In this document: piece by piece, positions 1 to 64,000 of the stretch
Numbering within the stretch: the first letter of the stretch is position 1
How the letters are laid out: every line of letters begins with the position of its first letter
Assembly (NCBI RefSeq): GCF_900095885.1
Contig: NZ_LT615367.1
Location: forward strand, 3,224,001 to 3,288,000
Reading direction: 5' to 3'
DNA from: Dickeya aquatica
GTDB lineage: Bacteria; Pseudomonadota; Gammaproteobacteria; Enterobacterales; Enterobacteriaceae
DNA length: 64,000 nucleotides
Notes under the pieces: model-generated
Databases searched by the model: none
What the model was told of the DNA's origin: nothing
The model's input: only the letters and a program-made list of their open reading frames with translations
Translations under genes and position numbers: made by a program

Positions 1-449
1 TGTGTGGTGGTCAGGCGCTGGATCTGGAAGCCGAAGGGCATCTGGTTGATCTCGCTGCGCTTGAGCGTATCCACCGCCACAAAACCGGTGCGCTTATCCG
101 TGCAGCCGTGCGGCTCGGAGCGCTGGCTGGTGGTGAGCGCGGCCGACAGGCGCTGCCTTATCTCGATAGCTATGCTAATGCCATCGGCCTGGCATTTCAG
201 GTGCAGGATGACATTCTTGATGTGGTCGGTGATAGCGCGACAACCGGTAAACGTCAGGGCGCTGACCAGCAACTCGGTAAAAGCACCTACCCGGCGCTGC
301 TGGGGCTTGAACAGGCACAAACCAAAGCCCGGGAGTTGCGCGATGACGCACTTGCGGCACTGAATGAACTGGAAGAGAGGCTGGACCACCCGGCAGCGCT
401 GACTCCGCTGCGGGCTCTGGCTGACTATGTCGTTGAACGCGATAAATAA
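1..449 (+). CDS. ispA: Farnesyl diphosphate synthase (C-terminal part)
   Basis: Only the last ~149 codons are present; the gene begins left of the window and the reading frame is in phase with position 3. IspA condenses IPP with DMAPP and GPP to give farnesyl diphosphate in the cytosol, feeding undecaprenyl phosphate and quinone synthesis. The second aspartate-rich motif, QVQDDILDVVGD, which binds the Mg-diphosphate, is visible, followed by the K..G(A)D..GKSTYP segment typical of short-chain trans-prenyl synthases. It lies 33 bases upstream of dxs on the same strand, the usual enterobacterial (xseB-)ispA-dxs operon. Confidence 0.95.
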   Translation, partial: CGGQALDLEAEGHLVDLAALERIHRHKTGALIRAAVRLGALAGGERGRQALPYLDSYANAIGLAFQVQDDILDVVGDSATTGKRQGADQQLGKSTYPALLGLEQAQTKARELRDDALAALNELEERLDHPAALTPLRALADYVVERDK

Positions 450-482
450 TTTTCATACAAAATACCGCCTGATGAGTATGCG

Positions 483-2345
483 ATGACCTTTGATATAGCG
501 AAATACCCCACGCTGGCGCTGGTGGATAACCCCGAGGAACTGCGCCTGCTGCCAAGGGACAGTCTGCCCAAATTGTGTGATGAACTGCGGCAATATCTGT
601 TGGACAGCGTCAGCCGTTCAAGCGGGCATTTTGCCTCAGGTCTGGGTACGGTCGAGCTGACCGTGGCTCTGCATTACGTTTACAACACGCCGTTTGATCA
701 TCTGGTATGGGATGTCGGCCATCAGGCTTATCCTCATAAAATCCTGACCGGGCGGCGCGATCGTATTGCCACCATTCGTCAGAAAGGGGGATTGCACCCT
801 TTTCCGTGGCGTGGCGAAAGTGAATATGACGTGTTAAGCGTGGGTCACTCTTCCACGTCTATCAGCGCCGGTATCGGTATGGCCGTTGCCGCCGAAAGAG
901 AAGGCAAAGGGCGTCGCACCGTATGTGTGATTGGCGACGGCGCGATTACCGCTGGCATGGCTTTTGAAGCGATGAACCATGCCGGTGACATCAAACCGGA
1001 CATGCTGGTCATACTCAATGACAATGAGATGTCGATTTCAGAGAATGTCGGAGCGCTGAATAACCACCTGGCACAGTTGCTTTCCGGCAAACTCTATTCC
1101 ACCTTGCGTGAAGGCGGCAAAAAGGTGCTGTCCGGCCTGCCGCCAATAAAAGAGCTGGTGAAACGCACCGAAGAACACCTTAAAGGCATGGTCGTACCCG
1201 GCACACTGTTTGAAGAACTTGGCTTTAATTATATCGGCCCGGTTGATGGGCATGATGTGCAAGCCCTGGCGCAAACGCTGAAAAACATGCGTAGCCTGAA
1301 AGGCCCGCAGTTGCTGCACATTATGACCAAGAAAGGCAAAGGCTACGCCCCTGCCGAACAAGACCCGATAAGCTGGCATGCAGTACCGAAATTTGACCCG
1401 GCCAGCGGCACGCTACCGAAAAGCAAAGAGGCACAACCCACCTACTCGGCTATTTTCGGTCAGTGGTTATCACAAACCGCAGCGGATGACCCAAAACTGA
1501 TGGCAATCACTCCGGCGATGCGCGAAGGCTCTGGCATGGTGGCGTTTTCGCGTCAGTATCCTCAGCAATATTTTGATGTAGCAATCGCCGAGCAACACGC
1601 GGTGACATTTGCCGCCGGGCTTGCCATTGGCGGATATCACCCGGTGGTTGCCATTTACTCTACGTTTTTGCAACGCGCCTACGATCAGGTGATTCATGAT
1701 GTTGCCATTCAAAATCTGCCAGTGCTGTTTGCTATCGATCGCGGCGGCATTGTCGGTGCGGATGGCCAAACGCATCAGGGCGCGTTTGACCTGTCATTTC
1801 TGCGCTGTATTCCCGGCATGGTCATCATGACACCAAGCGATGAGAATGAGTGTCGCCTGATGCTGCACACCGGCTATCACCACCGCTCCGGGCCTTGTGC
1901 CGTACGCTATCCGCGCGGCAACGTGACCGGCGTACCACTGACACCTCTGGACATTCTGCCACTGGGTAAAGGTGTGATAAAACGTCACGGGGAGAAAATC
2001 GCTATCCTTAACTTTGGCACGTTACTGCCAGAAGCCCGGCAAGCGGCTGAAGCATTACAGGCAACCCTGGTTGACATGCGCTTTGTCAAACCGCTCGATG
2101 AAGCCTTGCTGGACTCACTGGCCACCAACCATGACGCATTTATCACGTTGGAAGAAAACGCGATTATGGGCGGTGCGGGCAGCGGCGTGAATGAATATGT
2201 CATGGCAAAACGCCTGCGTGTGCCAGTACTCAACCTCGGGTTGCCTGATGAATTCATTCCTCAGGGTACGCAGGCCGAAATTCGTGCCGACCTGGCGCTG
2301 GATGCCGCCGGTATTGAACAGCGGATCCTCGACTGGCTGGCGTAA
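483..2345 (+). CDS. dxs: 1-deoxy-D-xylulose-5-phosphate synthase
   Basis: 620 aa, the same length as the E. coli enzyme. It catalyses the thiamine-diphosphate-dependent condensation of pyruvate and glyceraldehyde-3-phosphate, the first step of the MEP isoprenoid pathway. The N-terminal TPP domain shows the GDG...N pattern ([18 protein letters not shown] near residue 153). The central transketolase pyrimidine domain has [14 protein letters not shown] and [15 protein letters not shown], followed by a C-terminal transketolase domain. It directly follows ispA, so two isoprenoid steps are co-expressed. A shared terminator separates it from convergent thiL; pgpA, normally in this gap in E. coli, is not there. 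Confidence 0.98.
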
Positions 2346-2363
2346 AGCGCGTAGACTTGCAGA

Positions 2364-2392
2364 CAAAAAAACCGGGATTTCCCGGTTTTTTA
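2364..2392. terminator. Bidirectional terminator between dxs and thiL
   Basis: ACCGGG-ATTT-CCCGGT hairpin flanked by an A-run on the left and a T-run on the right. It can therefore terminate dxs on the plus strand and the thiL transcript on the minus strand. Confidence 0.85.
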
Positions 2393-2540
2393 TTGCACAG
2401 AATATACGTCAGAAAAACGACTCCCCTGCGGGGCTGGGTTAGCGTCAAAGCCGCTCGCCATCAGGTGTCAGGGGTTATGCATTCACAGGCGGCACGCCAG
2501 ACAACCAGCAACCCCATCATGATGGTTCTGACCCAAAATG

Positions 2541-3515
2541 TTACGCCCTAAAATGGTCAAATCCTTTCACATGGATAGTCATCGGCTGACCCTTCAAGAA
2601 AAACGCCAGTCCCTCACCTGCGGGAGCTATCTGACCGATACAATGGTAACTCGCGCCCAAATGGCCAATTGCCACTTCCAGCGCCCCCCGGTTAATCTCC
2701 GGTACGGTAAAGCACAACTCATAATCTTCGCCACCGCCGAGCGCCCATTGCATACGTTGCGCCTCTGAACTGTGGCGCAGCAAGGCATCCGAGTAGGGTA
2801 ATGCATCGAGATTAACGCGTGCGCCGCAGTCGCTGGCTTTGAGGATATGCCCAAGATCAGAGGCCAAACCATCGGAGAGATCGATAGCAGCGCTGGCCAA
2901 ATCGCGCAATGCCTGACCGTACAGTATTCGCGGCTGAGGCCGCAAATGGCGTTGCAGCAAAAAGTGACGGTCGTCATCGTTTGACACCGCCAAACCATCC
3001 TGCAATACAGCCAGCCCGGCAGCGCTGTCACCAAGCGTACCGGTAACATAAATCCAGTCACCAATACGGGCACCGCTGCGTTTTAGCGCACGCCCAGCAG
3101 GCACCAACCCCTGGATGGTCAGCGTCAGACTCAGTGGCCCACGGGTTGTATCGCCGCCGATCAACTGCATACCGTAGTAGTCAAGCTGTTCAAATAAACT
3201 GTCGCTGTATGCTGCCAGCCAATCGGCATCGACATGGGGTAACGTCAGCGCCAGCGAGACAAATGCCGGATCGGCCCCCATCGCCGCCAAATCGCTTAAA
3301 TTCACCGCCAGAGACTTATAAGCCAGAGAAGCAGGATCGATATCTGGCAAAAAATGCACGCCCGACACCAGTGTATCCGTGCTGACCGCCAGCCATTGTT
3401 TATCTGCAAGGGTGAGCAGAGCACAGTCATCGCCAATACCCAGCTCGACATCCCGCCGTGAATGCCCCGCTCGGTTGAAATAACGGGCAATCACATCAAA
3501 CTCACCTTGAGCCAT
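2541..3515 (-). CDS. thiL: Thiamine-monophosphate kinase
   Basis: 324 aa, about the length of E. coli ThiL (325). It phosphorylates thiamine monophosphate to the active cofactor thiamine diphosphate. The PurM-like N-terminus reads [10 protein letters not shown]...[13 protein letters not shown], with the metal-binding acidic residues of the family, followed by [12 protein letters not shown] and the glycine-rich [14 protein letters not shown]. It is the last gene of the minus-strand nrdR-ribD-ribH-nusB-thiL series. A terminator-like hairpin sits between nusB and thiL, so thiL may be expressed less than nusB. In E. coli pgpA overlaps the end of thiL; here it is absent. Confidence 0.97.
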
Positions 3516-3535
3516 AATATGTCCAGAAATGCGTG

Positions 3536-3566
3536 GCTAAAAAAACCAAGGCCGGTAAAACCGGCC
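3536..3566 (-). terminator. Hairpin with U-tract between nusB and thiL
   Basis: Perfect inverted repeat GGCCGG-TTTTA-CCGGCC (read on the minus strand), followed by TTGG and a seven-T run. It looks like an intrinsic terminator or attenuator inside the gene series, just before thiL. Confidence 0.65.
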
Positions 3567-3575
3567 CTGACTGAC

Positions 3576-3995
3576 TTATCTTTTACCCGGCCGCAGATGG
3601 GGTCCGGCTTTATCCAGAACCCCGTTAACAAACTTGTGGCTGTCTTCAGCACCGAATATCTTGGCCAGTTCAATCGCCTCGTTAATGGCCACCTTGTATG
3701 GCACATCCTCGCGCTTGCCAAGCTCATACACCGCCAGACGCAGGATGGCTTTCTCAACCTGCCCCAGTTCATCCAACTGACGAGACAGATAAGGTGCCAT
3801 CTGGGCATCCAGCTTTTCCGCCTGAATGGCAACACCTGCCAGCAGCTCACGGAAATAAGCGATGTCCACGCCTTTGACATCCTGCTCGCTCAGGAACTGG
3901 AGTTCAACATCGGCAATATCGTTTTTAGATAACTGCCAGGAATAAAGCGCTTGAACCGCACATTCACGAGCGCGGCGACGAGCAGCAGGTTTCAC
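3576..3995 (-). CDS. nusB: Transcription antitermination factor NusB
   Basis: 139 aa, identical in length to E. coli NusB. NusB with NusE (S10) binds boxA RNA and assembles the rRNA antitermination complex. The all-helical fold is recognisable from the N-terminal [18 protein letters not shown] and the C-terminal [14 protein letters not shown] and FVNGVLDK segments. It follows ribH by 22 bases, the conserved enterobacterial ribH-nusB pair, and is followed by a hairpin that may reduce read-through into thiL. Confidence 0.97.
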
Positions 3996-4017
3996 GGAAT
4001 ACCCCTTACTAAATAAA

Positions 4018-4491
4018 TCAGGCTGACTTGATTGAGTGTAATACGTTGATCATTTCAAGCGCGGTCAGAGCGGCTTCCGCCCCTTTATTCCCCGCTTTCG
4101 TACCGGCGCGCTCAATGGCCTGCTCAATGCTTTCTGTCGTCAGAACACCAAACGCGACAGGAATATCGCTGTTCATCGCGACATGAGACAAGCCGGAGCT
4201 GCATTCACCGGCAACAAATTCAAAATGGGCTGTACCACCCCGGATAACGGTGCCCAGCGCAATCACAGCATCATATTTCTGGCTGTTAGCCAACGTGCGC
4301 GCCGTCAGCGGCAGCTCATAAGCGCCCGGCACCCATACCACGGTGATATTTTCTTCTTTCACCTGGCCAATGCGCTTTAACGCATCCAGTGCGCCTTCCA
4401 GCAGGCTATCGTTGATGAAGTGATTGAAACGGGCAATAGCAATCGCCACACGGGCATTCGGAGCGGCAACAACACCTTCAATAATGTTCAT
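4018..4491 (-). CDS. ribH: 6,7-dimethyl-8-ribityllumazine synthase
   Basis: 157 aa (E. coli 156). It condenses 5-amino-6-ribitylaminouracil with dihydroxybutanone phosphate to lumazine, the penultimate step of riboflavin synthesis; the family forms 60-mer or pentameric particles. Visible active-site segments are [15 protein letters not shown] (substrate-ring stacking), WVPGAYELP, and the phosphate-binding [13 protein letters not shown] with its Arg, followed by [19 protein letters not shown]. It lies between ribD (153 bases upstream) and nusB (22 bases downstream), the standard rib-nus cluster. Confidence 0.97.
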
Positions 4492-4644
4492 AGCTTTCCT
4501 TTGATTGTTTTACGACCCCGCAGGGGGGCGGATTCTATCATATTCTTCTACACGCGTATCCGCTTTTGGCCCGATAACCGCGATTCGTTCGGTTCATGTC
4601 TTAAGCGCGTGCAGCACATCTCTGTGTGCAGTGCTGGCACAAGG

Positions 4645-5757
4645 TTACTGCGGCGTCATCGTTAAACGCACATCCGGGCCGACCTGACGCACATCGGCAA
4701 TCGTGAACGACGGTGCCTGTGACAAACGCTCTACCCCCGGCAATACGCACAACGGCCGGGCTGACTCACCCAATAACGTCGGTGCGAGATAAACGATAAG
4801 CTCATCGACTACCCCTGCCTGTAGTAAGGCACCAGCCAGACGCGGGCCAGCCTCGACCCAGACGGAATTGATTTGACGTTTACCCAGCACCATCATCAAC
4901 GCCACCAAATCCACGCCACCGCCATGCAGTGGTACACCCAACTGTTCCACACCCTCAGGCCAGCTCAGGTCATCCTGCTGCGGCCGTGCCAGCCAGGTTT
5001 GCCCCGGCAGATTCACCAGCCGATGCTGTGGCCCGACACGACACTGACTATCCACAACGACGCGCACCGGCTGGCGCAAGGCGCTTTCCGGGTAGAGCTG
5101 GCGCGTTTGCTCATCAAGCTCGTCCCAGCGAACCGTCAGCGAGGGATCGTCGGCCAGCACGGTAGCACTGCTCGTCAGAATGGCGGAACTCTGTGCGCGA
5201 AAACGCTGCACGTCCTGACGAGCCTGGGGAGAGGTTATCCACTGGCTTTCGCCAGAGGCCATCGCCGTGCGGCCATCAAGCGATGCACCCAGTTTAAGCT
5301 GCACATAGGGAAAACCGGTACGCATGCGTTTAAGGAAACCCCGGTTGACGAGTTCTGCCTGTGTCATCAACACGCCGTGATGCACCTCAATGCCGGCCTG
5401 TTGCAAACGATGTAATCCACGTCCGGCTACCTGCGGGTTTGGGTCTTGCATGGCAGCGACCACTCGGGTGATACCGGCGGCTATCAATGCATCGGCACAA
5501 GGTGGAGTACGTCCGTGATGGCTGCACGGCTCCAGCGTCACGTAGGCTGTTTGCCCGCGCGCGCGCTCACCGGCCATTCGCAAAGCGTGCACTTCAGCAT
5601 GCGGTTCTCCGGCCTTCTGGTGATACCCCTCCCCGACAATCTCCCCGTCATGAACAATCACACACCCTACATTCGGGTTTGGTGTTGTCGTGAAACACCC
5701 ACGGCGAGCCAGCTCCAGCGCACGAGCCATATAAAATTCATCAGACTTTATTGTCAT
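4645..5757 (-). CDS. ribD: Bifunctional pyrimidine deaminase/reductase RibD
   Basis: 370 aa (E. coli 367). It carries out two steps of riboflavin synthesis: deamination of the GTP cyclohydrolase II product, then NADPH reduction of the ribosyl side chain. The N-terminal cytidine-deaminase-like domain has the zinc motif HAEVHAL and the pair of zinc cysteines in PCSHHGRTPPC. The C-terminal reductase domain begins near QLKLGASLDGRTA and includes SSATVLADDPSLTVR. It lies 78 bases after nrdR and before ribH, as in E. coli. Confidence 0.97.
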   Translation of the reverse strand: MTIKSDEFYMARALELARRGCFTTTPNPNVGCVIVHDGEIVGEGYHQKAGEPHAEVHALRMAGERARGQTAYVTLEPCSHHGRTPPCADALIAAGITRVVAAMQDPNPQVAGRGLHRLQQAGIEVHHGVLMTQAELVNRGFLKRMRTGFPYVQLKLGASLDGRTAMASGESQWITSPQARQDVQRFRAQSSAILTSSATVLADDPSLTVRWDELDEQTRQLYPESALRQPVRVVVDSQCRVGPQHRLVNLPGQTWLARPQQDDLSWPEGVEQLGVPLHGGGVDLVALMMVLGKRQINSVWVEAGPRLAGALLQAGVVDELIVYLAPTLLGESARPLCVLPGVERLSQAPSFTIADVRQVGPDVRLTMTPQ

Positions 5758-5835
5758 CCTGTACCTATTATGGAGTTAAGAATCATCAGGGATGAGCGCT
5801 GCAACACCTCAGCACACACTGACCCTGCAAGACTA

Positions 5836-6285
5836 TCAATCCTGCAAGCGGGCAATCTCTTCACCAAACTCTCGCACATCCTCAAAGCTACGGTAGACCG
5901 AGGCAAAACGAATGTAAGCCACCTTATCGAGCTTTTTCAGCGCATCCATCACTAAATTACCGACCATTTTGGCCGTAACCTCTCGCTCTCCGGTGGCCCG
6001 CAACTGAGACTTGATGTGGGTGATGGCGGTTTCTACATCATCAGAACTGACTGGCCGCTTTTCCAGCGCCTTCAACATGCCACTGCGCAGTTTATCTTCG
6101 TTAAACGGCTCGCGAACATCATGACTCTTGATAACACGCGGCATCACCAGTTCAGCAACTTCAAAGGTAGTAAAACGCTCATTGCACACCAGACACTGGC
6201 GACGTCGGCGAACTTGCGTTCCTTCCCCCACCAGACGAGAGTCGATCACTTTGGTATCCACTGCGGCACAAAAAGGACAATGCAT
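5836..6285 (-). CDS. nrdR: Transcriptional repressor NrdR
   Basis: 149 aa, the same as E. coli NrdR. It represses ribonucleotide reductase operons by binding NrdR boxes according to its ATP/dATP load. The N-terminal zinc ribbon shows CPFC at residues 3-6 and CLVC near residue 31, with an intervening arginine-rich loop. An ATP-cone domain follows ([20 protein letters not shown]). It is the first gene of the minus-strand nrdR-ribD-ribH-nusB-thiL series. Confidence 0.97.
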
Positions 6286-6724
6286 AAACCATCCAGACTA
6301 TTGCGTTGCAAATTGCCGCTAGTTTACCCCGAATTCTCTGTATAACCCAAATTCCGGCAACTCAGGGTTTTGTCATCACCTGTGGAGGGTTTACAGTCAA
6401 TGAATGGCAGGGCAGACAGCGCCAAATGCTCTCGTTTACCGTGACAGGAGACAATGATGTTATCAATACCATCCATTTTTGCGACTGCATCGGTGTTTTT
6501 CTGCTGATTCAGCCTCTTCTGCTTATTCTTTTCTGCCTGTTTACGTCACTATAGATAACATCAGGCATCGCTTTTCTGCATCATCGGGCAACGAATGCCC
6601 CTGTTCGGTCAGGAGGCCCTTTTCACACCGCTTGAGATGCAGTACGTGGATTGAGGAACGCAAAGGGACAGCAATGCAAACCGGAATCGTTGATGACCCA
6701 ACGCGGGTCAGGGAGAAACCGCCT
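6286..6724. other. Intergenic region between nrdR and yajI
   Basis: 439 bases separating two divergently transcribed genes. E. coli has tsx near this position; no tsx sequence is visible here. It holds one very short open frame (6454-6507, 17 codons) behind a good ribosome-binding sequence (CAGGAGACA), of unknown meaning. Otherwise it presumably holds the two promoters. Confidence 0.4.
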
Positions 6725-7264
6725 ATGATTTTTCACCGCCGACTCATGCCCATGCTATCGGCCTTGATATTACTCACCGGGTGCGCACAACCTCAGGCAA
6801 ACCGGGTGCAAAATGAACTGGGCCAGATTAACCATCAATTGCATTCGCTGGCCGATCGCGCGGTGGCGCTGGAGCAGCAAAACAGCTTAAATGCCAGCTC
6901 AATCTCCGGCGTTTATCTGCTGCCTGCGGCGCAAAACCGCGCATTGCTCGACAGCAGCCTCGGCCACCTCAGTATCTCACTGAGCAAAATAGAAGCCGAA
7001 GCGAATGGCACCCGCGCCTTGCTGACTATCCGCACCATGAACACACTGGCGCTGCCCGCCTTTCAGGCCCGGCTAGACTGGGGGCCGCTCGACCCGGTCA
7101 GCGGCAAGCCATTAACCGGTGACATACAAACCCAGGCGTTAGCATTTCCTTTGCCACAACCGCCAGCCTCGCAAGTGACGATTGAGGTCAGGCTTGCCAA
7201 CCTGACACCAGAGCAACTGGGGTTTGTCAGGCTACACGATGTGCAGGCCACGGCCGAGCGCTGA
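6725..7264 (+). CDS. yajI: DUF3251 lipoprotein YajI
   Basis: 179 aa from the ATG at 6725, which is preceded by GGGAGA and starts a classical lipoprotein signal: basic FHRR, hydrophobic MLSALILL, then the lipobox LTGC with the acylated cysteine near residue 19. The mature protein begins with a predicted coiled segment (NELGQINHQLHSLADRAVALEQQ), followed by a beta-rich domain. Size and position next to nrdR match E. coli YajI. Longer upstream in-frame starts exist but would bury the signal peptide. The role is unknown; envelope location is likely. Confidence 0.8.
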   Translation: MIFHRRLMPMLSALILLTGCAQPQANRVQNELGQINHQLHSLADRAVALEQQNSLNASSISGVYLLPAAQNRALLDSSLGHLSISLSKIEAEANGTRALLTIRTMNTLALPAFQARLDWGPLDPVSGKPLTGDIQTQALAFPLPQPPASQVTIEVRLANLTPEQLGFVRLHDVQATAER

Positions 7265-7333
7265 TCGACCAGCCAGGTGGTGTGGCTTTAACGGCTCTTG
7301 CTCCGGCCCTTTGGTATACCCCGCTCTCCAGAC

Positions 7334-7363
7334 AAAAAAACCCTGCGCGAGCGCAGGGTTTTT
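7334..7363. terminator. Bidirectional terminator between yajI and secF
   Basis: CCCTGCGC-GA-GCGCAGGG stem with seven A residues on the left and five T residues on the right. It serves convergent yajI and the secF end of the sec operon. Confidence 0.88.
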
Positions 7364-7394
7364 AACTCATACAGACGTTGGGTGAAAAGCAAGG

Positions 7395-8366
7395 TTACGG
7401 CAGTAACGACGGTTGATCTGCACCTTCTTTTTCTACTTTCTGCACCAGCATGTGTTCGCGCTTCATGCCTAACTTGAGCGCCAACGCAGAGGCAACATAG
7501 ATAGAGGATACCGTACCGATGGTCACACCGATGAGCATCGTCAACGAGAACCCCTGTAACATCGCGCCACCGAACAGATACAGCATCAGAATCACCACCA
7601 GGGTTGTTCCTGACGTGATTAAGGTACGGTGCAATGTTTGGGTCAACGACACGTTGAATATTTCGTAAGGGGTGCCGCGGCGAATTTTACGAAAATTCTC
7701 ACGAATACGGTCAGACACCACGATACTGTCGTTAAGTGAATAGCCAATTACCGACATGAGCGACGCAACCGTAGTCAGGTCAATTTCAATGCGGAACAGC
7801 GATAATACGCCCATCGTGATGAGCACATCATGAGCCAGTGCGATAACTACCCCGGCAGCCAGACGCCATTCAAAACGAAAACCAACGTAAACCAAAATAC
7901 AGATTAACGCAGCCATGAGTGCCATCGCACCGTTTTGTGCCAAATCCGCACCAACGCTCGGCCCGACAAACTCAATGCGCTTAACCGCTGCATTCTGGCT
8001 GGTTGATTCGTTAATCACGCTGACAACCTTACTCCCCAAGGCCTGACCGCCAACCTCATCGTGAGCAGGCGGCATACGCACCATGATGTCGCGGCTGCTG
8101 CCGAAGTTTTGCACCAGTGGGTCGGCAAAACCCGCTTTCTGCAACGCTTCACGCATCTGCTCCAGATCGGCCGATTTCTCCAGCGAAATCTCGATAACCG
8201 TACCGCCGGTAAAATCCAGCCCCCAGTTGAAACCGCGAACGCCCATCACGGCGATAGACAGCAGCAGCAACAGGCCAGAAAGACCGAAAGCCCAGTAATC
8301 CCAGCGCATAAAGTCATAGACTTTACGGCCGTAGTTTAATTGTTCAACAGTATATTCCTGTGCCAC
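7395..8366 (-). CDS. secF: Protein translocase subunit SecF
   Basis: 323 aa from a GTG start at 8366 with GAGGAG a few bases upstream; this exactly matches the E. coli SecF length and its N-terminus [11 protein letters not shown] longer open frame overlaps secD and is not used. SecF pairs with SecD and YajC and uses the proton motive force to help complete Sec-dependent translocation. Six membrane segments are expected: one near residues 18-38, then a periplasmic loop ([12 protein letters not shown]), then five after ~130. The conserved VGPSVGADL and [18 protein letters not shown] motifs are present. It starts 10 bases after the secD stop. Confidence 0.97.
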
Positions 8367-8376
8367 AACGCACTCC

Positions 8377-10224
8377 TCAGATAGACAGCTTTTTAATGCG
8401 CTTGCCGCCGTACAGCAGGTTGACGATGGCACGGGTTCCCACGATCGCGGTAAACATCGATGTTGCCACACCAATACCGGTCGTAATCGCAAATCCTTTG
8501 ATAGACCCTGTACCGACGGCATACAGGATAATGACCTTAATCAGCGTCGTGACGTTGGCATCGAAGATGGAGCTGAACGCGCCTCTGTAACCTTCATCAA
8601 TCGCCTGCTGAACGCTACGTCCGTTGCTGAGTTCTTCTTTAATACGCTCGTTGATAAGCACGTTAGCGTCTACCGCTACCGCCAGCGTCAGCACAATACC
8701 CGCAATCCCCGGCATGGTCAGCGTCGCGCCTGGCAACAGCGACATTACGCCGACCACCAACACCAGGTTTAACAACAACGCGGAGGTCGCAATCATGCCG
8801 AACTTCTTGTAGAAGAAGATCATAAACAGGATAGATACCGCCAGACCCGCCAGACACGCTTCCAGCCCCTGAGTGATGTTCTGCATGCCAAGCGTTGGGC
8901 CAATGGTTCGCTCTTCAACGATTTGAATCGGTGCTATCAGCGCACCGGCCCGCAGCAGCAGCGACAGTTGACGGGCTTCATTCGGGTTATTGATACCGGT
9001 AATACGGAAGCTGTTGCCCAGCCGGGACTGAATCGTGGCAACGTTAATCACCTCTTCCTGTTTTTCCAGAACCGCACGGCCATTGGCATCTTTCTTACCG
9101 CTGTCCTTGTATTCCACAAACAGGGTCGCCATCGGCTTACCGATGTTGTCCTTGGTGAAATTGGACATCATGTTGCCGCCAGCGCTATCAAGCGAAATAT
9201 TAACCTGCGGGCGGTTGTATTCGTCATTACCGGAGGTGGAATCAGTAATGTGATCGCCGGTGAGAATGACGCGCTTGTAGAGCGCAACCGGCCCGCTATC
9301 ACGCATATTCATCACTTCGGTATCGCCGGGTACACGGCCGTTGGCCAGCGCAACCGGATCAACATTACTATTCACCAGACGGAATTCCAGTGTCGCTGTC
9401 GCCCCCAGAATTTCCTTGGCGCGCGCGGTATCCTGGATACCAGGCAGCTCGACGACAATACGGTCAGCCCCCTGACGCTGCACCAGTGGTTCAGCCACAC
9501 CGAGCTGGTTAACACGGTTACGCAGAATGTTGATATTCTGCTGTACCGCGTATTCACGGGCTTCACGCAGGCGGGCATCACTCATGACAGCCCGCAGCGC
9601 ATCGCTACCATTCGCGCTGATAACCAAATCGCGGTGACGCGGCGTCAAATAACTGCTGGCTTCATCACGAAGCTGGGCATCGCGGAAAAGAATCTCCACG
9701 CCATAATTGTCTGACTTGCGCACAGAAGCATACTTGATGTCTTTTTCACGCAAATCACTACGCAGCGAATCCATTGTCTGCTCTTGCAGTTTGCCAAGAG
9801 CCGTGTCCATGTCCACTTCCATCAGGAAATGCACACCACCACGCAGGTCAAGACCCAGTTTCATCGGTTCCGCCCCCAGCCTGCGCAGCCAGTTGGGCGT
9901 AGCTGGAGCAAGGTTGAGCGCCACAACAAATTTTTCGCCCAGCCCGCTTAGCAGCACTTCACGCGCACGGAGCTGCACATCTGGCGTACTAAAGCGCGCA
10001 AGAATGGCACCATTCTCCAGTACGATGGATTTGCTGACGATATTTTGTTCTTTTAACACATTCTGGATCTGGACCAGCGTAGATTCACTGGCGGCGGTTC
10101 CGCGCGCGCCAGTGACCTGAATGGCCGGATCCTCACCATAGAGGTTAGGAAGTGCATAGAGCAAGCCAATGACAATTGTCACGACCAGCATCAGGTACTT
10201 CCAAAGAGGATAACGGTTTAACAC
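8377..10224 (-). CDS. secD: Protein translocase subunit SecD
   Basis: 615 aa, the same as E. coli SecD. It is an RND-like membrane protein of the SecDF-YajC accessory complex that pulls preproteins at the periplasmic face. It has an N-terminal membrane segment (residues ~7-27), a large periplasmic part with the D1 motif [18 protein letters not shown], and a C-terminal five-helix bundle with [17 protein letters not shown], which carries the conserved Asp used in proton coupling. It lies between yajC (28 bases upstream) and secF (10 bases downstream). Confidence 0.98.
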
Positions 10225-10252
10225 GATAGTTCCCTTCGGGAAAGTCGAAAGA

Positions 10253-10588
10253 TTACAGGGCCTTCATGGTACCCTTCGGCAGTACAGACGTCACGTAGTC
10301 ACGTTTGATAACGACTTCGTTCGTCTCGTTCAGAGCGATGGTGATAAATCCATTATCCGCCACCTTGACAACGCGACCAACCAAACCACCGTTGGTCAAC
10401 ACCTCGTCACCTTTGCTGATGGAGTCCATCAGTTTTTTGTGCTCTTTGGCACGCTTTTGCTGCGGGCGCAGGATCATGAAATAGAAAATCAGACCAAACA
10501 CAGCCAGCATAATCACCAGAGAGTACGGGCTTCCCTGAGCCGGAGCACCTGCGGTTGCTGCTACAGCATCAGAAATGAAAAAACTCAT
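10253..10588 (-). CDS. yajC: Preprotein translocase subunit YajC
   Basis: 111 aa (E. coli 110). It is a small single-span inner membrane protein that associates with SecDF and SecYEG and also sits beside AcrB in E. coli. One transmembrane helix ([15 protein letters not shown], residues ~26-40) is followed by the hallmark [13 protein letters not shown] cytoplasmic stretch and a small beta domain ([15 protein letters not shown]). It is third in the queA-tgt-yajC-secD-secF series. Confidence 0.97.
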
Positions 10589-10654
10589 CTAAATGTCCTC
10601 TTTAGTTATCAAAACAACAGTTATCTATAAAACGTTCATGCCACGCCAACGTGC

Positions 10655-11818
<1,164 letters not shown>

Positions 11819-11898
11819 TTAGCCTCCAGCATCAGAAAAACAGTCTGATGACATCATTGAATACCCACAGGTGTCACCTGCGGTATGAAAATACCGGC

Positions 11899-12966
11899 TT
11901 AGCCTATCTGTTCTTGTTCGGCAGCCGGGTTACGGGTAATGAACATCGCATCCCCATAGCTAAAAAAGCGGTACTGCGCTGCAACAGCCTGATGATAAGC
12001 CGCCATGGTGTGCTGATAGCCGGCAAACGCCGAAACCAGCATAATCAGCGTGGATTCTGGCAAATGAAAATTCGTTACCAGCGCATCCACAACCTGATAG
12101 TGATAACCGGGGTAGATAAAGATACGAGTATCACCAAAAAACGGTGCGATAAGCGCCTGCTGGCTGGCCTGAGCCGCGCTTTCCAGCGAACGCACCGACG
12201 TTGTGCCCACCGCAATCACACGATTACCGCGCGCCTTGCACGCCAGCACCGCGTCAACCACGTCAGGCGGCACTTCAGCGTATTCGGCATGCATGACATG
12301 CTCTTCAATCGTTTCCACCCTGACGGGCTGGAAGGTACCGGCTCCGACATGCAGCGTCACAAACGCCATCTGTATGCCTTTTTCTTTCAGGGCTGCCAGC
12401 AAAGGCTCATCAAAATGCAGGCCTGCCGTGGGAGCCGCCACCGCACCGGGGCGCTCGCCATACACGGTCTGGTATAACTCGCGATCTGCGGCTTCATCCG
12501 GACGGTCAATATAGGGTGGCAGCGGCATATGCCCGATGTCATTGAGGATGGTCAACACATCGCGCGCATCATCAAAACGAATTTCAAATAATGCGTCATG
12601 GCGCGCCAGCATCGTGGCTTTAACACTCTCATCTTCACCCAGCAGCAGTTCAGTACCCGGTTTGGGGGCTTTTGAGGCGCGAACGTGCGCCAGTACACGC
12701 TGCTCATCAAGCATTCTTTCGACCAACACCTCAAGTCTGCCACCGCTGACTTTGCGACCAAACAGCCGCGCCGGTATCACCCGGGTATTATTAAAAACCA
12801 GTAAATCGCCGGGCTGTAGCTTATCGAGCAGGTCAGTGAACACACCGTGTGAGACCGCTCCGGTTGGCCCATCCAACGACAACAAGCGGCAGCCGCTGCG
12901 CGTTGCCTGCGGATAGCGGGCAATTAAAGATTCAGGCAATTCAAACGAAAAATCGGAAACACGCAT
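11899..12966 (-). CDS. queA: S-adenosylmethionine:tRNA ribosyltransferase-isomerase
   Basis: 355 aa (E. coli 356). It transfers and isomerises the ribosyl part of SAM onto preQ1-tRNA to give epoxyqueuosine. Typical motifs are [21 protein letters not shown] near the N-terminus, [25 protein letters not shown], and the C-terminal [19 protein letters not shown]. It starts the queA-tgt-yajC-secD-secF series and is divergent from acpH, with 239 bases between them for both promoters. Confidence 0.97.
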
Positions 12967-13205
12967 GACAATTCACTTAATTTTTGGCATATGAGACAAA
13001 ATAGGCGGCTTAGTCTAGAGCCCACCGGAGCAGGCTGCAAGAAATAAGCGGCACGAGCGTGAATGGCTGGGAGCCGCCTTCCATTTCCTCAATCCAGATA
13101 TCTGGCAAGCGGGTATCTGGCAAATAGTGACACAGTATGTGACAACAGGATTATACTGGCCTGATGCGTCATCATCGTTAGCCTCAACAGGAACAGCCGC
13201 TTGCC

Positions 13206-13811
13206 ATGAATTTTCTTGCCCACCTGCATCTCGCCACGCTGGCGCAAAGCTCGTTAACCGGCAACCTGATGGCGGATTTCGTGCGCGGCAACCCTGAAGG
13301 GCTTTACTCCACGGAAATTGTCGCCGGTATTCGATTACATCGGCGTATCGATGTGCTCACCGATAGCCTGCCGGAAGTTCGCACCGCCTGTCGTGATTTT
13401 AGCCCGCCCTATCGTCGTGTTGCCCCAATAGCGCTTGATGTGCTGTGGGATCACTTTCTGGCCCGGCACTGGGCGAAACTCGAACCCGCTATCGAACTGC
13501 ACCATTTTGTTGCTAACGTGCAGCACCACATTACACCGCATCTGCCACAAACCCCGGAGCGCTTTCGCCATCTCACCGAGTATCTATGGGCCGAGCGCTG
13601 GCTGGAACGCTATGCCGAGCTGGCTTTTATTGGCGATGTACTGCATCGTATGTCACTTCGTCGCCCGAAACTGGCGGCGCTGTCTGGCTCATTTAGCGAC
13701 ATTGAGCGCGGTTATCTTCAATTTGAAACATTATTCTGGCAGTTCTATCCTCGAATGATGCATCAGGCAAAAACAGGCCAGCTTGCTGGCCCGGCTGAAT
13801 CAACACCGTAA
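13206..13811 (+). CDS. acpH: Acyl carrier protein phosphodiesterase
   Basis: 201 aa (E. coli AcpH 193). It removes the 4'-phosphopantetheine arm from holo-ACP. The N-terminal NFLAHLHLA...[10 protein letters not shown] and the [14 protein letters not shown] segment carry the His/Asp residues of this HD-like metal phosphodiesterase family. It is divergent from queA, exactly as in E. coli. In E. coli malZ and proY follow; here a peroxiredoxin takes the place of malZ. Confidence 0.93.
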
Positions 13812-14012
13812 ACAACGTGGAGACATTGCCCGTCGACACCTTGTCTGCCTGAGGGTTTGCCCGCCAATGAAAAGAATCATCAATTGATTCGATAGACAAA
13901 AGCTATCTTATTGATTGGTCGCTTTCACTTTATTCACTGGCAGGCAGTACCTATACTTACGGCGTTTATTACCTATCCTTTCTTCATTAACCGTTCTATA
14001 ACAGGAGTAATT

Positions 14013-14615
14013 ATGGTCCTGGTAACTCGTCCTGCCCCTGACTTCACCGCCGCTGCCGTACTGGGAAGCGGGGAAATCGTTGAAAACTTTAATCTGAAAA
14101 AGCACATCAACGGTAAACCGGCCGTGATCTTCTTCTGGCCGATGGATTTCACCTTCGTGTGTCCGTCAGAGCTGATTGCCTTTGATCACCGCTATGAAGA
14201 GTTCCAAAAACGTGGCGTTGAAGTGGTCGGTGTGTCATTTGACTCTGAGTTCGTGCATAACGCCTGGCGTAAAACGCCTATCGAACAAGGCGGTATCGGT
14301 GAAGTAAAGTACGCGATGGTCGCAGACATCAAGCGTGAAATTCAGCAAGCCTATGGCATCGAACACCCGGATGCCGGTGTTGCGCTGCGCGGCTCTTTCC
14401 TGATCGATAAAAACGGTGTCGTGCGTCATCAGGTTGTGAACGATCTGCCGCTGGGACGTAACATCGACGAAATGCTGCGTATGGTAGATGCACTGCAATT
14501 CCACGAAGAACATGGCGATGTCTGCCCGGCACAATGGGAAAAAGGCAAAGCCGGTATGGGTGCGTCTCCTGATGGCGTAGCCAAATACCTGAAAGAAAAC
14601 GCTAATAACCTGTAA
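14013..14615 (+). CDS. Typical 2-Cys peroxiredoxin (AhpC/TSA family)
   Basis: 200 aa from the ATG at 14013, with AGGAG seven bases upstream; a longer in-frame start at 13911 lacks a binding site. It reduces hydrogen peroxide and organic peroxides in the cytosol. The peroxidatic cysteine lies in FTFVCPSE (residue ~50) and the resolving cysteine in GDVCPAQW (near residue 171), so this is a typical 2-Cys enzyme. The GGIGEVKY loop and a C-terminal helix resemble the sensitive (over-oxidisable) class. It is a single gene ending in a strong terminator, standing where E. coli carries malZ. Called peroxiredoxin C or tsaA in related bacteria. Confidence 0.93.
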   Translation: MVLVTRPAPDFTAAAVLGSGEIVENFNLKKHINGKPAVIFFWPMDFTFVCPSELIAFDHRYEEFQKRGVEVVGVSFDSEFVHNAWRKTPIEQGGIGEVKYAMVADIKREIQQAYGIEHPDAGVALRGSFLIDKNGVVRHQVVNDLPLGRNIDEMLRMVDALQFHEEHGDVCPAQWEKGKAGMGASPDGVAKYLKENANNL

Positions 14616-14631
14616 GGGTTTGAGGTGTAAC

Positions 14632-14664
14632 AAAAAGCCAGTGGCTCTCACCACTGGCTTTTTT
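14632..14664. terminator. Terminator after the peroxiredoxin gene
   Basis: GCCAGTGG-CTCTCA-CCACTGGC stem with five A on the left and six T on the right. It terminates the peroxiredoxin transcript and can also act on the convergent proY transcript. Confidence 0.88.
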
Positions 14665-14713
14665 ATCGCTGACGGCATGACAACACCGTCAGTCAATATC
14701 AGTGCATCTCAGG

Positions 14714-16066
14714 TTATGCGCGCTGACGCCGCAACGCATAGCTGATAAGCAGCAACACTATCCAACCTGCTCCGGCATACAGCGCCACCCGGGTATCGGG
14801 GAAGTAGCCAATCAGGCCGATGATAAACAGCAAAAACACAATCCCGATCACGGCAGTTATCACGCCGCCTGGCAGAGGAAATGCCAGTGTTTTAGCTTGT
14901 TCACGGCCTAGCTTGCGGCGAAAGGCGATTTGTGAACACAGAATCATTATCCATACCCACACCGTGGCGAACGTTGCCAGTGACGCGATAACCAGAAAGA
15001 CATTCTCTGGCATCACGTAATTCAGGTATACCGCCACCAGCAAGGCCAACACCATTACCACCACCGTCACCCACGGCGTTCCTCGCGCTGAAAGACGGCT
15101 GAAAATTTTAGGGGCATGTCCTTGTTCCGCCATGCCGTGCAGCATTCGGCCAACGCCAAACACATCGCTGTTGATAGCCGACAGTGAGGCGGTGATCACC
15201 ACAAAATTCAGGATGCCCGCAGCCGCAGTAATGCCCATATGCTGAAAAGTCAGCACAAACGGGCTACCGTTAGTCCCCACCTGATCCCACGGGTAGATGG
15301 ACATAATCACAAACAGCGTGCCGACATAAAACACCAAAATGCGCCACGGCACCGAATTGATCGCACGCGGAATCGATTTATGCGGTTCTTTGGCTTCGCC
15401 TGCGGTAATGCCGATAATCTCCACACCGCCGTAAGCAAACATCACCATCTGTAGCGACAGCACCATCCCCATCACGCCGTTACTGAAAAAGCCGCCGTGA
15501 GTCCATAAATTATGAATACCGGTAGGCTCGCCGCCGTTGCCAATCCCCCAGATAATGATGCCGACACCAGCGACAATCATCACCACAATGGTGGCCACTT
15601 TAAAAAACGACAGCCAGAACTCCAGCTCGCCAAACACTTTCACATTCATCAGGTTGATAGCGCCGATTATCAGCACCACACTCAGCACCCAGATCCAATG
15701 CGGCACGGCAGGAAACCAGACACCCATATAAATGCCAAAGGCGGTGACATCGGCAATCGCCACAATCAGCATTTCAAAGCAGTATGTCCAGCCGGTAATG
15801 TACCCCGCCAGCGGGCCGAGGTAATCGCGGGCATAGCGTGAAAAGGAGCTGGCTTGGGGGTTGTTGACCGACATCTCCCCCAACGCACGCATGATGATAT
15901 ACGCAAAAACACCACCTATCAGGTAGGCCAGCAGTACACTGGGGCCCGCCATCTGGATAGCGCTGGCCGAACCATAGAACAGCCCGGTACCAATGGCAGA
16001 GCCCAGCGCAATAAAACGGATATGCCGCGTACTTAAGCCGCGCTTGAGGCTGGAGTGTTGTTCCAT
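14714..16066 (-). CDS. proY: Amino acid permease ProY (APC family)
   Basis: 450 aa from the ATG at 16066, which gives an N-terminus ([17 protein letters not shown]) aligned with E. coli ProY; an upstream start would add 12 unrelated residues. It is a 12-helix inner-membrane symporter of the amino acid-polyamine-organocation family, a putative proline-specific or histidine permease. The consensus [13 protein letters not shown] in helix 1, [11 protein letters not shown], and [21 protein letters not shown] are present. It follows brnQ by 77 bases, with a hairpin between, as in E. coli. Confidence 0.93.
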
Positions 16067-16093
16067 AAATAAGCAACCCTGTTTTACAAACGA

Positions 16094-16118
16094 CAAAACC
16101 ACAGGCAGATGCCTGTGG
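16094..16118 (-). terminator. Hairpin with U-rich tail between brnQ and proY
   Basis: CCACAGGC-ATCT-GCCTGTGG read on the minus strand, followed by TTTTGTCGTTT. Probably a partial terminator after brnQ that lowers proY expression. Confidence 0.7.
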
Positions 16119-16143
16119 TGAAACGTGGTTATTCCATCATCAA

Positions 16144-17463
16144 TCAGGAATGCGCCGTCACTTCCTGACGGGCGGAAATACGATCATAAACCGCGACCAC
16201 CAACAAAATAACCAATGATGGTGGCAACCAGGCCAAACCCTGGGCGCTCATCGGCAGGCTTTGCATCCAGGCGGGCAGCAGGGTAGCGAACGCGGAGGAT
16301 TTGATCCCATCCACCAGGCCAAACAGCAGGCTAACCAGCATGACCGGCGCAATGACATGACTGTTGTTGTTCCACCAGCGGCGGGTAAAACTGAGCAACA
16401 CCAGCACGATGCAAGGCGGATAAATCGCAGTCAGCACCGGAATGGAAAGCTGAATCAGATGGCTTAGGCCAAGGTTAGATACCACCATGGAAAACAGGCC
16501 CAGAATAAAGACCAGTGCGCGATAAGAGAGCGGCAGATACTGGGCAAAGAATTCAGCGCAGGCGCAGGTCAAGCCAACCGCCGTCACCATACAGGCGATA
16601 AAAATCAGCAGTGCCAGGAAACTGCTGCCAAGCGTACCAAAGGTAAATTGCACATAGGCGTGTAAAATTTCCGCGCCATTCTGTGCGCCCGGCACCAGAG
16701 AACCACTAAAAGACCCCAGATAAAACAGGCTCAGGTACACCAGCGTTAAACCGATACCGGCAATGAGCCCGGCCAGAACGGTATAACGTGTCAGCAAACC
16801 GGCATCATTCACGCCACGGGAACGGGCAGCGTTGACAATAACAATCCCGAACACCAGCGCGCCGAGGGTATCCATCGTCAGGTAACCATTGACAAAACCG
16901 CTTGAAAACGGCACCTGCTGATAGGCTTCGGTTGCCGGTGCTGATGTACCTGCCGGCCACAACAGCGCCGCAATACCCAGCACGGTCAACGCCAGGATTT
17001 TCACCGGAGCCAGAACATGCCCTACGGTATCGAGCAAACGCCCTGGGTAGAGAGAGATGGCAATCACGATAGCAAAATAGACGAGACTGTAGATAAGCAG
17101 CGGGGTGGCACCCGCACCTATCAGTGGCGCAATACCCACTTCAAAAGAGACAGTTGCCGTTCGCGGTGTGGCAAACAGCGGCCCGACAGCCAGATAACAC
17201 ACGGTCGCCAGCAATACACCGGCTTTTTTGCCAATCGGGCTACTGAGCGAATCAATTCCCCCGCCCACGCGCGCCAGCGCTATCACCGTCAATACCGGCA
17301 GGCCAACGGCGGTTATCAGAAAACCGAATGCCGCAATCCAGACGTGTTCTCCCGCCTGCTGCCCGACCATAGGCGGGAAAATAATATTGCCAGCACCGAC
17401 AAACAGGGCAAAGGTCATAAAACCCAGTGCCACGATATCTTTGGAAGTTAAACGATGACTCAT
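16144..17463 (-). CDS. brnQ: Branched-chain amino acid transporter BrnQ
   Basis: 439 aa from the ATG at 17463, equal to E. coli BrnQ (LIV-II). It is a cation-coupled symporter for leucine, isoleucine and valine in the inner membrane with about 12 hydrophobic helices. The N-terminus [20 protein letters not shown] and the motif [13 protein letters not shown] are diagnostic. It is paired with proY downstream. Its upstream region is AT-rich and long (404 bases), consistent with regulated transcription, but no specific operator was identified. Confidence 0.95.
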
Positions 17464-17809
17464 ATGTATGTTGTTGTTGCCTGTAAAAAGGGTGTTGCCG
17501 GTCAAACCGGGCGTCAAGCAAGCGCACGCTAAAGCAGCACGCTCGTGCGATGTGCAGGTTTATAGATGTGAGGATTTATTGCACAGCGTTAATGGGGGCT
17601 AAGTAAAACGTTTATAGCGATAAAAGGCAATACGTGATCGGTAAAGCAGGATATTAATCTAAATTTAAAATAAAAAAAGGTTTATGCTGTTGTCATTTTA
17701 ATAACAATCTATACATGATTTGTGCATAAACGCGCTTTTCAGTGCAAAAGATAACCCCACAAAACCGCTATAGAACAATAATCAACCATATTAAAAACTT
17801 ATTGAAATA
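17464..17809. other. AT-rich intergenic region upstream of brnQ
   Basis: About 346 bases with no supported gene, markedly AT-rich in its second half. It must contain the brnQ promoter. Near 17520-17550 there are short GCACGCT direct repeats and a CGCACG/CGTGCG inverted pair, of unknown function. Confidence 0.4.
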
Positions 17810-17837
17810 AAAAACGCCGGTATGCAAAACCGGCGTT
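17810..17837 (-). terminator. Terminator of the first MetE-like gene
   Basis: AACGCCGG-TTTTGCATA-CCGGCGTT read on the minus strand, flanked by A/T runs on both sides. It lies 31 bases past the stop of the MetE-like gene. Confidence 0.85.
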
Positions 17838-17867
17838 ATAAAAATACCTTTCCAGATTAAGAGAGGA

Positions 17868-18980
17868 TCACGCTGACCAGACCTGATCGGCTATCTCCAC
17901 GACCCGTTTCAGCTTGGCCCATTGTTCTTCCTCTGAAAGGGTATTGCCCTCTTCCGTTGAGGCAAACCCGCACTGTGGGCTCAGGCATAATTGGTCAAGC
18001 GCAACATAGCGTGCAGCCTCGGCAATGCGGGCTTTTACCGCGTCAGCGGATTCTAACGCACCGGTTTTTGTCGTTATCAACCCTAGCACCACTTTCTGGT
18101 GGCCTGGCTTAATAAACCGCAGCGGCTCAAAGCCTCCCGCACGTTCGGTGTCATACTCCAGAAAGAACGCATCTACCTTAACGTCACCAAACAGCGTTTT
18201 CGCCACCGGCTCATAGCCCCCTTCAGAAATCCAGGTAGAACGGAAATTCCCGCGGCAGACATGCAAGCCCACTACCAGATCGTCCGGTTTGCCTTCAAGC
18301 GCTTTATTCAGCACGTTTGCGTAAGTCTGGCACAGGAAATCAGGATCATCGCCACGCTCGCGAATCTGGCGTTTCTGATCTTCGGAGCACAAATATGCCC
18401 ACACGGTGTCATCCAGTTGCAGATAGCGGCAGCCCGCATCGTAAAATGCCCGGATGGCATCACGCCAGGTTTGCGCCAGATCGTCAAAATAGTCAGCCAG
18501 ATCAGGGTATACCGTGCTGTCTATCACTTTGCGACCACCGCGAAAATGCAACACACTCGGGCTCGGAATGGTCATTTTCGCGACCGCATCACCGGCAACA
18601 CGTTGCAGAAAGCGGAAATCCTCCAGCATCGGATGCTGTGGATTAAAACTGACTTTCCCCGTCACCTTTACGCCACGGGCTTTAGTTTGTACACCAGTGA
18701 ACTGAATGCCCTGCTCGGCTTCATAACGCTCGACGCCGTTCAGGCTGTCAAAAAAGTCAAAATGCCACCAGGCACGACGAAATTCACCATCAGTCACCAG
18801 TTGCAGACCGGCTTCACGCTGCAACGCTACCGCGCGCTGAATCTCTTTATCTTCTATCTGGCGCAGCGCAGTGGCATCAATTTCTGCGGCCTGAAGCTGC
18901 AAACGCGCCTGCTTAATCGCCGCCGGGCGCAATAAACTGCCGACCACATCGGCGCGAAAAGGGGGAATAGCTTGTGTCAT
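17868..18980 (-). CDS. Short cobalamin-independent methionine synthase-like protein (first copy)
   Basis: 370 aa from the ATG at 18980 (GGGAGC upstream). It resembles only the C-terminal catalytic half of MetE, about half the length of the 750-aa enzyme (YxjG/YxjH-type family). The zinc and thiol ligands are conserved: His and Cys in VGLHVCRGNF, Glu in FFLEYDTERAGGFEPL, and Cys in LSPQCGF. It probably transfers a methyl group to homocysteine or a related thiol; the methyl donor is unknown. Family members usually do not replace MetE with folate polyglutamate. A MetJ-like palindrome lies about 120 bases upstream. A second copy sits at 34931-36034. Confidence 0.85.
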   Translation of the reverse strand: MTQAIPPFRADVVGSLLRPAAIKQARLQLQAAEIDATALRQIEDKEIQRAVALQREAGLQLVTDGEFRRAWWHFDFFDSLNGVERYEAEQGIQFTGVQTKARGVKVTGKVSFNPQHPMLEDFRFLQRVAGDAVAKMTIPSPSVLHFRGGRKVIDSTVYPDLADYFDDLAQTWRDAIRAFYDAGCRYLQLDDTVWAYLCSEDQKRQIRERGDDPDFLCQTYANVLNKALEGKPDDLVVGLHVCRGNFRSTWISEGGYEPVAKTLFGDVKVDAFFLEYDTERAGGFEPLRFIKPGHQKVVLGLITTKTGALESADAVKARIAEAARYVALDQLCLSPQCGFASTEEGNTLSEEEQWAKLKRVVEIADQVWSA

Positions 18981-19100
18981 GTCTGTCGTGCTCCCTTGCA
19001 CATCAAACGATGTGGCATGCCTTGAAGCGAAATACCGGTTTCGCTTACGCCTGCCCATCAATTAATTTCTAAATGAAATAGTTACGCACTTGAATTTTTC

Positions 19101-19116
19101 AGCCATCCAGATGGCT
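19101..19116. promoter_or_regulatory. Candidate MetJ operator (met boxes)
   Basis: AGCCATCC-AGATGGCT: two adjacent 8-base boxes with 7-base inverted arms, resembling tandem MetJ boxes (consensus AGACGTCT, with natural variants such as AGACATCC). It lies 120 bases upstream of the MetE-like start, a fitting target for methionine repression. Site identity is inferred from sequence only. Confidence 0.5.
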
Positions 19117-19221
19117 AATATGGGTTCATCGTGTCATGCAGACGCCGCAATCACAATGGAAGAATTTTCACTGCGGATGAAAAAAATTCACGTTGCTGTC
19201 GATTCGCTCACGACAACACCA

Positions 19222-19243
19222 GAAAAACCGCAGAGAAATGCGG
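19222..19243 (-). terminator. Terminator after the PstS-like gene
   Basis: CCGCA-TTTCTC-TGCGG followed by five T on the minus strand, 15 bases after the PstS-like stop. It closes the phoB-phoR-PstS-like series. Confidence 0.75.
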
Positions 19244-19258
19244 CGTGATTCTGGCGTA

Positions 19259-20218
19259 TTAAGGAAGAGAGGGTTCAGAGAGGGCCAGTTGCTGGCGAAT
19301 CTGCTCACGCGTAGCCTCTGGCAGCGGTAAATACCCGTCCTGACTGACCAGTGCCTGCCCCTGTGGCGACAACACGCGCCCCAGAAAGGCCGCCGTCAAC
19401 GGCTCCAGTGGCCTGCCGGGCGCTTTATTGACGTAGATATAGAGATAACGCGTGTAGGGATAACGGCCGCTACGGATAGTCTCCGCTGTCGGCAACACAT
19501 AGTCATCGGCCTCACCGTAGGCCAGCGGCACCACGCGAACGCCGCTGGCACGAAACCCGATACTGGCATACCCAATCGCATTCACCGAGGCAGCAACCGC
19601 CTGCACCACCGAAGCTGAGCCGGGTAACTCATTGACCTGTGATAAAAAATCCCCACCGCACAGTACCTGCTGCTTAAAAAAACCATAAGTCCCCGACGCC
19701 GAATTACGCCCATAACGCAATAATGAACGCTGCTGCCAGACACCAGACAACCCCAGTTCCTGCCAGCGTTGCACCGCTTTGCTGGCCCCACAGCGCCGCG
19801 TAACAGAAAAAATGGCATCCAGCTGGCGCAATGTCAGGCCCGGCAGAGGGTTATCCTGATTAACCAGCACCACCAGCGCATCCAGTGCGACCGGTACTGC
19901 CGTTGGCGGGTAGCCATAGTGTTGTTCGAATAGCTCAATTTCGCTGCTTTTCATTGCCCGGCTCATTGGGCCAAGCTGCGCGGCCCCGGCCGCCAACGCC
20001 GTGGGAGCCGATGACGAGCCAGCGGCCTGAATTTGCACATTCACGCCGGGGTAATGCTGCGTGAAATCCGCCGCCCAGAATGTCATCAGGTTTGCCAGCG
20101 TATCAGACCCGGCGCTGGAGAGATTGCCTGCCAGCATCGACGGCGGGGCAGCAATGCCACACAGGCTTAACAGGCACAACAGCAAGACAGACAAACGGCA
20201 GGTCAAACTCATCGGCAA
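19259..20218 (-). CDS. PstS-like phosphate-binding periplasmic protein
   Basis: 319 aa with a Sec-type signal peptide (hydrophobic LSVLLLCLLSLCGIA, residues ~9-23). The mature part matches the PstS-like periplasmic binding fold: SSAGSDTLANLM at the N-terminus (phosphate loop), AAGSSSAPTALAAGAAQLGPMSR, and the second phosphate loop YGRNSASGTYGFFK. Unlike true PstS it is not next to pstCAB; it lies 78 bases after phoR in the same direction and ends in a terminator, so it is probably co-transcribed with phoBR. It could be a phosphate sensor or chaperone for PhoR, or an auxiliary binding protein. Confidence 0.85.
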   Translation of the reverse strand: MPMSLTCRLSVLLLCLLSLCGIAAPPSMLAGNLSSAGSDTLANLMTFWAADFTQHYPGVNVQIQAAGSSSAPTALAAGAAQLGPMSRAMKSSEIELFEQHYGYPPTAVPVALDALVVLVNQDNPLPGLTLRQLDAIFSVTRRCGASKAVQRWQELGLSGVWQQRSLLRYGRNSASGTYGFFKQQVLCGGDFLSQVNELPGSASVVQAVAASVNAIGYASIGFRASGVRVVPLAYGEADDYVLPTAETIRSGRYPYTRYLYIYVNKAPGRPLEPLTAAFLGRVLSPQGQALVSQDGYLPLPEATREQIRQQLALSEPSLP

Positions 20219-20296
20219 TTTCCATTAGAAGACAGCGGCTATTCTCGGCACAGCGGCAATGACAATCAAGCCCTGCCGCTGCCGGCGACGGTTTCA

Positions 20297-21616
20297 TCAC
20301 TGTGGATTGGTGGCGTTTTGATTCAGCACTGAGCGAACCAGCAACCGGTTTGGCAGGGTGAATAAAAAGCGGGAGCCAGCACCTTGTTCACTGATAATTT
20401 CCAGACGGGAATCATGATGACCCAGCGCATGTTTGACGATAGCCAGCCCTAACCCGCTGCCACCGGTTTGGCGCGAGCGTGCCTTATCCACACGGTAAAA
20501 ACGCTCTGTCAGGCGGGGAATATGTTCCGGTGCAATGCCCGGCCCGTTATCACTTACCTGAAACTCTGCCCCCTGCGGTGTTTGTTGCCAGCACACTTCG
20601 ATACGTGTCCCTGATGGCGTATGGTTCACGGCGTTATACACCAGGTTCGAGACGGCGCTGCGCAACTGCTCTTCATTACCAAACACTTGCAGCTGTTCGT
20701 TGACACGAAACACAATTTCATGCCGCCCCTGACTGAGGGTTTCTGCCTCTCGCCTGAGCAAGCGCAGCATCAATGGAATATCCACTTTCTCGGTAAGATC
20801 AATCGCTGCGGCAGCTTCAATACGCGATAACGTTAACAACTGGCGCACTAACCCATCCATACGGCGAGTCTGCTCTTGCATGGTGTGCAGGGCTTTGGTT
20901 TGTAACGTGCCCTCAAGCGACTCGTCGCTCATCATCTCCAGATAGCCCTGCAATACCGTGAGCGGTGTACGTAACTCGTGGCTGACATTAGCAAAAAAGT
21001 TGCGCCGTGCGCCTTCCAGTTGGTGCATCTGCGTCACATCCCGCGCCACCATCAGTAATTGGCCTTCGGAATAGGGCATCACACGAAATTCCACATGGTG
21101 GGCATTTTTCAGCGTCAGCGTCAGCGGGCGGCTAAACTCCTGCTGTTGCATGTACTGGGTAAATTCAGGATAACGCAGCAAATTGAGGATATTCTGGCCA
21201 TTATCCTCTGGCCAGCGAAAACCCAGCAGATGTTGTGCCAGCCGGTTACACCAGATAATACTGCCCTCTTCTGTGGTGATGACCACAGCATCCGGTAATG
21301 ACTCAGCCCCGCTGCGAAAGCGCTTTATCAGCAAGGCCAATTCTCGCCGCCGCCGCCGGTTACGCAGTTGCATTTGATACAGGCCATAAAAAAGCGGCTC
21401 CCAGCTCCAGCGGCCAGGCGGCGGCGTCATGCTGCGATCCACCCATAACCAGTAGGACAAACGCAGTTGGTTATAAAAATTCCAGCACAATGCACTGATG
21501 ACCGAGGCCAGCAAAAACCAGGGCAGATAGCCGATAAACAGCCCTAACAGCAGACCGGGAAAACAAAAAAAAGCCAGCTCCAGCGCCAGCTTTTTCCAGG
21601 ATAAACGTTCTAGCAC
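20297..21616 (-). CDS. phoR: Phosphate regulon sensor histidine kinase PhoR
   Basis: 439 aa (E. coli 431). It is an inner-membrane kinase that phosphorylates PhoB under phosphate limitation. Two N-terminal hydrophobic segments (residues ~10-50) are followed by a PAS domain ([16 protein letters not shown]), the HisKA box [19 protein letters not shown] with the phospho-accepting His, and an ATPase domain with DNGPGIAP and [12 protein letters not shown]. It lies 27 bases after phoB. The product of the downstream PstS-like gene may feed into its signalling. Confidence 0.97.
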
Positions 21617-21643
21617 GACCGACGTTCTCCACCAAAGGCGCGA

Positions 21644-22333
21644 TTAATAGCGCGTTGAGAAACGGTATCCGGTACCCCGAACAGTCTGTACCATCTTGTC
21701 ATGCCCGCTGGTTTCCAGTGCTTTACGCAGGCGGCGGATATGCACATCAACAGTACGATCTTCAACATACACGTTAGTGCCCCAGACATGATTGAGCAAC
21801 TGCTCACGGCTGTATACCCGTTCTGGGTGCGTCATAAAAAAATGCAGCAGCTTGAACTCGGTCGGCCCCATATCCAGTGCATGATCTTGTGTTGTCACAC
21901 GGTGCGAGGAAGGGTCAAGGCTGAGTCCGCGCATTTCAATAACTTCCTCCACCGCCATCGGGGAGATACGGCGCATCACCGCCTTGATCCGCGCCACCAG
22001 TTCCTTGGGCGAAAACGGCTTGGTGATATAGTCGTCAGCCCCCACTTCCAGCCCGCGTACCCTATCTTCTTCTTCCCCCCGGGCGGTAAGCATCATCACC
22101 GGAATGTCTCGGGTCAGCGCTTCGCGTTTCATGTGCTTAATAAATTGCAAGCCAGAACCACCGGGCAGCATCCAGTCCAGCAACACCAGTTCAGGGTAAG
22201 GTTCGGTCAGCCGGGTAACGGCGCTGTCATAATCCTCAGCCTCAACCGGCTGATAGCCGTTCTGCTCCAGCACAAAGCACACCATCTCACGAATCGGTGC
22301 TTCATCTTCCACCACCAAAATACGTCTTGCCAT
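21644..22333 (-). CDS. phoB: Phosphate regulon response regulator PhoB
   Basis: 229 aa from the ATG at 22333, identical in length to E. coli PhoB; the longer frame adds 11 unsupported residues. The receiver domain ([16 protein letters not shown], acceptor Asp in [13 protein letters not shown], near residue 53) is followed by an OmpR-type winged helix ([29 protein letters not shown]). It activates the pho regulon. A strong Pho box upstream indicates autoactivation. Confidence 0.98.
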
Positions 22334-22380
22334 ATCAATCCTGCCGTTAATCGTCACGGGTAGCATGCGGTGTGCATTAT

Positions 22381-22398
22381 GCGTCAGTTTTATGACAG
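22381..22398 (-). promoter_or_regulatory. Pho box of the phoB promoter
   Basis: On the minus strand CTGTCATAAAACTGACGC, two 7-base PhoB repeats in the arrangement of the E. coli phoB promoter; the preceding TTCATAAAT extends the match. It lies about 48 bases upstream of the phoB start codon. Confidence 0.9.
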
Positions 22399-22762
22399 AT
22401 TTATGAAAAATCCAGCCCCGCCCTGCTCACTTGCCCTCGGCTCATGGCGTGGCAACCTGGCGCGAATATCGTGGTCATCACATCCCCACTATCAGCCTGC
22501 ATATCCGGCGCAAACATGGAAAACCGCTCGCAAAGCGGGCAAATCCACCCTGTTCAGGCAAGATATTAAAGGACATGCCCTAAACTGACTGCCTATAATC
22601 GCCGATGATAAGAACACGGCGTATCGTCAGGCGCTTTAAACGGCACCGTAAAAACAATGACACCGTCAGAACAAAATGGTTAGCGCCACTGTCGTTACAC
22701 CTTGTTGCCCCCGAGCCTTGGCAGCAATAAGGTGTGGTTTGTACTCACCTGCAGGGAGTCAC
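22399..22762. other. Intergenic region between phoB and sbcD
   Basis: 364 bases between divergent genes. Apart from the Pho box at its left edge and presumably the sbcD promoter, no gene or repeat is supported. The open frame running from 22676 into sbcD has no binding site and no conserved residues. Confidence 0.5.
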
Positions 22763-23995
22763 ATGCGAATTATTCATACGTCTGACTGGCATCTCGGTCA
22801 GTACTTTTACACCCGCAGCCGGGCACCTGAACATCAGGCGTTCCTGCACTGGCTGGTTCGCCAGGTAGAACAGCATCAGGCTGACGCATTAATAGTAGCA
22901 GGCGATGTGTTCGATAACGGCACACCGCCCAGTTATGCCCGCGAAATGTATAACCAGTTTGTGGTAGCCCTTCAGCCTACCGGTTGTCAGGTCATCATCA
23001 CCGGTGGTAATCACGACTCCGTCGCCACGCTGAATGAATCCCGCTCGCTGCTCGCCTGCCTGAATACCCAGGTGATTGCCGGCTTTGATGGCGATATCCA
23101 GGAGCACATCTTAGTACTGAATAATCGTGCCGGTGAGCCTGGAGCCATTTTGTGCGCGATACCGTTTCTGCGTGCCCGCGATCTTTTGGCCAGCAAAGCC
23201 GGGCAATCCGGTGAGCAAAAACAGCAAGCGTTACAGGATGCTATCGCCAGCCATTATCAAGCGTGCTATCAGCATGCTTGCACGCTACGAGCAACGCTTG
23301 GGGAACATTTGCCGATTATTATGACCGGGCACCTCACCACGGTGGGCGTTGCCACCTCAGATTCGGTGCGTGATATCTATATCGGTACGCTGGATGCCTT
23401 TCCTGCACAAGCTTTCCCCCCGGCAGACTATATTGCGCTGGGTCACATCCACCGGCCACAGCGGGTCGCGCAATGTGAGCACATTCGTTACAGCGGCTCG
23501 CCTATCGCACTGAGTTTTGATGAGCTCAACCACGAAAAATCCGTGTATCTGGTGCATTTTGAACAAGGGAAACTACAGGATGTCAGCACCTTGCCCATCC
23601 CGGCAGAACAGCCGATGCAACTGGTGAAAGGCAATCTGGCGGAAATCGAGCGGCGACTGGCCAGTTTTCGTGACTATCAGGGTGAAAAGCCGGTCTGGCT
23701 GGATATTGAAATCGCCACGCAGGATTACCTCAGTGACATACAGCAGCATATTCAAACGCTGACCGCCTCTGTGCATGTCGATGTGCTGTTGCTACGCCGG
23801 GCGCGGGAACAGCAGCAGCAAATGCTGGTACAGCTCGACACCGAAACGCTCGATGAACTGCAACCGACCGAAGTCTTCGAACGCAGGCTGGCACAAGAAG
23901 CTGAACTTGATGACGAACGTCGGCAGCGGCTGCGCAACCTGTTTGGTCAGGTGTTGCAGGACATTGACGAACAACGTCAGGAGGCGGGCGCATGA
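22763..23995 (+). CDS. sbcD: Exonuclease subunit SbcD
   Basis: 410 aa from the ATG at 22763 (CAGGGAG upstream); E. coli SbcD is 400 aa. It is the Mre11-type nuclease partner of SbcC, cutting hairpins and protein-blocked DNA ends in an Mn-dependent manner. The phosphoesterase metal motifs are in order: [32 protein letters not shown] and LGHIHRPQ. Its stop overlaps the sbcC start by four bases (ATGA), indicating translational coupling. Confidence 0.97.
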
Positions 23996-26900
23996 AAATC
24001 CTCAGTTTGCGGCTGAAAAACCTCAACTCCCTGCAAGGCGAATGGAAAATCGATTTCACGCGCGAGCCTTTTGCCAGCAACAGTCTGTTTGCCATTACCG
24101 GCCCAACCGGTGCCGGAAAGACAACATTGCTCGATGCCATCTGTCTGGCGCTCTACCACCAAACGCCGCGCCTGAAAGTGAGCCCCGGCCAGAATGAACT
24201 GATGACCCGCCATACCGCGGATTGTCTGGCCGAGGTGGAGTTCGAAGTAAAAAACGTGGCCTATCGCGCCTTCTGGAGCCAACGGCGGGCGCACAACAGC
24301 CCGGACGGTAACCTGCAACCGCCCAAAGTCGAACTGGCGCTGTGTGCCGAGGGTAAAATCCTCACCGACAAAGTGAATGATAAGCTGGCGATGATCGATG
24401 ACATCACCGGCCTCGATTTCGACCGTTTCACCAAATCAATGATGCTGTCGCAAGGGCAGTTTGCTGCCTTTCTCAACGCCGATGCTAACCAGCGCGCCGA
24501 ATTGCTTGAAGAGCTGACCGGCACAGATATCTATGGCCACATTTCAGAACGGGTGTTTGAGAAACACAAGCAAGCCCACATCCAGCTCGACACGCTCAAA
24601 GCCAAAATCGCCACGCTGGAATTACTCAGTGATGAACAACGTCATTCACTTGAGCAGCAACTGGATTTCATTCGCCAGCAAGAACACTCGTTGTCACTGC
24701 AACGCGAAGAAATCATGACCCATCAACGCTGGCATGACACCCTGTTGCAACACCAGCAGGCACAGCGTCAGGCAAAACAGCAACGCGATGCGTTTGAACA
24801 GTTACAGCGCCAGTCACAAACCCAAATCGAGAAATTGCGCCGCAGCGAACCGGCAGAAAAATTACGCCCGCAACTCAACGAACGTGACCGGGCGCAAAAA
24901 GAAAAACAGCGCCTGCAAGCACAGTTAACGCTGTTGCGACAGCAGCTTGGCCGCCAGCAAGATGCGTTTAGCTTGCTGAAAATTCAATTAGAAAAAGCGC
25001 TAATCGTGCGCAAGCAGCATGCAGAACAGCGCCAGCAACAGGAGACGCTCATCAGTGAGCGCATCCAGCCACTCGATCATCAAATCTCAACACTGCAAAC
25101 CCAACGAACCCAGCAACAGCAGGCGCTTGACAGCCTGCTTGAGCAGCAAAAAACACTGATTGCCGCGCTCTCCAGAGTGCAACGTCAGCGCGAGCAAACC
25201 CAGCAACAGCTCGCGGAAGTGGAAAACTACCGCCAGCAATATAGCAGCCATCAGTTTCTCGGCAGCCACATTCCACTCTGGCAGGCTCAGTTTCCCCAGC
25301 AGCAAAAATGGCAGCAGGACTTACAGGTCTGGCAGGAAAAAGCCGCACAGCAGCAGATTCAGTCAGAGTATCTTGAACAGCAGTGTGCTTCCCTGACAGA
25401 AAAACACCTCGCCCAGCAAAAAGCCTGCGAGCGCGCGCAGCTATTACTGAATGAACACCAGCAGCAATACACGCAGCAGGAAGCCAGTCAACCGCTGGAA
25501 GCATTGCGCCAACAGCTGGAATCTCACGTTGCCCAGCAGTCCGATCGCCAGCAGCTAGCCACGCACAGCGCCGTGCTGCAACAGTTACTGAGCCAGCGCA
25601 CCTCGCTTGAGGCACAGTATCTCGATACCCAGCGGCGCATTGCGGCGCTTGAGCAACAGCAAACGCAGTTGCGGCAGTCACATCAACGCCAGGCGGAGCA
25701 TTTGGCCGATCTGGAAAAACGGCATGAATTAGAACTGCGCATTGTCAGTCTGGAAAATGAGCGGCAACAATTGCAACCGGGTAAAGAGTGCCCGTTGTGC
25801 GGCGCAACGCATCATCCTGCCGTGGCGCGTTATCAAGCATTGCGGCCCAGTGAAACCCAGATACGGTTACACGCGCTACGTCAGGAGGTCGAAACGCTGC
25901 AAGCAAGCGTGGTACAAGCGACCACACAATTGCAGTTACAGGAGCAACAGCGCGAACAACAGCACAATGCCATCCAGCGTGTGCAACATGATTTTGATGT
26001 CCTGCTGCAACAGTGTCAGATTGTTAGTAAACGCTTACTGATTGATTTTGACCCGCTACAGAGCGTCACCCTGAATCAGTGGCTGGAAGAAGCCAGCACC
26101 AAAGAGCAGACGCTACAATCGCACATCGCCAGCCGTGAGCGCAGTTTGCGTCAGATTCAGGAAAGTAAGGATTTACTGACCTCCGCCGAGAAACTGCGAT
26201 TACATACCCAACAACAACTGGCACTCAATGCCCAGCAGCGGGAGTCACTGCAACTGGCACGCGATGAGTTGCGCCAGTCACTGGAGAAAACGCAGCGTGA
26301 GTTACAGCGCCTGCATGATAGCCTGAGCCAGACGCTGGCCATCTTTCAGTTACAGGCACCGGCACTGGCGCAACAGGAAGACTGGCTGCGCCAACGCCAG
26401 ACAGAGTGGCTACGCTGGCAAGAAAGTGAGCTTGAGCAACATCGCTGCCAGCCACAACTGGCAGCGCAGGAAGCTGAAATCACCGCCAGCCAGCAGCGTT
26501 TATCGGATATTGAAACCGCCCTGAATGTTGGCCAGCAGCAATTGGCTGATACCCTGGGCACGCTTGAGCAGGCACGCCAGCAACGCTGGCAACTGATGGG
26601 CAACCAGAGCATCAGCGATGCGCTGGCCCAACTGCGCCAGCAAAGCCAGGTGCTGGAGCAGGATGTACAGCAATCACAGCAGCAGTGGCAACACGCACAG
26701 TCTCAAGCCAGCCGCCTGAATGGAGAAATTACCTCGCTGGAGCAACAAGAACAGCACATCGAGAACCAGTTACAACAGGCGATAAGCGCATTCACCGCCG
26801 CACTCAGTGCCGCAGGATTTGCCGATGAAACCACCTTTGGTCACGCCTTACTCAATGAGACAGAACGCACGCAACTTCTGGCGCTTGAAGAGCGGCTCAA

Positions 26901-27675
26901 ACAGCGCCGTCAGCAGGTAGAGACGTTACAGCAACAGGCTGATAATGCACTGGAACAGCACATGGTTTCTCGCCCTGAGTCAATGCCGGACGGCGTCAGC
27001 CAGGAGGATATCCGTCAATTGATCATCAGCCTTGGCACCATGGCAAAAGCCGAAGTCGAGCATCAGGGCGAGTTGCAGCAACAACTGGCTAGTGACCAAA
27101 AACAGCGCGAGAAGCAGCGCGCACTGCTTGAAGCCATTGCCCGTGCAGAGCTGCAATGTGAAGACTTAAGCTACCTCAATCAGCTAATTGGCTCACAAAA
27201 AGGTGACAAATTCCGCCGCTTTGCTCAGGGGCTCACGCTGGATCACCTGGTGTTTTTAGCGAACCGCCAGTTGTCGAGGCTGCATGGCCGTTACCTGCTA
27301 CAACGAAAAACCTCAGACACGCTGGAGTTGCAGGTGGCGGATACCTGGCAGGCTGATGCCGTGCGTGATACCCGTACTCTGTCTGGTGGTGAAAGCTTTC
27401 TGGTGAGCCTGTCTTTGGCGCTGGCGCTCTCTGATCTGGTGAGTACCAAAACCCGCATTGATTCGCTCTTTCTTGATGAGGGCTTCGGTACGCTGGATGG
27501 TGAAACGCTGGATACCGCACTGGATGTCCTGGATAACCTGAATGCCTCAGGGAAAACCATTGGGGTTATCAGCCATGTGGAGGCGATGAAAGACCGTATC
27601 CAGGTACAAATTCGCGTCAAAAAACGCAACGGCCTTGGCATTAGCCAGCTTGATAATGTGTATGCCGTAAAATAG
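23992..27675 (+). CDS. sbcC: Exonuclease subunit SbcC
   Basis: 1227 aa, about 180 longer than E. coli SbcC (1048), with the extra length in the very Gln-rich coiled-coil arms. It is the Rad50/SMC-type ATPase of the SbcCD nuclease. Walker A is [15 protein letters not shown] (near residue 36). The zinc hook [14 protein letters not shown] sits near residues 597-610 at the tip of the coiled coil. The signature [16 protein letters not shown] and Walker [17 protein letters not shown] are near the C-terminus. It overlaps sbcD by four bases and converges on mak. Confidence 0.97.
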
Positions 27676-27678
27676 CTG

Positions 27679-27700
27679 CCATGGGGCTTATGCCCCATGG
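27679..27700. other. Perfect stem-loop between sbcC and mak
   Basis: CCATGGGGC-TTAT-GCCCCATGG, a nine-base perfect stem with a four-base loop, just after the sbcC stop. No T-run follows on either strand, so it is a weak or Rho-assisted terminator or an mRNA end-stabilising structure. Confidence 0.5.
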
Positions 27701-27742
27701 ATTGCACGATAAGCACGTCGGAACAACGGGCCTGCGTTAGCG

Positions 27743-28663
27743 TTATGCGGGTCCCTGCTCTTGTGGCCATAACCAGGCCGCACCGCGCACTCCGCTGGAG
27801 TCACCGTGGCGTGCCTGTCTTATCGGCGTATCGCATTCACCGCCAAATACCCACGAAGCCAGCAACGCGGGCACGGTGTCATACCAGCGTGAGACATTAC
27901 TCATGCCGCCCCCAAGGACAATCACATCCGGGTCAAGCACATTGACAATATGTGCCAGCGATTTGGCCAGGCGCTGCTCATAACGCGCCATCGCCTGCCC
28001 GGCCAGCCTATCGCCCGCCAGCGCCTGCGCCACTATTTCTTGTGCGGTGGTGTGTTTGCCGCTCAAATGCCGGTAATCAGCGCTAAAACCGGTGCCGGAA
28101 ATAAACGATTCGATGCATCCTGTACGGCCACAATAGCAGGGCGTCAATTGCTGATAGTGCCATTCATCGGCATCCATCCACGGCAAAGGGTTATGCCCCC
28201 ACTCACCGGCTACGCCGTTACGCCCGCTGTGTACCTGACCATTGAAAGCCATACCCGCGCCACACCCGGTGCCGATAATCACCGCAAACACCTTTTCGGC
28301 TCCGGCCGCCGCACCATCAACGGCTTCGGACACGGCAAAGCAGTTGGCATCGTTGGCGACCCGAACCGGGCGGGCCAGCAAGTGCGCCAAATCACTGTCC
28401 AGCGGTTGTTGATTCAGCCACACGGAGTTGGCATTTTTTACCCGCCCGGTTACCGGTGACAAGGTTCCGGGTATGCCCACACCGACCGAGCCTCGTTGCC
28501 CGGTGGCCTGCTCTGCCATTGCCACCAACGATACAATCGCCTGTAGCGTCTGCTGATAATCATGACGCGGTGTCGCTATCCGATGACGAAACAGCGTATC
28601 CCCTTGCTGGGTCAACGCGATCACTTCAATTTTTGTTCCACCCAGATCAATACCTATTCGCAC
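27743..28663 (-). CDS. mak: Fructokinase (ROK family)
   Basis: 306 aa (E. coli Mak 302). It phosphorylates fructose (and mannose weakly) with ATP. The N-terminal phosphate loop [53 protein letters not shown] with the catalytic-region residues, and the ROK zinc motif [15 protein letters not shown] are all visible. It lies between sbcC and rdgC as in E. coli (without araJ), divergent from rdgC. Confidence 0.94.
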
Positions 28664-28907
28664 ATAACCTCCCGTTATTCCCGCCGGTCATCGGCTCAAA
28701 TACTCGTGTTGACCTGAAAAACACATGCTGACCTGCATTTCCGTTGAAGCCCATCCGATGATGACATTATCGTACCGTCCTACACCACAATTCGTTATCA
28801 TGCCCGCCATGAATAACCCCTGCATCTGTCCCGGTTGACCCACTATCCTGCCTGAGGCACGACCAGCGGGTAAGCCACATGACAGACGCGCCAGCCCGGG
28901 AAAAAAC

Positions 28908-29819
28908 ATGCTCTGGTTTAAAAATTTGATGGTTTATCGCCTGAACCGCGATATTCGTCTCACCGCCGATGCTCTGGAGACTCAACTGGCATCTTGCGCG
29001 TTTACGCCTTGTGGCAGTCAGGATATAACCAAAACTGGCTGGGTGCCGCCAATCGGGCCACAAAGTGATGCACTCACGCATGCCGCCAATGGCCAAATTC
29101 TTATCTGTGCCCGCAAAGAAGAAAAAATGCTGCCCGCTCCGGTTATCAAGCAAGCGTTGCAGGCAAAAATCGACAAACTTGAGGGCGAGCAACATCGCAA
29201 ACTGAAAAAAACCGAGAAAGACGCGCTGAAAGATGAAATCCTGCACAGCCTGTTGCCTCGTGCTTTTAGCCGGTTTAGCCAGGTATCGCTGTGGATAGAT
29301 ACCGTCAACCATCTGATTATGGTCGATGCCGCCAGCGCTAAAAAAGCAGAAGACACATTGGCTCTGCTGCGTAAAACACTCGGCTCTCTGCCAGTGGTGC
29401 CATTGACGATGGAAAACCCTATCGAGCTGACACTGACGCAATGGGTGCGCTCAGGTCATACGGCCGGCGGCTTCACATTACAAGACGAAGCGGAACTGAA
29501 AGCGCTGCTGGAAGATGGCGGTGTCATTCGCTGCAAAAAACAAGAACTGGTCAGCGATGAAATTGCTACACATATTGAAGCCGGGAAAGTCGTCACCAGG
29601 CTGGCGCTGGACTGGCAGGAGCGCATTCAGTTCGTGCTGGCCGACGATGGTTCGCTAAAACGCCTGAAATTTGCCGACACGCTACGAGAGCAAAACGATG
29701 ATATTGACCGGGATGACGTCGCCCAGCGTTTTGATGCCGATTTTACCTTGATGACCGGTGAAGTCGCCGCGCTGATCGCCAGTTTGACCGAGGCTCTGGG
29801 CGGTGAAGCACAGCGTTAA
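28908..29819 (+). CDS. rdgC: Recombination-associated protein RdgC
   Basis: 303 aa, the same length as E. coli RdgC. It is a ring-shaped dimeric double-stranded-DNA-binding protein that limits RecA activity and is needed in recBC sbcBC backgrounds. The N-terminal [16 protein letters not shown] and the GWVPPIG segment are typical. It sits beside the recombination genes sbcCD, with mak between. A chemoreceptor gene has been inserted between rdgC and ppnP compared with E. coli. Confidence 0.96.
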
Positions 29820-29909
29820 CCCGGTTAACAGGCGCGTATGCCACTCATCAGCACCATATCCGTGATGACACCTACGCCCCGGCAATCGAGTCAAAAAGAT
29901 ATTGAGTAC

Positions 29910-29941
29910 AAAAGAAAGCCCCCGCATCGGCTTGCGGGGGC
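29910..29941 (-). terminator. Terminator of the chemoreceptor gene
   Basis: GCCCCCGCA-AGCCGA-TGCGGGGGC read on the minus strand, followed by TTTCTTTT. It lies 41 bases past the chemoreceptor stop and also faces the rdgC end. Confidence 0.8.
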
Positions 29942-29981
29942 CTGGCGTTACCCTACGACCCTTTTGCGTCGTTGGATGTCA

Positions 29982-31772
29982 TTACAGCCTGAAGTGGCTG
30001 ATAGAAGAGTGCAGTTCTTCCGATTGCGACTGCAACGAGGCAAATGCAGATGCCGCCTCCTGCACCATCGCCGCGTTTTGCTGAACCATAGAGTCTAGCT
30101 GCGCCACGGCTTTATTGATTTCCTGAATACCGCGCATCTGTTCTTCTGAGGCATGGGTAATTTCAGACATCACCGTTGTCACCGACGACACTCCCCCGAC
30201 AATCTCACTCATGGTATTTCCCGCCTGGCGAACCTGACGAGAACCGACATTCACGCTCTGTACCGTTGACTCAATCAGTACCTTGATCTCTTTCGCCGCC
30301 TGGGCACTGCGCTGTGCTAACGAACGCACTTCACCGGCAACCACCGCAAACCCTCGGCCCTGCTCACCGGCACGCGCAGCTTCGACTGCGGCGTTAAGCG
30401 CCAGAATATTGGTCTGGAAGGCAATGCCATCGATGACGCCGATAATATCGCCAATTTTCCCGGAAGCGACTTCAATGGACTCCATGGTGTTGATAACTTC
30501 GGAAACCACCTTCCCGCCGGTACTGGCATCATTTGCCAGCGCCAGAGCACGATCGTTCACCTGCCGCGCCGACCCGGCTGACTGCGTTACCGTTGCCGAG
30601 ATCTGCTCCAGCGCAGCGGCCGTTTGTTGCAGGCTGGCGGCGGCAGCATCGGTGCGGGAGGCCAAATCGTTATTGCCTGAAGCCACTTCATCTGTGGCGC
30701 TCTGCAAGGATGCGCTGATGTCACGGATTTGCAGCATGATCATGCTGAGTTTATCGACGAACGTATTAAACGAACGCGCGATTTGCGTCACTTCGTCATG
30801 ACCATCATCCGGTAAGCGCTGAGTCAAGTCATTGTTACCGTGACTGATATCATCCATCGCATCACGAATCAGCGACAGACGTTTGAGCGAGGTATTCACC
30901 AGCAGGCCCAGAATCAATGTACCGAGAATACTGATAACCAACAGCGCCACTACGGATGTCCACAGCAGAGAACTCATGCCTGCGGTCGCTTCTGCTTTAT
31001 CCAGCGCAACCAGTACGTACCAGTCTGTTCCGGCGACCAGTTGTGTTCTGACCAGCATATCCCGGCCGCTAATACTCAGTTGCACCGGGTGGTCTGACTT
31101 CAGTATCTGGTCAAGATTCACCGCAGGCGCGATTTCAGTCAGTTTTTTCAGCGTCAGTTTGGCATCCGGGTGCGCAATAATGGTGCCATCAGCCTGAATC
31201 AGTACCCCATAGCTGGACGGTGTTGGACGGATGGACTTCACGTTGGCTATCACACTGTCCATGGTGACATCGCTGCCCAGCACACCTTTTACCGTACTGC
31301 CATCAAGCACAGGCGCAACAAACGACACCACAATGGTGTTAGTCGCCATATCCAGATAAGGGGCTGTTGCCACGGCTTTACCTTCCCTGACCGCTTGCTG
31401 ATACCAAGGGCGAACCGTCGGGTCATAATTGGCAGGAATACCACCAGGGTCGGAAAATTTGGCCGTATGGCTGGCATAGCCCATATACACGTTGATGAAA
31501 TTCCCCGCCACCGCCATCTGTTTAAACATCGCAACCGGGTCGTCATTACTCAATACAACGGGGTTGAGCGACGTAATGATTTGTTTTTTCCCTGCTACCC
31601 AGTCACCGATCGCCAGACTGTGGCCCGCGGTGACAGCGGCCAGTAAATTATTAATCGATTCATCATTGTATTTATCCGTAACCCGGTAATTTAAAAAGGT
31701 ATTAATAACCAGAGAAAACACAACGATAGCGGTACAAACAACTAAAATTCGAGCACGAATAGTTTTAAGCAT
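29982..31772 (-). CDS. Methyl-accepting chemotaxis protein with dCache sensor
   Basis: 596 aa from the ATG at 31772. Transmembrane helix 1 (residues ~10-28) is followed by a ~250-residue periplasmic dCache domain, transmembrane helix 2 (near [20 protein letters not shown]), HAMP, and a full signalling domain ([21 protein letters not shown] and the hairpin tip [19 protein letters not shown]). The sensor has YDPTVRPWY, then the Asp residues in APYLDMATN and LGSDVTMD, agreeing with the published amino-acid-binding dCache motif, so amino acids are the likely ligands. No CheR-binding pentapeptide ends the protein. It stands alone between rdgC and ppnP. Confidence 0.92.
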
Positions 31773-31845
31773 AGTGACCACATCATTATTGAAATATTTT
31801 TTTCAAATAACCAAAACCCTGCCCCATAATGCAGAGGCGTATCTG

Positions 31846-31889
31846 TCAGGACGCCATAACACATTTAACCAGCACTATCTCCTCCTTTA
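31846..31889 (-). promoter_or_regulatory. Strong ribosome-binding site with nine-codon open frame upstream of the chemoreceptor
   Basis: On the minus strand AAAGGAGGAG is followed by ATA and a GTG that opens a nine-codon frame ending in TGA, about 75 bases before the chemoreceptor ATG, which itself has no clear ribosome-binding site. It could be a leader peptide that couples or regulates translation, or a relic. Confidence 0.3.
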
Positions 31890-32356
31890 ATCCAGCGCTG
31901 CCACACCACAAGCAGAAGAAGGGAACACTTGCAGAAAAAATACAATGGCTGGAGAAAGATTTACAGATTTATCTGCAATTTTTTGCATAAAAAGAATTGC
32001 TGTGGATTCTCTGCACATACATAGAGAAAAGCCGGAGCGTATGCGAATATTTCAGCAAACTGGACAACAACAAGGCAAGCTCCCCTTTCTCAAGGATAAA
32101 CGCCGACGATAACAGGGCAACGTTATCACCGGAGTATTATGCCGCTCAGTTATGACAGAAATAAGTGACAGCAAAGATAAGAATTAGATATATAAAAAAT
32201 AGCTATTGCAGATTTCAATAATTATTAATCGAAATTATCACGCTATCCTAAAAACCCGCATAATGAGAAATGAAAACAGTGAGACATCAACAATAGTCTG
32301 TTTGCTGAACATCGATAAGAGAAACAGGCAAGCGGCACATGGCGCTGGTAATAAAG
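31890..32356. other. AT-rich intergenic region
   Basis: 467 bases between the chemoreceptor leader and the ppnP terminator. It contains no supported gene; one 23-codon frame (32041-32112) with GGAG upstream is noted only. It probably holds the chemoreceptor promoter. Confidence 0.4.
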
Positions 32357-32382
32357 AAAGGCTGCCGTAAATGGCAGCCTTT
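32357..32382 (-). terminator. Terminator of ppnP
   Basis: AAAGGCTGCC-ATTTAC-GGCAGCCTTT read on the minus strand, followed by CTTTATT. It lies 28 bases past the ppnP stop. Confidence 0.8.
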
Positions 32383-32410
32383 GCTCAGCACCGTGGCAAT
32401 ATTGAAAATA

Positions 32411-32695
32411 TTACAGGTAGCGGCACAGATAGGAAGAAGGCTCCGTCACCTTCAACTGGAATTCGCTTTGCTGCGGCACATTGAAAACCGCGCCGGCTTC
32501 AAATAACTGCCATTCCGTAGCCCCCGGCAACAGCACGTTCAATGCACCGCTCACCACGGTCATTTCTTCTGCCTGCGCAGTGCCGAAAGTGTACTCACCG
32601 GCTTCCATCACTCCGACGCTGGCACGACCGACACGGCTGCCATCAAAACCGATGGATTTGACTTTCCCGTCAAAATATTCGTTTACATTCAACAT
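32411..32695 (-). CDS. ppnP: Pyrimidine/purine nucleoside phosphorylase
   Basis: 94 aa from the ATG at 32695, the same as E. coli PpnP (YaiE). It is a small cupin-fold enzyme that splits nucleosides with phosphate to free base and ribose-1-phosphate. Hallmarks are [46 protein letters not shown] and the C-terminal SYLCRYL. It lies 36 bases after aroL and may be read through from it. Confidence 0.95.
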
Positions 32696-32731
32696 AATAC
32701 CCAACCTTTCTGTTAAAAAATCGATATGCTG

Positions 32732-33253
32732 TCAGGCTGCGGGCAAACGCAGCGTTTGTACCAGTTCAGACACAATCGTATCCGGTGCCTGGGTCGCATC
32801 CACCACGTAGTGCGCCACCCCCTGGTATAACGCTTCACGCTCTGCCAATACCGCTTCCATCTCTTCAGCAATAGGCCGACCGGTTAACGTCGGACGCTGA
32901 TGCGCCTGCGGGCTGGCTTCGAGCCTTTTTGCCAGCGCCTGTGCGGGCGCATGCAGGTAAATGACAATCCCTTTCTCGCGCATAAACTGCCGGTTTTGCG
33001 CCAGCAACACCATACCGCCACCTGTTGCGACTATTTGGTTTGGCTGTGTCACCGCCTTTAGCGTTTCACTCTCACGCTGACGAAACCCCGGCCAGCCTTC
33101 TGCTGCCACCACATCAGCTACCGTCAGGCCACTGCGTTGCTGCATAAAGATATCCGTATCGACAAACGCGTAGCCAAGCGCCCGTGCCAACTCGCCGCCC
33201 ACGGTGGTTTTTCCACACCCTCTGGCACCGACCATAAAAATGGGTTGTGTCAT
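32732..33253 (-). CDS. aroL: Shikimate kinase AroL
   Basis: 173 aa from the ATG at 33253 (E. coli AroL 174). It phosphorylates shikimate with ATP in the aromatic amino acid pathway. The P-loop is [11 protein letters not shown] (residues ~8-18), the shikimate-binding Asp is in [18 protein letters not shown] forms the second substrate loop, and the lid region is RPTLTGRP. The start follows RNA with weak complementarity to 16S. In E. coli yaiA and aroM lie between aroL and ppnP; here the two genes are adjacent. Confidence 0.95.
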
Positions 33254-33493
33254 ATCACAACGTATCCTTATTTTTCCGAGCACTGCCGTCTGTAGCCCGT
33301 GTTGCCAAAGACCGTTGCCCGTAGAACCAAGAGCAGAATCATACAGGCAACAATCCTCATTAAGAAAGCCTCCATCCTGCCGGATTCAGGGAAAGCCACT
33401 TCACGCCAGCATTGCCGGAAAACCTAGCACAACACGCTGCACTTGCAGTAAAACGCGGTAAGTTACGCCAGAATACAAGGGATACATAAACAA

Positions 33494-33517
33494 TCAGGCC
33501 ACCTGCTGGTGGCCTGA
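33494..33517 (-). terminator. Terminator of ansB
   Basis: TCAGGCCACC-AGCA-GGTGGCCTGA, a ten-base perfect stem, followed on the minus strand by TTGTTTA. It lies 39 bases past the ansB stop. Confidence 0.75.
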
Positions 33518-33556
33518 CTGAGATAGCCTATATCGTCTCCGCCAAGGCAGAAGCAC

Positions 33557-34603
33557 TCAATAGGTATGGAAATAATCCTGAATAATTGCCGGATCGCTGG
33601 TACGAGTCAGCGCCAGCATCAGCAGGATACGGGCATGGGCAGGGTTCAGCGAATCGGATACCAGACCCGGCAGTGCCTCATCCGGCGGCACAATACCGTT
33701 GCCGGTACGGGTAGAGCGCACAACCACAATACCTTTCTGCTGTGCTTTGCGCATACCGGCTTCACCACGCACGGATACCGAGCCTGCGCCCATGCCTGCA
33801 TAGACGATGCCTTTCACGCCGTGGCTAATCGCCGCGTCATACAGGTATTCAGGATCATCCTGATAACCATAGAGAATGTCGACTTTAGGCAATGAAGAGA
33901 GGCCGCGCACATCGAACACTGAACGCGTAGTGTGAACTTTATCAATGCGGTTTTGATAATAGACCCGATTGCCAATCACCACCCCAAGATACCCCTCTTC
34001 GTTAGCGCGAAAGGTATCCAGCGTCGAGGCATTACTTTTAGTGATATAACGAGCCGAGCCAATGCGGTCGTTGAGTACCACCAGCACTCCGCGGCCGCGC
34101 GACTGCTTATCTCCCGCCACACGCACCGCTTCCAGCAGGTTCATCGGGCCATCCGCACTGATTGCGGTTGCCGGACGCATTGCTGCGGCAAATACCACCG
34201 GTTTGTCGCTTTTCACCGTCAGTTGCAGGAAATAAGCCGACTCTTCCAGCGTGTCTGTACCGTGAGTAACCACCACCCCGTCAACATCACTGCGTGCCAG
34301 CAGCTCGTTGACGTGCTGGCTCAGTTTCAGCACCACATCACCGGTCATGTTTTCACTGGCCATGTTGGCGAACTGCTCACCGGTTACATTGGCCAGCGTT
34401 TTTACTTCCGGTACGGCGCTGATTAACTTCTCCACCCCCAGCGCACCGGCTTTATAGCCTGTGGTCTGGGTCACCGTTGCCGCAGAGCCAGCGATGGTGC
34501 CACCGGTTGCCAAAATAACAATATTAGGCAGTTTTTCTGCCGCACTCGCCGTAAAAACAAAAAAGAAAATAATAATAAACAAAGATTTAATAAATCTTTC
34601 CAT
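33557..34603 (-). CDS. ansB: Periplasmic L-asparaginase II (crisantaspase ortholog)
   Basis: 348 aa from the ATG at 34603, equal to the Erwinia chrysanthemi precursor; the ATG directly before it is an alternative start. It hydrolyses asparagine, and also glutamine, to the acid and ammonia. A signal peptide ([16 protein letters not shown]) ends at residue ~21. Catalytic features are [12 protein letters not shown] with the nucleophilic Thr, the Tyr in TTGYKAG, and [15 protein letters not shown] with the Thr-Asp pair, followed by [14 protein letters not shown]. From memory, the sequence is very close to the clinically used Erwinia enzyme, with scattered substitutions. It is a single gene closed by a terminator. 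Confidence 0.97.
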
Positions 34604-34930
34604 CATAGGTTCCCTTATTGGGTCAGAGGGCAAACAGGCAGACTTCACACGCATGGCATGGAGGGCTACCGTTCGCTTTCTTATTGAGAAACGTCGATGC
34701 TGCCAGCCGGAGCCGACATCGGCGCTTATGTTGCAGCGACATACCGGGTCTGTATAGCCCGGAAGTGTTAACAGGAGAGCCCGATCACTGAATAACCGCT
34801 TATTTTCAGACAAATAATCGTCCCGCTATGGCCTCATTTTCTGCCCCTGTCACCTTGCTTAGCGCAACACTGGCAGGCAGCCGATACCAGCGCATAATCC
34901 AGATTAAAGATATCAAAACAACATGTTGGA

Positions 34931-36034
34931 TTACTCCGGCAACACCCAGACGCGACGGGCAATATCCACCATATTGCGTAACTTGTCCCACTGCTGCTCT
35001 TCGGTGATGCGCTGATGATCGCAGTGTCTGAAACCACATTTGGGGCTGATGGCCAATTGCTGTAACGGCACATACAGTGAGGCGGTATTGATCGCCATTT
35101 TAATCGAGTCGAGTTTCTCCAGTGCGCTGTTTTGCGCATCCACAACACCGAGCACCACTTTCTGCCCCCCCACTTTACGCAACGGTTCAAGGGCAACGGA
35201 ACGCGAGTCGTCATACTCAATAAACAGGCTGTCTACCGCCAGATTTGCCATTGCATACGTCATCACATCACGCCCTATGCCGTGGACCCAGTTGGGCGTA
35301 AAACGACGGCAGCAGATATGCAGGCTGATGTACATATCGTGTGGGCGCTCAGCCAGAGCCTGGTTAAGATTGCGCACACACAGCGCCAGCAAATCGTGCA
35401 ATGCCAGCCCGGCTGCCTGCTCATATTGGGCAATGCGGGGATCGCACAAATAGGCCCAGAATAGGTCATCCAGTTGCAAATAGCGGCAGCCCTGCTGATA
35501 AAACGCCTGAATAATGTTGCGATACAAGGCAATCACATCATCACAAAACAGAGGTAATGACGGGTAAACTGCATTATGGCGAATGGAGGGGTACATCAGC
35601 ATATTCGGGCTCGGCAAAACCTGTTTTGCCATCACCCGGCCATCGGGTGCCACCGCCTGATGCAAGAAACGGTAATGTTGCAGAAAAGGATGCCGGGAAG
35701 GGAAACGGAGTTTCTCTGTTACCCGTAAGGTAAACGGGGCATCATCACGGGCTGGGTTAGCCTCATCGTACGCAATGCCATGCACACTGGAAAAAAAATC
35801 CGCCATACCATTGACGATGCGCAGTTCACCGTCCGTAATCGCCATCAGTCCACACGCTTTCTGGCAGGCCACGACCCTGAGCACTTCCTCATTTTCAATC
35901 TCAGTCAGCTTGTCGTGCGTCATCCTCCCCTGTTTCCACGCCTTACGCGCCTGCGCCAGACGAGAAGGCAACAAAAAGCTGCCTACGTGCTCTGCATGAA
36001 ACGGCGGGTAAGGTTTCTTTACTGTGCGATACAT
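34931..36034 (-). CDS. Short cobalamin-independent methionine synthase-like protein (second copy)
   Basis: 367 aa from the ATG at 36034, chosen because AAGG lies nine bases upstream; an ATG three codons earlier sits on top of that site. Like the gene at 17868-18980 it covers only the MetE catalytic half. The ligand residues are kept: His and Cys in ISLHICCRRF, Glu in LFIEYDDSRSVALEPL, Cys in ISPKCGF. The paralogs share the overall outline but differ strongly in sequence, so this looks like an older split, not a recent duplication. No MetJ-like site was seen upstream. Substrate unknown. Confidence 0.82.
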   Translation of the reverse strand: MYRTVKKPYPPFHAEHVGSFLLPSRLAQARKAWKQGRMTHDKLTEIENEEVLRVVACQKACGLMAITDGELRIVNGMADFFSSVHGIAYDEANPARDDAPFTLRVTEKLRFPSRHPFLQHYRFLHQAVAPDGRVMAKQVLPSPNMLMYPSIRHNAVYPSLPLFCDDVIALYRNIIQAFYQQGCRYLQLDDLFWAYLCDPRIAQYEQAAGLALHDLLALCVRNLNQALAERPHDMYISLHICCRRFTPNWVHGIGRDVMTYAMANLAVDSLFIEYDDSRSVALEPLRKVGGQKVVLGVVDAQNSALEKLDSIKMAINTASLYVPLQQLAISPKCGFRHCDHQRITEEQQWDKLRNMVDIARRVWVLPE

Positions 36035-36510
36035 CTCACGCATCCTTTTGGTTAACACGATCCGGCTTAAGGCCTGACGACCTGCGGCTTTCTGTTTATC
36101 TCAACAGGCTCAGGCACGGGCTATGCCAGCCGCCAAGGATAAACGAAAACGTCCCCCGGCGATTAAATGATAAGTAAAACTATTCGCCTGCTATGCTTAT
36201 AACCGGCTTTGATACCCCGAATTTGCCTATGCTGGCAACAGCCCGCACCGGACACGCTGCGCGTTAGCACCTTATCACCCCAAAAAAAATGCCATCTTTA
36301 TGATTCAATTAGTAATTTCCGTCAATTCACTCCACCATACTTTCTTATTATTTTACTGAGTGACACAATAAAGCCGGCAAGCATACCTTGTTCCAGGTGC
36401 AAGACTGGCCGGACATGCGGCCTCACTCATCAAACTGACATGCTCGTCCATTATCATTGCGTCTCTGGAATACAGGACACGGCATGAAAGCACTCACCGG
36501 GAGAAAAACG
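36035..36510. other. Intergenic region between the MetE-like and HAD genes
   Basis: 476 bases between two divergent genes. It must contain both promoters. No repeat, RNA gene or further coding frame is supported. Confidence 0.4.
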
Positions 36511-37173
36511 ATGGACTTAGCCTTGTTTGACCTTGATGAAACGCTTATCAGTGCTGACAGCACCGGGCTGTGGCTGCGCTGGCTGGTGGCGCGGGGGTTG
36601 GCGTGCGAAAGCCTGTTACAGCAAGAACAGCAACTGATGCAGCGTTATTATCAGGGCACACTGGCCATCGAAGAGTATATGCAGTTGTCGCTCTCACCAT
36701 TGGTCGGGGTGCATGCCGATACCGTGAGTCTCTGGGCAAACGCGTTTATAGAACAGGACATTTTACCGCGTTACTATCCGCAAGCCCGTGAACGCCTGCA
36801 CTGGCATCGCCAACGGGGCGATACCGTGGTGGTGATTTCTGCCAGCGGCGAACATCTGGTTTTACCGATTGCCCGGCAGTTGGGGGCTGATGATGCACTG
36901 GGCATCGGCGTGACGCTCAGGGACGGCTGCTTTACCGGGCACATCTGCGGCACGCCAACCTACCAACAGGGCAAAGTCGAACGTATTCATCAATGGCTTT
37001 CCCGGCGCGACGGGGAGCCGTTTTCCCGCCTGCACGGCTACAGCGATTCCATCAATGACCGTGCGATGCTGATGCAGGTCGATGATGCCTATGTCATCAA
37101 TCCCGCCGCTGAACTGGCGGCACTGGCAACACGCCAGCGCTGGACAATTTATCATTGGTCACGCTCGCGCTAA
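36511..37173 (+). CDS. HAD-IB family phosphatase (SerB-like)
   Basis: 220 aa from the ATG at 36511 (GGGAGA upstream). It is a haloacid-dehalogenase-type phosphatase: motif I ALFDLDETLISADSTG with the nucleophilic Asp, motif II VVISASGEH, and motif III with Lys in QGKVERI and the acidic YSDSINDRAML. The helical cap after motif I places it in the IB subgroup with phosphoserine phosphatase and related enzymes; the substrate cannot be told from sequence. Its stop overlaps the stop of the convergent LysR gene by four bases. Confidence 0.85.
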   Translation: MDLALFDLDETLISADSTGLWLRWLVARGLACESLLQQEQQLMQRYYQGTLAIEEYMQLSLSPLVGVHADTVSLWANAFIEQDILPRYYPQARERLHWHRQRGDTVVVISASGEHLVLPIARQLGADDALGIGVTLRDGCFTGHICGTPTYQQGKVERIHQWLSRRDGEPFSRLHGYSDSINDRAMLMQVDDAYVINPAAELAALATRQRWTIYHWSRSR

Positions 37174-38105
37174 GACAGCGCCGACAGCCCCAGGCTGGCG
37201 GTAATCTGTGCATGTTCACGCGCCAGTGTCTCGGCCACAAACCGAATAAAATGGCTCAGGGCAGCAGAACGGTGCTTGCCTGCTAACGTTTGCACCTGCA
37301 AGCTGCGCTGGGTTAACGGCTCGCTGTGTACCGGTTTTAGCAACAAACCATCCTCGCGAGCCCGATATACCACCGAAAAATGGCTACAGGCAGTGATCGC
37401 ATCCGGGGTCTGCTGCATAAATGCGTAGAGTGCTGAAAAGTTGTTACAACTGAGTGTGGGCTCAAGAAAGGTACCGCTCATGCGACAAGAGAGATCAAAC
37501 AACTGGCGAATGGTGGTGCCCTGCGGTGGCAATGCCAGCGGGAACTCGTGTAAATCAGCCAATTGTACTTCGCGTGCCGCCAGCGGGTGATCGGGTCGCA
37601 TTAACAACAACACCGGGGCAGGCCAGGCATTCACCACCTCCACGCCGCGCTCCGGTGACAAACTGAATTGAAACGCCAGCTCGCATTCACCGCTGCGCAC
37701 CATTTCTGAAACCTGTAGTGCGCTGCCAACCTGCAACAGAAATGTCACTGACGGGTTGTGCTGCCGGAAACGGGCAAATAGCCCCGGCAACAGATCAAAT
37801 GCCATCCCCTCAGTACAGGCGACCCTGACTACGCTGCGGCGCACCGCCTTTAACCCTTGAATTTCCGCTATCGCATAGTCCATATCCCGCATGCTTTTAC
37901 GCACATGGTTTTCCAGTATTTGCCCGGCATCGGTTAGCACCATGCCTCGGGCATGACGCTCAAACAGTGTGGTTCCTATGCGCGCCTCCAGTTTCTGGAT
38001 CTGACGGCTGATAGCCGAAACCGCCACAAACAGTTGCTGGCTGGCAGCGCTTAATGAACCGGTATTCGCCACCGCCAGAAAATACCGAATCTCACTACTG
38101 TGCAT
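37170..38105 (-). CDS. LysR-family regulator of the M20/MHS cluster
   Basis: 311 aa from the ATG at 38105. The N-terminal winged helix is SEIRYFLAVANTGSLSAASQQL, then VSAISRQIQKLEARIGTTLFERH. A periplasmic-binding-like effector domain follows (~90-295). It is divergent from the M20 peptidase-MHS transporter operon, with 172 bases between, so it very probably controls that operon. The intergenic DNA contains two direct GCTTGCAAT repeats. The effector is unknown, perhaps an N-acyl amino acid or dipeptide. Confidence 0.9.
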   Translation of the reverse strand: MHSSEIRYFLAVANTGSLSAASQQLFVAVSAISRQIQKLEARIGTTLFERHARGMVLTDAGQILENHVRKSMRDMDYAIAEIQGLKAVRRSVVRVACTEGMAFDLLPGLFARFRQHNPSVTFLLQVGSALQVSEMVRSGECELAFQFSLSPERGVEVVNAWPAPVLLLMRPDHPLAAREVQLADLHEFPLALPPQGTTIRQLFDLSCRMSGTFLEPTLSCNNFSALYAFMQQTPDAITACSHFSVVYRAREDGLLLKPVHSEPLTQRSLQVQTLAGKHRSAALSHFIRFVAETLAREHAQITASLGLSALS

Positions 38106-38176
38106 ACGACTCCCCAATACAAACGGATGGACTGCCTCGTTTTTGTGCAGCAAACCTTATATAAAAAGCAAAGCTT

Positions 38177-38212
38177 GCTTGCAATTATTATTATTGTGGC
38201 AACGCTTGCAAT
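38177..38212. promoter_or_regulatory. Direct repeats in the LysR/M20 divergent promoter region
   Basis: GCTTGCAAT occurs at 38177-38185 and again at 38204-38212, a 27-base offset, in an AT-rich stretch midway between the two divergent starts. Candidate binding site for the adjacent LysR protein. Confidence 0.35.
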
Positions 38213-38277
38213 GAATTAGAACGGAACAGACAACATCACATGACATAAAAAAAACACCATCACAGGCAGGGTCAATC

Positions 38278-39705
38278 ATGACAACACCCGCGGTTATACA
38301 GCACGCTCTGGACTACTTTGACAGTGGCCGCTTTCGAGAAACACTGGCACGGCGCATTGCGATTGCCAGCGAAAGCCAGCTATCAGAGAGCCATGACACG
38401 CTTGAGCGTTATCTGAGCCAGGAAATCATCCCGGCATTACAGGCCATGGCGTTTGAGATTCAACACATCGACAACCCTTGCTCCCCACAACATCCCTTCC
38501 TGATAGCTTCCCGCATTGAAGATGCGTCCCTGCCTACGCTGCTGTGCTACGGCCACGGTGATGTGGTATTTGGCGATGAAGCGCACTGGAGCGACGGGCT
38601 CTCACCCTGGCAACTGGTTGAGCGCGATGGGAAATGGTATGGGCGCGGCAGTGCCGATAACAAAGGCCAGCATTCCATCAACCTGGCGGCACTGGAGCAG
38701 GTATTTCAGGCGCGTCAGGGACGGCTGGGCTTTAACTGCAAATGGTTGTTCGAGATGGGTGAAGAGGTCAGTTCACCGGGGCTGGCGGAGGTTTGCCGGC
38801 AGTATGCACAGATCCTGAATGCCGATATCTTCATCGCCTCTGACGGCCCGCGCCTGAATGCCGAACGCCCGACGCTATTTCTGGGCTCACGCGGCTGCGT
38901 CAACTTCCGTCTGACACTTCACGCCCGCGATAAGGACTACCATTCCGGCAACTGGGGCGGGCTGTTGAGCAACCCCGGCACGCAACTGGCCAATGCCATC
39001 GCCTGCCTGGTGAATCAACAGGGCCAGATGCAGGTAGCCGCCCTGAAACCACCGGCGCTGACACCCGCGCTGCGCGCTATTTTGGCGGATGTCGAACCGG
39101 CCGGTAAACCGACCGATCCGATGATAGATCCTCAGTGGGGAGAAGCCGGGTTAAGCCCGTCAGAACGCCTGTTTGGCTGGAACACGCTGGAAGTGCTGTC
39201 ATTTTTAACCGGCAATCCACAACGCCCGATGAACGCAATCCCCGGCCAGGCCAGTGCCGTTTGCCAGTTACGCTTTGTCGTGGGTACAGACTGGCAGCAT
39301 CTGGCCGGGCATATTCGCCAGCATCTTGATGCGCATGGGTTCACTCAGGTGGAAATCAGTGAAGTACGCGGTACACCGGCAACCCGTCTTGACCCAACGT
39401 CGCCACTGGTCAACTGGGCGCTGGCGTTGATGCAGCAAACCTGCGGTAAAAAACCTGCGCTCCTGCCTAACCTTGGTGGCTCGCTGCCAAATGATGTGTT
39501 TGCCGACATCCTCGGCCTGCCGACGCTTTGGGTGCCTCACTCTTACCCGGCCTGTGGTCAGCATGCGGTAGATGAACATCTGCCCATTAGCCTCGCCCGT
39601 GAAGGGCTGCAAATCATGACCCGATTGTTCTGGGAATTGGGCGAGCAAGGCAGCAGCCTGCTGGCGCAACACCATACACACCGTGCCATATCCCCTACCT
39701 GCTGA
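38278..39705 (+). CDS. M20 family metallopeptidase/amidohydrolase
   Basis: 475 aa. It is a cytosolic two-zinc hydrolase of the ArgE/DapE/carboxypeptidase G2 group, acting on peptides or N-acyl amino acids. Metal ligands are seen in LCYGHGDVV (His, Asp), GRGSADNKGQ (bridging Asp) and the EEVSSPG pair (catalytic Glu and ligand Glu); the last His is likely in VPHSYPACGQHAVDEH. The dimerisation domain lies in the middle (near residues 205-330). It is the first gene of an operon with an MHS transporter eight bases downstream, suggesting uptake and hydrolysis of one substrate. Confidence 0.9.
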   Translation: MTTPAVIQHALDYFDSGRFRETLARRIAIASESQLSESHDTLERYLSQEIIPALQAMAFEIQHIDNPCSPQHPFLIASRIEDASLPTLLCYGHGDVVFGDEAHWSDGLSPWQLVERDGKWYGRGSADNKGQHSINLAALEQVFQARQGRLGFNCKWLFEMGEEVSSPGLAEVCRQYAQILNADIFIASDGPRLNAERPTLFLGSRGCVNFRLTLHARDKDYHSGNWGGLLSNPGTQLANAIACLVNQQGQMQVAALKPPALTPALRAILADVEPAGKPTDPMIDPQWGEAGLSPSERLFGWNTLEVLSFLTGNPQRPMNAIPGQASAVCQLRFVVGTDWQHLAGHIRQHLDAHGFTQVEISEVRGTPATRLDPTSPLVNWALALMQQTCGKKPALLPNLGGSLPNDVFADILGLPTLWVPHSYPACGQHAVDEHLPISLAREGLQIMTRLFWELGEQGSSLLAQHHTHRAISPTC

Positions 39706-39713
39706 GGTGAGCC

Positions 39714-40985
39714 ATGACAACACTCTCTGTCGCAGCGCCGCATGGCGTGCGCCTAAGCTTATATAAAACGCTGTTTGCTACCTGTATCGGCAATGCGCTG
39801 GAATGGTTTGATATTGCCGTTTACGGTTTTTTTGCCAACTACATTGCCCAGGCTTTTTTTCCCGTCCAAGACCCGGCCGTTTCCTTACTGCTGACATTTG
39901 GCAGTTTTGGCGTGTCATTTTTAATCCGCCCGCTCGGTGCCGTGGTTCTGGGGGCTTACGCCGATAAAGCCGGGCGCAAAGCCTCGCTGCTGCTGTCTAT
40001 CAGCTTAATGCTGCTGGGCGGGGCGATGATAACCTGCATGCCCACCTACGCCAGTATCGGCCTGACAGCCCCGTTACTGATTATGCTGGCGCGGCTCATT
40101 CAGGGCTTTTCCGCCGGTGGCGAGTTCGGCAGCTCGACAGCTTTTCTGGTCGAGCACTTTCCCGAGCGCCGGGCATTTATCGCCAGCTGGCAATTCGCCA
40201 CCCAGGGAGCAAGCACCTTGCTAGCCTCTGCGTTCGGTCTCGGGTTATCGCAGTGGCTCACTGAGGCGCAAATCCAGCAATGGGGCTGGCGTATTCCTTT
40301 TGCATTTGGGTTATTGATAGGCCCGGTGGGGCTGTATATTCGCCGCCACATGCATGAGCCCGCCGATTTCAGTCAGGCACAGAAAACGCATACGCCGGTA
40401 AAGACCCTGTTTACCCGTCAGAAGGCCCTGCTTTTTACTGCCATAGGCTTGATGGTTATCTCGACGGCCATCAACTATATGCTCAACTATGTGCCGACCT
40501 ACGCCACCAAAACGCTGCATCTGCCATCGGGCATCGCGTTCAGCGCCACACTTATCGCGGGCATTATTTTGACAGTCGTCACCCCACTGGTGGGGCTGTG
40601 GGCGGAAAAGATCGGCCGCCTGCCGCTCATGTGGGGCGCACTGCTGTTGCTGGCCATCACGGTCTACCCTGCTTTTTGGCTGATGACGCAACATCTGTCA
40701 GCCACCGCGCTGATCCTGCTGGTCAGTTGGCTGGCGTTGCTAAAATCGGTTTATTTTTCGACTGTGCCGTCGATGATGGCGGATTTATTTCCTGTCGCTA
40801 CGCGCGCCAGCGGCATGGCGATGAGTTATAACGTGGCGGTCACGGTGTTCGGCGGCTTCGCGCCCTTCATCTGCACACTGCTTATCAGTGCTACGGGCAC
40901 GAACCTTGCTCCCAGCTACTACCTGATTATCACCGCGCTAATGAGCATTCTGGCGCTCAGACACGCACAGCTACGCCAGCGTTAA
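39714..40985 (+). CDS. MFS transporter, metabolite:H+ symporter (MHS) family
   Basis: 423 aa with about 12 predicted membrane helices. Family marks are NALEWFDIAVYGFFANYIA in helix 1, the MFS loop signature RPLGAVVLGAYADKAGRKASL, and IQGFSAGGEFGSSTAFLVEH, as in ProP, ShiA and KgtP. It probably imports an organic acid, betaine or the M20 substrate with protons. It starts eight bases after the M20 peptidase stop (GAGGTGAGCC before the ATG) and ends near a ten-base stem-loop shared with the convergent GNAT gene. Confidence 0.9.
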   Translation: MTTLSVAAPHGVRLSLYKTLFATCIGNALEWFDIAVYGFFANYIAQAFFPVQDPAVSLLLTFGSFGVSFLIRPLGAVVLGAYADKAGRKASLLLSISLMLLGGAMITCMPTYASIGLTAPLLIMLARLIQGFSAGGEFGSSTAFLVEHFPERRAFIASWQFATQGASTLLASAFGLGLSQWLTEAQIQQWGWRIPFAFGLLIGPVGLYIRRHMHEPADFSQAQKTHTPVKTLFTRQKALLFTAIGLMVISTAINYMLNYVPTYATKTLHLPSGIAFSATLIAGIILTVVTPLVGLWAEKIGRLPLMWGALLLLAITVYPAFWLMTQHLSATALILLVSWLALLKSVYFSTVPSMMADLFPVATRASGMAMSYNVAVTVFGGFAPFICTLLISATGTNLAPSYYLIITALMSILALRHAQLRQR

Positions 40986-40991
40986 CCTTAC

Positions 40992-41020
40992 CAACCGGGC
41001 ACCCTGGTGATGCCCGGTTG
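40992..41020. other. Stem-loop between convergent MFS and GNAT genes
   Basis: CAACCGGGCA and TGCCCGGTTG form a ten-base stem around a nine-base loop. No T-run follows; a likely transcript end structure. Confidence 0.5.
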
Positions 41021-41024
41021 ACCA

Positions 41025-41570
41025 TCAACTCGCCGTTTCTTCCAGCGCGGGCAACGAGGCGGCCCCCTCGCCAAGTGCCCGCTGTAATAACAGCGTGTCC
41101 ACCCAACGGCCGTGCTTCATCCCCACCGCCTGCAACGTGCCCACCTGCTGAAACCCCAGTGCCAGATGCAAATGCAGTGACGCCGGACTGGGTGTGTTTG
41201 CCACCACCGAAACCACCTGACGAAAGCCTCGCTGTTCTGCCTGCCACAAGGCAGTATGCAATAAACGTTTGCCGATGCCGCGGCCAAGGTGGTCAGGATG
41301 CAGGTAAATCGAATCCTCCAGCGTGAAGCGGTAAGCCTGCCTCGGGCGGTAAAAGCCCAGATAACAATACCCCAGAACCTGATGATGCTCAGTCGCCACC
41401 AGCCAGGGCAATCCGGCATCATGGATACGCTGCCAGCGCTGCAACATGTCTGCTTCATCCGGTGGTTCCGTTTCGAACGTGGCTACGCTGTGCTGCACAT
41501 GGTGAGCATAAATATCCCTGATGGCCGCGATGTGCCCGGCCTGCGCTTCCACAATCACAATTTGATTCAT
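41025..41570 (-). CDS. GNAT acetyltransferase, phosphinothricin/methionine sulfoximine type
   Basis: 181 aa from the ATG at 41570. The acetyl-CoA motif is IYLHPDHLGRGIGKRLLHTAL, preceded by the substrate-side motif YAHHVQHSVATFETEPPD and followed by SVVANTPSPASLHLHLALGF. This pattern fits the PAT/MddA (YncA-like) subgroup that acetylates phosphinothricin, methionine sulfoximine or sulfone. It is divergent from a LysR gene that may control it. The native substrate is unknown. Confidence 0.85.
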   Translation of the reverse strand: MNQIVIVEAQAGHIAAIRDIYAHHVQHSVATFETEPPDEADMLQRWQRIHDAGLPWLVATEHHQVLGYCYLGFYRPRQAYRFTLEDSIYLHPDHLGRGIGKRLLHTALWQAEQRGFRQVVSVVANTPSPASLHLHLALGFQQVGTLQAVGMKHGRWVDTLLLQRALGEGAASLPALEETAS

Positions 41571-41701
41571 TATTGTATCCTTGTCAGGACAAACATCGGT
41601 AAGCCGGAGGTTATCTGGCTGCATAAGATAATCAGCTTAACCAACACGGTATGCTCACAACAGGTGCAAATACTTATCTTCGCTATAAGGGAAAATTTGA
41701 C

Positions 41702-42598
41702 ATGACCAGATTGAATCTGGAATGGCTGGAAACCTTTACCACCGTGATACGACTGGGGAGTTTCTCGGCGGCAGCTAACCAGTTAAATCTGAGTCAGCCT
41801 GCGGTCAGCCAGCATATGCGACAGCTCGAGCACCACATGGGCGTGCGTCTGGCCGAGCGCAGCGGCAAAACGTTGCGCCCGACGCCCGCCGGAACACTGC
41901 TATTACACAAAATCGTGCAGATCCAGCAAGTATTGGAAGAAACGCATCAGATTATCGCCGACTACACCGAAGATGTGATAGGCCATGTCTTGCTGGGAAC
42001 CGGGGCCACAGCCTGTATTCACCTGTTACCCGCCGTGCTGGGGCAGCTACGGCTCGACTACCCGCGGCTCACCGTCGGTGTCTGCACCGGTAATACCCGC
42101 GAGATTGTTCAGTCTGTCATCGATAACCGCATTGATGCCGGGCTGGTTGCTTTACCTGTCACCACTAATTCCCTGGACATCACCCCGGTGCTGGAAGAGG
42201 AGCTTGTTGCCATCAGCAATATGCCGATGGTGAGCGGCCCGATGTCGCCCGCGTTGTTACAGGCGCAACCTCTTATCCTGTTTGAAACAGGCAGCAGCAC
42301 GCGTGCACTGATAGAGAGCTGGTTTGCTGATGGCAGCCTCATCCCCCAGCCGGTGATGGAGCTTGGCAGTATTGAAGCGATTAAGGAGATGGTCGCAACC
42401 GGGCTCGGGGTAAGTATTGTGCCACGGATGTCCGTCACGCGCCCAACTGACGCAGAGCGGTATCATGTTCTTGCGCTGAACCCACCATTGATGCGAAAAC
42501 TGGCCGTAGTGACGCGCCACGATAAACCGGTCAACAAGGTACTGCGACTGGTTCTGGAAAGAATCAAGGCCTCAGCAGAGACTATCACATCACCGTAA
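41702..42598 (+). CDS. LysR-family transcriptional regulator
   Basis: 298 aa from the ATG at 41702; a longer frame from 41651 would read through the promoter. The helix-turn-helix is RLGSFSAAANQLNLSQPAVSQ, followed by the linker helix HMRQLEHHMGVRLAERSGKTLRPT. The effector domain (~90-295) contains LLGTGATACIHLLPAVL and ELGSIEAIKEMVATGLGVSIVP, the CysB/CbbR-like layout. It is divergent from the GNAT gene (131 bases), its likely target. Confidence 0.88.
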   Translation: MTRLNLEWLETFTTVIRLGSFSAAANQLNLSQPAVSQHMRQLEHHMGVRLAERSGKTLRPTPAGTLLLHKIVQIQQVLEETHQIIADYTEDVIGHVLLGTGATACIHLLPAVLGQLRLDYPRLTVGVCTGNTREIVQSVIDNRIDAGLVALPVTTNSLDITPVLEEELVAISNMPMVSGPMSPALLQAQPLILFETGSSTRALIESWFADGSLIPQPVMELGSIEAIKEMVATGLGVSIVPRMSVTRPTDAERYHVLALNPPLMRKLAVVTRHDKPVNKVLRLVLERIKASAETITSP

Positions 42599-42699
42599 TA
42601 ATACGTTGTCAGCATCTGGTTTCTGTCATCAATCCATGCCAGAAAATCATGCCAGAAAACCGGCAGCCTTAGCGATGCGGTACACCCGTTGCTAATGGC

Positions 42700-43332
42700 T
42701 TAACTTGCTTTGGGTAAGTTGTCACCGCTGCCGGGTAATGTCCAGGGGATATCCGCGGTGCGTGCGCCCAGCATTTGCTGTATTTTCTGGTAAACCTCGG
42801 CCGCAGACATACCGTTATATAAGCCCTGACTATAATAACCAAACTCCGCAGTACCTGACGTCGGCAGGGCACTGGTTTGCAGGCGCGAACCATCCCAGCT
42901 TAAATCCGCAGAGGTAATACGCCTGCCGGTTAGTGCATCATAGCTCTGGCTTTCGCCATCGGGTGATTTCACAACGGAAACCAGAACGCCACCATACAAA
43001 GGAATACCGGTCATACGTAATGCACGCTCTACGGATAACTCTTTCTGCTGTTTCTCGATTTTTTCTTTTTTCAGTTGGTCATCCAGAGAGGTCGCGCGTG
43101 GATTCACCTCGCCAGAATTATTTTTATTATTATCCGACAATTGATTATTCAACGAATTATTCATGGTGCCGGATTTAAACGAGCCGGAACTGTTGCTGCC
43201 CGAGGAATTCATCCCAATCAGGTCGAGGCTGTCACCCGCGCCACCGCTGGCGCTGTAGGTTGACCCCGCGCCATAACCCGACTGGGGATAAAATGATGCT
43301 GTGTTTTGAATTTGAACGCCTGATATAGCCAT
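42700..43332 (-). CDS. Unrecognised Ser/Gly/Asn-rich protein
   Basis: 210 aa, not assigned to any family I recognise. Residues 1-75 are rich in Ser, Gly and Asn and look disordered (TYSASGGAGDSLDLIG, SSGSNSSGSFKSGTMNNSLN). Residues ~80-105 are a charged, probably helical stretch (QLKKEKIEKQQKELSVERAL). The rest, about 100 residues, is a compact domain with repeated Gly-Tyr (EFGYYSQGLYNGMSAAEVYQKIQQML). There is no signal peptide. The N-terminus (MAISGVQIQNTASFYPQ) recalls type III-secreted or flagellar axial proteins, but this is only an impression. It is a monocistronic gene with a 512-base AT-rich upstream region shared with the Sia-like operon. Confidence 0.6.
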   Translation of the reverse strand: MAISGVQIQNTASFYPQSGYGAGSTYSASGGAGDSLDLIGMNSSGSNSSGSFKSGTMNNSLNNQLSDNNKNNSGEVNPRATSLDDQLKKEKIEKQQKELSVERALRMTGIPLYGGVLVSVVKSPDGESQSYDALTGRRITSADLSWDGSRLQTSALPTSGTAEFGYYSQGLYNGMSAAEVYQKIQQMLGARTADIPWTLPGSGDNLPKAS

Positions 43333-43491
43333 AGTCTGAATCCTTTTTCTTTTTTAACGATGACATGCTTCTGCGGGCACTGATCTGTTAGAGCGACTCA
43401 AAACCAATTTATTTAAATAAAAGCAATATACCTATATGACAGGTATCAAAACGGGGTAATCCAACGCATATGACCACCCAACGCCATCAGG

Positions 43492-43542
43492 GAATGAAAC
43501 GTGTACGGAGCAACGTCCACGAGGCTGCCTTATGTTTCATTC
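43492..43542. repeat. Inverted repeat with nine-base arms
   Basis: GAATGAAAC (43492-43500) and GTTTCATTC (43534-43542) flank a 33-base loop. It may be an operator pair or an RNA structure in the leader of either divergent gene. Confidence 0.4.
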
Positions 43543-43551
43543 TCTCCTCTT

Positions 43552-43570
43552 ATATCCAGCTAGCGGATAT
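43552..43570. promoter_or_regulatory. Palindrome upstream of the Sia-like operon
   Basis: ATATCC-AGCTAGC-GGATAT, six-base arms around a seven-base centre that is itself nearly symmetric. Candidate regulator-binding site. Confidence 0.35.
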
Positions 43571-43844
43571 GGAGAGCAGCACATTTAGCGCGAAGAAAAG
43601 GCAAAACGACCTGTAAAATATATCGGCCATTTTCTTTTTTCATTAATACGAAAAAAGCATAAAAACGCTCACAAAACGAGCCGGAGGGAAATATTTACTC
43701 ATCACTGTAAAGGTAACACTAACAATTTCTTAGCATTTCCTCCGCACATTAACGATATTCTTACCCCTTTATTGATTGTCATATTTTCGTCACACCCCAC
43801 TGTTAATTTGGCGCTAGTCTATTTTTCAAGAAAGACAAGCCAAA

Positions 43845-45080
43845 ATGAGCGCATTACCCCCACAGGAGCACCGGCTGCGTGTCGTTCCCTTTCCAAGCGC
43901 ACGCGATCTCTGTATCACCACGCCGGATGTTTCGCCCACAACAGACAACGCCACTGTATTGCAGCTATTTAGCCGCCATAAAGATTTGGTCAGTCTGCCT
44001 GTTGTGGAAGCCGGGAGGCCGTTTGGCTTGATTAACCGCCACAGTTTTCTGTCACAGATGGCCAGACCGTACTATCGGGAACTGTATGACAGAAAAAGCT
44101 GTATTGCTTTTATGGATAAAACGCCGCTGATTGTCGAAGCCGCCTCCTCACTCAGTGATGTTGCTGACAAAGCCGTTATCAGTGGCGATCGCTTTCTGGC
44201 TGATGGTTTTATTATTACTGAACATGGCCGCTACCTCGGCATTGGTCTGGGCATCGACCTGTTTAGGATAGTCTCCGACACGCATGTTCGCCAGCATCAG
44301 CAAATCATTCAAAGCATTGAATATGCGAGCGTTATTCAAAACGCCATGCTCAGGCCATTTCGGCAGGCGATGGCCGCGACATTACAAGACTGGTGCCTGA
44401 CATGGGAACCGCGCGACTGCGTTGGAGGAGACTGTTACGGCTTTCGCCGATATGCGCAAGGCTGGTTAATGGTTATCGCTGACTGTACCGGCCACGGTGT
44501 ACCGGGTGCATTCATGACCATTATCTTTAACTCCGCCCTGGAACAGGCGCTGGCTCAGCACCGCCCCGATGAACCGGGTCAGGTGCTGGCCGCCATTAAT
44601 CGCTATATTAAAGATACGCTGGGGCAAAAAGAGGAATACCACGCTTCTCCTTCTGCTTCCGATGATGGTTGCGATGCGCTGGTGGTATATCTGAATACGG
44701 ACACACAGACCCTCTCTTGGGCCAGTGCACGAATGATGGCTTTTCTTATTGAGGCATCCAGTGGTGAACTGTTGACACTTGATAACGATCGTATGGGCAT
44801 CGGCTACACCGATACACCTTATGACTACCGCTGGCCCAGTTATCAACGCCCTCTGCTATCACAGGATCTGTTTTTCACCACCACAGATGGCCTGCCCGAC
44901 CAGATAGGTGCCGAACGCCCGGCCAAATTTGGCAAACGACGCCTGCAAAACCTGTTGTTGCGATTCAGCGCCCTGCCCATGAACCAACTTGCCGGGCAAT
45001 TATTACAACAGCATTACGCCTGGCAAGGTTGCCAGCAACGCCGGGATGACCTGACTTTTTGGGGATTCAGGCACCCGTAA
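43845..45080 (+). CDS. siaA: SiaA-like PP2C phosphatase with CBS-like N-terminus
   Basis: 411 aa. The C-terminal half (~180-405) is a SpoIIE/RsbU-type PP2C Ser/Thr phosphatase: VGGDCYGFRRYAQGWLMVIADCTGHGVPGAFM carries the metal-binding Asp residues (written here as VGGDCYG, ADCTGHGVPGAFM), with FFTTTDGLPDQ near the end. The N-terminal ~150 residues resemble a CBS-type ligand domain (LPVVEAGRPFGLINRHSFL). There is no membrane segment, unlike Pseudomonas SiaA, which senses through a membrane-bound HAMP region. In the known pathway SiaA dephosphorylates SiaC, letting SiaC activate the cyclase. First gene of a tight four-gene operon. Confidence 0.82.
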   Translation: MSALPPQEHRLRVVPFPSARDLCITTPDVSPTTDNATVLQLFSRHKDLVSLPVVEAGRPFGLINRHSFLSQMARPYYRELYDRKSCIAFMDKTPLIVEAASSLSDVADKAVISGDRFLADGFIITEHGRYLGIGLGIDLFRIVSDTHVRQHQQIIQSIEYASVIQNAMLRPFRQAMAATLQDWCLTWEPRDCVGGDCYGFRRYAQGWLMVIADCTGHGVPGAFMTIIFNSALEQALAQHRPDEPGQVLAAINRYIKDTLGQKEEYHASPSASDDGCDALVVYLNTDTQTLSWASARMMAFLIEASSGELLTLDNDRMGIGYTDTPYDYRWPSYQRPLLSQDLFFTTTDGLPDQIGAERPAKFGKRRLQNLLLRFSALPMNQLAGQLLQQHYAWQGCQQRRDDLTFWGFRHP

Positions 45081-45104
45081 TGATGAACCAGATGAAACCA
45101 GAAC

Positions 45105-45656
45105 ATGTCCCATAGCACAGATACCGAATTTATCGATCTCTCACAGCAGCAACATATCGCTCTGTATTACGTAGGGTATTTCTCACAAAACATCGTCTGC
45201 TCACTGGCAGAAACGGTGCGATTACAACTGGAGAAACGCTGCGTACCACCAGCAATACGGCGCAGGCTGTTCTCAAGCTTTATTGAAATGGCACAGAACA
45301 TCATTCACTACTCCGCCTGCGCGCTCAATCCGGAGACGCAGAATAATGAAATTCGCCACGGGTCAGTCTGCATTGGCGTTGAAGCGGGCAAATATTTTTT
45401 GCTCAGTGCCAATCGCGTCTCTGCAACGGATATCAACACACTGCGTGGTCGCCTGGAAGTGCTGGGCACCATGACCAGTGACGAGATCCGGCTGGCCTAT
45501 AAAGCCTCCTTGCGGGAAGCGACGCCTGCATCCAGCAAAGGGGCTGATATTGGGCTACTGACCGTTGCCCGCGATGCCAGCGAACCGCTGCAATTCACCT
45601 TTCGTGACGACGCAACCACCGGGCTTGCCACGTTCTACCTGAAGGCGGTGATTTAA
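45105..45656 (+). CDS. siaB: SiaB-family protein kinase
   Basis: 183 aa. It matches the SiaB/DUF6272 family, GHKL-type kinases related to anti-sigma factor kinases such as SpoIIAB. The N-box-like helix SSFIEMAQNIIHYSA (Glu, Asn, His) is clear and the C-terminal half carries GADIGLLTVARDAS, in place of the usual ATP-lid glycines. In Pseudomonas SiaB phosphorylates SiaC and opposes SiaA. It starts 24 bases after siaA and ends two bases before siaC. Confidence 0.8.
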   Translation: MSHSTDTEFIDLSQQQHIALYYVGYFSQNIVCSLAETVRLQLEKRCVPPAIRRRLFSSFIEMAQNIIHYSACALNPETQNNEIRHGSVCIGVEAGKYFLLSANRVSATDINTLRGRLEVLGTMTSDEIRLAYKASLREATPASSKGADIGLLTVARDASEPLQFTFRDDATTGLATFYLKAVI

Positions 45657-45658
45657 TC

Positions 45659-46075
45659 ATGACAGACATAATTACAACAGATAACTTGCATATTGTCGGC
45701 ACTGCCAGTACGCCAACTGTCGATTTTCGCTTTGATACACATCAGCTTTCGCTGTCCGGTGAGTCTTACCCGGAAAACGCAGCCGCTTTTTACGGCCCGT
45801 TGATTGAACGCATTCAGCATTACCTGCGCGGCTGTTTAGGCGGCGATAATCCCCCTACCCGCATCGATGTTCATGTCTCGCTGCTCTATTTCAACAGTTC
45901 CAGCACAAAGATGTTATTCAGCTTGTTTAATCACCTTAATCAGGCCGCAGCCCAGCAACTGGCTATTACCCTGCACTGGTATTACGACCAGGACGATGAT
46001 ATCGCGCAAGAGTTTGGCCAGGAGCTGAATATCGATTTCCCGGCACTGGATTTCAGCCCGCATATTCTGGAGTAG
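45659..46075 (+). CDS. siaC: SiaC-family (DUF1987) partner-switch protein
   Basis: 138 aa, the usual size for SiaC. The fold is related to STAS anti-sigma antagonists; the central VSLLYFNSSSTKMLFSLFNHL stretch (residues ~70-90) holds the Ser/Thr patch where SiaC is phosphorylated. Unphosphorylated SiaC binds and activates the diguanylate cyclase SiaD in Pseudomonas. Its position between the kinase and the cyclase, with 2- and 4-base gaps, fits the same role here. Confidence 0.85.
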   Translation: MTDIITTDNLHIVGTASTPTVDFRFDTHQLSLSGESYPENAAAFYGPLIERIQHYLRGCLGGDNPPTRIDVHVSLLYFNSSSTKMLFSLFNHLNQAAAQQLAITLHWYYDQDDDIAQEFGQELNIDFPALDFSPHILE

Positions 46076-46079
46076 CCGT

Positions 46080-46805
46080 ATGAGCCATTATGAATTGTTC
46101 ACGCCTGAATATGACATCCTGCTCTCAATGCGTAATCTGGCAGCACAACCGGATATGCCCGCTGAGGTCTACCGGGAGAGCTTGATTATGCTGGCAGAGC
46201 ATTATCAGCGCCTGGTGCGGGAAACCCATCGCCTGATTACCCGCAGTGACCGCGCCGAGCGAGAACTTACCCGGCTGAACAACCAGTTGCATCAGTTAGC
46301 TGTCGAACTGGAGTATAAAGCTACGCATGACCCGCTGACCGATGTCTTCAACCGTAGCGCGATTATTGATTTGGTCGATCACGCACTGGAACAGGATCAG
46401 GCGGCATTGATAGTGCTGGATATCGACCATTTTAAGCAGGTCAACGATGCTTACGGCCACCCGACCGGTGATGCCGTCATCTGTGCCTTAATTGCCCGTA
46501 TCCGAGAAGTGCTCCAAGGTAAAGGCAGCATTGGCCGGGTTGGCGGTGAAGAGTTCACTATTTTACTGGATGGCCACACGCTTATGGCCGCCGTTGATGT
46601 CGCAGAACAAATTCATGCCAGTTTGAACCAGACTGTTTTGCAAACCCTGCCACACCATCCTGTCACAGCCAGTTTCGGCGTCAGCTGGGCACCGATGCAC
46701 ACCCGATTCGACACCCTCTATGGCACGGCAGACGCAGCGCTCTATCAGGCCAAACACCAAGGGCGCAACCGGGTGGAGTACATACCGATTGATACAGCCA
46801 GCTAG
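46080..46805 (+). CDS. siaD: SiaD-like diguanylate cyclase
   Basis: 241 aa. An N-terminal helical segment (~1-85, ending in a coiled coil around RAERELTRLNNQLHQLAVELE) precedes one GGDEF domain with KATHDPLTDVFNR, VLDIDHFKQVNDAYGHPTGD and the active-site RVGGEEF. The inhibitory RxxD site that normally precedes the signature is absent, so product feedback is probably missing. Makes c-di-GMP, expected to be switched on by dephosphorylated SiaC binding to the helical region. Last gene of the Sia-like operon. Confidence 0.88.
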   Translation: MSHYELFTPEYDILLSMRNLAAQPDMPAEVYRESLIMLAEHYQRLVRETHRLITRSDRAERELTRLNNQLHQLAVELEYKATHDPLTDVFNRSAIIDLVDHALEQDQAALIVLDIDHFKQVNDAYGHPTGDAVICALIARIREVLQGKGSIGRVGGEEFTILLDGHTLMAAVDVAEQIHASLNQTVLQTLPHHPVTASFGVSWAPMHTRFDTLYGTADAALYQAKHQGRNRVEYIPIDTAS

Positions 46806-46869
46806 CCACCCTGGTTAGCATCACGCTTTGGAAAATACGCTGGCAGGCGGATGCGGCCAGCGCAACGCA

Positions 46870-47208
46870 TCAGTTCTTTTTCACAAATTCAGATTTCAGT
46901 TTCATCGGGCCGAAACCGTCAATCTTGCAATCAATATTATGGTCGCCTTCTACCAGGCGAATCCCCTTTACACGAGTGCCGATTTTCAACACCGACGAAC
47001 TTCCTTTAACTTTCAAATCTTTAATAACGGTTACCGAATCACCGTCAGCCAGCAGGTTGCCGTTCGCATCACGTACCACCAACCCTTCTTCCTGCTCGCT
47101 GTCATGTTGTGCCGACCACACATGGCCACACTCCGGGCAATTGAGCATAGCATCATCCTGCCAGGTGTATTCAGACTGGCATTTAGGGCAAGCGGGCAAC
47201 TGTTGCAT
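46870..47208 (-). CDS. yjdM: Zinc ribbon protein YjdM (PhnA)
   Basis: 112 aa (E. coli 111). The N-terminal zinc ribbon has CPKC at residues 8-11 and CPEC at ~24-27. The conserved PhnA domain is nearly invariant ([23 protein letters not shown], shown in part; ends [14 protein letters not shown]). Despite the old name phnA, no phosphonoacetate hydrolase activity is expected for this family; the role is unknown. Single gene convergent with the Sia-like operon. Confidence 0.95.
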
Positions 47209-47582
47209 AAAAATCCTCGTTAAAATCCAATAAAATTAAATAAAAATTATATATATCAATGAATAAAAAATTCAGTATTTATTATTTTATCGCTTCACCA
47301 CCGTTTCGGATAGCCTAAAGAGACTCAAAAAACTGCAATTCATGTTTTAAACTCACGAAGTAACTCAATTAACTCAATATTATTACCACCTGGCTCGAAT
47401 ACCAATCAGCCTGAAAGCACCAAAATAAACGTTACATTTTTCTTACATTCAAGATGAAAAACTACCATTCTCCCTGCGCATAACTTGGTTACACTAAGGG
47501 GCAAATCCGGCCAGTGCGAAACCTGTCACCTTCTGGCGGGAGCAAACCACTGCACCTATCACTCTCGTATTGGATAACCACC
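47209..47582. other. AT-rich intergenic region between yjdM and the MFS gene
   Basis: 374 bases, very AT-rich beside yjdM (47220-47290). It should hold both divergent promoters. No gene or clear operator seen. Confidence 0.4.
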
Positions 47583-48821
47583 GTGGAAACCGTCTCACCA
47601 TTAAAAAACACCACTTTTTTATATTTTTGGTCCGGGCAAATTGCCTCTTCGTTTGCGTTTCAAATGCTGGTCGTCGGTATTGGCTGGCAAATGTACGACC
47701 TGACCAACAGTGCCATGAATCTCGGCCTGGTCGGATTAGCACAATTTTTGCCACAGTTGGCCTTAACTCTGGTGGCCGGACACACCGTAGACCAGTACAA
47801 CCGCCGTCTGATTATTTTGTGCTGCCGCCTGATGATGGCAGCCACCGTCATGGTACTGGCAATCGGCAATCTCACTCACACCATCAGCGCGGGTATGATC
47901 TACTGTTGCTCGGCGCTGTTAGGGGCCACTCGCGCGTTTGAAATGCCAGCGACTCAGGCGTTACTGCCAAACCTGATTGCACCTGCCATGCTGTCTCGTG
48001 CGGTCGCACTCATGGCATCAGCCCGTGAAGCCACCGTGATTGCAGGCCCGGCGCTAGGCGGGTTGATTTATCTGCTCGGCCCCACGACACTCTACGCCAG
48101 CAGTGTAGCCGGCCTGTTGCTGTCGTTTTTGCTCTTGCTCAATTTGCGTTATGCCTACAAAGCGCCAACGCGCGCGCCCGTCACGCTGGAAAACCTGTTT
48201 GGCGGCATGACGTTTATCCGCCGCAATCCGGTGATTTTCGGGTCTATCTCGTTAGATATGTTCGCCGTCTTGCTGGGCGGAGCCACCGCCCTGTTACCGA
48301 TCGTCGCCAAAGACATTCTGCACACCGGCGCGTGGGGGCTTGGGCTACTGCGCTGTGCCCCGGCGCTGGGCGCGGTGTTGATGTCGCTTTACTTAAGCCG
48401 CCGCCCGCTCACCCGCCATGTTGGCAAAATTATGTTCGCCGCTGTTGCGCTCTTCGGTCTGGCAACCATTGCCTTTGGTTTATCCGGCAATCTGTTTGTT
48501 TCACTGTTTGCGCTGCTGATTCTGGGGGCATCGGACATGATCAGTGTGGTTATCCGCTCTACGCTGGTTCAACTGGAAACGCCTGATGAGATGCGGGGCC
48601 GGGTCAGTGCCGCCAACTCTATTTTTATCGGCACATCCAATCAACTGGGGGAGTTCGAGTCGGGTGTCACCGCCGCGTGGCTCGGCGTTGTCCCCGCCAT
48701 TGTTCTCGGTGGCTGCGGCACACTGTTGGTGGTCGCGCTATGGATGAAATACTTCCCGATGCTGACACAGCGTCAGACGCTGGAAGCCGATGAAAAACCG
48801 CAGCCTGTTAGCGTACAATAA
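47583..48821 (+). CDS. MFS exporter (EntS-like, MFS_3)
   Basis: 412 aa if translated from the GTG at 47583 (ETVSPLKNTTFLYFWSGQ), which begins right before helix 1; another GTG at 47514 would add 23 unlikely residues, so the start is uncertain. About 12 helices. AGHTVDQYNRRLIILCCRL is the loop 2-3 signature and GATRAFEMPATQALLPNLI resembles EntS-type and macrolide-type exporters. Probably an efflux pump for siderophore or drug-like molecules. It shares a terminator with the convergent dlt operon. Confidence 0.82.
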   Translation: METVSPLKNTTFLYFWSGQIASSFAFQMLVVGIGWQMYDLTNSAMNLGLVGLAQFLPQLALTLVAGHTVDQYNRRLIILCCRLMMAATVMVLAIGNLTHTISAGMIYCCSALLGATRAFEMPATQALLPNLIAPAMLSRAVALMASAREATVIAGPALGGLIYLLGPTTLYASSVAGLLLSFLLLLNLRYAYKAPTRAPVTLENLFGGMTFIRRNPVIFGSISLDMFAVLLGGATALLPIVAKDILHTGAWGLGLLRCAPALGAVLMSLYLSRRPLTRHVGKIMFAAVALFGLATIAFGLSGNLFVSLFALLILGASDMISVVIRSTLVQLETPDEMRGRVSAANSIFIGTSNQLGEFESGVTAAWLGVVPAIVLGGCGTLLVVALWMKYFPMLTQRQTLEADEKPQPVSVQ

Positions 48822-48872
48822 ATCGCCTGATGACGCGGGCTGTCGATAACCGCTCAATTCTCAGGTTGACAG

Positions 48873-48910
48873 AAAAAAGCCTCTGGATGAAAACATCCAG
48901 AGGCTTTTTT
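48873..48910. terminator. Bidirectional terminator between the MFS and dlt genes
   Basis: GCCTCTGGATG and CATCCAGAGGC form an eleven-base stem with a four-base loop, six A on the left and six T on the right. It ends both convergent transcripts. Confidence 0.92.
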
Positions 48911-48940
48911 CGCGCTCAAACACCCGTCGCAGTTTGAAGA

Positions 48941-49161
48941 CTAGCCGCGGTTCTCTTCGATATAGCGAGCCAAATCTGCCGGGGTTTTCAGCACATTAGC
49001 GACTTCAGTCGGGGGATCATGCAGCCGTAAACATCCTGCACCTCCAGAACCAAATCCACCGCCAGAATAGAATCGAGGATATCAGACTCGATCAGCTCGT
49101 CGTTAAACCCGACTTTACGGGATAAGACCTTTTCAAACAGGGCGAGTATTTCTTGTTCCAT
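48941..49161 (-). pseudogene. dltC: D-alanyl carrier protein DltC, frameshifted
   Basis: The ATG at 49161 opens an acyl-carrier-like protein: EQEILALFEKVLSRKVGFND, then LDSILAVDLVLEVQDVYGC, with the phosphopantetheine Ser at residue ~31. At 49011-49015 the coding strand has five C where six are needed; the frame then breaks and stops after 57 codons. With one C added it continues as PPTEVANVLKTPADLARYIE and ends at 48941 as a normal 73-aa carrier. DltC carries D-alanine from DltA to DltB. It lies 17 bases after dltA. The lesion is either a real mutation that would stop D-alanylation or a homopolymer sequencing error. Confidence 0.85.
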
Positions 49162-49178
49162 AATTTTTCCTGATGTAA

Positions 49179-50615
49179 TTAATTTGTGCGGGCATGGGAA
49201 TCGAGCAATTTACGGTCGATTTTGCCGTTAGGATTCAGCGGCAACGCCTCTTTAATGATAATCTGCGACGGCACCATGTAGTGAGGAATCACTTTCGAAA
49301 GTGAGGTTTTAATCGTTTCAGGGGCTAAGTCCGTGACGCAGAAAGCCGCAAGACGCAAAACACCGCCACCGGATTTCATCAGCGGCAGGACAACGGCTTC
49401 ATTGATGCCGTGCATCGCCAGCAGGCGATTTTCAATCTCGTTGATTTCGATGCGATAGCCATTGAGCTTGATCTGGCTGTCATTGCGCCCCTGGCAATAA
49501 ATAAGCGGCCCTATCTCGTAGCCAAGGTCGCCTGTTCTGTAGCCGCGGTAGGCCTGCGTTTCCCGGTGCAGTAATTTTTCCGCGTTCTCCTGCGTCAGAC
49601 CGAGGTAGCCACGCATCACATTCTTACCCCAGATAATCAGCTCGCCTTCTGCCGTAATTTCCATGCTGGAATCCGGCATCATGGTGCCGACCGGCAGCAC
49701 ATCATTTTCACTGTTCAGGATATCGTCGGTGATTTCGATGACGGTGGTCGCAATCGTTGCTTCCGTCGGGCCGTAAGAGTTCAGAATTTTGGCATGCGGG
49801 AAACGGCGACGCAGCTGTTTCACCAGCGCCTTGTTTAACACCTCGCCAATGAAGATAAAGACATTGAGCGCCGGTAAATATTCACTGTTGAACTGCGGGG
49901 AAAGCAAACGCTGGTAAGCAAAAGAAGGCGTGGAAACCCAAACGGAAACGTCATTGGTTTTCAGGCGATCCAGCCAGTTTTCTGCCGCGATATCCTCTTT
50001 GGCATTCAGCACGATATGCCCGCCGGTTGCCAGATTAGCCAGCAGTGGAATCAGGGAAAGATCAAAGCTGAATACCGCATGATTCATCAGCACTGGCACG
50101 TCGGGCAGCGAAAAATCCTGACGTACCCACTTCATGAAATGCCACAGGCTTTCGCGCCCGATCTGTACGCCTTTCGGTTTTCCGGTGCTGCCAGAGGTGA
50201 ACATGATATAAGCGAGATCTTGTTCAGCCAGCACCTGCCCCGACTCCGCGGTTGCAATGAACTGCCTGGTTGCCACATCGTAATAGTAAGGCGCATTGGC
50301 TAACTGGCAGATCTCTTTGAGCCGCTCCTGAGGGTAGATGCAGTCCACCGGAATATACGGGATGTTATGCAGCAGGCAGCTATAGATAGCCACCGCAAAC
50401 TCAGCCTGCTGATGTCCGTATAAAACCACGGGAGTTCCCGCAGGTTGCTGGCAATGCTGGTAGCGCTGCGACCAGTCTGTCACAGCTACAGAGAGCTGCT
50501 GCCAGGTAAGGGCCTCATCACTACCGCTAATCGCCAACTGATGTGGAGAAGCAGGTTCGATTAACGCTGCATTCAGGAAATCCTGAAGTTCGTAAAGTTC
50601 GGATTGAAGGTTCAT
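49179..50615 (-). CDS. dltA: D-alanine--D-alanyl carrier protein ligase DltA
   Basis: 478 aa, a stand-alone adenylation enzyme slightly shorter than Bacillus DltA (503). It activates D-alanine with ATP and loads it on DltC. Core motifs are YIMFTSGSTGKPKGVQIG (P-loop), SYGPTEATIATTV, YRTGDLGYEIGPLIYCQGR, and the C-terminal catalytic Lys in LNPNGKIDRKLL. The start overlaps the dltB stop by four bases. Context (dltD, dltX, dltB, dltC) settles the specificity better than the adenylation code alone. Confidence 0.92.
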   Translation of the reverse strand: MNLQSELYELQDFLNAALIEPASPHQLAISGSDEALTWQQLSVAVTDWSQRYQHCQQPAGTPVVLYGHQQAEFAVAIYSCLLHNIPYIPVDCIYPQERLKEICQLANAPYYYDVATRQFIATAESGQVLAEQDLAYIMFTSGSTGKPKGVQIGRESLWHFMKWVRQDFSLPDVPVLMNHAVFSFDLSLIPLLANLATGGHIVLNAKEDIAAENWLDRLKTNDVSVWVSTPSFAYQRLLSPQFNSEYLPALNVFIFIGEVLNKALVKQLRRRFPHAKILNSYGPTEATIATTVIEITDDILNSENDVLPVGTMMPDSSMEITAEGELIIWGKNVMRGYLGLTQENAEKLLHRETQAYRGYRTGDLGYEIGPLIYCQGRNDSQIKLNGYRIEINEIENRLLAMHGINEAVVLPLMKSGGGVLRLAAFCVTDLAPETIKTSLSKVIPHYMVPSQIIIKEALPLNPNGKIDRKLLDSHARTN

Positions 50616-51733
50616 AGAGGTGACATTCCGCTAAAAATGTAGAGGGAGGCCGAGGCGCTTGCCAGCGTCAAAACTCGTCCCAAAAACACAATAACCGGAT
50701 AATGTAGCCAGTTACCGAACGTCTGACTGCGTTTGGCTGACCACTGTAACATATTGTGAGCAACAGAAATGACGCCAAACAGCGCGCCGCTGATGAGGTA
50801 ATGTTGTTCTAATCCGTTCCATGCCCCCATACAAAACAGTGTGCAGAAGATACCGATGTTCTGCGCCAGCGTTTTGTTCTGGCGGAAAAAATCCAGCTTC
50901 ATCAGATTCATATAAATCGGCATAAAAACTACGTCCCTCAGCCATTCAGACAGGCTGATGTGGAAACGTCGCCAAAAATCCTGCGGGTTTTTAGCCAGAA
51001 TAGGCATATTGAAGTTCGCCGGAATCGTCAGGCCAAATAAACGACCGGCTCCAATCGCCATATTACTGTAACCCGCAAAGTCAAAGTAAAGATAAGCGCT
51101 ATAGGCCAGTGACATCACCACCCCGACACTGAACGTAAACGGACGATGGCTCCAGGACTGAATCACCAGGCTGTCTATCAGCATGGCAAATAAGAATTTC
51201 TGGATAATACCAATAAAAATTTGCTCCATCGCCGGTAAAAACTGCTCACGGCTGATAGTAAAGGCTTTCTTATTAATATCATTGATCCATGCGCGCCAGC
51301 GATACATCGGGCCAGCCTGAATAATAAACGGCATAAAGAGATAGCAGAAATAATGCAGGAAATTTCGGCCATCTTTTTTGGTTCGGTAAAGCAGTACATC
51401 AACGGCGCGAAAGGTCATAAAAGAGAGACCAATCATCCCCCAGTGATTATTGAGATGTAGTTTCACCAAAAACAGTGGCAGCAGCGTCAGACTTACCGCC
51501 TGCCAGGTTTTCAGCCAGCCTTTCTCTTTTAATGAGACAAGAATATAAAAACTCAGGAAAACAGCTACGGGTACAATATAGTCACCCTGGAAAATATATC
51601 CCCAGCCTAATGCAACCAGCACGGAAATAGCAGATAAATAAGTCAGCCGGTAACCCAATACCCGATTAACCAGCGCAAACAGTAACGCTGATAAAAACAG
51701 AAAGAAAAAGAATGTTCCTGAGCCGTACATCAT
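50612..51733 (-). CDS. dltB: D-alanyl transfer membrane protein DltB (MBOAT)
   Basis: 373 aa, about ten membrane helices; an MBOAT acyltransferase that moves D-alanine from DltC across the membrane. Signature segments are YFDFAGYSNMAIGAGRLFG, NPQDFWRRFHISLSEWLRDVVF and the likely catalytic His in WNGLEQHYLISGALFG. It starts seven bases after dltX and its stop overlaps dltA by four bases. Confidence 0.92.
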   Translation of the reverse strand: MMYGSGTFFFFLFLSALLFALVNRVLGYRLTYLSAISVLVALGWGYIFQGDYIVPVAVFLSFYILVSLKEKGWLKTWQAVSLTLLPLFLVKLHLNNHWGMIGLSFMTFRAVDVLLYRTKKDGRNFLHYFCYLFMPFIIQAGPMYRWRAWINDINKKAFTISREQFLPAMEQIFIGIIQKFLFAMLIDSLVIQSWSHRPFTFSVGVVMSLAYSAYLYFDFAGYSNMAIGAGRLFGLTIPANFNMPILAKNPQDFWRRFHISLSEWLRDVVFMPIYMNLMKLDFFRQNKTLAQNIGIFCTLFCMGAWNGLEQHYLISGALFGVISVAHNMLQWSAKRSQTFGNWLHYPVIVFLGRVLTLASASASLYIFSGMSPL

Positions 51734-51740
51734 TCACCTG

Positions 51741-51860
51741 TCAGAATTTTTGATATTCAAAATGCGCTTTTAAACTCATGCTGTCATCAACAGAAGTCCA
51801 CGCAACGATGGTGATCGCCAGAAAAAGATAAAGAAAGAAAAGGCGAATAGCGTGTTTCAT
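51741..51860 (-). CDS. dltX: DltX small membrane protein
   Basis: 39 aa. One membrane helix (residues ~5-21, IRLFFLYLFLAITIVAW) and the C-terminal HFEYQKF ending, matching the FxYxxF-type tail of DltX proteins of Gram-positive dlt operons. That tail has been proposed to pass D-alanine from DltB to the acceptor. Its ATG overlaps the dltD stop by four bases (ATGA) and it ends seven bases before dltB, so it is part of the operon although shorter than the usual gene-calling limit. Confidence 0.85.
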   Translation of the reverse strand: MKHAIRLFFLYLFLAITIVAWTSVDDSMSLKAHFEYQKF

Positions 51861-52996
51861 CGTTTAAAACTCTCAGCAATAAAACGGTTCATCGCAACCC
51901 ATGCCAGCTCAGTGGGATGCAGGCTATCCCAGTTCCAGCCATTCTGATAGGGCTGCGCATACATATCAAAATAGGGCACCTGATTTTCTTCCAGAACAGC
52001 CGTAATCTGACGATCGACGGGCCAGAACACATCAGTATTTTTAATCGACCAAGGGTTAATTGCATCGATAATGACCACGAACTGTACGTTGCGTTCTTTC
52101 AGAAGCTTGACCGTCGCCTTGAATGCCTGCATTTGCTTCTTGGCGGGTGGTTCGAGCCACTCATCTTGTGTCGGATCGCTTTCATAAACAGACTTATCCA
52201 TCCATAACGTCTGGGCACTTTGCTGACGGGGCCGATTCAGCTCACGGGCATGCTCCAACGCTTTGTCCCAGTCTGGAGCCGGGTAAGCCGTTAGCTGAGG
52301 TGGCCACGGTTGGGCAGGTTGAGGGGCAAACTGTAGCCATGCCAGCCAGTCGTTTTTTATCATTTCGCAGAAAATCGCGAACTGATAACTCACTTCCTGC
52401 CAGATAATTGGCAAACGCCAACCGTAAATGCTCATTTGGTTGAAGGTTAAATGGCTTATCTCGTCTTCATCGATATGGCGTAAATAATCAACCAGGAAAG
52501 GGCGCGCCTGCTCATCTTCCATCAGCGGATTAAAAACAGGGGCCGGGAAGTTGTCAGCGAAAATCGCCGGGGGGATACCTTTTGAATAAAAGCTATCAGG
52601 AGCCAGCAACAAAACGACCTTACTGTTAGCGTTGAGGTCATTTTTAAAACGCGATAACAGTAAGAAATGAGTGATATTATCAATATAACTATCACCATAG
52701 GCAACAACCGGCCGATTTAACTGGTTATTAAAGTAATTATATAGCGCGTAATATTCATCTTCAGATGTAGAGATCTCTGAAGCCCCAAGCAGAAAAATGG
52801 CATTTCCCTGTAACGCATGGGAGATAGTGGCTATTTTTTCTTTCTGCTCTTTTGGTGTTCCTTCCATGGTTCTAATCAATGGCTGGAATTTCAGGGCCGG
52901 ATCAACGCTTGTCACCAACGGGGGAACACAGAGCAACAGGACGGCCAGTGTGGCCATCATGATATGCAGGCAGAGAGTATTTTTGATTTTTCTCAT
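51857..52996 (-). CDS. dltD: D-alanyl esterase/transfer protein DltD
   Basis: 379 aa. An N-terminal membrane anchor (~residues 8-30, LCLHIMMATLAVLLLCVPPL) is followed by a periplasmic SGNH-like domain: catalytic Ser in LLGASEIS and the Asp/His pair in WDSLHPTELAW. DltD acts outside the membrane with DltX and DltB. First gene of the dltD-X-B-A-C operon. The start has only a weak ribosome-binding site, so the exact N-terminus is not certain. Confidence 0.9.
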   Translation of the reverse strand: MRKIKNTLCLHIMMATLAVLLLCVPPLVTSVDPALKFQPLIRTMEGTPKEQKEKIATISHALQGNAIFLLGASEISTSEDEYYALYNYFNNQLNRPVVAYGDSYIDNITHFLLLSRFKNDLNANSKVVLLLAPDSFYSKGIPPAIFADNFPAPVFNPLMEDEQARPFLVDYLRHIDEDEISHLTFNQMSIYGWRLPIIWQEVSYQFAIFCEMIKNDWLAWLQFAPQPAQPWPPQLTAYPAPDWDKALEHARELNRPRQQSAQTLWMDKSVYESDPTQDEWLEPPAKKQMQAFKATVKLLKERNVQFVVIIDAINPWSIKNTDVFWPVDRQITAVLEENQVPYFDMYAQPYQNGWNWDSLHPTELAWVAMNRFIAESFKR

Positions 52997-53022
52997 AAAA
53001 GTAAAATTATATGACTTTTATT

Positions 53023-53039
53023 TGTTTAGGGTTTGTTAA
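53023..53039 (+). promoter_or_regulatory. PhoP-box-like direct repeat upstream of dltD
   Basis: TGTTTA-N5-TGTTAA, with a further TGTTTA at 53047-53052, resembling the enterobacterial PhoP box (two TGTTTA half-sites 11 bases apart). It is in the reverse orientation to dltD and only 27-43 bases from its start codon, so a role in activation is doubtful. Confidence 0.25.
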
Positions 53040-53059
53040 CTCTGTATGTTTACAGTAAA

Positions 53060-53270
53060 TTGGTCACTGTTTTTTTGCGATACTATATACCAGGCTTATC
53101 GTTAATGATGAGTATTGCTGTGTAACGGTATGTACAGTGTTTGGCCTGTTATAGTAATAAACACCGGCTATCACACAGAAATGAATGACAAAAGGGTAAA
53201 AAAGACAATGTCGTTGTTATTTATGAGCCCTGTCGCGGCTTTCTGTCAGCGGTTTCTGTTGCACATGTAG
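53060..53270. other. Region upstream of the dlt operon
   Basis: About 210 bases between the dlt promoter area and the IS3 remnant. A TATAGT-like -10 (minus strand, near 53083) is possible. No gene is supported. Confidence 0.3.
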
Positions 53271-53690
53271 CACCAGGCCCCCCACCCCGCTCGTGACCCT
53301 ACTCAGCGCCAGCCTCGCCGCCGCCAGCGCCTTTTCCTTACGAGCCAGTTCACGTTAGCGTGGCTCATTTCTTACTGGCTCTGTTTGAGTGCAGCCTTGT
53401 CATTGGGCGAGAGTACCTGCCAAAACCGTGTTTTCATTGATGAATCGGCTCAGGATAAAGCTTTTTTACGGCAGTATTGCGCGAGTTCCGTTTCAGTGAG
53501 TGTAGCGGTTTCGATAATGACAGCCAGCGGGCCCCGGCTGACCAGTGGGTCTGTGGTTTTATCTGCACCCGGCACCGCCATTCCCTCGGGTTTCACCTTG
53601 TTACGCCAGCCACAGAGGGGAGCTTGCAATATCGCTTCCCGCGGTGCAACGGCGGTGGCGGCCATGTTGTAGGACGGCCGTCATTTAGCC
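53270..53690 (-). mobile_element. Degenerate IS3-family transposase OrfA remnant
   Basis: On the minus strand, pieces in several frames read as an IS3-family OrfA: WRNKVKPEGMAVPGADK, then LAVIIETATLTETELAQYC, CRKKALS followed by a stop, then NDKAALKQSQ and RELARKEKALAAARLAL in other frames. Frameshifts and stops show it is long dead. No OrfB or clear terminal repeats were found. Confidence 0.7.
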
Positions 53691-53702
53691 TGTGTGGCGG
53701 AT

Positions 53703-53953
53703 TTACATTCGGGTGAAATACGCATCATGCTCCGTTTCCGTCCTGTCATGAGTGTTTTGATGAAAGTAGGCCTGGAAACGGATGCTGGCACGGACAGAGC
53801 GCTCAATCTCGCGAGCGAGTCGTTTTTCGGGAATAGGATTTAACTGGCTGACGCGCTCCGCAGACTTGATGTGGCCGTCTCTGGTATACAGGTTGGTCGT
53901 TGCATAATCGATGAAAGAACGGGCGAGCTCCCCTCTGGAGCGCGCGCCCAGGA
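53703..53953 (-). pseudogene. Orphan C-terminal coding fragment
   Basis: About 80 codons on the minus strand without a proper start (pieces: DYATTNLYTRDGHIKSAERV, PEKRLAREIERSVRASIRF), ending with TAA at 53703. The fragment begins within four bases of the stop of the F420-reductase-like gene, so this looks like a recombination junction. The family is not recognised. Confidence 0.35.
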
Positions 53954-53956
53954 TTA

Positions 53957-54601
53957 TCAGATCTTGATGAAGTTGGCACCCGACAGGGGGCCAAACGGAA
54001 GCTGGGCCAGACGACCGCCGACATCCAGCGATCCCAGATCGACAGAGAAGTAGCCGATGGCATCCAGGATCTTCTTCACTTCCGCTTTCGCGGCCACGTC
54101 GTCGCCGGAGTAGAACTGCACGCGCTGGCCACCGGAAACCTCGGGCTGCCCCAGCACGTTCACATCCAGGTGGTTCAGCGCCTTGACCACGCGGGCACCC
54201 GGCACGAAATCACGGAAGACTTCGCTGGAGTACTTGCCACCGAGATCGATAGGCTTGATGCCATACGCAGCCAACGGATTGCTCGCATCGTTGCGTTCAG
54301 GCGAATCCAGGTCGAGGAAGGCGACGGGGTTGGTGCCATCGATGACGATGCGCCCATTCCAGTCAGGCAGGTCGGCCAGCGCCTGACCCAAGTCCACCCA
54401 ACGCACCGCGATGAGGACAACGTCTGCGGCTGCGGCCTCTGCTACCGTACCCGCCTTGATAGAGGGCCCCAACTCAGCGACCAGCGATGCGAGCGACTCC
54501 GGTCCGCGGCGGGTCGAGATAATGGCCGACTGGCCGCTTTTTGCCAGGGCGCGTGCCACATTAGAGCCGAGACCGCCTGAGCCAATGATGCCGATAGTCA
54601 T
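53957..54601 (-). CDS. NADPH-dependent F420 reductase-family oxidoreductase
   Basis: 214 aa, a single Rossmann domain starting TIGIIGSGGLGSNVARALAKSG with the dinucleotide loop, then a small C-terminal helical part. It fits the NAD(P)-binding/F420-oxidoreductase-like family. Enterobacteria do not make F420, so the cofactor here is probably a flavin or only NADP. It lies 113 bases after pirin on the same strand, possibly in one transcript with the FMN reductase and pirin. GC-rich, unlike the neighbouring AT-rich DNA. Confidence 0.8.
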   Translation of the reverse strand: MTIGIIGSGGLGSNVARALAKSGQSAIISTRRGPESLASLVAELGPSIKAGTVAEAAAADVVLIAVRWVDLGQALADLPDWNGRIVIDGTNPVAFLDLDSPERNDASNPLAAYGIKPIDLGGKYSSEVFRDFVPGARVVKALNHLDVNVLGQPEVSGGQRVQFYSGDDVAAKAEVKKILDAIGYFSVDLGSLDVGGRLAQLPFGPLSGANFIKI

Positions 54602-54714
54602 GATTCTTTCCTTTTTGATAAGAGGCCCGGGCTCGAATCGCTCGGCACCTGAAATGTTTGATTGAACACTAACGCCCCGACTTGAACGCGCAGGGCGGCC
54701 GAACGAAGCGGGCC

Positions 54715-55554
54715 TTAGGAAAGCCGCCCCGCCTTTTGCAACTCCTGCCTTATGCGCTCGATCCCGCTCTCGCCGCGGACCAGGGCCTCCTTGCTGGTGT
54801 GCACCGAGTAGTACCCCAACACCAGATCATGGGGATGGGGAACGGCCGACCCGAGCACAAAACTCGTATCTTCCTGCGCGACGAAGTCGATGGTTTCGCC
54901 GGAAGGTTCAAACCCCACGAGCTCGCCGGCCTCCATCGACTCGTCTGTAGTCAAACGCCCGGTCGCTAACGCTACCCACGTCACGGTATGGCCTTGCGGC
55001 GGCGTGTACGACCACTGTTCGCCCTTGCGCAGACGAACACCCAGATAGGTCATGCCTGCAGGCAGTTCCGCGGCACTGTGCGCCCCGCCATACTCGCCAG
55101 CCAGCACACGCGCAGGCCCCACCTGAGGCACTTGCGTCGGCGCGAGGTATTGGCTGCGCGCTGGCCCGTTTTCTTGCGCGGCAGGCAGCGCCACCCAGAG
55201 CTGGAAACCGCGCCCCATCTTCCCGCCGACTGGCGCGCCGGTATGCCATACCCCTCCGCCCGCCACCATCACTTCGACACCGCCTGCGGGCAGTACGCCG
55301 GCTTCGCCTGTTGAGTCCTCGTAGCGAATGTCCCCTTCATCCATGAAGGTCACAGTCGCGATGCCGGAGTGCGGATGCATTGCGAAATTCTGGTTGGTGC
55401 CATCGGGGCGGAAGTGCACCAGATCCAGGAATACGAAAGGTTTCAGATGTCTTCCCAGACCCGAGGGCGTCATCAGACGCGTGACGGAACCGTGCGTGGA
55501 GCCACGGGTACGGTACACGACCGAACGCCCCCGAGTTGCGAGTACGGCGCTCAT
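54715..55554 (-). CDS. Pirin family protein
   Basis: 279 aa from the ATG at 55554, which overlaps the FMN reductase stop (ATGA). Bicupin protein: the N-terminal cupin carries the metal ligands in AMHPHSGIATVTFMDEGDI and VEVMVAGGGVWHTGAP (two His plus His/Glu). Some pirins are iron-dependent quercetinases or redox sensors. Translational coupling to an FMN reductase suggests a shared role in quinone, flavonoid or electrophile handling. Confidence 0.88.
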   Translation of the reverse strand: MSAVLATRGRSVVYRTRGSTHGSVTRLMTPSGLGRHLKPFVFLDLVHFRPDGTNQNFAMHPHSGIATVTFMDEGDIRYEDSTGEAGVLPAGGVEVMVAGGGVWHTGAPVGGKMGRGFQLWVALPAAQENGPARSQYLAPTQVPQVGPARVLAGEYGGAHSAAELPAGMTYLGVRLRKGEQWSYTPPQGHTVTWVALATGRLTTDESMEAGELVGFEPSGETIDFVAQEDTSFVLGSAVPHPHDLVLGYYSVHTSKEALVRGESGIERIRQELQKAGRLS

Positions 55555-56135
55555 GCAGCCCGCCTTGCGGACTTGAGTGCCTTGGCCCACCAGGCCAGGT
55601 CGTCCAGCATGTCGCCAGCTGCTTGTGCAAGATGCGGGAAGTCGCCAAACTGCTGGCCCTGCTGCCAGACGCCCATGAACTCCACCATGCCGATATGTAC
55701 GGCATTGCGCACCGGCACCATCTGCAACTCGACCGCAACCAGTCGCAGTTGTTCAATGGCTCGCGCCGCGCCCACGCCGCCATAGCCGACGAAGGCGATC
55801 GGCTTGCGGGCGAATTCCTTGTACGCATAGTCGAAGGCATTTTTCAGCACGGCGGTCGGACCGTGGTTGTACTCTGGGGTCACGACGATCAGGCCATCGA
55901 AGGTATCAAGCTTCTGCGCCCAGCGTTGCGCTTCCACATTGCTCACCGGGCCCCAGGCAGGCGACACCGACTCCGCAAAATACGGTAGCGGATGGTCGCG
56001 TAAATCGACCAGCTCAACGCTCAGGTCTGTGCGTTGTTTGGCGATGTTGTGAATCCACTGCGCGGGCTTGTCGCCAAAACGGCCCTCTCGTGTAGAACCG
56101 ATGATGATACCGATACGGGGTTGAGCAGCACTCAT
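55551..56135 (-). CDS. NADPH-dependent FMN reductase
   Basis: 194 aa from the ATG at 56135. Flavodoxin-like fold: phosphate loop IGIIIGSTREGRFGDKPAQW, then VVTPEYNHGPTAVLKNAFDY and PIAFVGYGGVGAARA, typical of ChrR/YieF-like quinone and chromate reductases. First gene of the minus-strand series with pirin, and divergent from a LysR gene (108 bases between), the likely regulator. Confidence 0.9.
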   Translation of the reverse strand: MSAAQPRIGIIIGSTREGRFGDKPAQWIHNIAKQRTDLSVELVDLRDHPLPYFAESVSPAWGPVSNVEAQRWAQKLDTFDGLIVVTPEYNHGPTAVLKNAFDYAYKEFARKPIAFVGYGGVGAARAIEQLRLVAVELQMVPVRNAVHIGMVEFMGVWQQGQQFGDFPHLAQAAGDMLDDLAWWAKALKSARRAA

Positions 56136-56243
56136 GACAAAGTCTCCAATGGTTGACGATGTATGTACTTTAATTCCCGCTCGCATTGATTGACTAGATG
56201 GTTTAATGTGATTGAACTCATCCATATTTATAACCAATTATCG

Positions 56244-57146
56244 ATGCTAGACCTTAACCATGTAGCGATGTTCATCCACGTCGTGCGTTGCGGCAGCTTT
56301 GCCGAAGCCTCACGGCGTCTGGGCGTACCACCCAACACCCTCAGCCGCCGTGTACAGCAGCTGGAAGAACAACTCGGCACGCGCCTGATGCAACGCACGA
56401 CCCGCCACCTGGCGCTCACGGCTGCGGGTCAGGCGTTTCATGACCGCTGCGCCAATGCTGTGGATGGGCTGTTCGACGCCGGCCGGGAATTGACCTCTGG
56501 CAGCGACGAGCCCAGTGGCCTGGTTCGGGTGGCCGCGCCAGCCGACTTTTTCGATTTCTTCCCCATGGAATGGATGAACGAATTCATGGCCGCATATCCA
56601 CGGGTGCGCCTGGACTTCGTACTCAGCGACGGCAGGGCTGACTTGATCGCCGAGCGCATCGACGTGGCTGTCCGGGGAGGGATCCTCGAGGATTCAAGCT
56701 TCTTTGCGCGCAAGGTTTTTGACGAGGGGACGGATGGGTTGGTGGCCAGCCCGGCGTATCTGGCCGCACGAGGTACGCCTCAAACGTTGCAGGAGTTAGC
56801 CGACCATGATTGCCTGTTCTTCAGCCACCCCAGTGGCCAGGGGGTCTGGCGCTTGACAGCGGCAGACGGAAGCGAGAGCGAGGTACATGTGGCGGGACGC
56901 TTCAGCGCCAATACGGCGCAGGCTTTGCGCAAAGCGGCGCTGTCTGGTTTCGGTATTGCACTGCTCCCGTCTACCATAACCATAGACGGCCTCAAATCCG
57001 GCGCGCTCACGCGTGTGTTGCCGCAATACTCCCGGAAGGGCCACGGTTTGAATCTCGTGTACCCCAGTCGCCATCATCTGCCACCGGCGGTTTCGGCATT
57101 CATCGACATGGTCACGAACAAGTTAGTAAGCAGTGCAGCATGCTGA
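56244..57146 (+). CDS. LysR-family regulator of the FMN reductase/pirin block
   Basis: 300 aa from the ATG at 56244. Helix-turn-helix: HVVRCGSFAEASRRLGVPPN, then TLSRRVQQLEEQLGTRLMQR. The effector domain resembles CrgA/DmlR-type regulators (LVRVAAPADFFDFFPM, RLDFVLSDGRADLIAERIDV). It is divergent from the FMN reductase. Its stop is only nine bases from the left end of an IS3 remnant, marking an island edge. Confidence 0.9.
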   Translation: MLDLNHVAMFIHVVRCGSFAEASRRLGVPPNTLSRRVQQLEEQLGTRLMQRTTRHLALTAAGQAFHDRCANAVDGLFDAGRELTSGSDEPSGLVRVAAPADFFDFFPMEWMNEFMAAYPRVRLDFVLSDGRADLIAERIDVAVRGGILEDSSFFARKVFDEGTDGLVASPAYLAARGTPQTLQELADHDCLFFSHPSGQGVWRLTAADGSESEVHVAGRFSANTAQALRKAALSGFGIALLPSTITIDGLKSGALTRVLPQYSRKGHGLNLVYPSRHHLPPAVSAFIDMVTNKLVSSAAC

Positions 57147-57154
57147 CCCGAATA

Positions 57155-57510
57155 TGATCTTACCCGCCATCAGTGGACACACGACTAAGTGGCTAAACTC
57201 TCAAGTAAGAGGTCATTACTGCTGACAAACCAGCAAAACATCCCGTAAACCAGGCACACTCGAATTCTGCGATGAAGCCCTGAAACTGGCTGCTGAACAT
57301 GCGCGCCTCAAGCGGCAACAGGCAGAGCAGGCTGAAGAACTGGCTATTCTCCAAAAGGCCGCAACATACTTTGCAAAGCGCCTGAAATGAAGGTTGTCTT
57401 TATTGAAAAGCATCAGGCTGAGTTCAGTGTTAAAACCATGTGTCGGGTGCTTCGGGGGGATTACCAGATCCTGCTGAAACGGCATAATCTGCATGGCAGT
57501 ATGATCCTGA
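57155..57510 (+). mobile_element. Deleted IS3 (insE/insF-type) remnant
   Basis: The left terminal sequence TGATCTTACCCGCC at 57155 and GTGGACAC shortly after match the end of IS3-subgroup elements. OrfA survives as EALKLA joined to ARLKRQQAEQAEELAILQKA and ATYFAKRLK before a stop. OrfB starts MKVVFIEKHQAEFSVKTMCR and then jumps to DYQILLKRHNLHGSM, the later part of OrfB, so there is one internal deletion in each gene. No right end is present. Confidence 0.85.
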
Positions 57511-57673
57511 CCAAGACTTTATTACGCAATCAAGCTAAAAATGACTATCAATGTAGCATTCTGAACGAAACACGTTTCTGGCTATTTCTGCGTTAGAAAT
57601 AGCCGTGTGTTGAATGGCATATATTGTTTAGATCGTTGGTAGACATTACTCATGCAACATAAGGTTTGATAGC

Positions 57674-58390
57674 CTAGCTTATTTTAACTTTCGCAATACA
57701 ATCGGCTAGCTTGTCTATTTGTAGCCCTGATTCATCGAAATTTTCCGGAGCAAGCCAAGCGTCATAGGCTGCTCGAAATACTGCATATTCACTGTCTAGA
57801 AGGGAATACCAAGCAGTATCTCGATTTCGGCCCTTAGTTACCAGTAACTGTCGGAAGACACCTTCGCACGTAAAACCAAAACGTTCAGCTGCCGCTCTGG
57901 ACGGTCCGTTCAATGAATCACATTTCCATTCCAATCGCCGATAGCCGAGATCTTCAAAAATATAGTTAAGTAACAGGGCCATGACTTCAGTCGAGAGCGG
58001 TGTACGTTGCATTCTGGGAGAATAGGCGACGTGGCCGATTTCTATCACACCATTCGCGGCATCAATACGCATCAAAGCTATAGTTCCAACCGCTTTTTCT
58101 GTTGATTGATCAATGACAGCATATTGAAACGGGTCACTGAGTTCTACCATACTAATCAAAAAATCTCGGTACTCATCGTAAGTATTAAACGGCCCATAAG
58201 GAAGATAAGTCCAATGACGAGCATCGGGACTTTCTTGGAATGCTTCGTATAATTCTTCGGCGTGCCGCTCTATATTGAGACGCTCCAATCGACAAAATCG
58301 CCCAATAAGGGGAGCTTGTTCGGGATGCTTTGCTGGTGTCCATCCTGGTAAAGCTCTGCCGATAGGTTGTTGAAATTCATTTAATCGCAT
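57674..58390 (-). CDS. GNAT acetyltransferase (RimJ/RimL-like)
   Basis: 238 aa. The pattern GRFCRLERLNIERHAEELYEA (given in part), HWTYLPYGPF, IEIGHVAYSPRMQRTPLSTE and YRRLEWKCDSLNGPSRAAAERFGF fits the acetyltransferase_3 group that modifies small molecules or protein N-termini. AT-rich compared with its left neighbours. No partner gene is nearby. Substrate unknown. Confidence 0.88.
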   Translation of the reverse strand: MRLNEFQQPIGRALPGWTPAKHPEQAPLIGRFCRLERLNIERHAEELYEAFQESPDARHWTYLPYGPFNTYDEYRDFLISMVELSDPFQYAVIDQSTEKAVGTIALMRIDAANGVIEIGHVAYSPRMQRTPLSTEVMALLLNYIFEDLGYRRLEWKCDSLNGPSRAAAERFGFTCEGVFRQLLVTKGRNRDTAWYSLLDSEYAVFRAAYDAWLAPENFDESGLQIDKLADCIAKVKIS

Positions 58391-58670
58391 TATCAGTTAA
58401 CTTTCCTGTTTTGTATTGCTGGGTATAATCAACATAAAGGATCTCGGTATTATAAAAGAACCACTTTTATTAATTTTTATGGTACCTCTCGGATGATGAG
58501 CATTACAGTAGCGTATTGTCAGAATTGGAGTTTGACCGAAAGTGTTACTCAGGCAATAATTTCTTAGTCAGAGAAGAAAAACATAATACATATTGGTGAC
58601 TGTGGTCAATATCTACTTTAAACAATAAGCACAAGACTAGATATATTTCAGAGCTACCAATGATGCTCAT

Positions 58671-59029
58671 ATGTTCTACAAAGAAATCGTGTTTCGCTAC
58701 ATAGTCACTGAATATGGCATTAACCGCTCTTTTCCCTGGGTCAAATACCCTGATATGCAGTATTTAGACACGAGGACAATCGTAAATGGTTCTGTCTTGC
58801 TATGATGGTTCCACGAACAAAGCCTGGCCTTAAAGGCGATGAGATGGTTGAAATTATCAATATCAATGCCCCACCTGAAATCATACGAAGTGTGAGATCA
58901 TCCGCCATATTTTTACCTGCGCACCATAGGAATAAAGAACATTGGGTTACGATCCGCCTTGATGGCACGGTATCTAAAGAGGATGTTTTTCTTTTCTTAA
59001 ATTAAAGCTACTACTTAATTAAGCGTTAA
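58671..59029 (+). pseudogene. MmcQ/YjbR-family gene, broken by frameshift and stop
   Basis: From the ATG at 58671 the frame reads FYKEIVFRYIVTEYGINRSF, then PWVKYPD; one base is then missing at ~58755. The next frame gives AVFRHEDNRKWFCLAMMVPR and GDEMVEIININAPPEIIRSV, with NKEHWVTIRLDGTVSKED further on. It ends FLN-stop-SYYLIK, where CAA for Gln appears mutated to TAA. Intact relatives are ~115-120 aa with the NKxHWxTxxLDGS motif. Two lesions make it a real relic. Confidence 0.75.
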
Positions 59030-59144
59030 AAACTAATCGATAGGATGCTGGCCAGATAATACTCTTGATATGTCTGTGTCAATTAAGGTCAGGGCCGCTG
59101 TTGCAACCCTGTGCCAAAATCAGGCATTACAAACAATAAAGCCA

Positions 59145-60066
59145 GGCTGTGTCCCTTAACTTAACAACCGCTTCAAAAATAACCTGAACGCCCCCGGCTT
59201 TAGCATACTCAGGTAGTTTCTGGCTGTTTTCTCCGAGCGGGTGGCAATACGGCGATTTTCTTTGAGTATCGCAAAACAACGCTCCACGACATTGCGTTTT
59301 TTGTACAGGCGCGTATCGAGGGGCCGGCGTCCGTCCTGACTGGCCTTCTCATTCGATTTAAACGGAATAACCGCTTTTATTCTTTTTATTTTCAAATAAA
59401 TGCGAAGACTGTTGCTTGAGTGACCCTTATCCGCCAGTACCGCTTTCGGACGTGATTTCAGATGCCCGCTTTTTCGGATAATCCCGACCCGGTTAAGCAG
59501 GGTTTCCGCGTATCGGCTTTCGTGGGTCTGTCCGCCGCTCAGGCAAAAACTTAAGGGTAATCCTGTGCCATCTGTCACCAGATGGATTTTGGTGCCAAAG
59601 CCGCCGCGTGAGCGACCCAGCCCATGGTCCTCGTGTTCATCGGGATGTTTTTTTTCGCACCAGCGGCCGCGTTCAGGGCGCGAACGTTACTGCCATCCAG
59701 CGCGATAACATCCCAGTCAATCAGCGCGCTCTCATCCAGAATATGGAGTAATTTATTGAAAATGCTGTTTATTATTCCGGCTTTAGACCACCGATTGAAG
59801 CGGTTGTAAAGGGTTTTCCAGTGACCATAACGCTCAGGTAAATCCCGCCACGGTGCGCCGGAGCAAAGCCCCCAAAATATACCATTCATGACATGCCGGT
59901 GAGCAACGTAAGGATGCCCGCCTCTGGAAGAGCCTCTTTCAGGTGGCAGCATGGGAGAAATCAGCGCCCAGGCTTCATCGGGAAAATCATAACGAGCCAA
60001 ATTAAAGCACTTCTTGTGATGAAATCATGTCCCTGATTGTACAAAAAACAGTTACGGGACACACCC
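59145..60066 (-). mobile_element. IS5-family insertion sequence
   Basis: Terminal inverted repeats GGCTGTGTCCCTTAAC (59145-59160) and GGGTGTGTCCCGTAAC (complement of 60051-60066) differ at two of 16 positions. The inside is filled by a two-frame IS5 (IS427-type) transposase. The element looks intact. A target duplication is not obvious. A second end-like sequence lies outside the right end at about 60080-60098. Confidence 0.85.
59156..60000 (-). CDS. IS5-family transposase, OrfA-OrfB with frameshift
   Basis: OrfA (59575-60000, 141 aa) contains the N-terminal DUF4096-like domain (ARYDFPDEAWALISPMLPPE) and the first catalytic Asp in DVIALDGSNVRA. OrfB (59156-59578, 140 aa) carries the second Asp in VLADKGHSS and the Glu in KRNVVERCFAILKENRRIAT. 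An A8 run (complement of 59648-59655) allows a -1 shift that joins KKHPDEHEDHGLGRSRGGFG, KIHLVTDGTG and OrfB in one reading, the usual mechanism of this group. Confidence 0.88.
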
Positions 60067-60103
60067 TAGCGTAACAGGGAGGTTAAGGGACACCTCTGGT
60101 CTT

Positions 60104-60967
60104 TTACCTAAAGAACTCAATGTTTTCCTTAAGCCAGTCAGAAAGCTCACGCGGGGCTGAGCCGGTTAGTTCTTCGACCGTCAGGGTTCGCTCTATCAGT
60201 ACTGACTGATTGAATATTTGATCCAGTCCAACCAGCAGTTCTGCAACGAATGAAGGCAGGCCTTCAGCCAGTAACGCAGCACGCTGTTCCTCGGGTGAGC
60301 GGTCCATATAGGTGACCGTACGACCTAAAAGATCGGATAATGTCTTTGCAACCTCATGCATTGTCCAGGTTCGTGGGCCTGTAAGGTGATAAGCACGCCG
60401 GGAGTTATCCGCTACTTTTTCAAGTAGCGCTACACGTGCAACATCGGCTATATCCCGAACGTCAATCAGATTGACACGCCCCTTACCTGCTGCGCCTGCC
60501 CAGGTTCCAGCAGCGACATGTCTGCCAGCACGCTTGAGTACATCCATGAAAGTCGTCGGTCTCAATACGGTTGAGGCTACAGGTTGTTGGGCCAGATGAG
60601 CCTCTATCGCGGCATGCCACGCAAAAGGATTGGCGAGCGTCGCGGGTCCCATTACGGAAAGTTTAACAATATGGCGTACGCCTGTTTTTACCGCTGCATC
60701 AATGAGTGCTATCTCATTAGCCACCTGTTGAAGGGATGTACCATGGGAGATAAAAAGCGTATCGACCCCCACAAGCCCCATTTCTAACGTTGAAGGCTTA
60801 TCAAAATCCACAACCGCAAATGATATTCTGTCGGAAATATTTTCAGGTTCTTTTTGACGCGTGAGTGAAATAATCTCCACGGGATCTGATGAAAGCTTAT
60901 TGATTAAGTGTGAACCGACCCGACCTGTCGCGCCTGCAACAGCGATACGCAATCCTGGTGCGATCAT
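60104..60967 (-). CDS. NmrA/QOR2-like NAD(P)-binding oxidoreductase
   Basis: 287 aa, atypical short-chain dehydrogenase. LRIAVAGATGRVGSHLINKL is the NADPH loop, VKLSVMGP follows the sheet, and the C-terminal part (RRAYHLTGPRTWTMHEVAKTL) binds substrate; the usual Tyr-Lys catalytic pair is not evident, as in NmrA-like redox sensors and QorB quinone reductases. It is divergent from a TetR gene with 23 bases between starts, so probably repressed by it. Confidence 0.87.
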   Translation of the reverse strand: MIAPGLRIAVAGATGRVGSHLINKLSSDPVEIISLTRQKEPENISDRISFAVVDFDKPSTLEMGLVGVDTLFISHGTSLQQVANEIALIDAAVKTGVRHIVKLSVMGPATLANPFAWHAAIEAHLAQQPVASTVLRPTTFMDVLKRAGRHVAAGTWAGAAGKGRVNLIDVRDIADVARVALLEKVADNSRRAYHLTGPRTWTMHEVAKTLSDLLGRTVTYMDRSPEEQRAALLAEGLPSFVAELLVGLDQIFNQSVLIERTLTVEELTGSAPRELSDWLKENIEFFR

Positions 60968-60990
60968 TCCAGATTGTCAACGGAGGATTT

Positions 60991-61605
60991 ATGAGCGGTA
61001 AACCGCAATACGATGAAAATGCCGTGCTAAATGCAGCGATTGATGTTTTCTGGGGGCATGGTTATGCAAACGCATCCATCAGCGACCTTACTGAAGCCAC
61101 TGGCCTGTCCCGGTCGAGCCTTTATCAGCGTTTTGGGGATAAGGACGGGCTATTCAATGAGTGCCTCAGGCTGTATACGGGCCGCGTCCTGACACGCATG
61201 AATTCAATTCAATCTGAATCTTCAAGAGTGAGGGTTGAAGCATTGCTGCGTGAATTCCTTCCTGACCGCGCTGGAGCAAGCCACCGCAAAGGTTGCCTGC
61301 TGTCTCGCAGCCTCACTGAGCAGGCAGACCTTACACCCGAAGGAAAAATAACTACGAATGTAGGCATTTGCCAACAGCGACAGGTATTTTTAAACATTTT
61401 GGCGCAAGGGCAATTAGCGGGTGAAATCGCGGAGGATGTCGATCTGGAACTGCTGGCCTGGTATTACTTTGGCATTCTGCAGTCGGTTGTCAATCTGCCT
61501 TCAGCCGGAGCAAGCCGACAGACGCTTTCACAACTCATTGATATTTCAATGTCGGCCTGGCCAAAGAGCGAGATTACCCATCCAGATTCTGACGGGATAA
61601 CCTGA
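60991..61605 (+). CDS. TetR-family regulator
   Basis: 204 aa from the ATG at 60991 (GGAGG nine bases upstream). The N-terminal helix-turn-helix is ASISDLTEATGLSRSSLYQR and FGDKDGLFNECL. The C-terminal ligand domain (~80-200) contains RKGCLLSRSLTEQ, a pattern common in AcuR/YxaF-type repressors of detoxification genes. Its start lies 23 bases from the divergent oxidoreductase start, so its operator must overlap both promoters or starts. Confidence 0.9.
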   Translation: MSGKPQYDENAVLNAAIDVFWGHGYANASISDLTEATGLSRSSLYQRFGDKDGLFNECLRLYTGRVLTRMNSIQSESSRVRVEALLREFLPDRAGASHRKGCLLSRSLTEQADLTPEGKITTNVGICQQRQVFLNILAQGQLAGEIAEDVDLELLAWYYFGILQSVVNLPSAGASRQTLSQLIDISMSAWPKSEITHPDSDGIT

Positions 61606-61869
61606 ATCGGTATCATCAAAAATATCAGGCCCCGCACTTACCGGAGTGTAAAACCAGAAATTGCCGGCGCGTCAGCAGGCAACGTTGTGCCTGAACAACA
61701 CATCTGAGTGCTCCACCGTTTCTCATTTCATCTCAGCAGCCTGATCAAACCGCCACCTGACGGCTTCAACTTCAGGCTATTTATTCAACGTCCATTAGTG
61801 TCGTTCACGGAATGGTTGCTGCAAGGTCCGGCTGCCATCGGGATGTATGCCATGGCGCAAAGATGAGTC
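61606..61869. other. Region between the TetR and HxlR genes
   Basis: 264 bases. In the given sequence the frameshifted HxlR frame runs on into it to 61785. No other gene is supported. Confidence 0.35.
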
Positions 61870-62357
61870 CTAACGATCGATTGCCTCCTCCTCGTCGTCG
61901 GCGCTGAGTTCGGCCAAAACTGAGCGCGCCGGACGCGGTGCACCGAGATGCAGGTAACGGAGTTCATCCATAAAGGCACGCCAAAATGAGGGCCCCCCCT
62001 TTCCAGCCGCTCCGCACGCAAAGACGCTTCCTTGCTAGCTTGCGTATGCCGAAGACCCCAGGCAGCCATCTGTGCGAGCAGAGGTACAAGCTGTATGGCC
62101 GCTTCCGTAAGGCTGTAGATCCCTTTCTGATGATGATTCGGATCCGGACATCGTGTCAGCAGGCCTGACGCGGTCAAGTGCTTCAGCCGACTTGCGAGAA
62201 TGTTAGTGGCGATGCCTTCCTGATTTTGCTCCAGCAGGGTGCCATAACTGCGTCGGTTCTCGAACATGACATCGCGGATAACGATCAGGCTCCAGCGGTC
62301 GCCTATCTGTTCAAGCGTCAGGTTGATCGGGCAGCCCGATCGTCTTGTTTGTGGCAC
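61870..62357 (-). pseudogene. HxlR-family regulator with late frameshift
   Basis: Start GTG at 62357, with GGAGG six bases upstream. The HxlR winged helix is intact: GCPINLTLEQIGDRWSLIVI, GTLLEQNQEGIATNILASRL and YSLTEAAIQLVPLLAQM. After LRAERLERGGP the frame slips because the coding strand has seven G (61993-61999) instead of eight; the restored frame reads SFWRAFMDELRYLHLGAPRP and stops at 61870 (162 aa). As written, the protein instead runs to 61785 with an unrelated tail. The DNA-binding core survives either way. It is divergent from the MBL-fold gene. Confidence 0.75.
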
Positions 62358-62378
62358 AGCGATCCTCCTTAAATTTCT

Positions 62379-62395
62379 ACTTGCATTATGCAAGT
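62379..62395. promoter_or_regulatory. HxlR-type operator, proximal
   Basis: ACTTGCAT-T-ATGCAAGT, a perfect palindrome 22 bases upstream of the HxlR GTG; similar ACTTGCA repeats precede other HxlR-controlled genes. Confidence 0.7.
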
Positions 62396-62415
62396 TTCAC
62401 AAATACCATTCAACC

Positions 62416-62432
62416 ACTTGCATTTTGCAAGT
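62416..62432. promoter_or_regulatory. HxlR-type operator, distal
   Basis: ACTTGCAT-T-TTGCAAGT, a near-perfect second copy 37 bases from the first, in the divergent promoter region of the HxlR and MBL-fold genes. Confidence 0.7.
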
Positions 62433-62624
62433 AATACGATTCCTGACGGATCAACAGAGAAATCGAACATGTGTGTGGCTTTCACCACGGATTATTCCGG
62501 CAATTCAGTAGTGCGGGTGGCCGGAAAGGTGGCAACAACGACATGGCACGATGAACCGCGTTCCGCGAAAGGTCATTACGTATTGACGTACCTATCTCAC
62601 TACACACAAAGGTTAGGAAACACG

Positions 62625-63608
62625 ATGAAATTCTCCACTATCAGTTCGCGTACCCTGCTCGCGGTATCGTTAGCATTCGCCGGCACTCTGGTTGCTGTCG
62701 CACCGGCCCAGGCTGTAGCGCCAATGCAGCACAAGCAAGTTGCGGGCTTCTATCGCACGATGATTGGCGACTATGAAGTCACCGCGCTCTATGACGGCGG
62801 CGGCGGCATTGACTCCAGCCTCCTGCATGGCGATCCGGCGCTCATCCAGTCCCTCCTGGCGCGCTCCTTCCAAAATGATCCCAAGAAAGTCTCGGCCACC
62901 GTCCAGGGCTTCCTCGTCAATACCGGCTCCAGGCTCGTTCTGATCGATACGGGCGCAGGCGGCCACTGGGGCCCTCCCACGCTGGGTAAGCTCGTGCAGA
63001 ACCTAAAAGCCTCCGGCTACCAGCCGGAGCAGGTTGACCTGGTGCTGCTGACCCATCTTCACGGTGACCATGCCGGCGGGATCTACAAAGACGGCAAACG
63101 CGTCTTTCCGAATGCGACCGTGATGATGAAGAAGGCCGACGCCGACTTCTGGCTGTCGAAGGACATCATGGCCAAGGCCCCGGAAGATGCAAAGATCTTC
63201 TTCCAAATCGCACAAGATGGCGCAGCACCTTACATGGCTGCTGGCAAATGGAAGCCGTACGAAGGCATGGACGAAATCGTCCCCGGCATCACACCGTATG
63301 CCATTCCCGGCCACACGCCCGGTCACACCGGCTACATGATTTCCTCGAAAGGTCAGTCGCTGCTGGTCTGGGGCGACGTCGCTCATGTTGGGGCCGTCCA
63401 GATGCCGCACCCGGAAGTCAGCATCGCCTTTGACTCAGACAGCGCATCGGCTGTCAAAACGCGTGAAGCCCTGCTGGTGAAACTCGCTGCGGACAAGACA
63501 ATGATTGCCGCCGCCCACATGCCATTTCCTGGCCTGGGCCGTCTTCGCCAGGCCGACACCGGCGTGGGTTACGACTGGGTTCCGGCAACCTTCCTTGACG
63601 TGAAGTGA
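62625..63608 (+). CDS. Secreted metallo-beta-lactamase-fold hydrolase
   Basis: 327 aa from the ATG at 62625 (AGGTTAGGAAACACG upstream); earlier in-frame starts would precede the signal peptide. The signal peptide is SRTLLAVSLAFAGTLVAVAP and APAQA (cleavage near residue 30). The zinc motif LLTHLHGDHAGG (HxHxDH), the Asp in LVWGDVAH and the His in IAAAHMPFPG are complete. Periplasmic hydrolase of the lactonase-like group; a lactone or ester substrate is possible but unproven. It is co-oriented with an alpha/beta hydrolase eight bases downstream and divergent from HxlR. Confidence 0.9.
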   Translation: MKFSTISSRTLLAVSLAFAGTLVAVAPAQAVAPMQHKQVAGFYRTMIGDYEVTALYDGGGGIDSSLLHGDPALIQSLLARSFQNDPKKVSATVQGFLVNTGSRLVLIDTGAGGHWGPPTLGKLVQNLKASGYQPEQVDLVLLTHLHGDHAGGIYKDGKRVFPNATVMMKKADADFWLSKDIMAKAPEDAKIFFQIAQDGAAPYMAAGKWKPYEGMDEIVPGITPYAIPGHTPGHTGYMISSKGQSLLVWGDVAHVGAVQMPHPEVSIAFDSDSASAVKTREALLVKLAADKTMIAAAHMPFPGLGRLRQADTGVGYDWVPATFLDVK

Positions 63609-63616
63609 GGTGAATC

Positions 63617-64000
63617 ATGAACTACGACTCATCTTCCATCCGCACGCTCCGCGAAGCGATGTTCGCCTTCAACATTGCGCATCCGGTACGCACCATCGAG
63701 ACCCTGCGCGTCGACATGGAGGCCATTTCACAGGCGAACCCGCCGGCGGCTGACCTGACAGTCGAGCCAACCGAACTCGGTGGCGTCGCTGCGGTGGCGA
63801 TTACGGCTCCCGGCGCGTCCAAAGACCGCGTCATCTACCATCTCCACGGTGGTGGCTGGGTAGCGGGTTCTCCTGCCTCGCATTTGGGCATGCTCGGAGA
63901 GCTGTCTCGAGCGGCAAAGTCCCAGGTCATCGTTCTGGACCACGCCAGGGCACCCGAGCACCCCTTCCCGGCGTCCTACGACGAGTCCATTTGCGGCTAC
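63617..64000 (+). CDS. Alpha/beta hydrolase, HSL-type (N-terminal part)
   Basis: First 128 codons; the gene continues beyond the window. The oxyanion-hole motif of the hormone-sensitive-lipase group is present (YHLHGGGWVAGS), followed by VIVLDHARAPEHPFPAS, with RAPEHPFPA being the usual next motif. It would be an esterase or lactonase for small substrates. Start ATG at 63617 with GAGGTGAATC upstream, eight bases after the MBL-fold hydrolase, so the two are probably co-expressed. Confidence 0.9.
   Translation, partial: MNYDSSSIRTLREAMFAFNIAHPVRTIETLRVDMEAISQANPPAADLTVEPTELGGVAAVAITAPGASKDRVIYHLHGGGWVAGSPASHLGMLGELSRAAKSQVIVLDHARAPEHPFPASYDESICGY

Follow-up and report, generated by a model that had tools for sequence, protein, structure and literature searches.

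The SiaABCD module of Pseudomonas aeruginosa is the closest described counterpart of the locus analyzed here; publications on it and on the other systems mentioned below are cited for the portions of their text that were available. In P. aeruginosa, the kinase SiaB phosphorylates SiaC, the phosphatase SiaA removes the phosphate and unphosphorylated SiaC activates the cyclase SiaD (PMC7647112; PMC8457831). SiaA spans the membrane in two regions, contains a HAMP domain (PMC7647112) and has been reported to sense membrane perturbation (PMC12834913). SiaD carries two stalk motifs and a working inhibitory site (I-site), through which c-di-GMP inhibits the enzyme unless relieved by the R201A substitution, and the complex consists of two SiaD and four SiaC molecules, with S82-D83-R84 of SiaD contacting SiaC in structure 7E6G (PMC8457831). 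More generally, RsbU/SpoIIE-type PPM phosphatases resemble SiaA in having an N-terminal sensor, a helix and a phosphatase acting on a STAS-like partner; the sensors named for them are PAS, receiver, GAF, HAMP and RsbU-N, coiled-coil linkers carry the sensor signals, and helix-borne signalling to the phosphatase dimer has been put forward as a general model (PMC12143880). A 2006 survey counts CBS among the sensors and PP2C among the outputs joined by signalling helices, and its available text names no CBS-PP2C protein (PMC1592074). Likewise, the term CBS is absent from the text of PMC12143880 and from the main text of a survey, published in 2025, of the domain architectures of bacterial PP2C proteins (PMC12088040).

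The window, i.e., the whole stretch of 64,000 nucleotides from Dickeya aquatica that was analyzed (contig NZ_LT615367.1, positions 3,224,001 to 3,288,000), carries four consecutive genes related to this module:

siaA-like gene: 43845..45080, forward strand, 411 aa, soluble CBS pair plus SpoIIE/PP2C phosphatase
siaB-like kinase gene: 45105..45656, forward strand, 183 aa, 187.2 bits with NF038262 (cut-off 85)
siaC-like gene (PF09345): 45659..46075, forward strand, 138 aa, predicted phosphosite S80
siaD-like cyclase gene: 46080..46805, forward strand, 241 aa, one stalk motif, GGEEF, no RxxD

The intergenic gaps are 24, 2 and 4 bases. Pfam analysis yielded 72.6 bits for SpoIIE and 26.4 bits for CBS (cut-off 24) in SiaA, 121.5 bits for DUF6272 in SiaB, 124.8 bits for the SiaC family (gathering cut-off 24.5) and 126.4 bits for GGDEF in SiaD; chance or mis-annotation of the four genes was ruled out on account of scores far above cut-off. 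In sequence searches of the PDB, the best match of SiaA was 6k4e (P. aeruginosa SiaA-PP2C), those of SiaB and SiaC were chains A and C of 6kko, respectively, and 7e6g (SiaD) ranked fifth among the matches of SiaD. ORFs, Pfam, NCBIfam (NF038262 being its SiaB subfamily) and PDB matches agree on the SiaABCD-like module, four genes in order, that the preliminary description had recognized, and the SiaB and SiaC profile matches on which that proposal hinged were obtained. The P. aeruginosa NCBIfam equivalog cut-offs were reached by none of the four proteins (SiaA 161.6 against 700, SiaB 82 against 225, SiaC 79.2 against 150, SiaD 142.9 against 290), and the SiaA equivalog model aligns with residues 149-409 only. 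Shared with P. aeruginosa are, besides the gene order, the SpoIIE/PP2C phosphatase, the SiaB-family kinase, the SiaC-family phosphoprotein and a GGDEF cyclase whose stalk motif contains S-D-R. A single SiaC match was found in the whole 4.5-Mb single-contig genome, which leaves the siaABCD set without another candidate partner.

Related loci were collected in a first set of 91, comprising the best 80 of 293 SiaC relatives in genome contigs and 11 from related genomes, with the own-genome loci L001 and L002 excluded from counts. The order A-B-C-D on one strand was conserved in all 91, and 89 carry a CBS-type SiaA (of the other two, L013 belongs to the membrane type and the SiaA frame of L023 is broken), a proportion that is no census, as the loci were chosen by similarity to the window. 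Named loci among the best 80 of 293 belong to Dickeya, Prodigiosinella, Pectobacterium, Brenneria, Erwinia and Rahnella, as well as to Janthinobacterium, Duganella, Paraburkholderia, Bordetella, Variovorax, Rhodanobacter, Dyella and Pseudomonas, while Musicola, Lonsdalea, Pantoea, Kluyvera and Kosakonia matched at the SiaA protein level only. The earlier assignment of the variant to a plant pathogen thus proved too narrow, since many of these genera, e.g., Janthinobacterium, Duganella, Variovorax and Rhodanobacter, are not plant pathogens. Among named SiaA proteins, the one from Dickeya lacustris is closest (87%), and most named relatives are annotated just as "SpoIIE family protein phosphatase" or "protein-serine/threonine phosphatase".

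Residues E61 and N65 of SiaB are invariant in the 91 loci, and E61 aligns, if a one-residue chain offset is assumed, with the Glu predicted to be catalytic in P. aeruginosa (PMC7647112). In SiaC, N79-S80-S81 aligns with N67-T68-S69 of P. aeruginosa, in which the role of T68 has been described (PMC7647112; PMC8457831). S80 is the predicted phosphosite, and Ser occupies this position in 90/91 loci and Thr in one. Although P. aeruginosa has Thr at this place, the exchange was rejected as a mark of the CBS branch, many membrane-type loci also having Ser.

The main departure from P. aeruginosa concerns SiaA, which can be divided into three parts:

CBS pair: 43896..44249, forward strand, approximately residues 18-135, CBS1 around 35-72 and CBS2 around 96-134
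one long helix from CBS2 into the phosphatase: 44250..44381, forward strand, residues 136-179, from the secondary structure of the full model
PP2C catalytic domain: 44382..45077, forward strand, residues 180-411, from conservation, model and fold search

No membrane helix was detected in SiaA by Kyte-Doolittle hydropathy, the highest 19-residue mean being 1.29; the protein is soluble, as proposed at the outset, in contrast to its membrane-bound P. aeruginosa counterpart. The CBS-like start noted from the letters alone turned out to be a full CBS pair: in addition to the Pfam score above cut-off, two predicted models and the fold searches show the CBS fold, with two CBS folds predicted in the protein. 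The fold list for whole SiaA covered the phosphatase only, and the CBS part was therefore folded alone. The predicted helix has a pLDDT of about 68-79 over residues 141-170 in the full model. The invariant columns of the PP2C domain include D196, D213, D348, D401 and D402, which we take to be metal-site residues.

We regard it as likely that the locus encodes a partner switch of the SiaABCD type that belongs to a separate CBS branch and whose phosphatase is under intracellular control. By analogy with P. aeruginosa, SiaB would phosphorylate SiaC on Ser80 and SiaA would strip the phosphate, while unphosphorylated SiaC would grip the SiaD stalk, giving an active SiaD dimer that makes the biofilm messenger c-di-GMP. 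The CBS pair of SiaA would bind a soluble ligand or partner, and the resulting change would travel to the PP2C dimer through the continuous helix 136-179, which may thus have a signal-transmitting role.

As to the ligand, the usual nucleotide-binding residue of CBS domains is the Asp of the motif G-h-h-S/T-x-x-D. In the window, Ser67 stands at this place in CBS1 and Asp138 in CBS2, and among the relatives the canonical Asp was found in 0/88 readable sequences for CBS1 and 36/89 for CBS2. Several of the nearest solved CBS pairs in the fold searches hold nucleotides, and the fold neighbors include pairs solved with c-di-AMP or 3'3'-cGAMP. The adenine-nucleotide ligand favored by the preliminary description is accordingly possible from the fold, but with the Asp missing from CBS1 and not conserved in CBS2, such a ligand can be suggested tentatively at best. 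The same pattern of Asp residues could mean that the CBS pair is structural only, a dimerization clamp on an always active SiaA, with the switch set by operon expression and by SiaB together with the ATP supply. We consider this rather unlikely, since conservation of the N-terminal part (mean column identity of 58%, from 34 sequences) is close to that of the whole protein (60%, from 47 full-length sequences, the two samples being different), and since the N-terminal part contains 26 invariant columns, including DGF and most of the KSCIAFMD stretch. The CBS pair might also be a docking surface for a protein partner instead of a small-molecule sensor; DarB, which is among the fold neighbors, has also been solved bound to Rel (8acu), and RsbU is activated by a protein partner (PMC12143880), but in the operon of the window, gaps of 24, 2 and 4 bases leave no space for a further gene among the four, and in our opinion docking is unlikely.

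Returning to the proposed CBS-controlled switch, its output end is also modified. In SiaD of the window, the stalk motif occupies residues 56-60 and GGEEF residues 155-159. The S-D-R triad of the stalk stands where S82-D83-R84 contact SiaC in 7E6G and is invariant in 91/91 loci. Stalk contacts that were seen by eye to have changed relative to P. aeruginosa are Y85 to A, Q86 to E, R80 to T and I81 to R; these changes, like the equivalog scores below cut-off, weigh against the proposed switch. The pattern S-D-x-x-Q/E occurs once in the window SiaD, unlike the two motifs of P. aeruginosa, and a 2:2 SiaC-SiaD complex is thus predicted. One copy was also found in 84/86 readable SiaD of the first set (two in L060 and L074) and in 10/11 CBS-type operons of the broader sample presented below (none by this pattern in L175). 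However, a single motif does not mark the CBS branch, given that nine of the 16 membrane-type operons also have one, the other seven (L112, L118, L119, L129, L131, L134, L157) having two. The claim of a cyclase without an inhibitory site was borne out, as RxxD is absent before GGEEF in the window SiaD and in 86/86 readable SiaD of the first set, five more ending before GGEEF. Because there is no primary product-inhibition site, the output of SiaD would be set by SiaC occupancy and not by feedback on the enzyme. That SiaC of the CBS branch leaves SiaD alone, the latter being an independent constitutive cyclase beside it, could be argued from the single stalk motif diverged from that of P. aeruginosa, but is very improbable given that SiaD follows SiaC in 91/91 loci, that the triad is invariant and that the genome holds one SiaC match. 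A phage search for SiaD returned 117 records, all under 60% identity.

A broader sample was used for comparison with membrane-type operons. SiaC (PF09345) was found in 10/369 genomes drawn from the class and 67/398 drawn from the phylum, the own genome being counted in each. From these draws, 79 of 92 SiaC places were taken (the 13 left out were mostly within 4 kb of a contig start or weak) and, together with G057 from related genomes, gave 80 loci, 53 of which were dropped because they lacked, in the vicinity and on the strand of SiaC, a phosphatase and a GGDEF gene scoring over 100 bits. The remaining 27 loci, with phosphatase, SiaC and strong GGDEF on one strand, comprise 11 CBS-type and 16 membrane-type operons; the CBS profile used for typing SiaA was rebuilt without L013, L023 and L049, and L176 is the same locus as L013. 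RxxD was present in 0/11 CBS-type against 14/16 membrane-type operons (exceptions L119 and L173). A SiaB+SiaC tree was built from 44 rows, i.e., the window, the 27 loci and 16 rows hand-picked from the 91 of the first set, two of them identical to broader-sample rows. All 28 CBS rows fell on one side of a branch with 100/100 support, in a tree whose warnings are the long rows L175, L120 and L173 and long branches that meet. On this tree the CBS input changes once and the I-site three times, once at the CBS branch and twice for L119 and L173. CBS input and I-site absence therefore map to one branch and represent one event rather than a repeated association; Fisher's p = 6e-6 is not independent evidence, the tree giving one independent pair, and the tree, being unrooted, does not distinguish gain from loss. 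The 91 related loci and the tree rule out an oddity of one genome; judged from sequence, CBS-type SiaABCD forms a branch of the family that occurs widely.

EAL-CBS-GGDEF proteins have a CBS pair whose sequence is of the kind present in SiaA (28-36% identity in the four proteins compared), with EAL, CBS and GGDEF all over the Pfam cut-off in 4/4; Bordetella DdpB (BB2957) is such a protein (PMC12805831). There, the pair lies between c-di-GMP enzyme domains, whereas in SiaA it is placed on a phosphatase. The 10-kb locus L175 (G377) encodes an EAL-CBS-GGDEF protein at 28-1794 (+) along with a siaABCD operon of the CBS type, a possible clue to the origin of the CBS pair. It is conceivable, if doubtful, that the brake has moved, such that a CBS pair of the EAL-CBS-GGDEF kind on the phosphatase responds to a nucleotide, perhaps a cyclic dinucleotide or c-di-GMP itself, and feedback reaches the cyclase via SiaC phosphorylation and not through its own I-site.

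Other arrangements were also encountered. In L165 (G597), a CBS-type phosphatase with SiaB and SiaC frames occupies 2921-5369 (+), and no strong GGDEF gene was found nearby; the phosphatase scored 121.6 bits with the purpose-built CBS profile and below the Pfam CBS cut-off, the SiaC site reads YINSAS, and gene fusion was dropped as an interpretation, the long frames overlapping one another. SiaB-SiaC pairs without a strong GGDEF gene nearby, e.g., in L107, L124, L128, L130 and L150, adjoin proteins of 676-712 aa that are only weakly SiaD-like, which suggests other outputs for SiaC. In 12 first-set loci (L049, L053, L054, L059, L066, L071, L073, L075, L076, L078, L084, L092), a further frame of 605-1009 aa with a weak SiaD match lies downstream of siaD, beginning close to the end of siaD or overlapping it; L075 7189-9258, which was scanned as the single example, encodes a GGDEF-EAL protein. 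Two features were located upstream of siaA in the window:

strongly conserved Dickeya upstream block: 43614..43681, no strand, from 7 aligned sequences that include near-copies
sigma-28-like site: 43645-43620, reverse strand, within the most conserved upstream block and pointing away from siaA

The site was called with what we take to be the sigma-28 consensus, and its target would be a divergent gene (42700-43332, reverse strand) for a 210-aa Gly/Ser-rich protein. This protein has no Pfam match over cut-off and matches in 13 loci, namely those of the own genome, Dickeya oryzae, D. undicola, Prodigiosinella and nine other genomes of the same genus or family. The number of sigma-70-like sites was one, against 4.3 in shuffles, and the Rfam search gave no match. 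Elsewhere in the window (49179-52996, reverse strand), an AMP-binding adenylation enzyme, a protein that appears MBOAT-like by eye (no Pfam match) and a DltD-family protein form a Dlt-like cluster.

Concerning the role in Dickeya, 14 GGDEF places were counted in the genome, among which the SiaD frame is the shortest (258 aa; next 370). W909_15410 of D. zeae EC1 has been described as the sole GGDEF protein of that strain with a single domain, and deleting it cut protease by 28.93% (PMC5113947); its domain content makes it the likely SiaD orthologue. A later study of EC1 ascribes the main effect on c-di-GMP and motility to W909_14945, and the available text does not mention 15410 (PMC7733949). 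Given the small effect of the one and the main effect of the other, the contribution of the siaABCD module in culture is probably small or limited to certain conditions, and the small effect reported for the likely orthologue counts against the CBS-controlled switch that we favor.

Our literature searches, in which longer result lists were covered in part, retrieved neither a description of a CBS-type SiaA nor an experiment on one. To that extent the variant appears to be new within the known SiaABCD family, while the exchange of sensors and outputs across signalling helices has already been proposed in general terms (PMC1592074; PMC12143880). A cytosolic CBS sensor would wire the same c-di-GMP output to the internal state of the cell in Enterobacterales and Burkholderiales-type relatives. 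The CBS branch makes it possible to test directly if a PP2C partner switch can be driven by a CBS pair and, in addition, offers a natural experiment on life without product inhibition of the cyclase.
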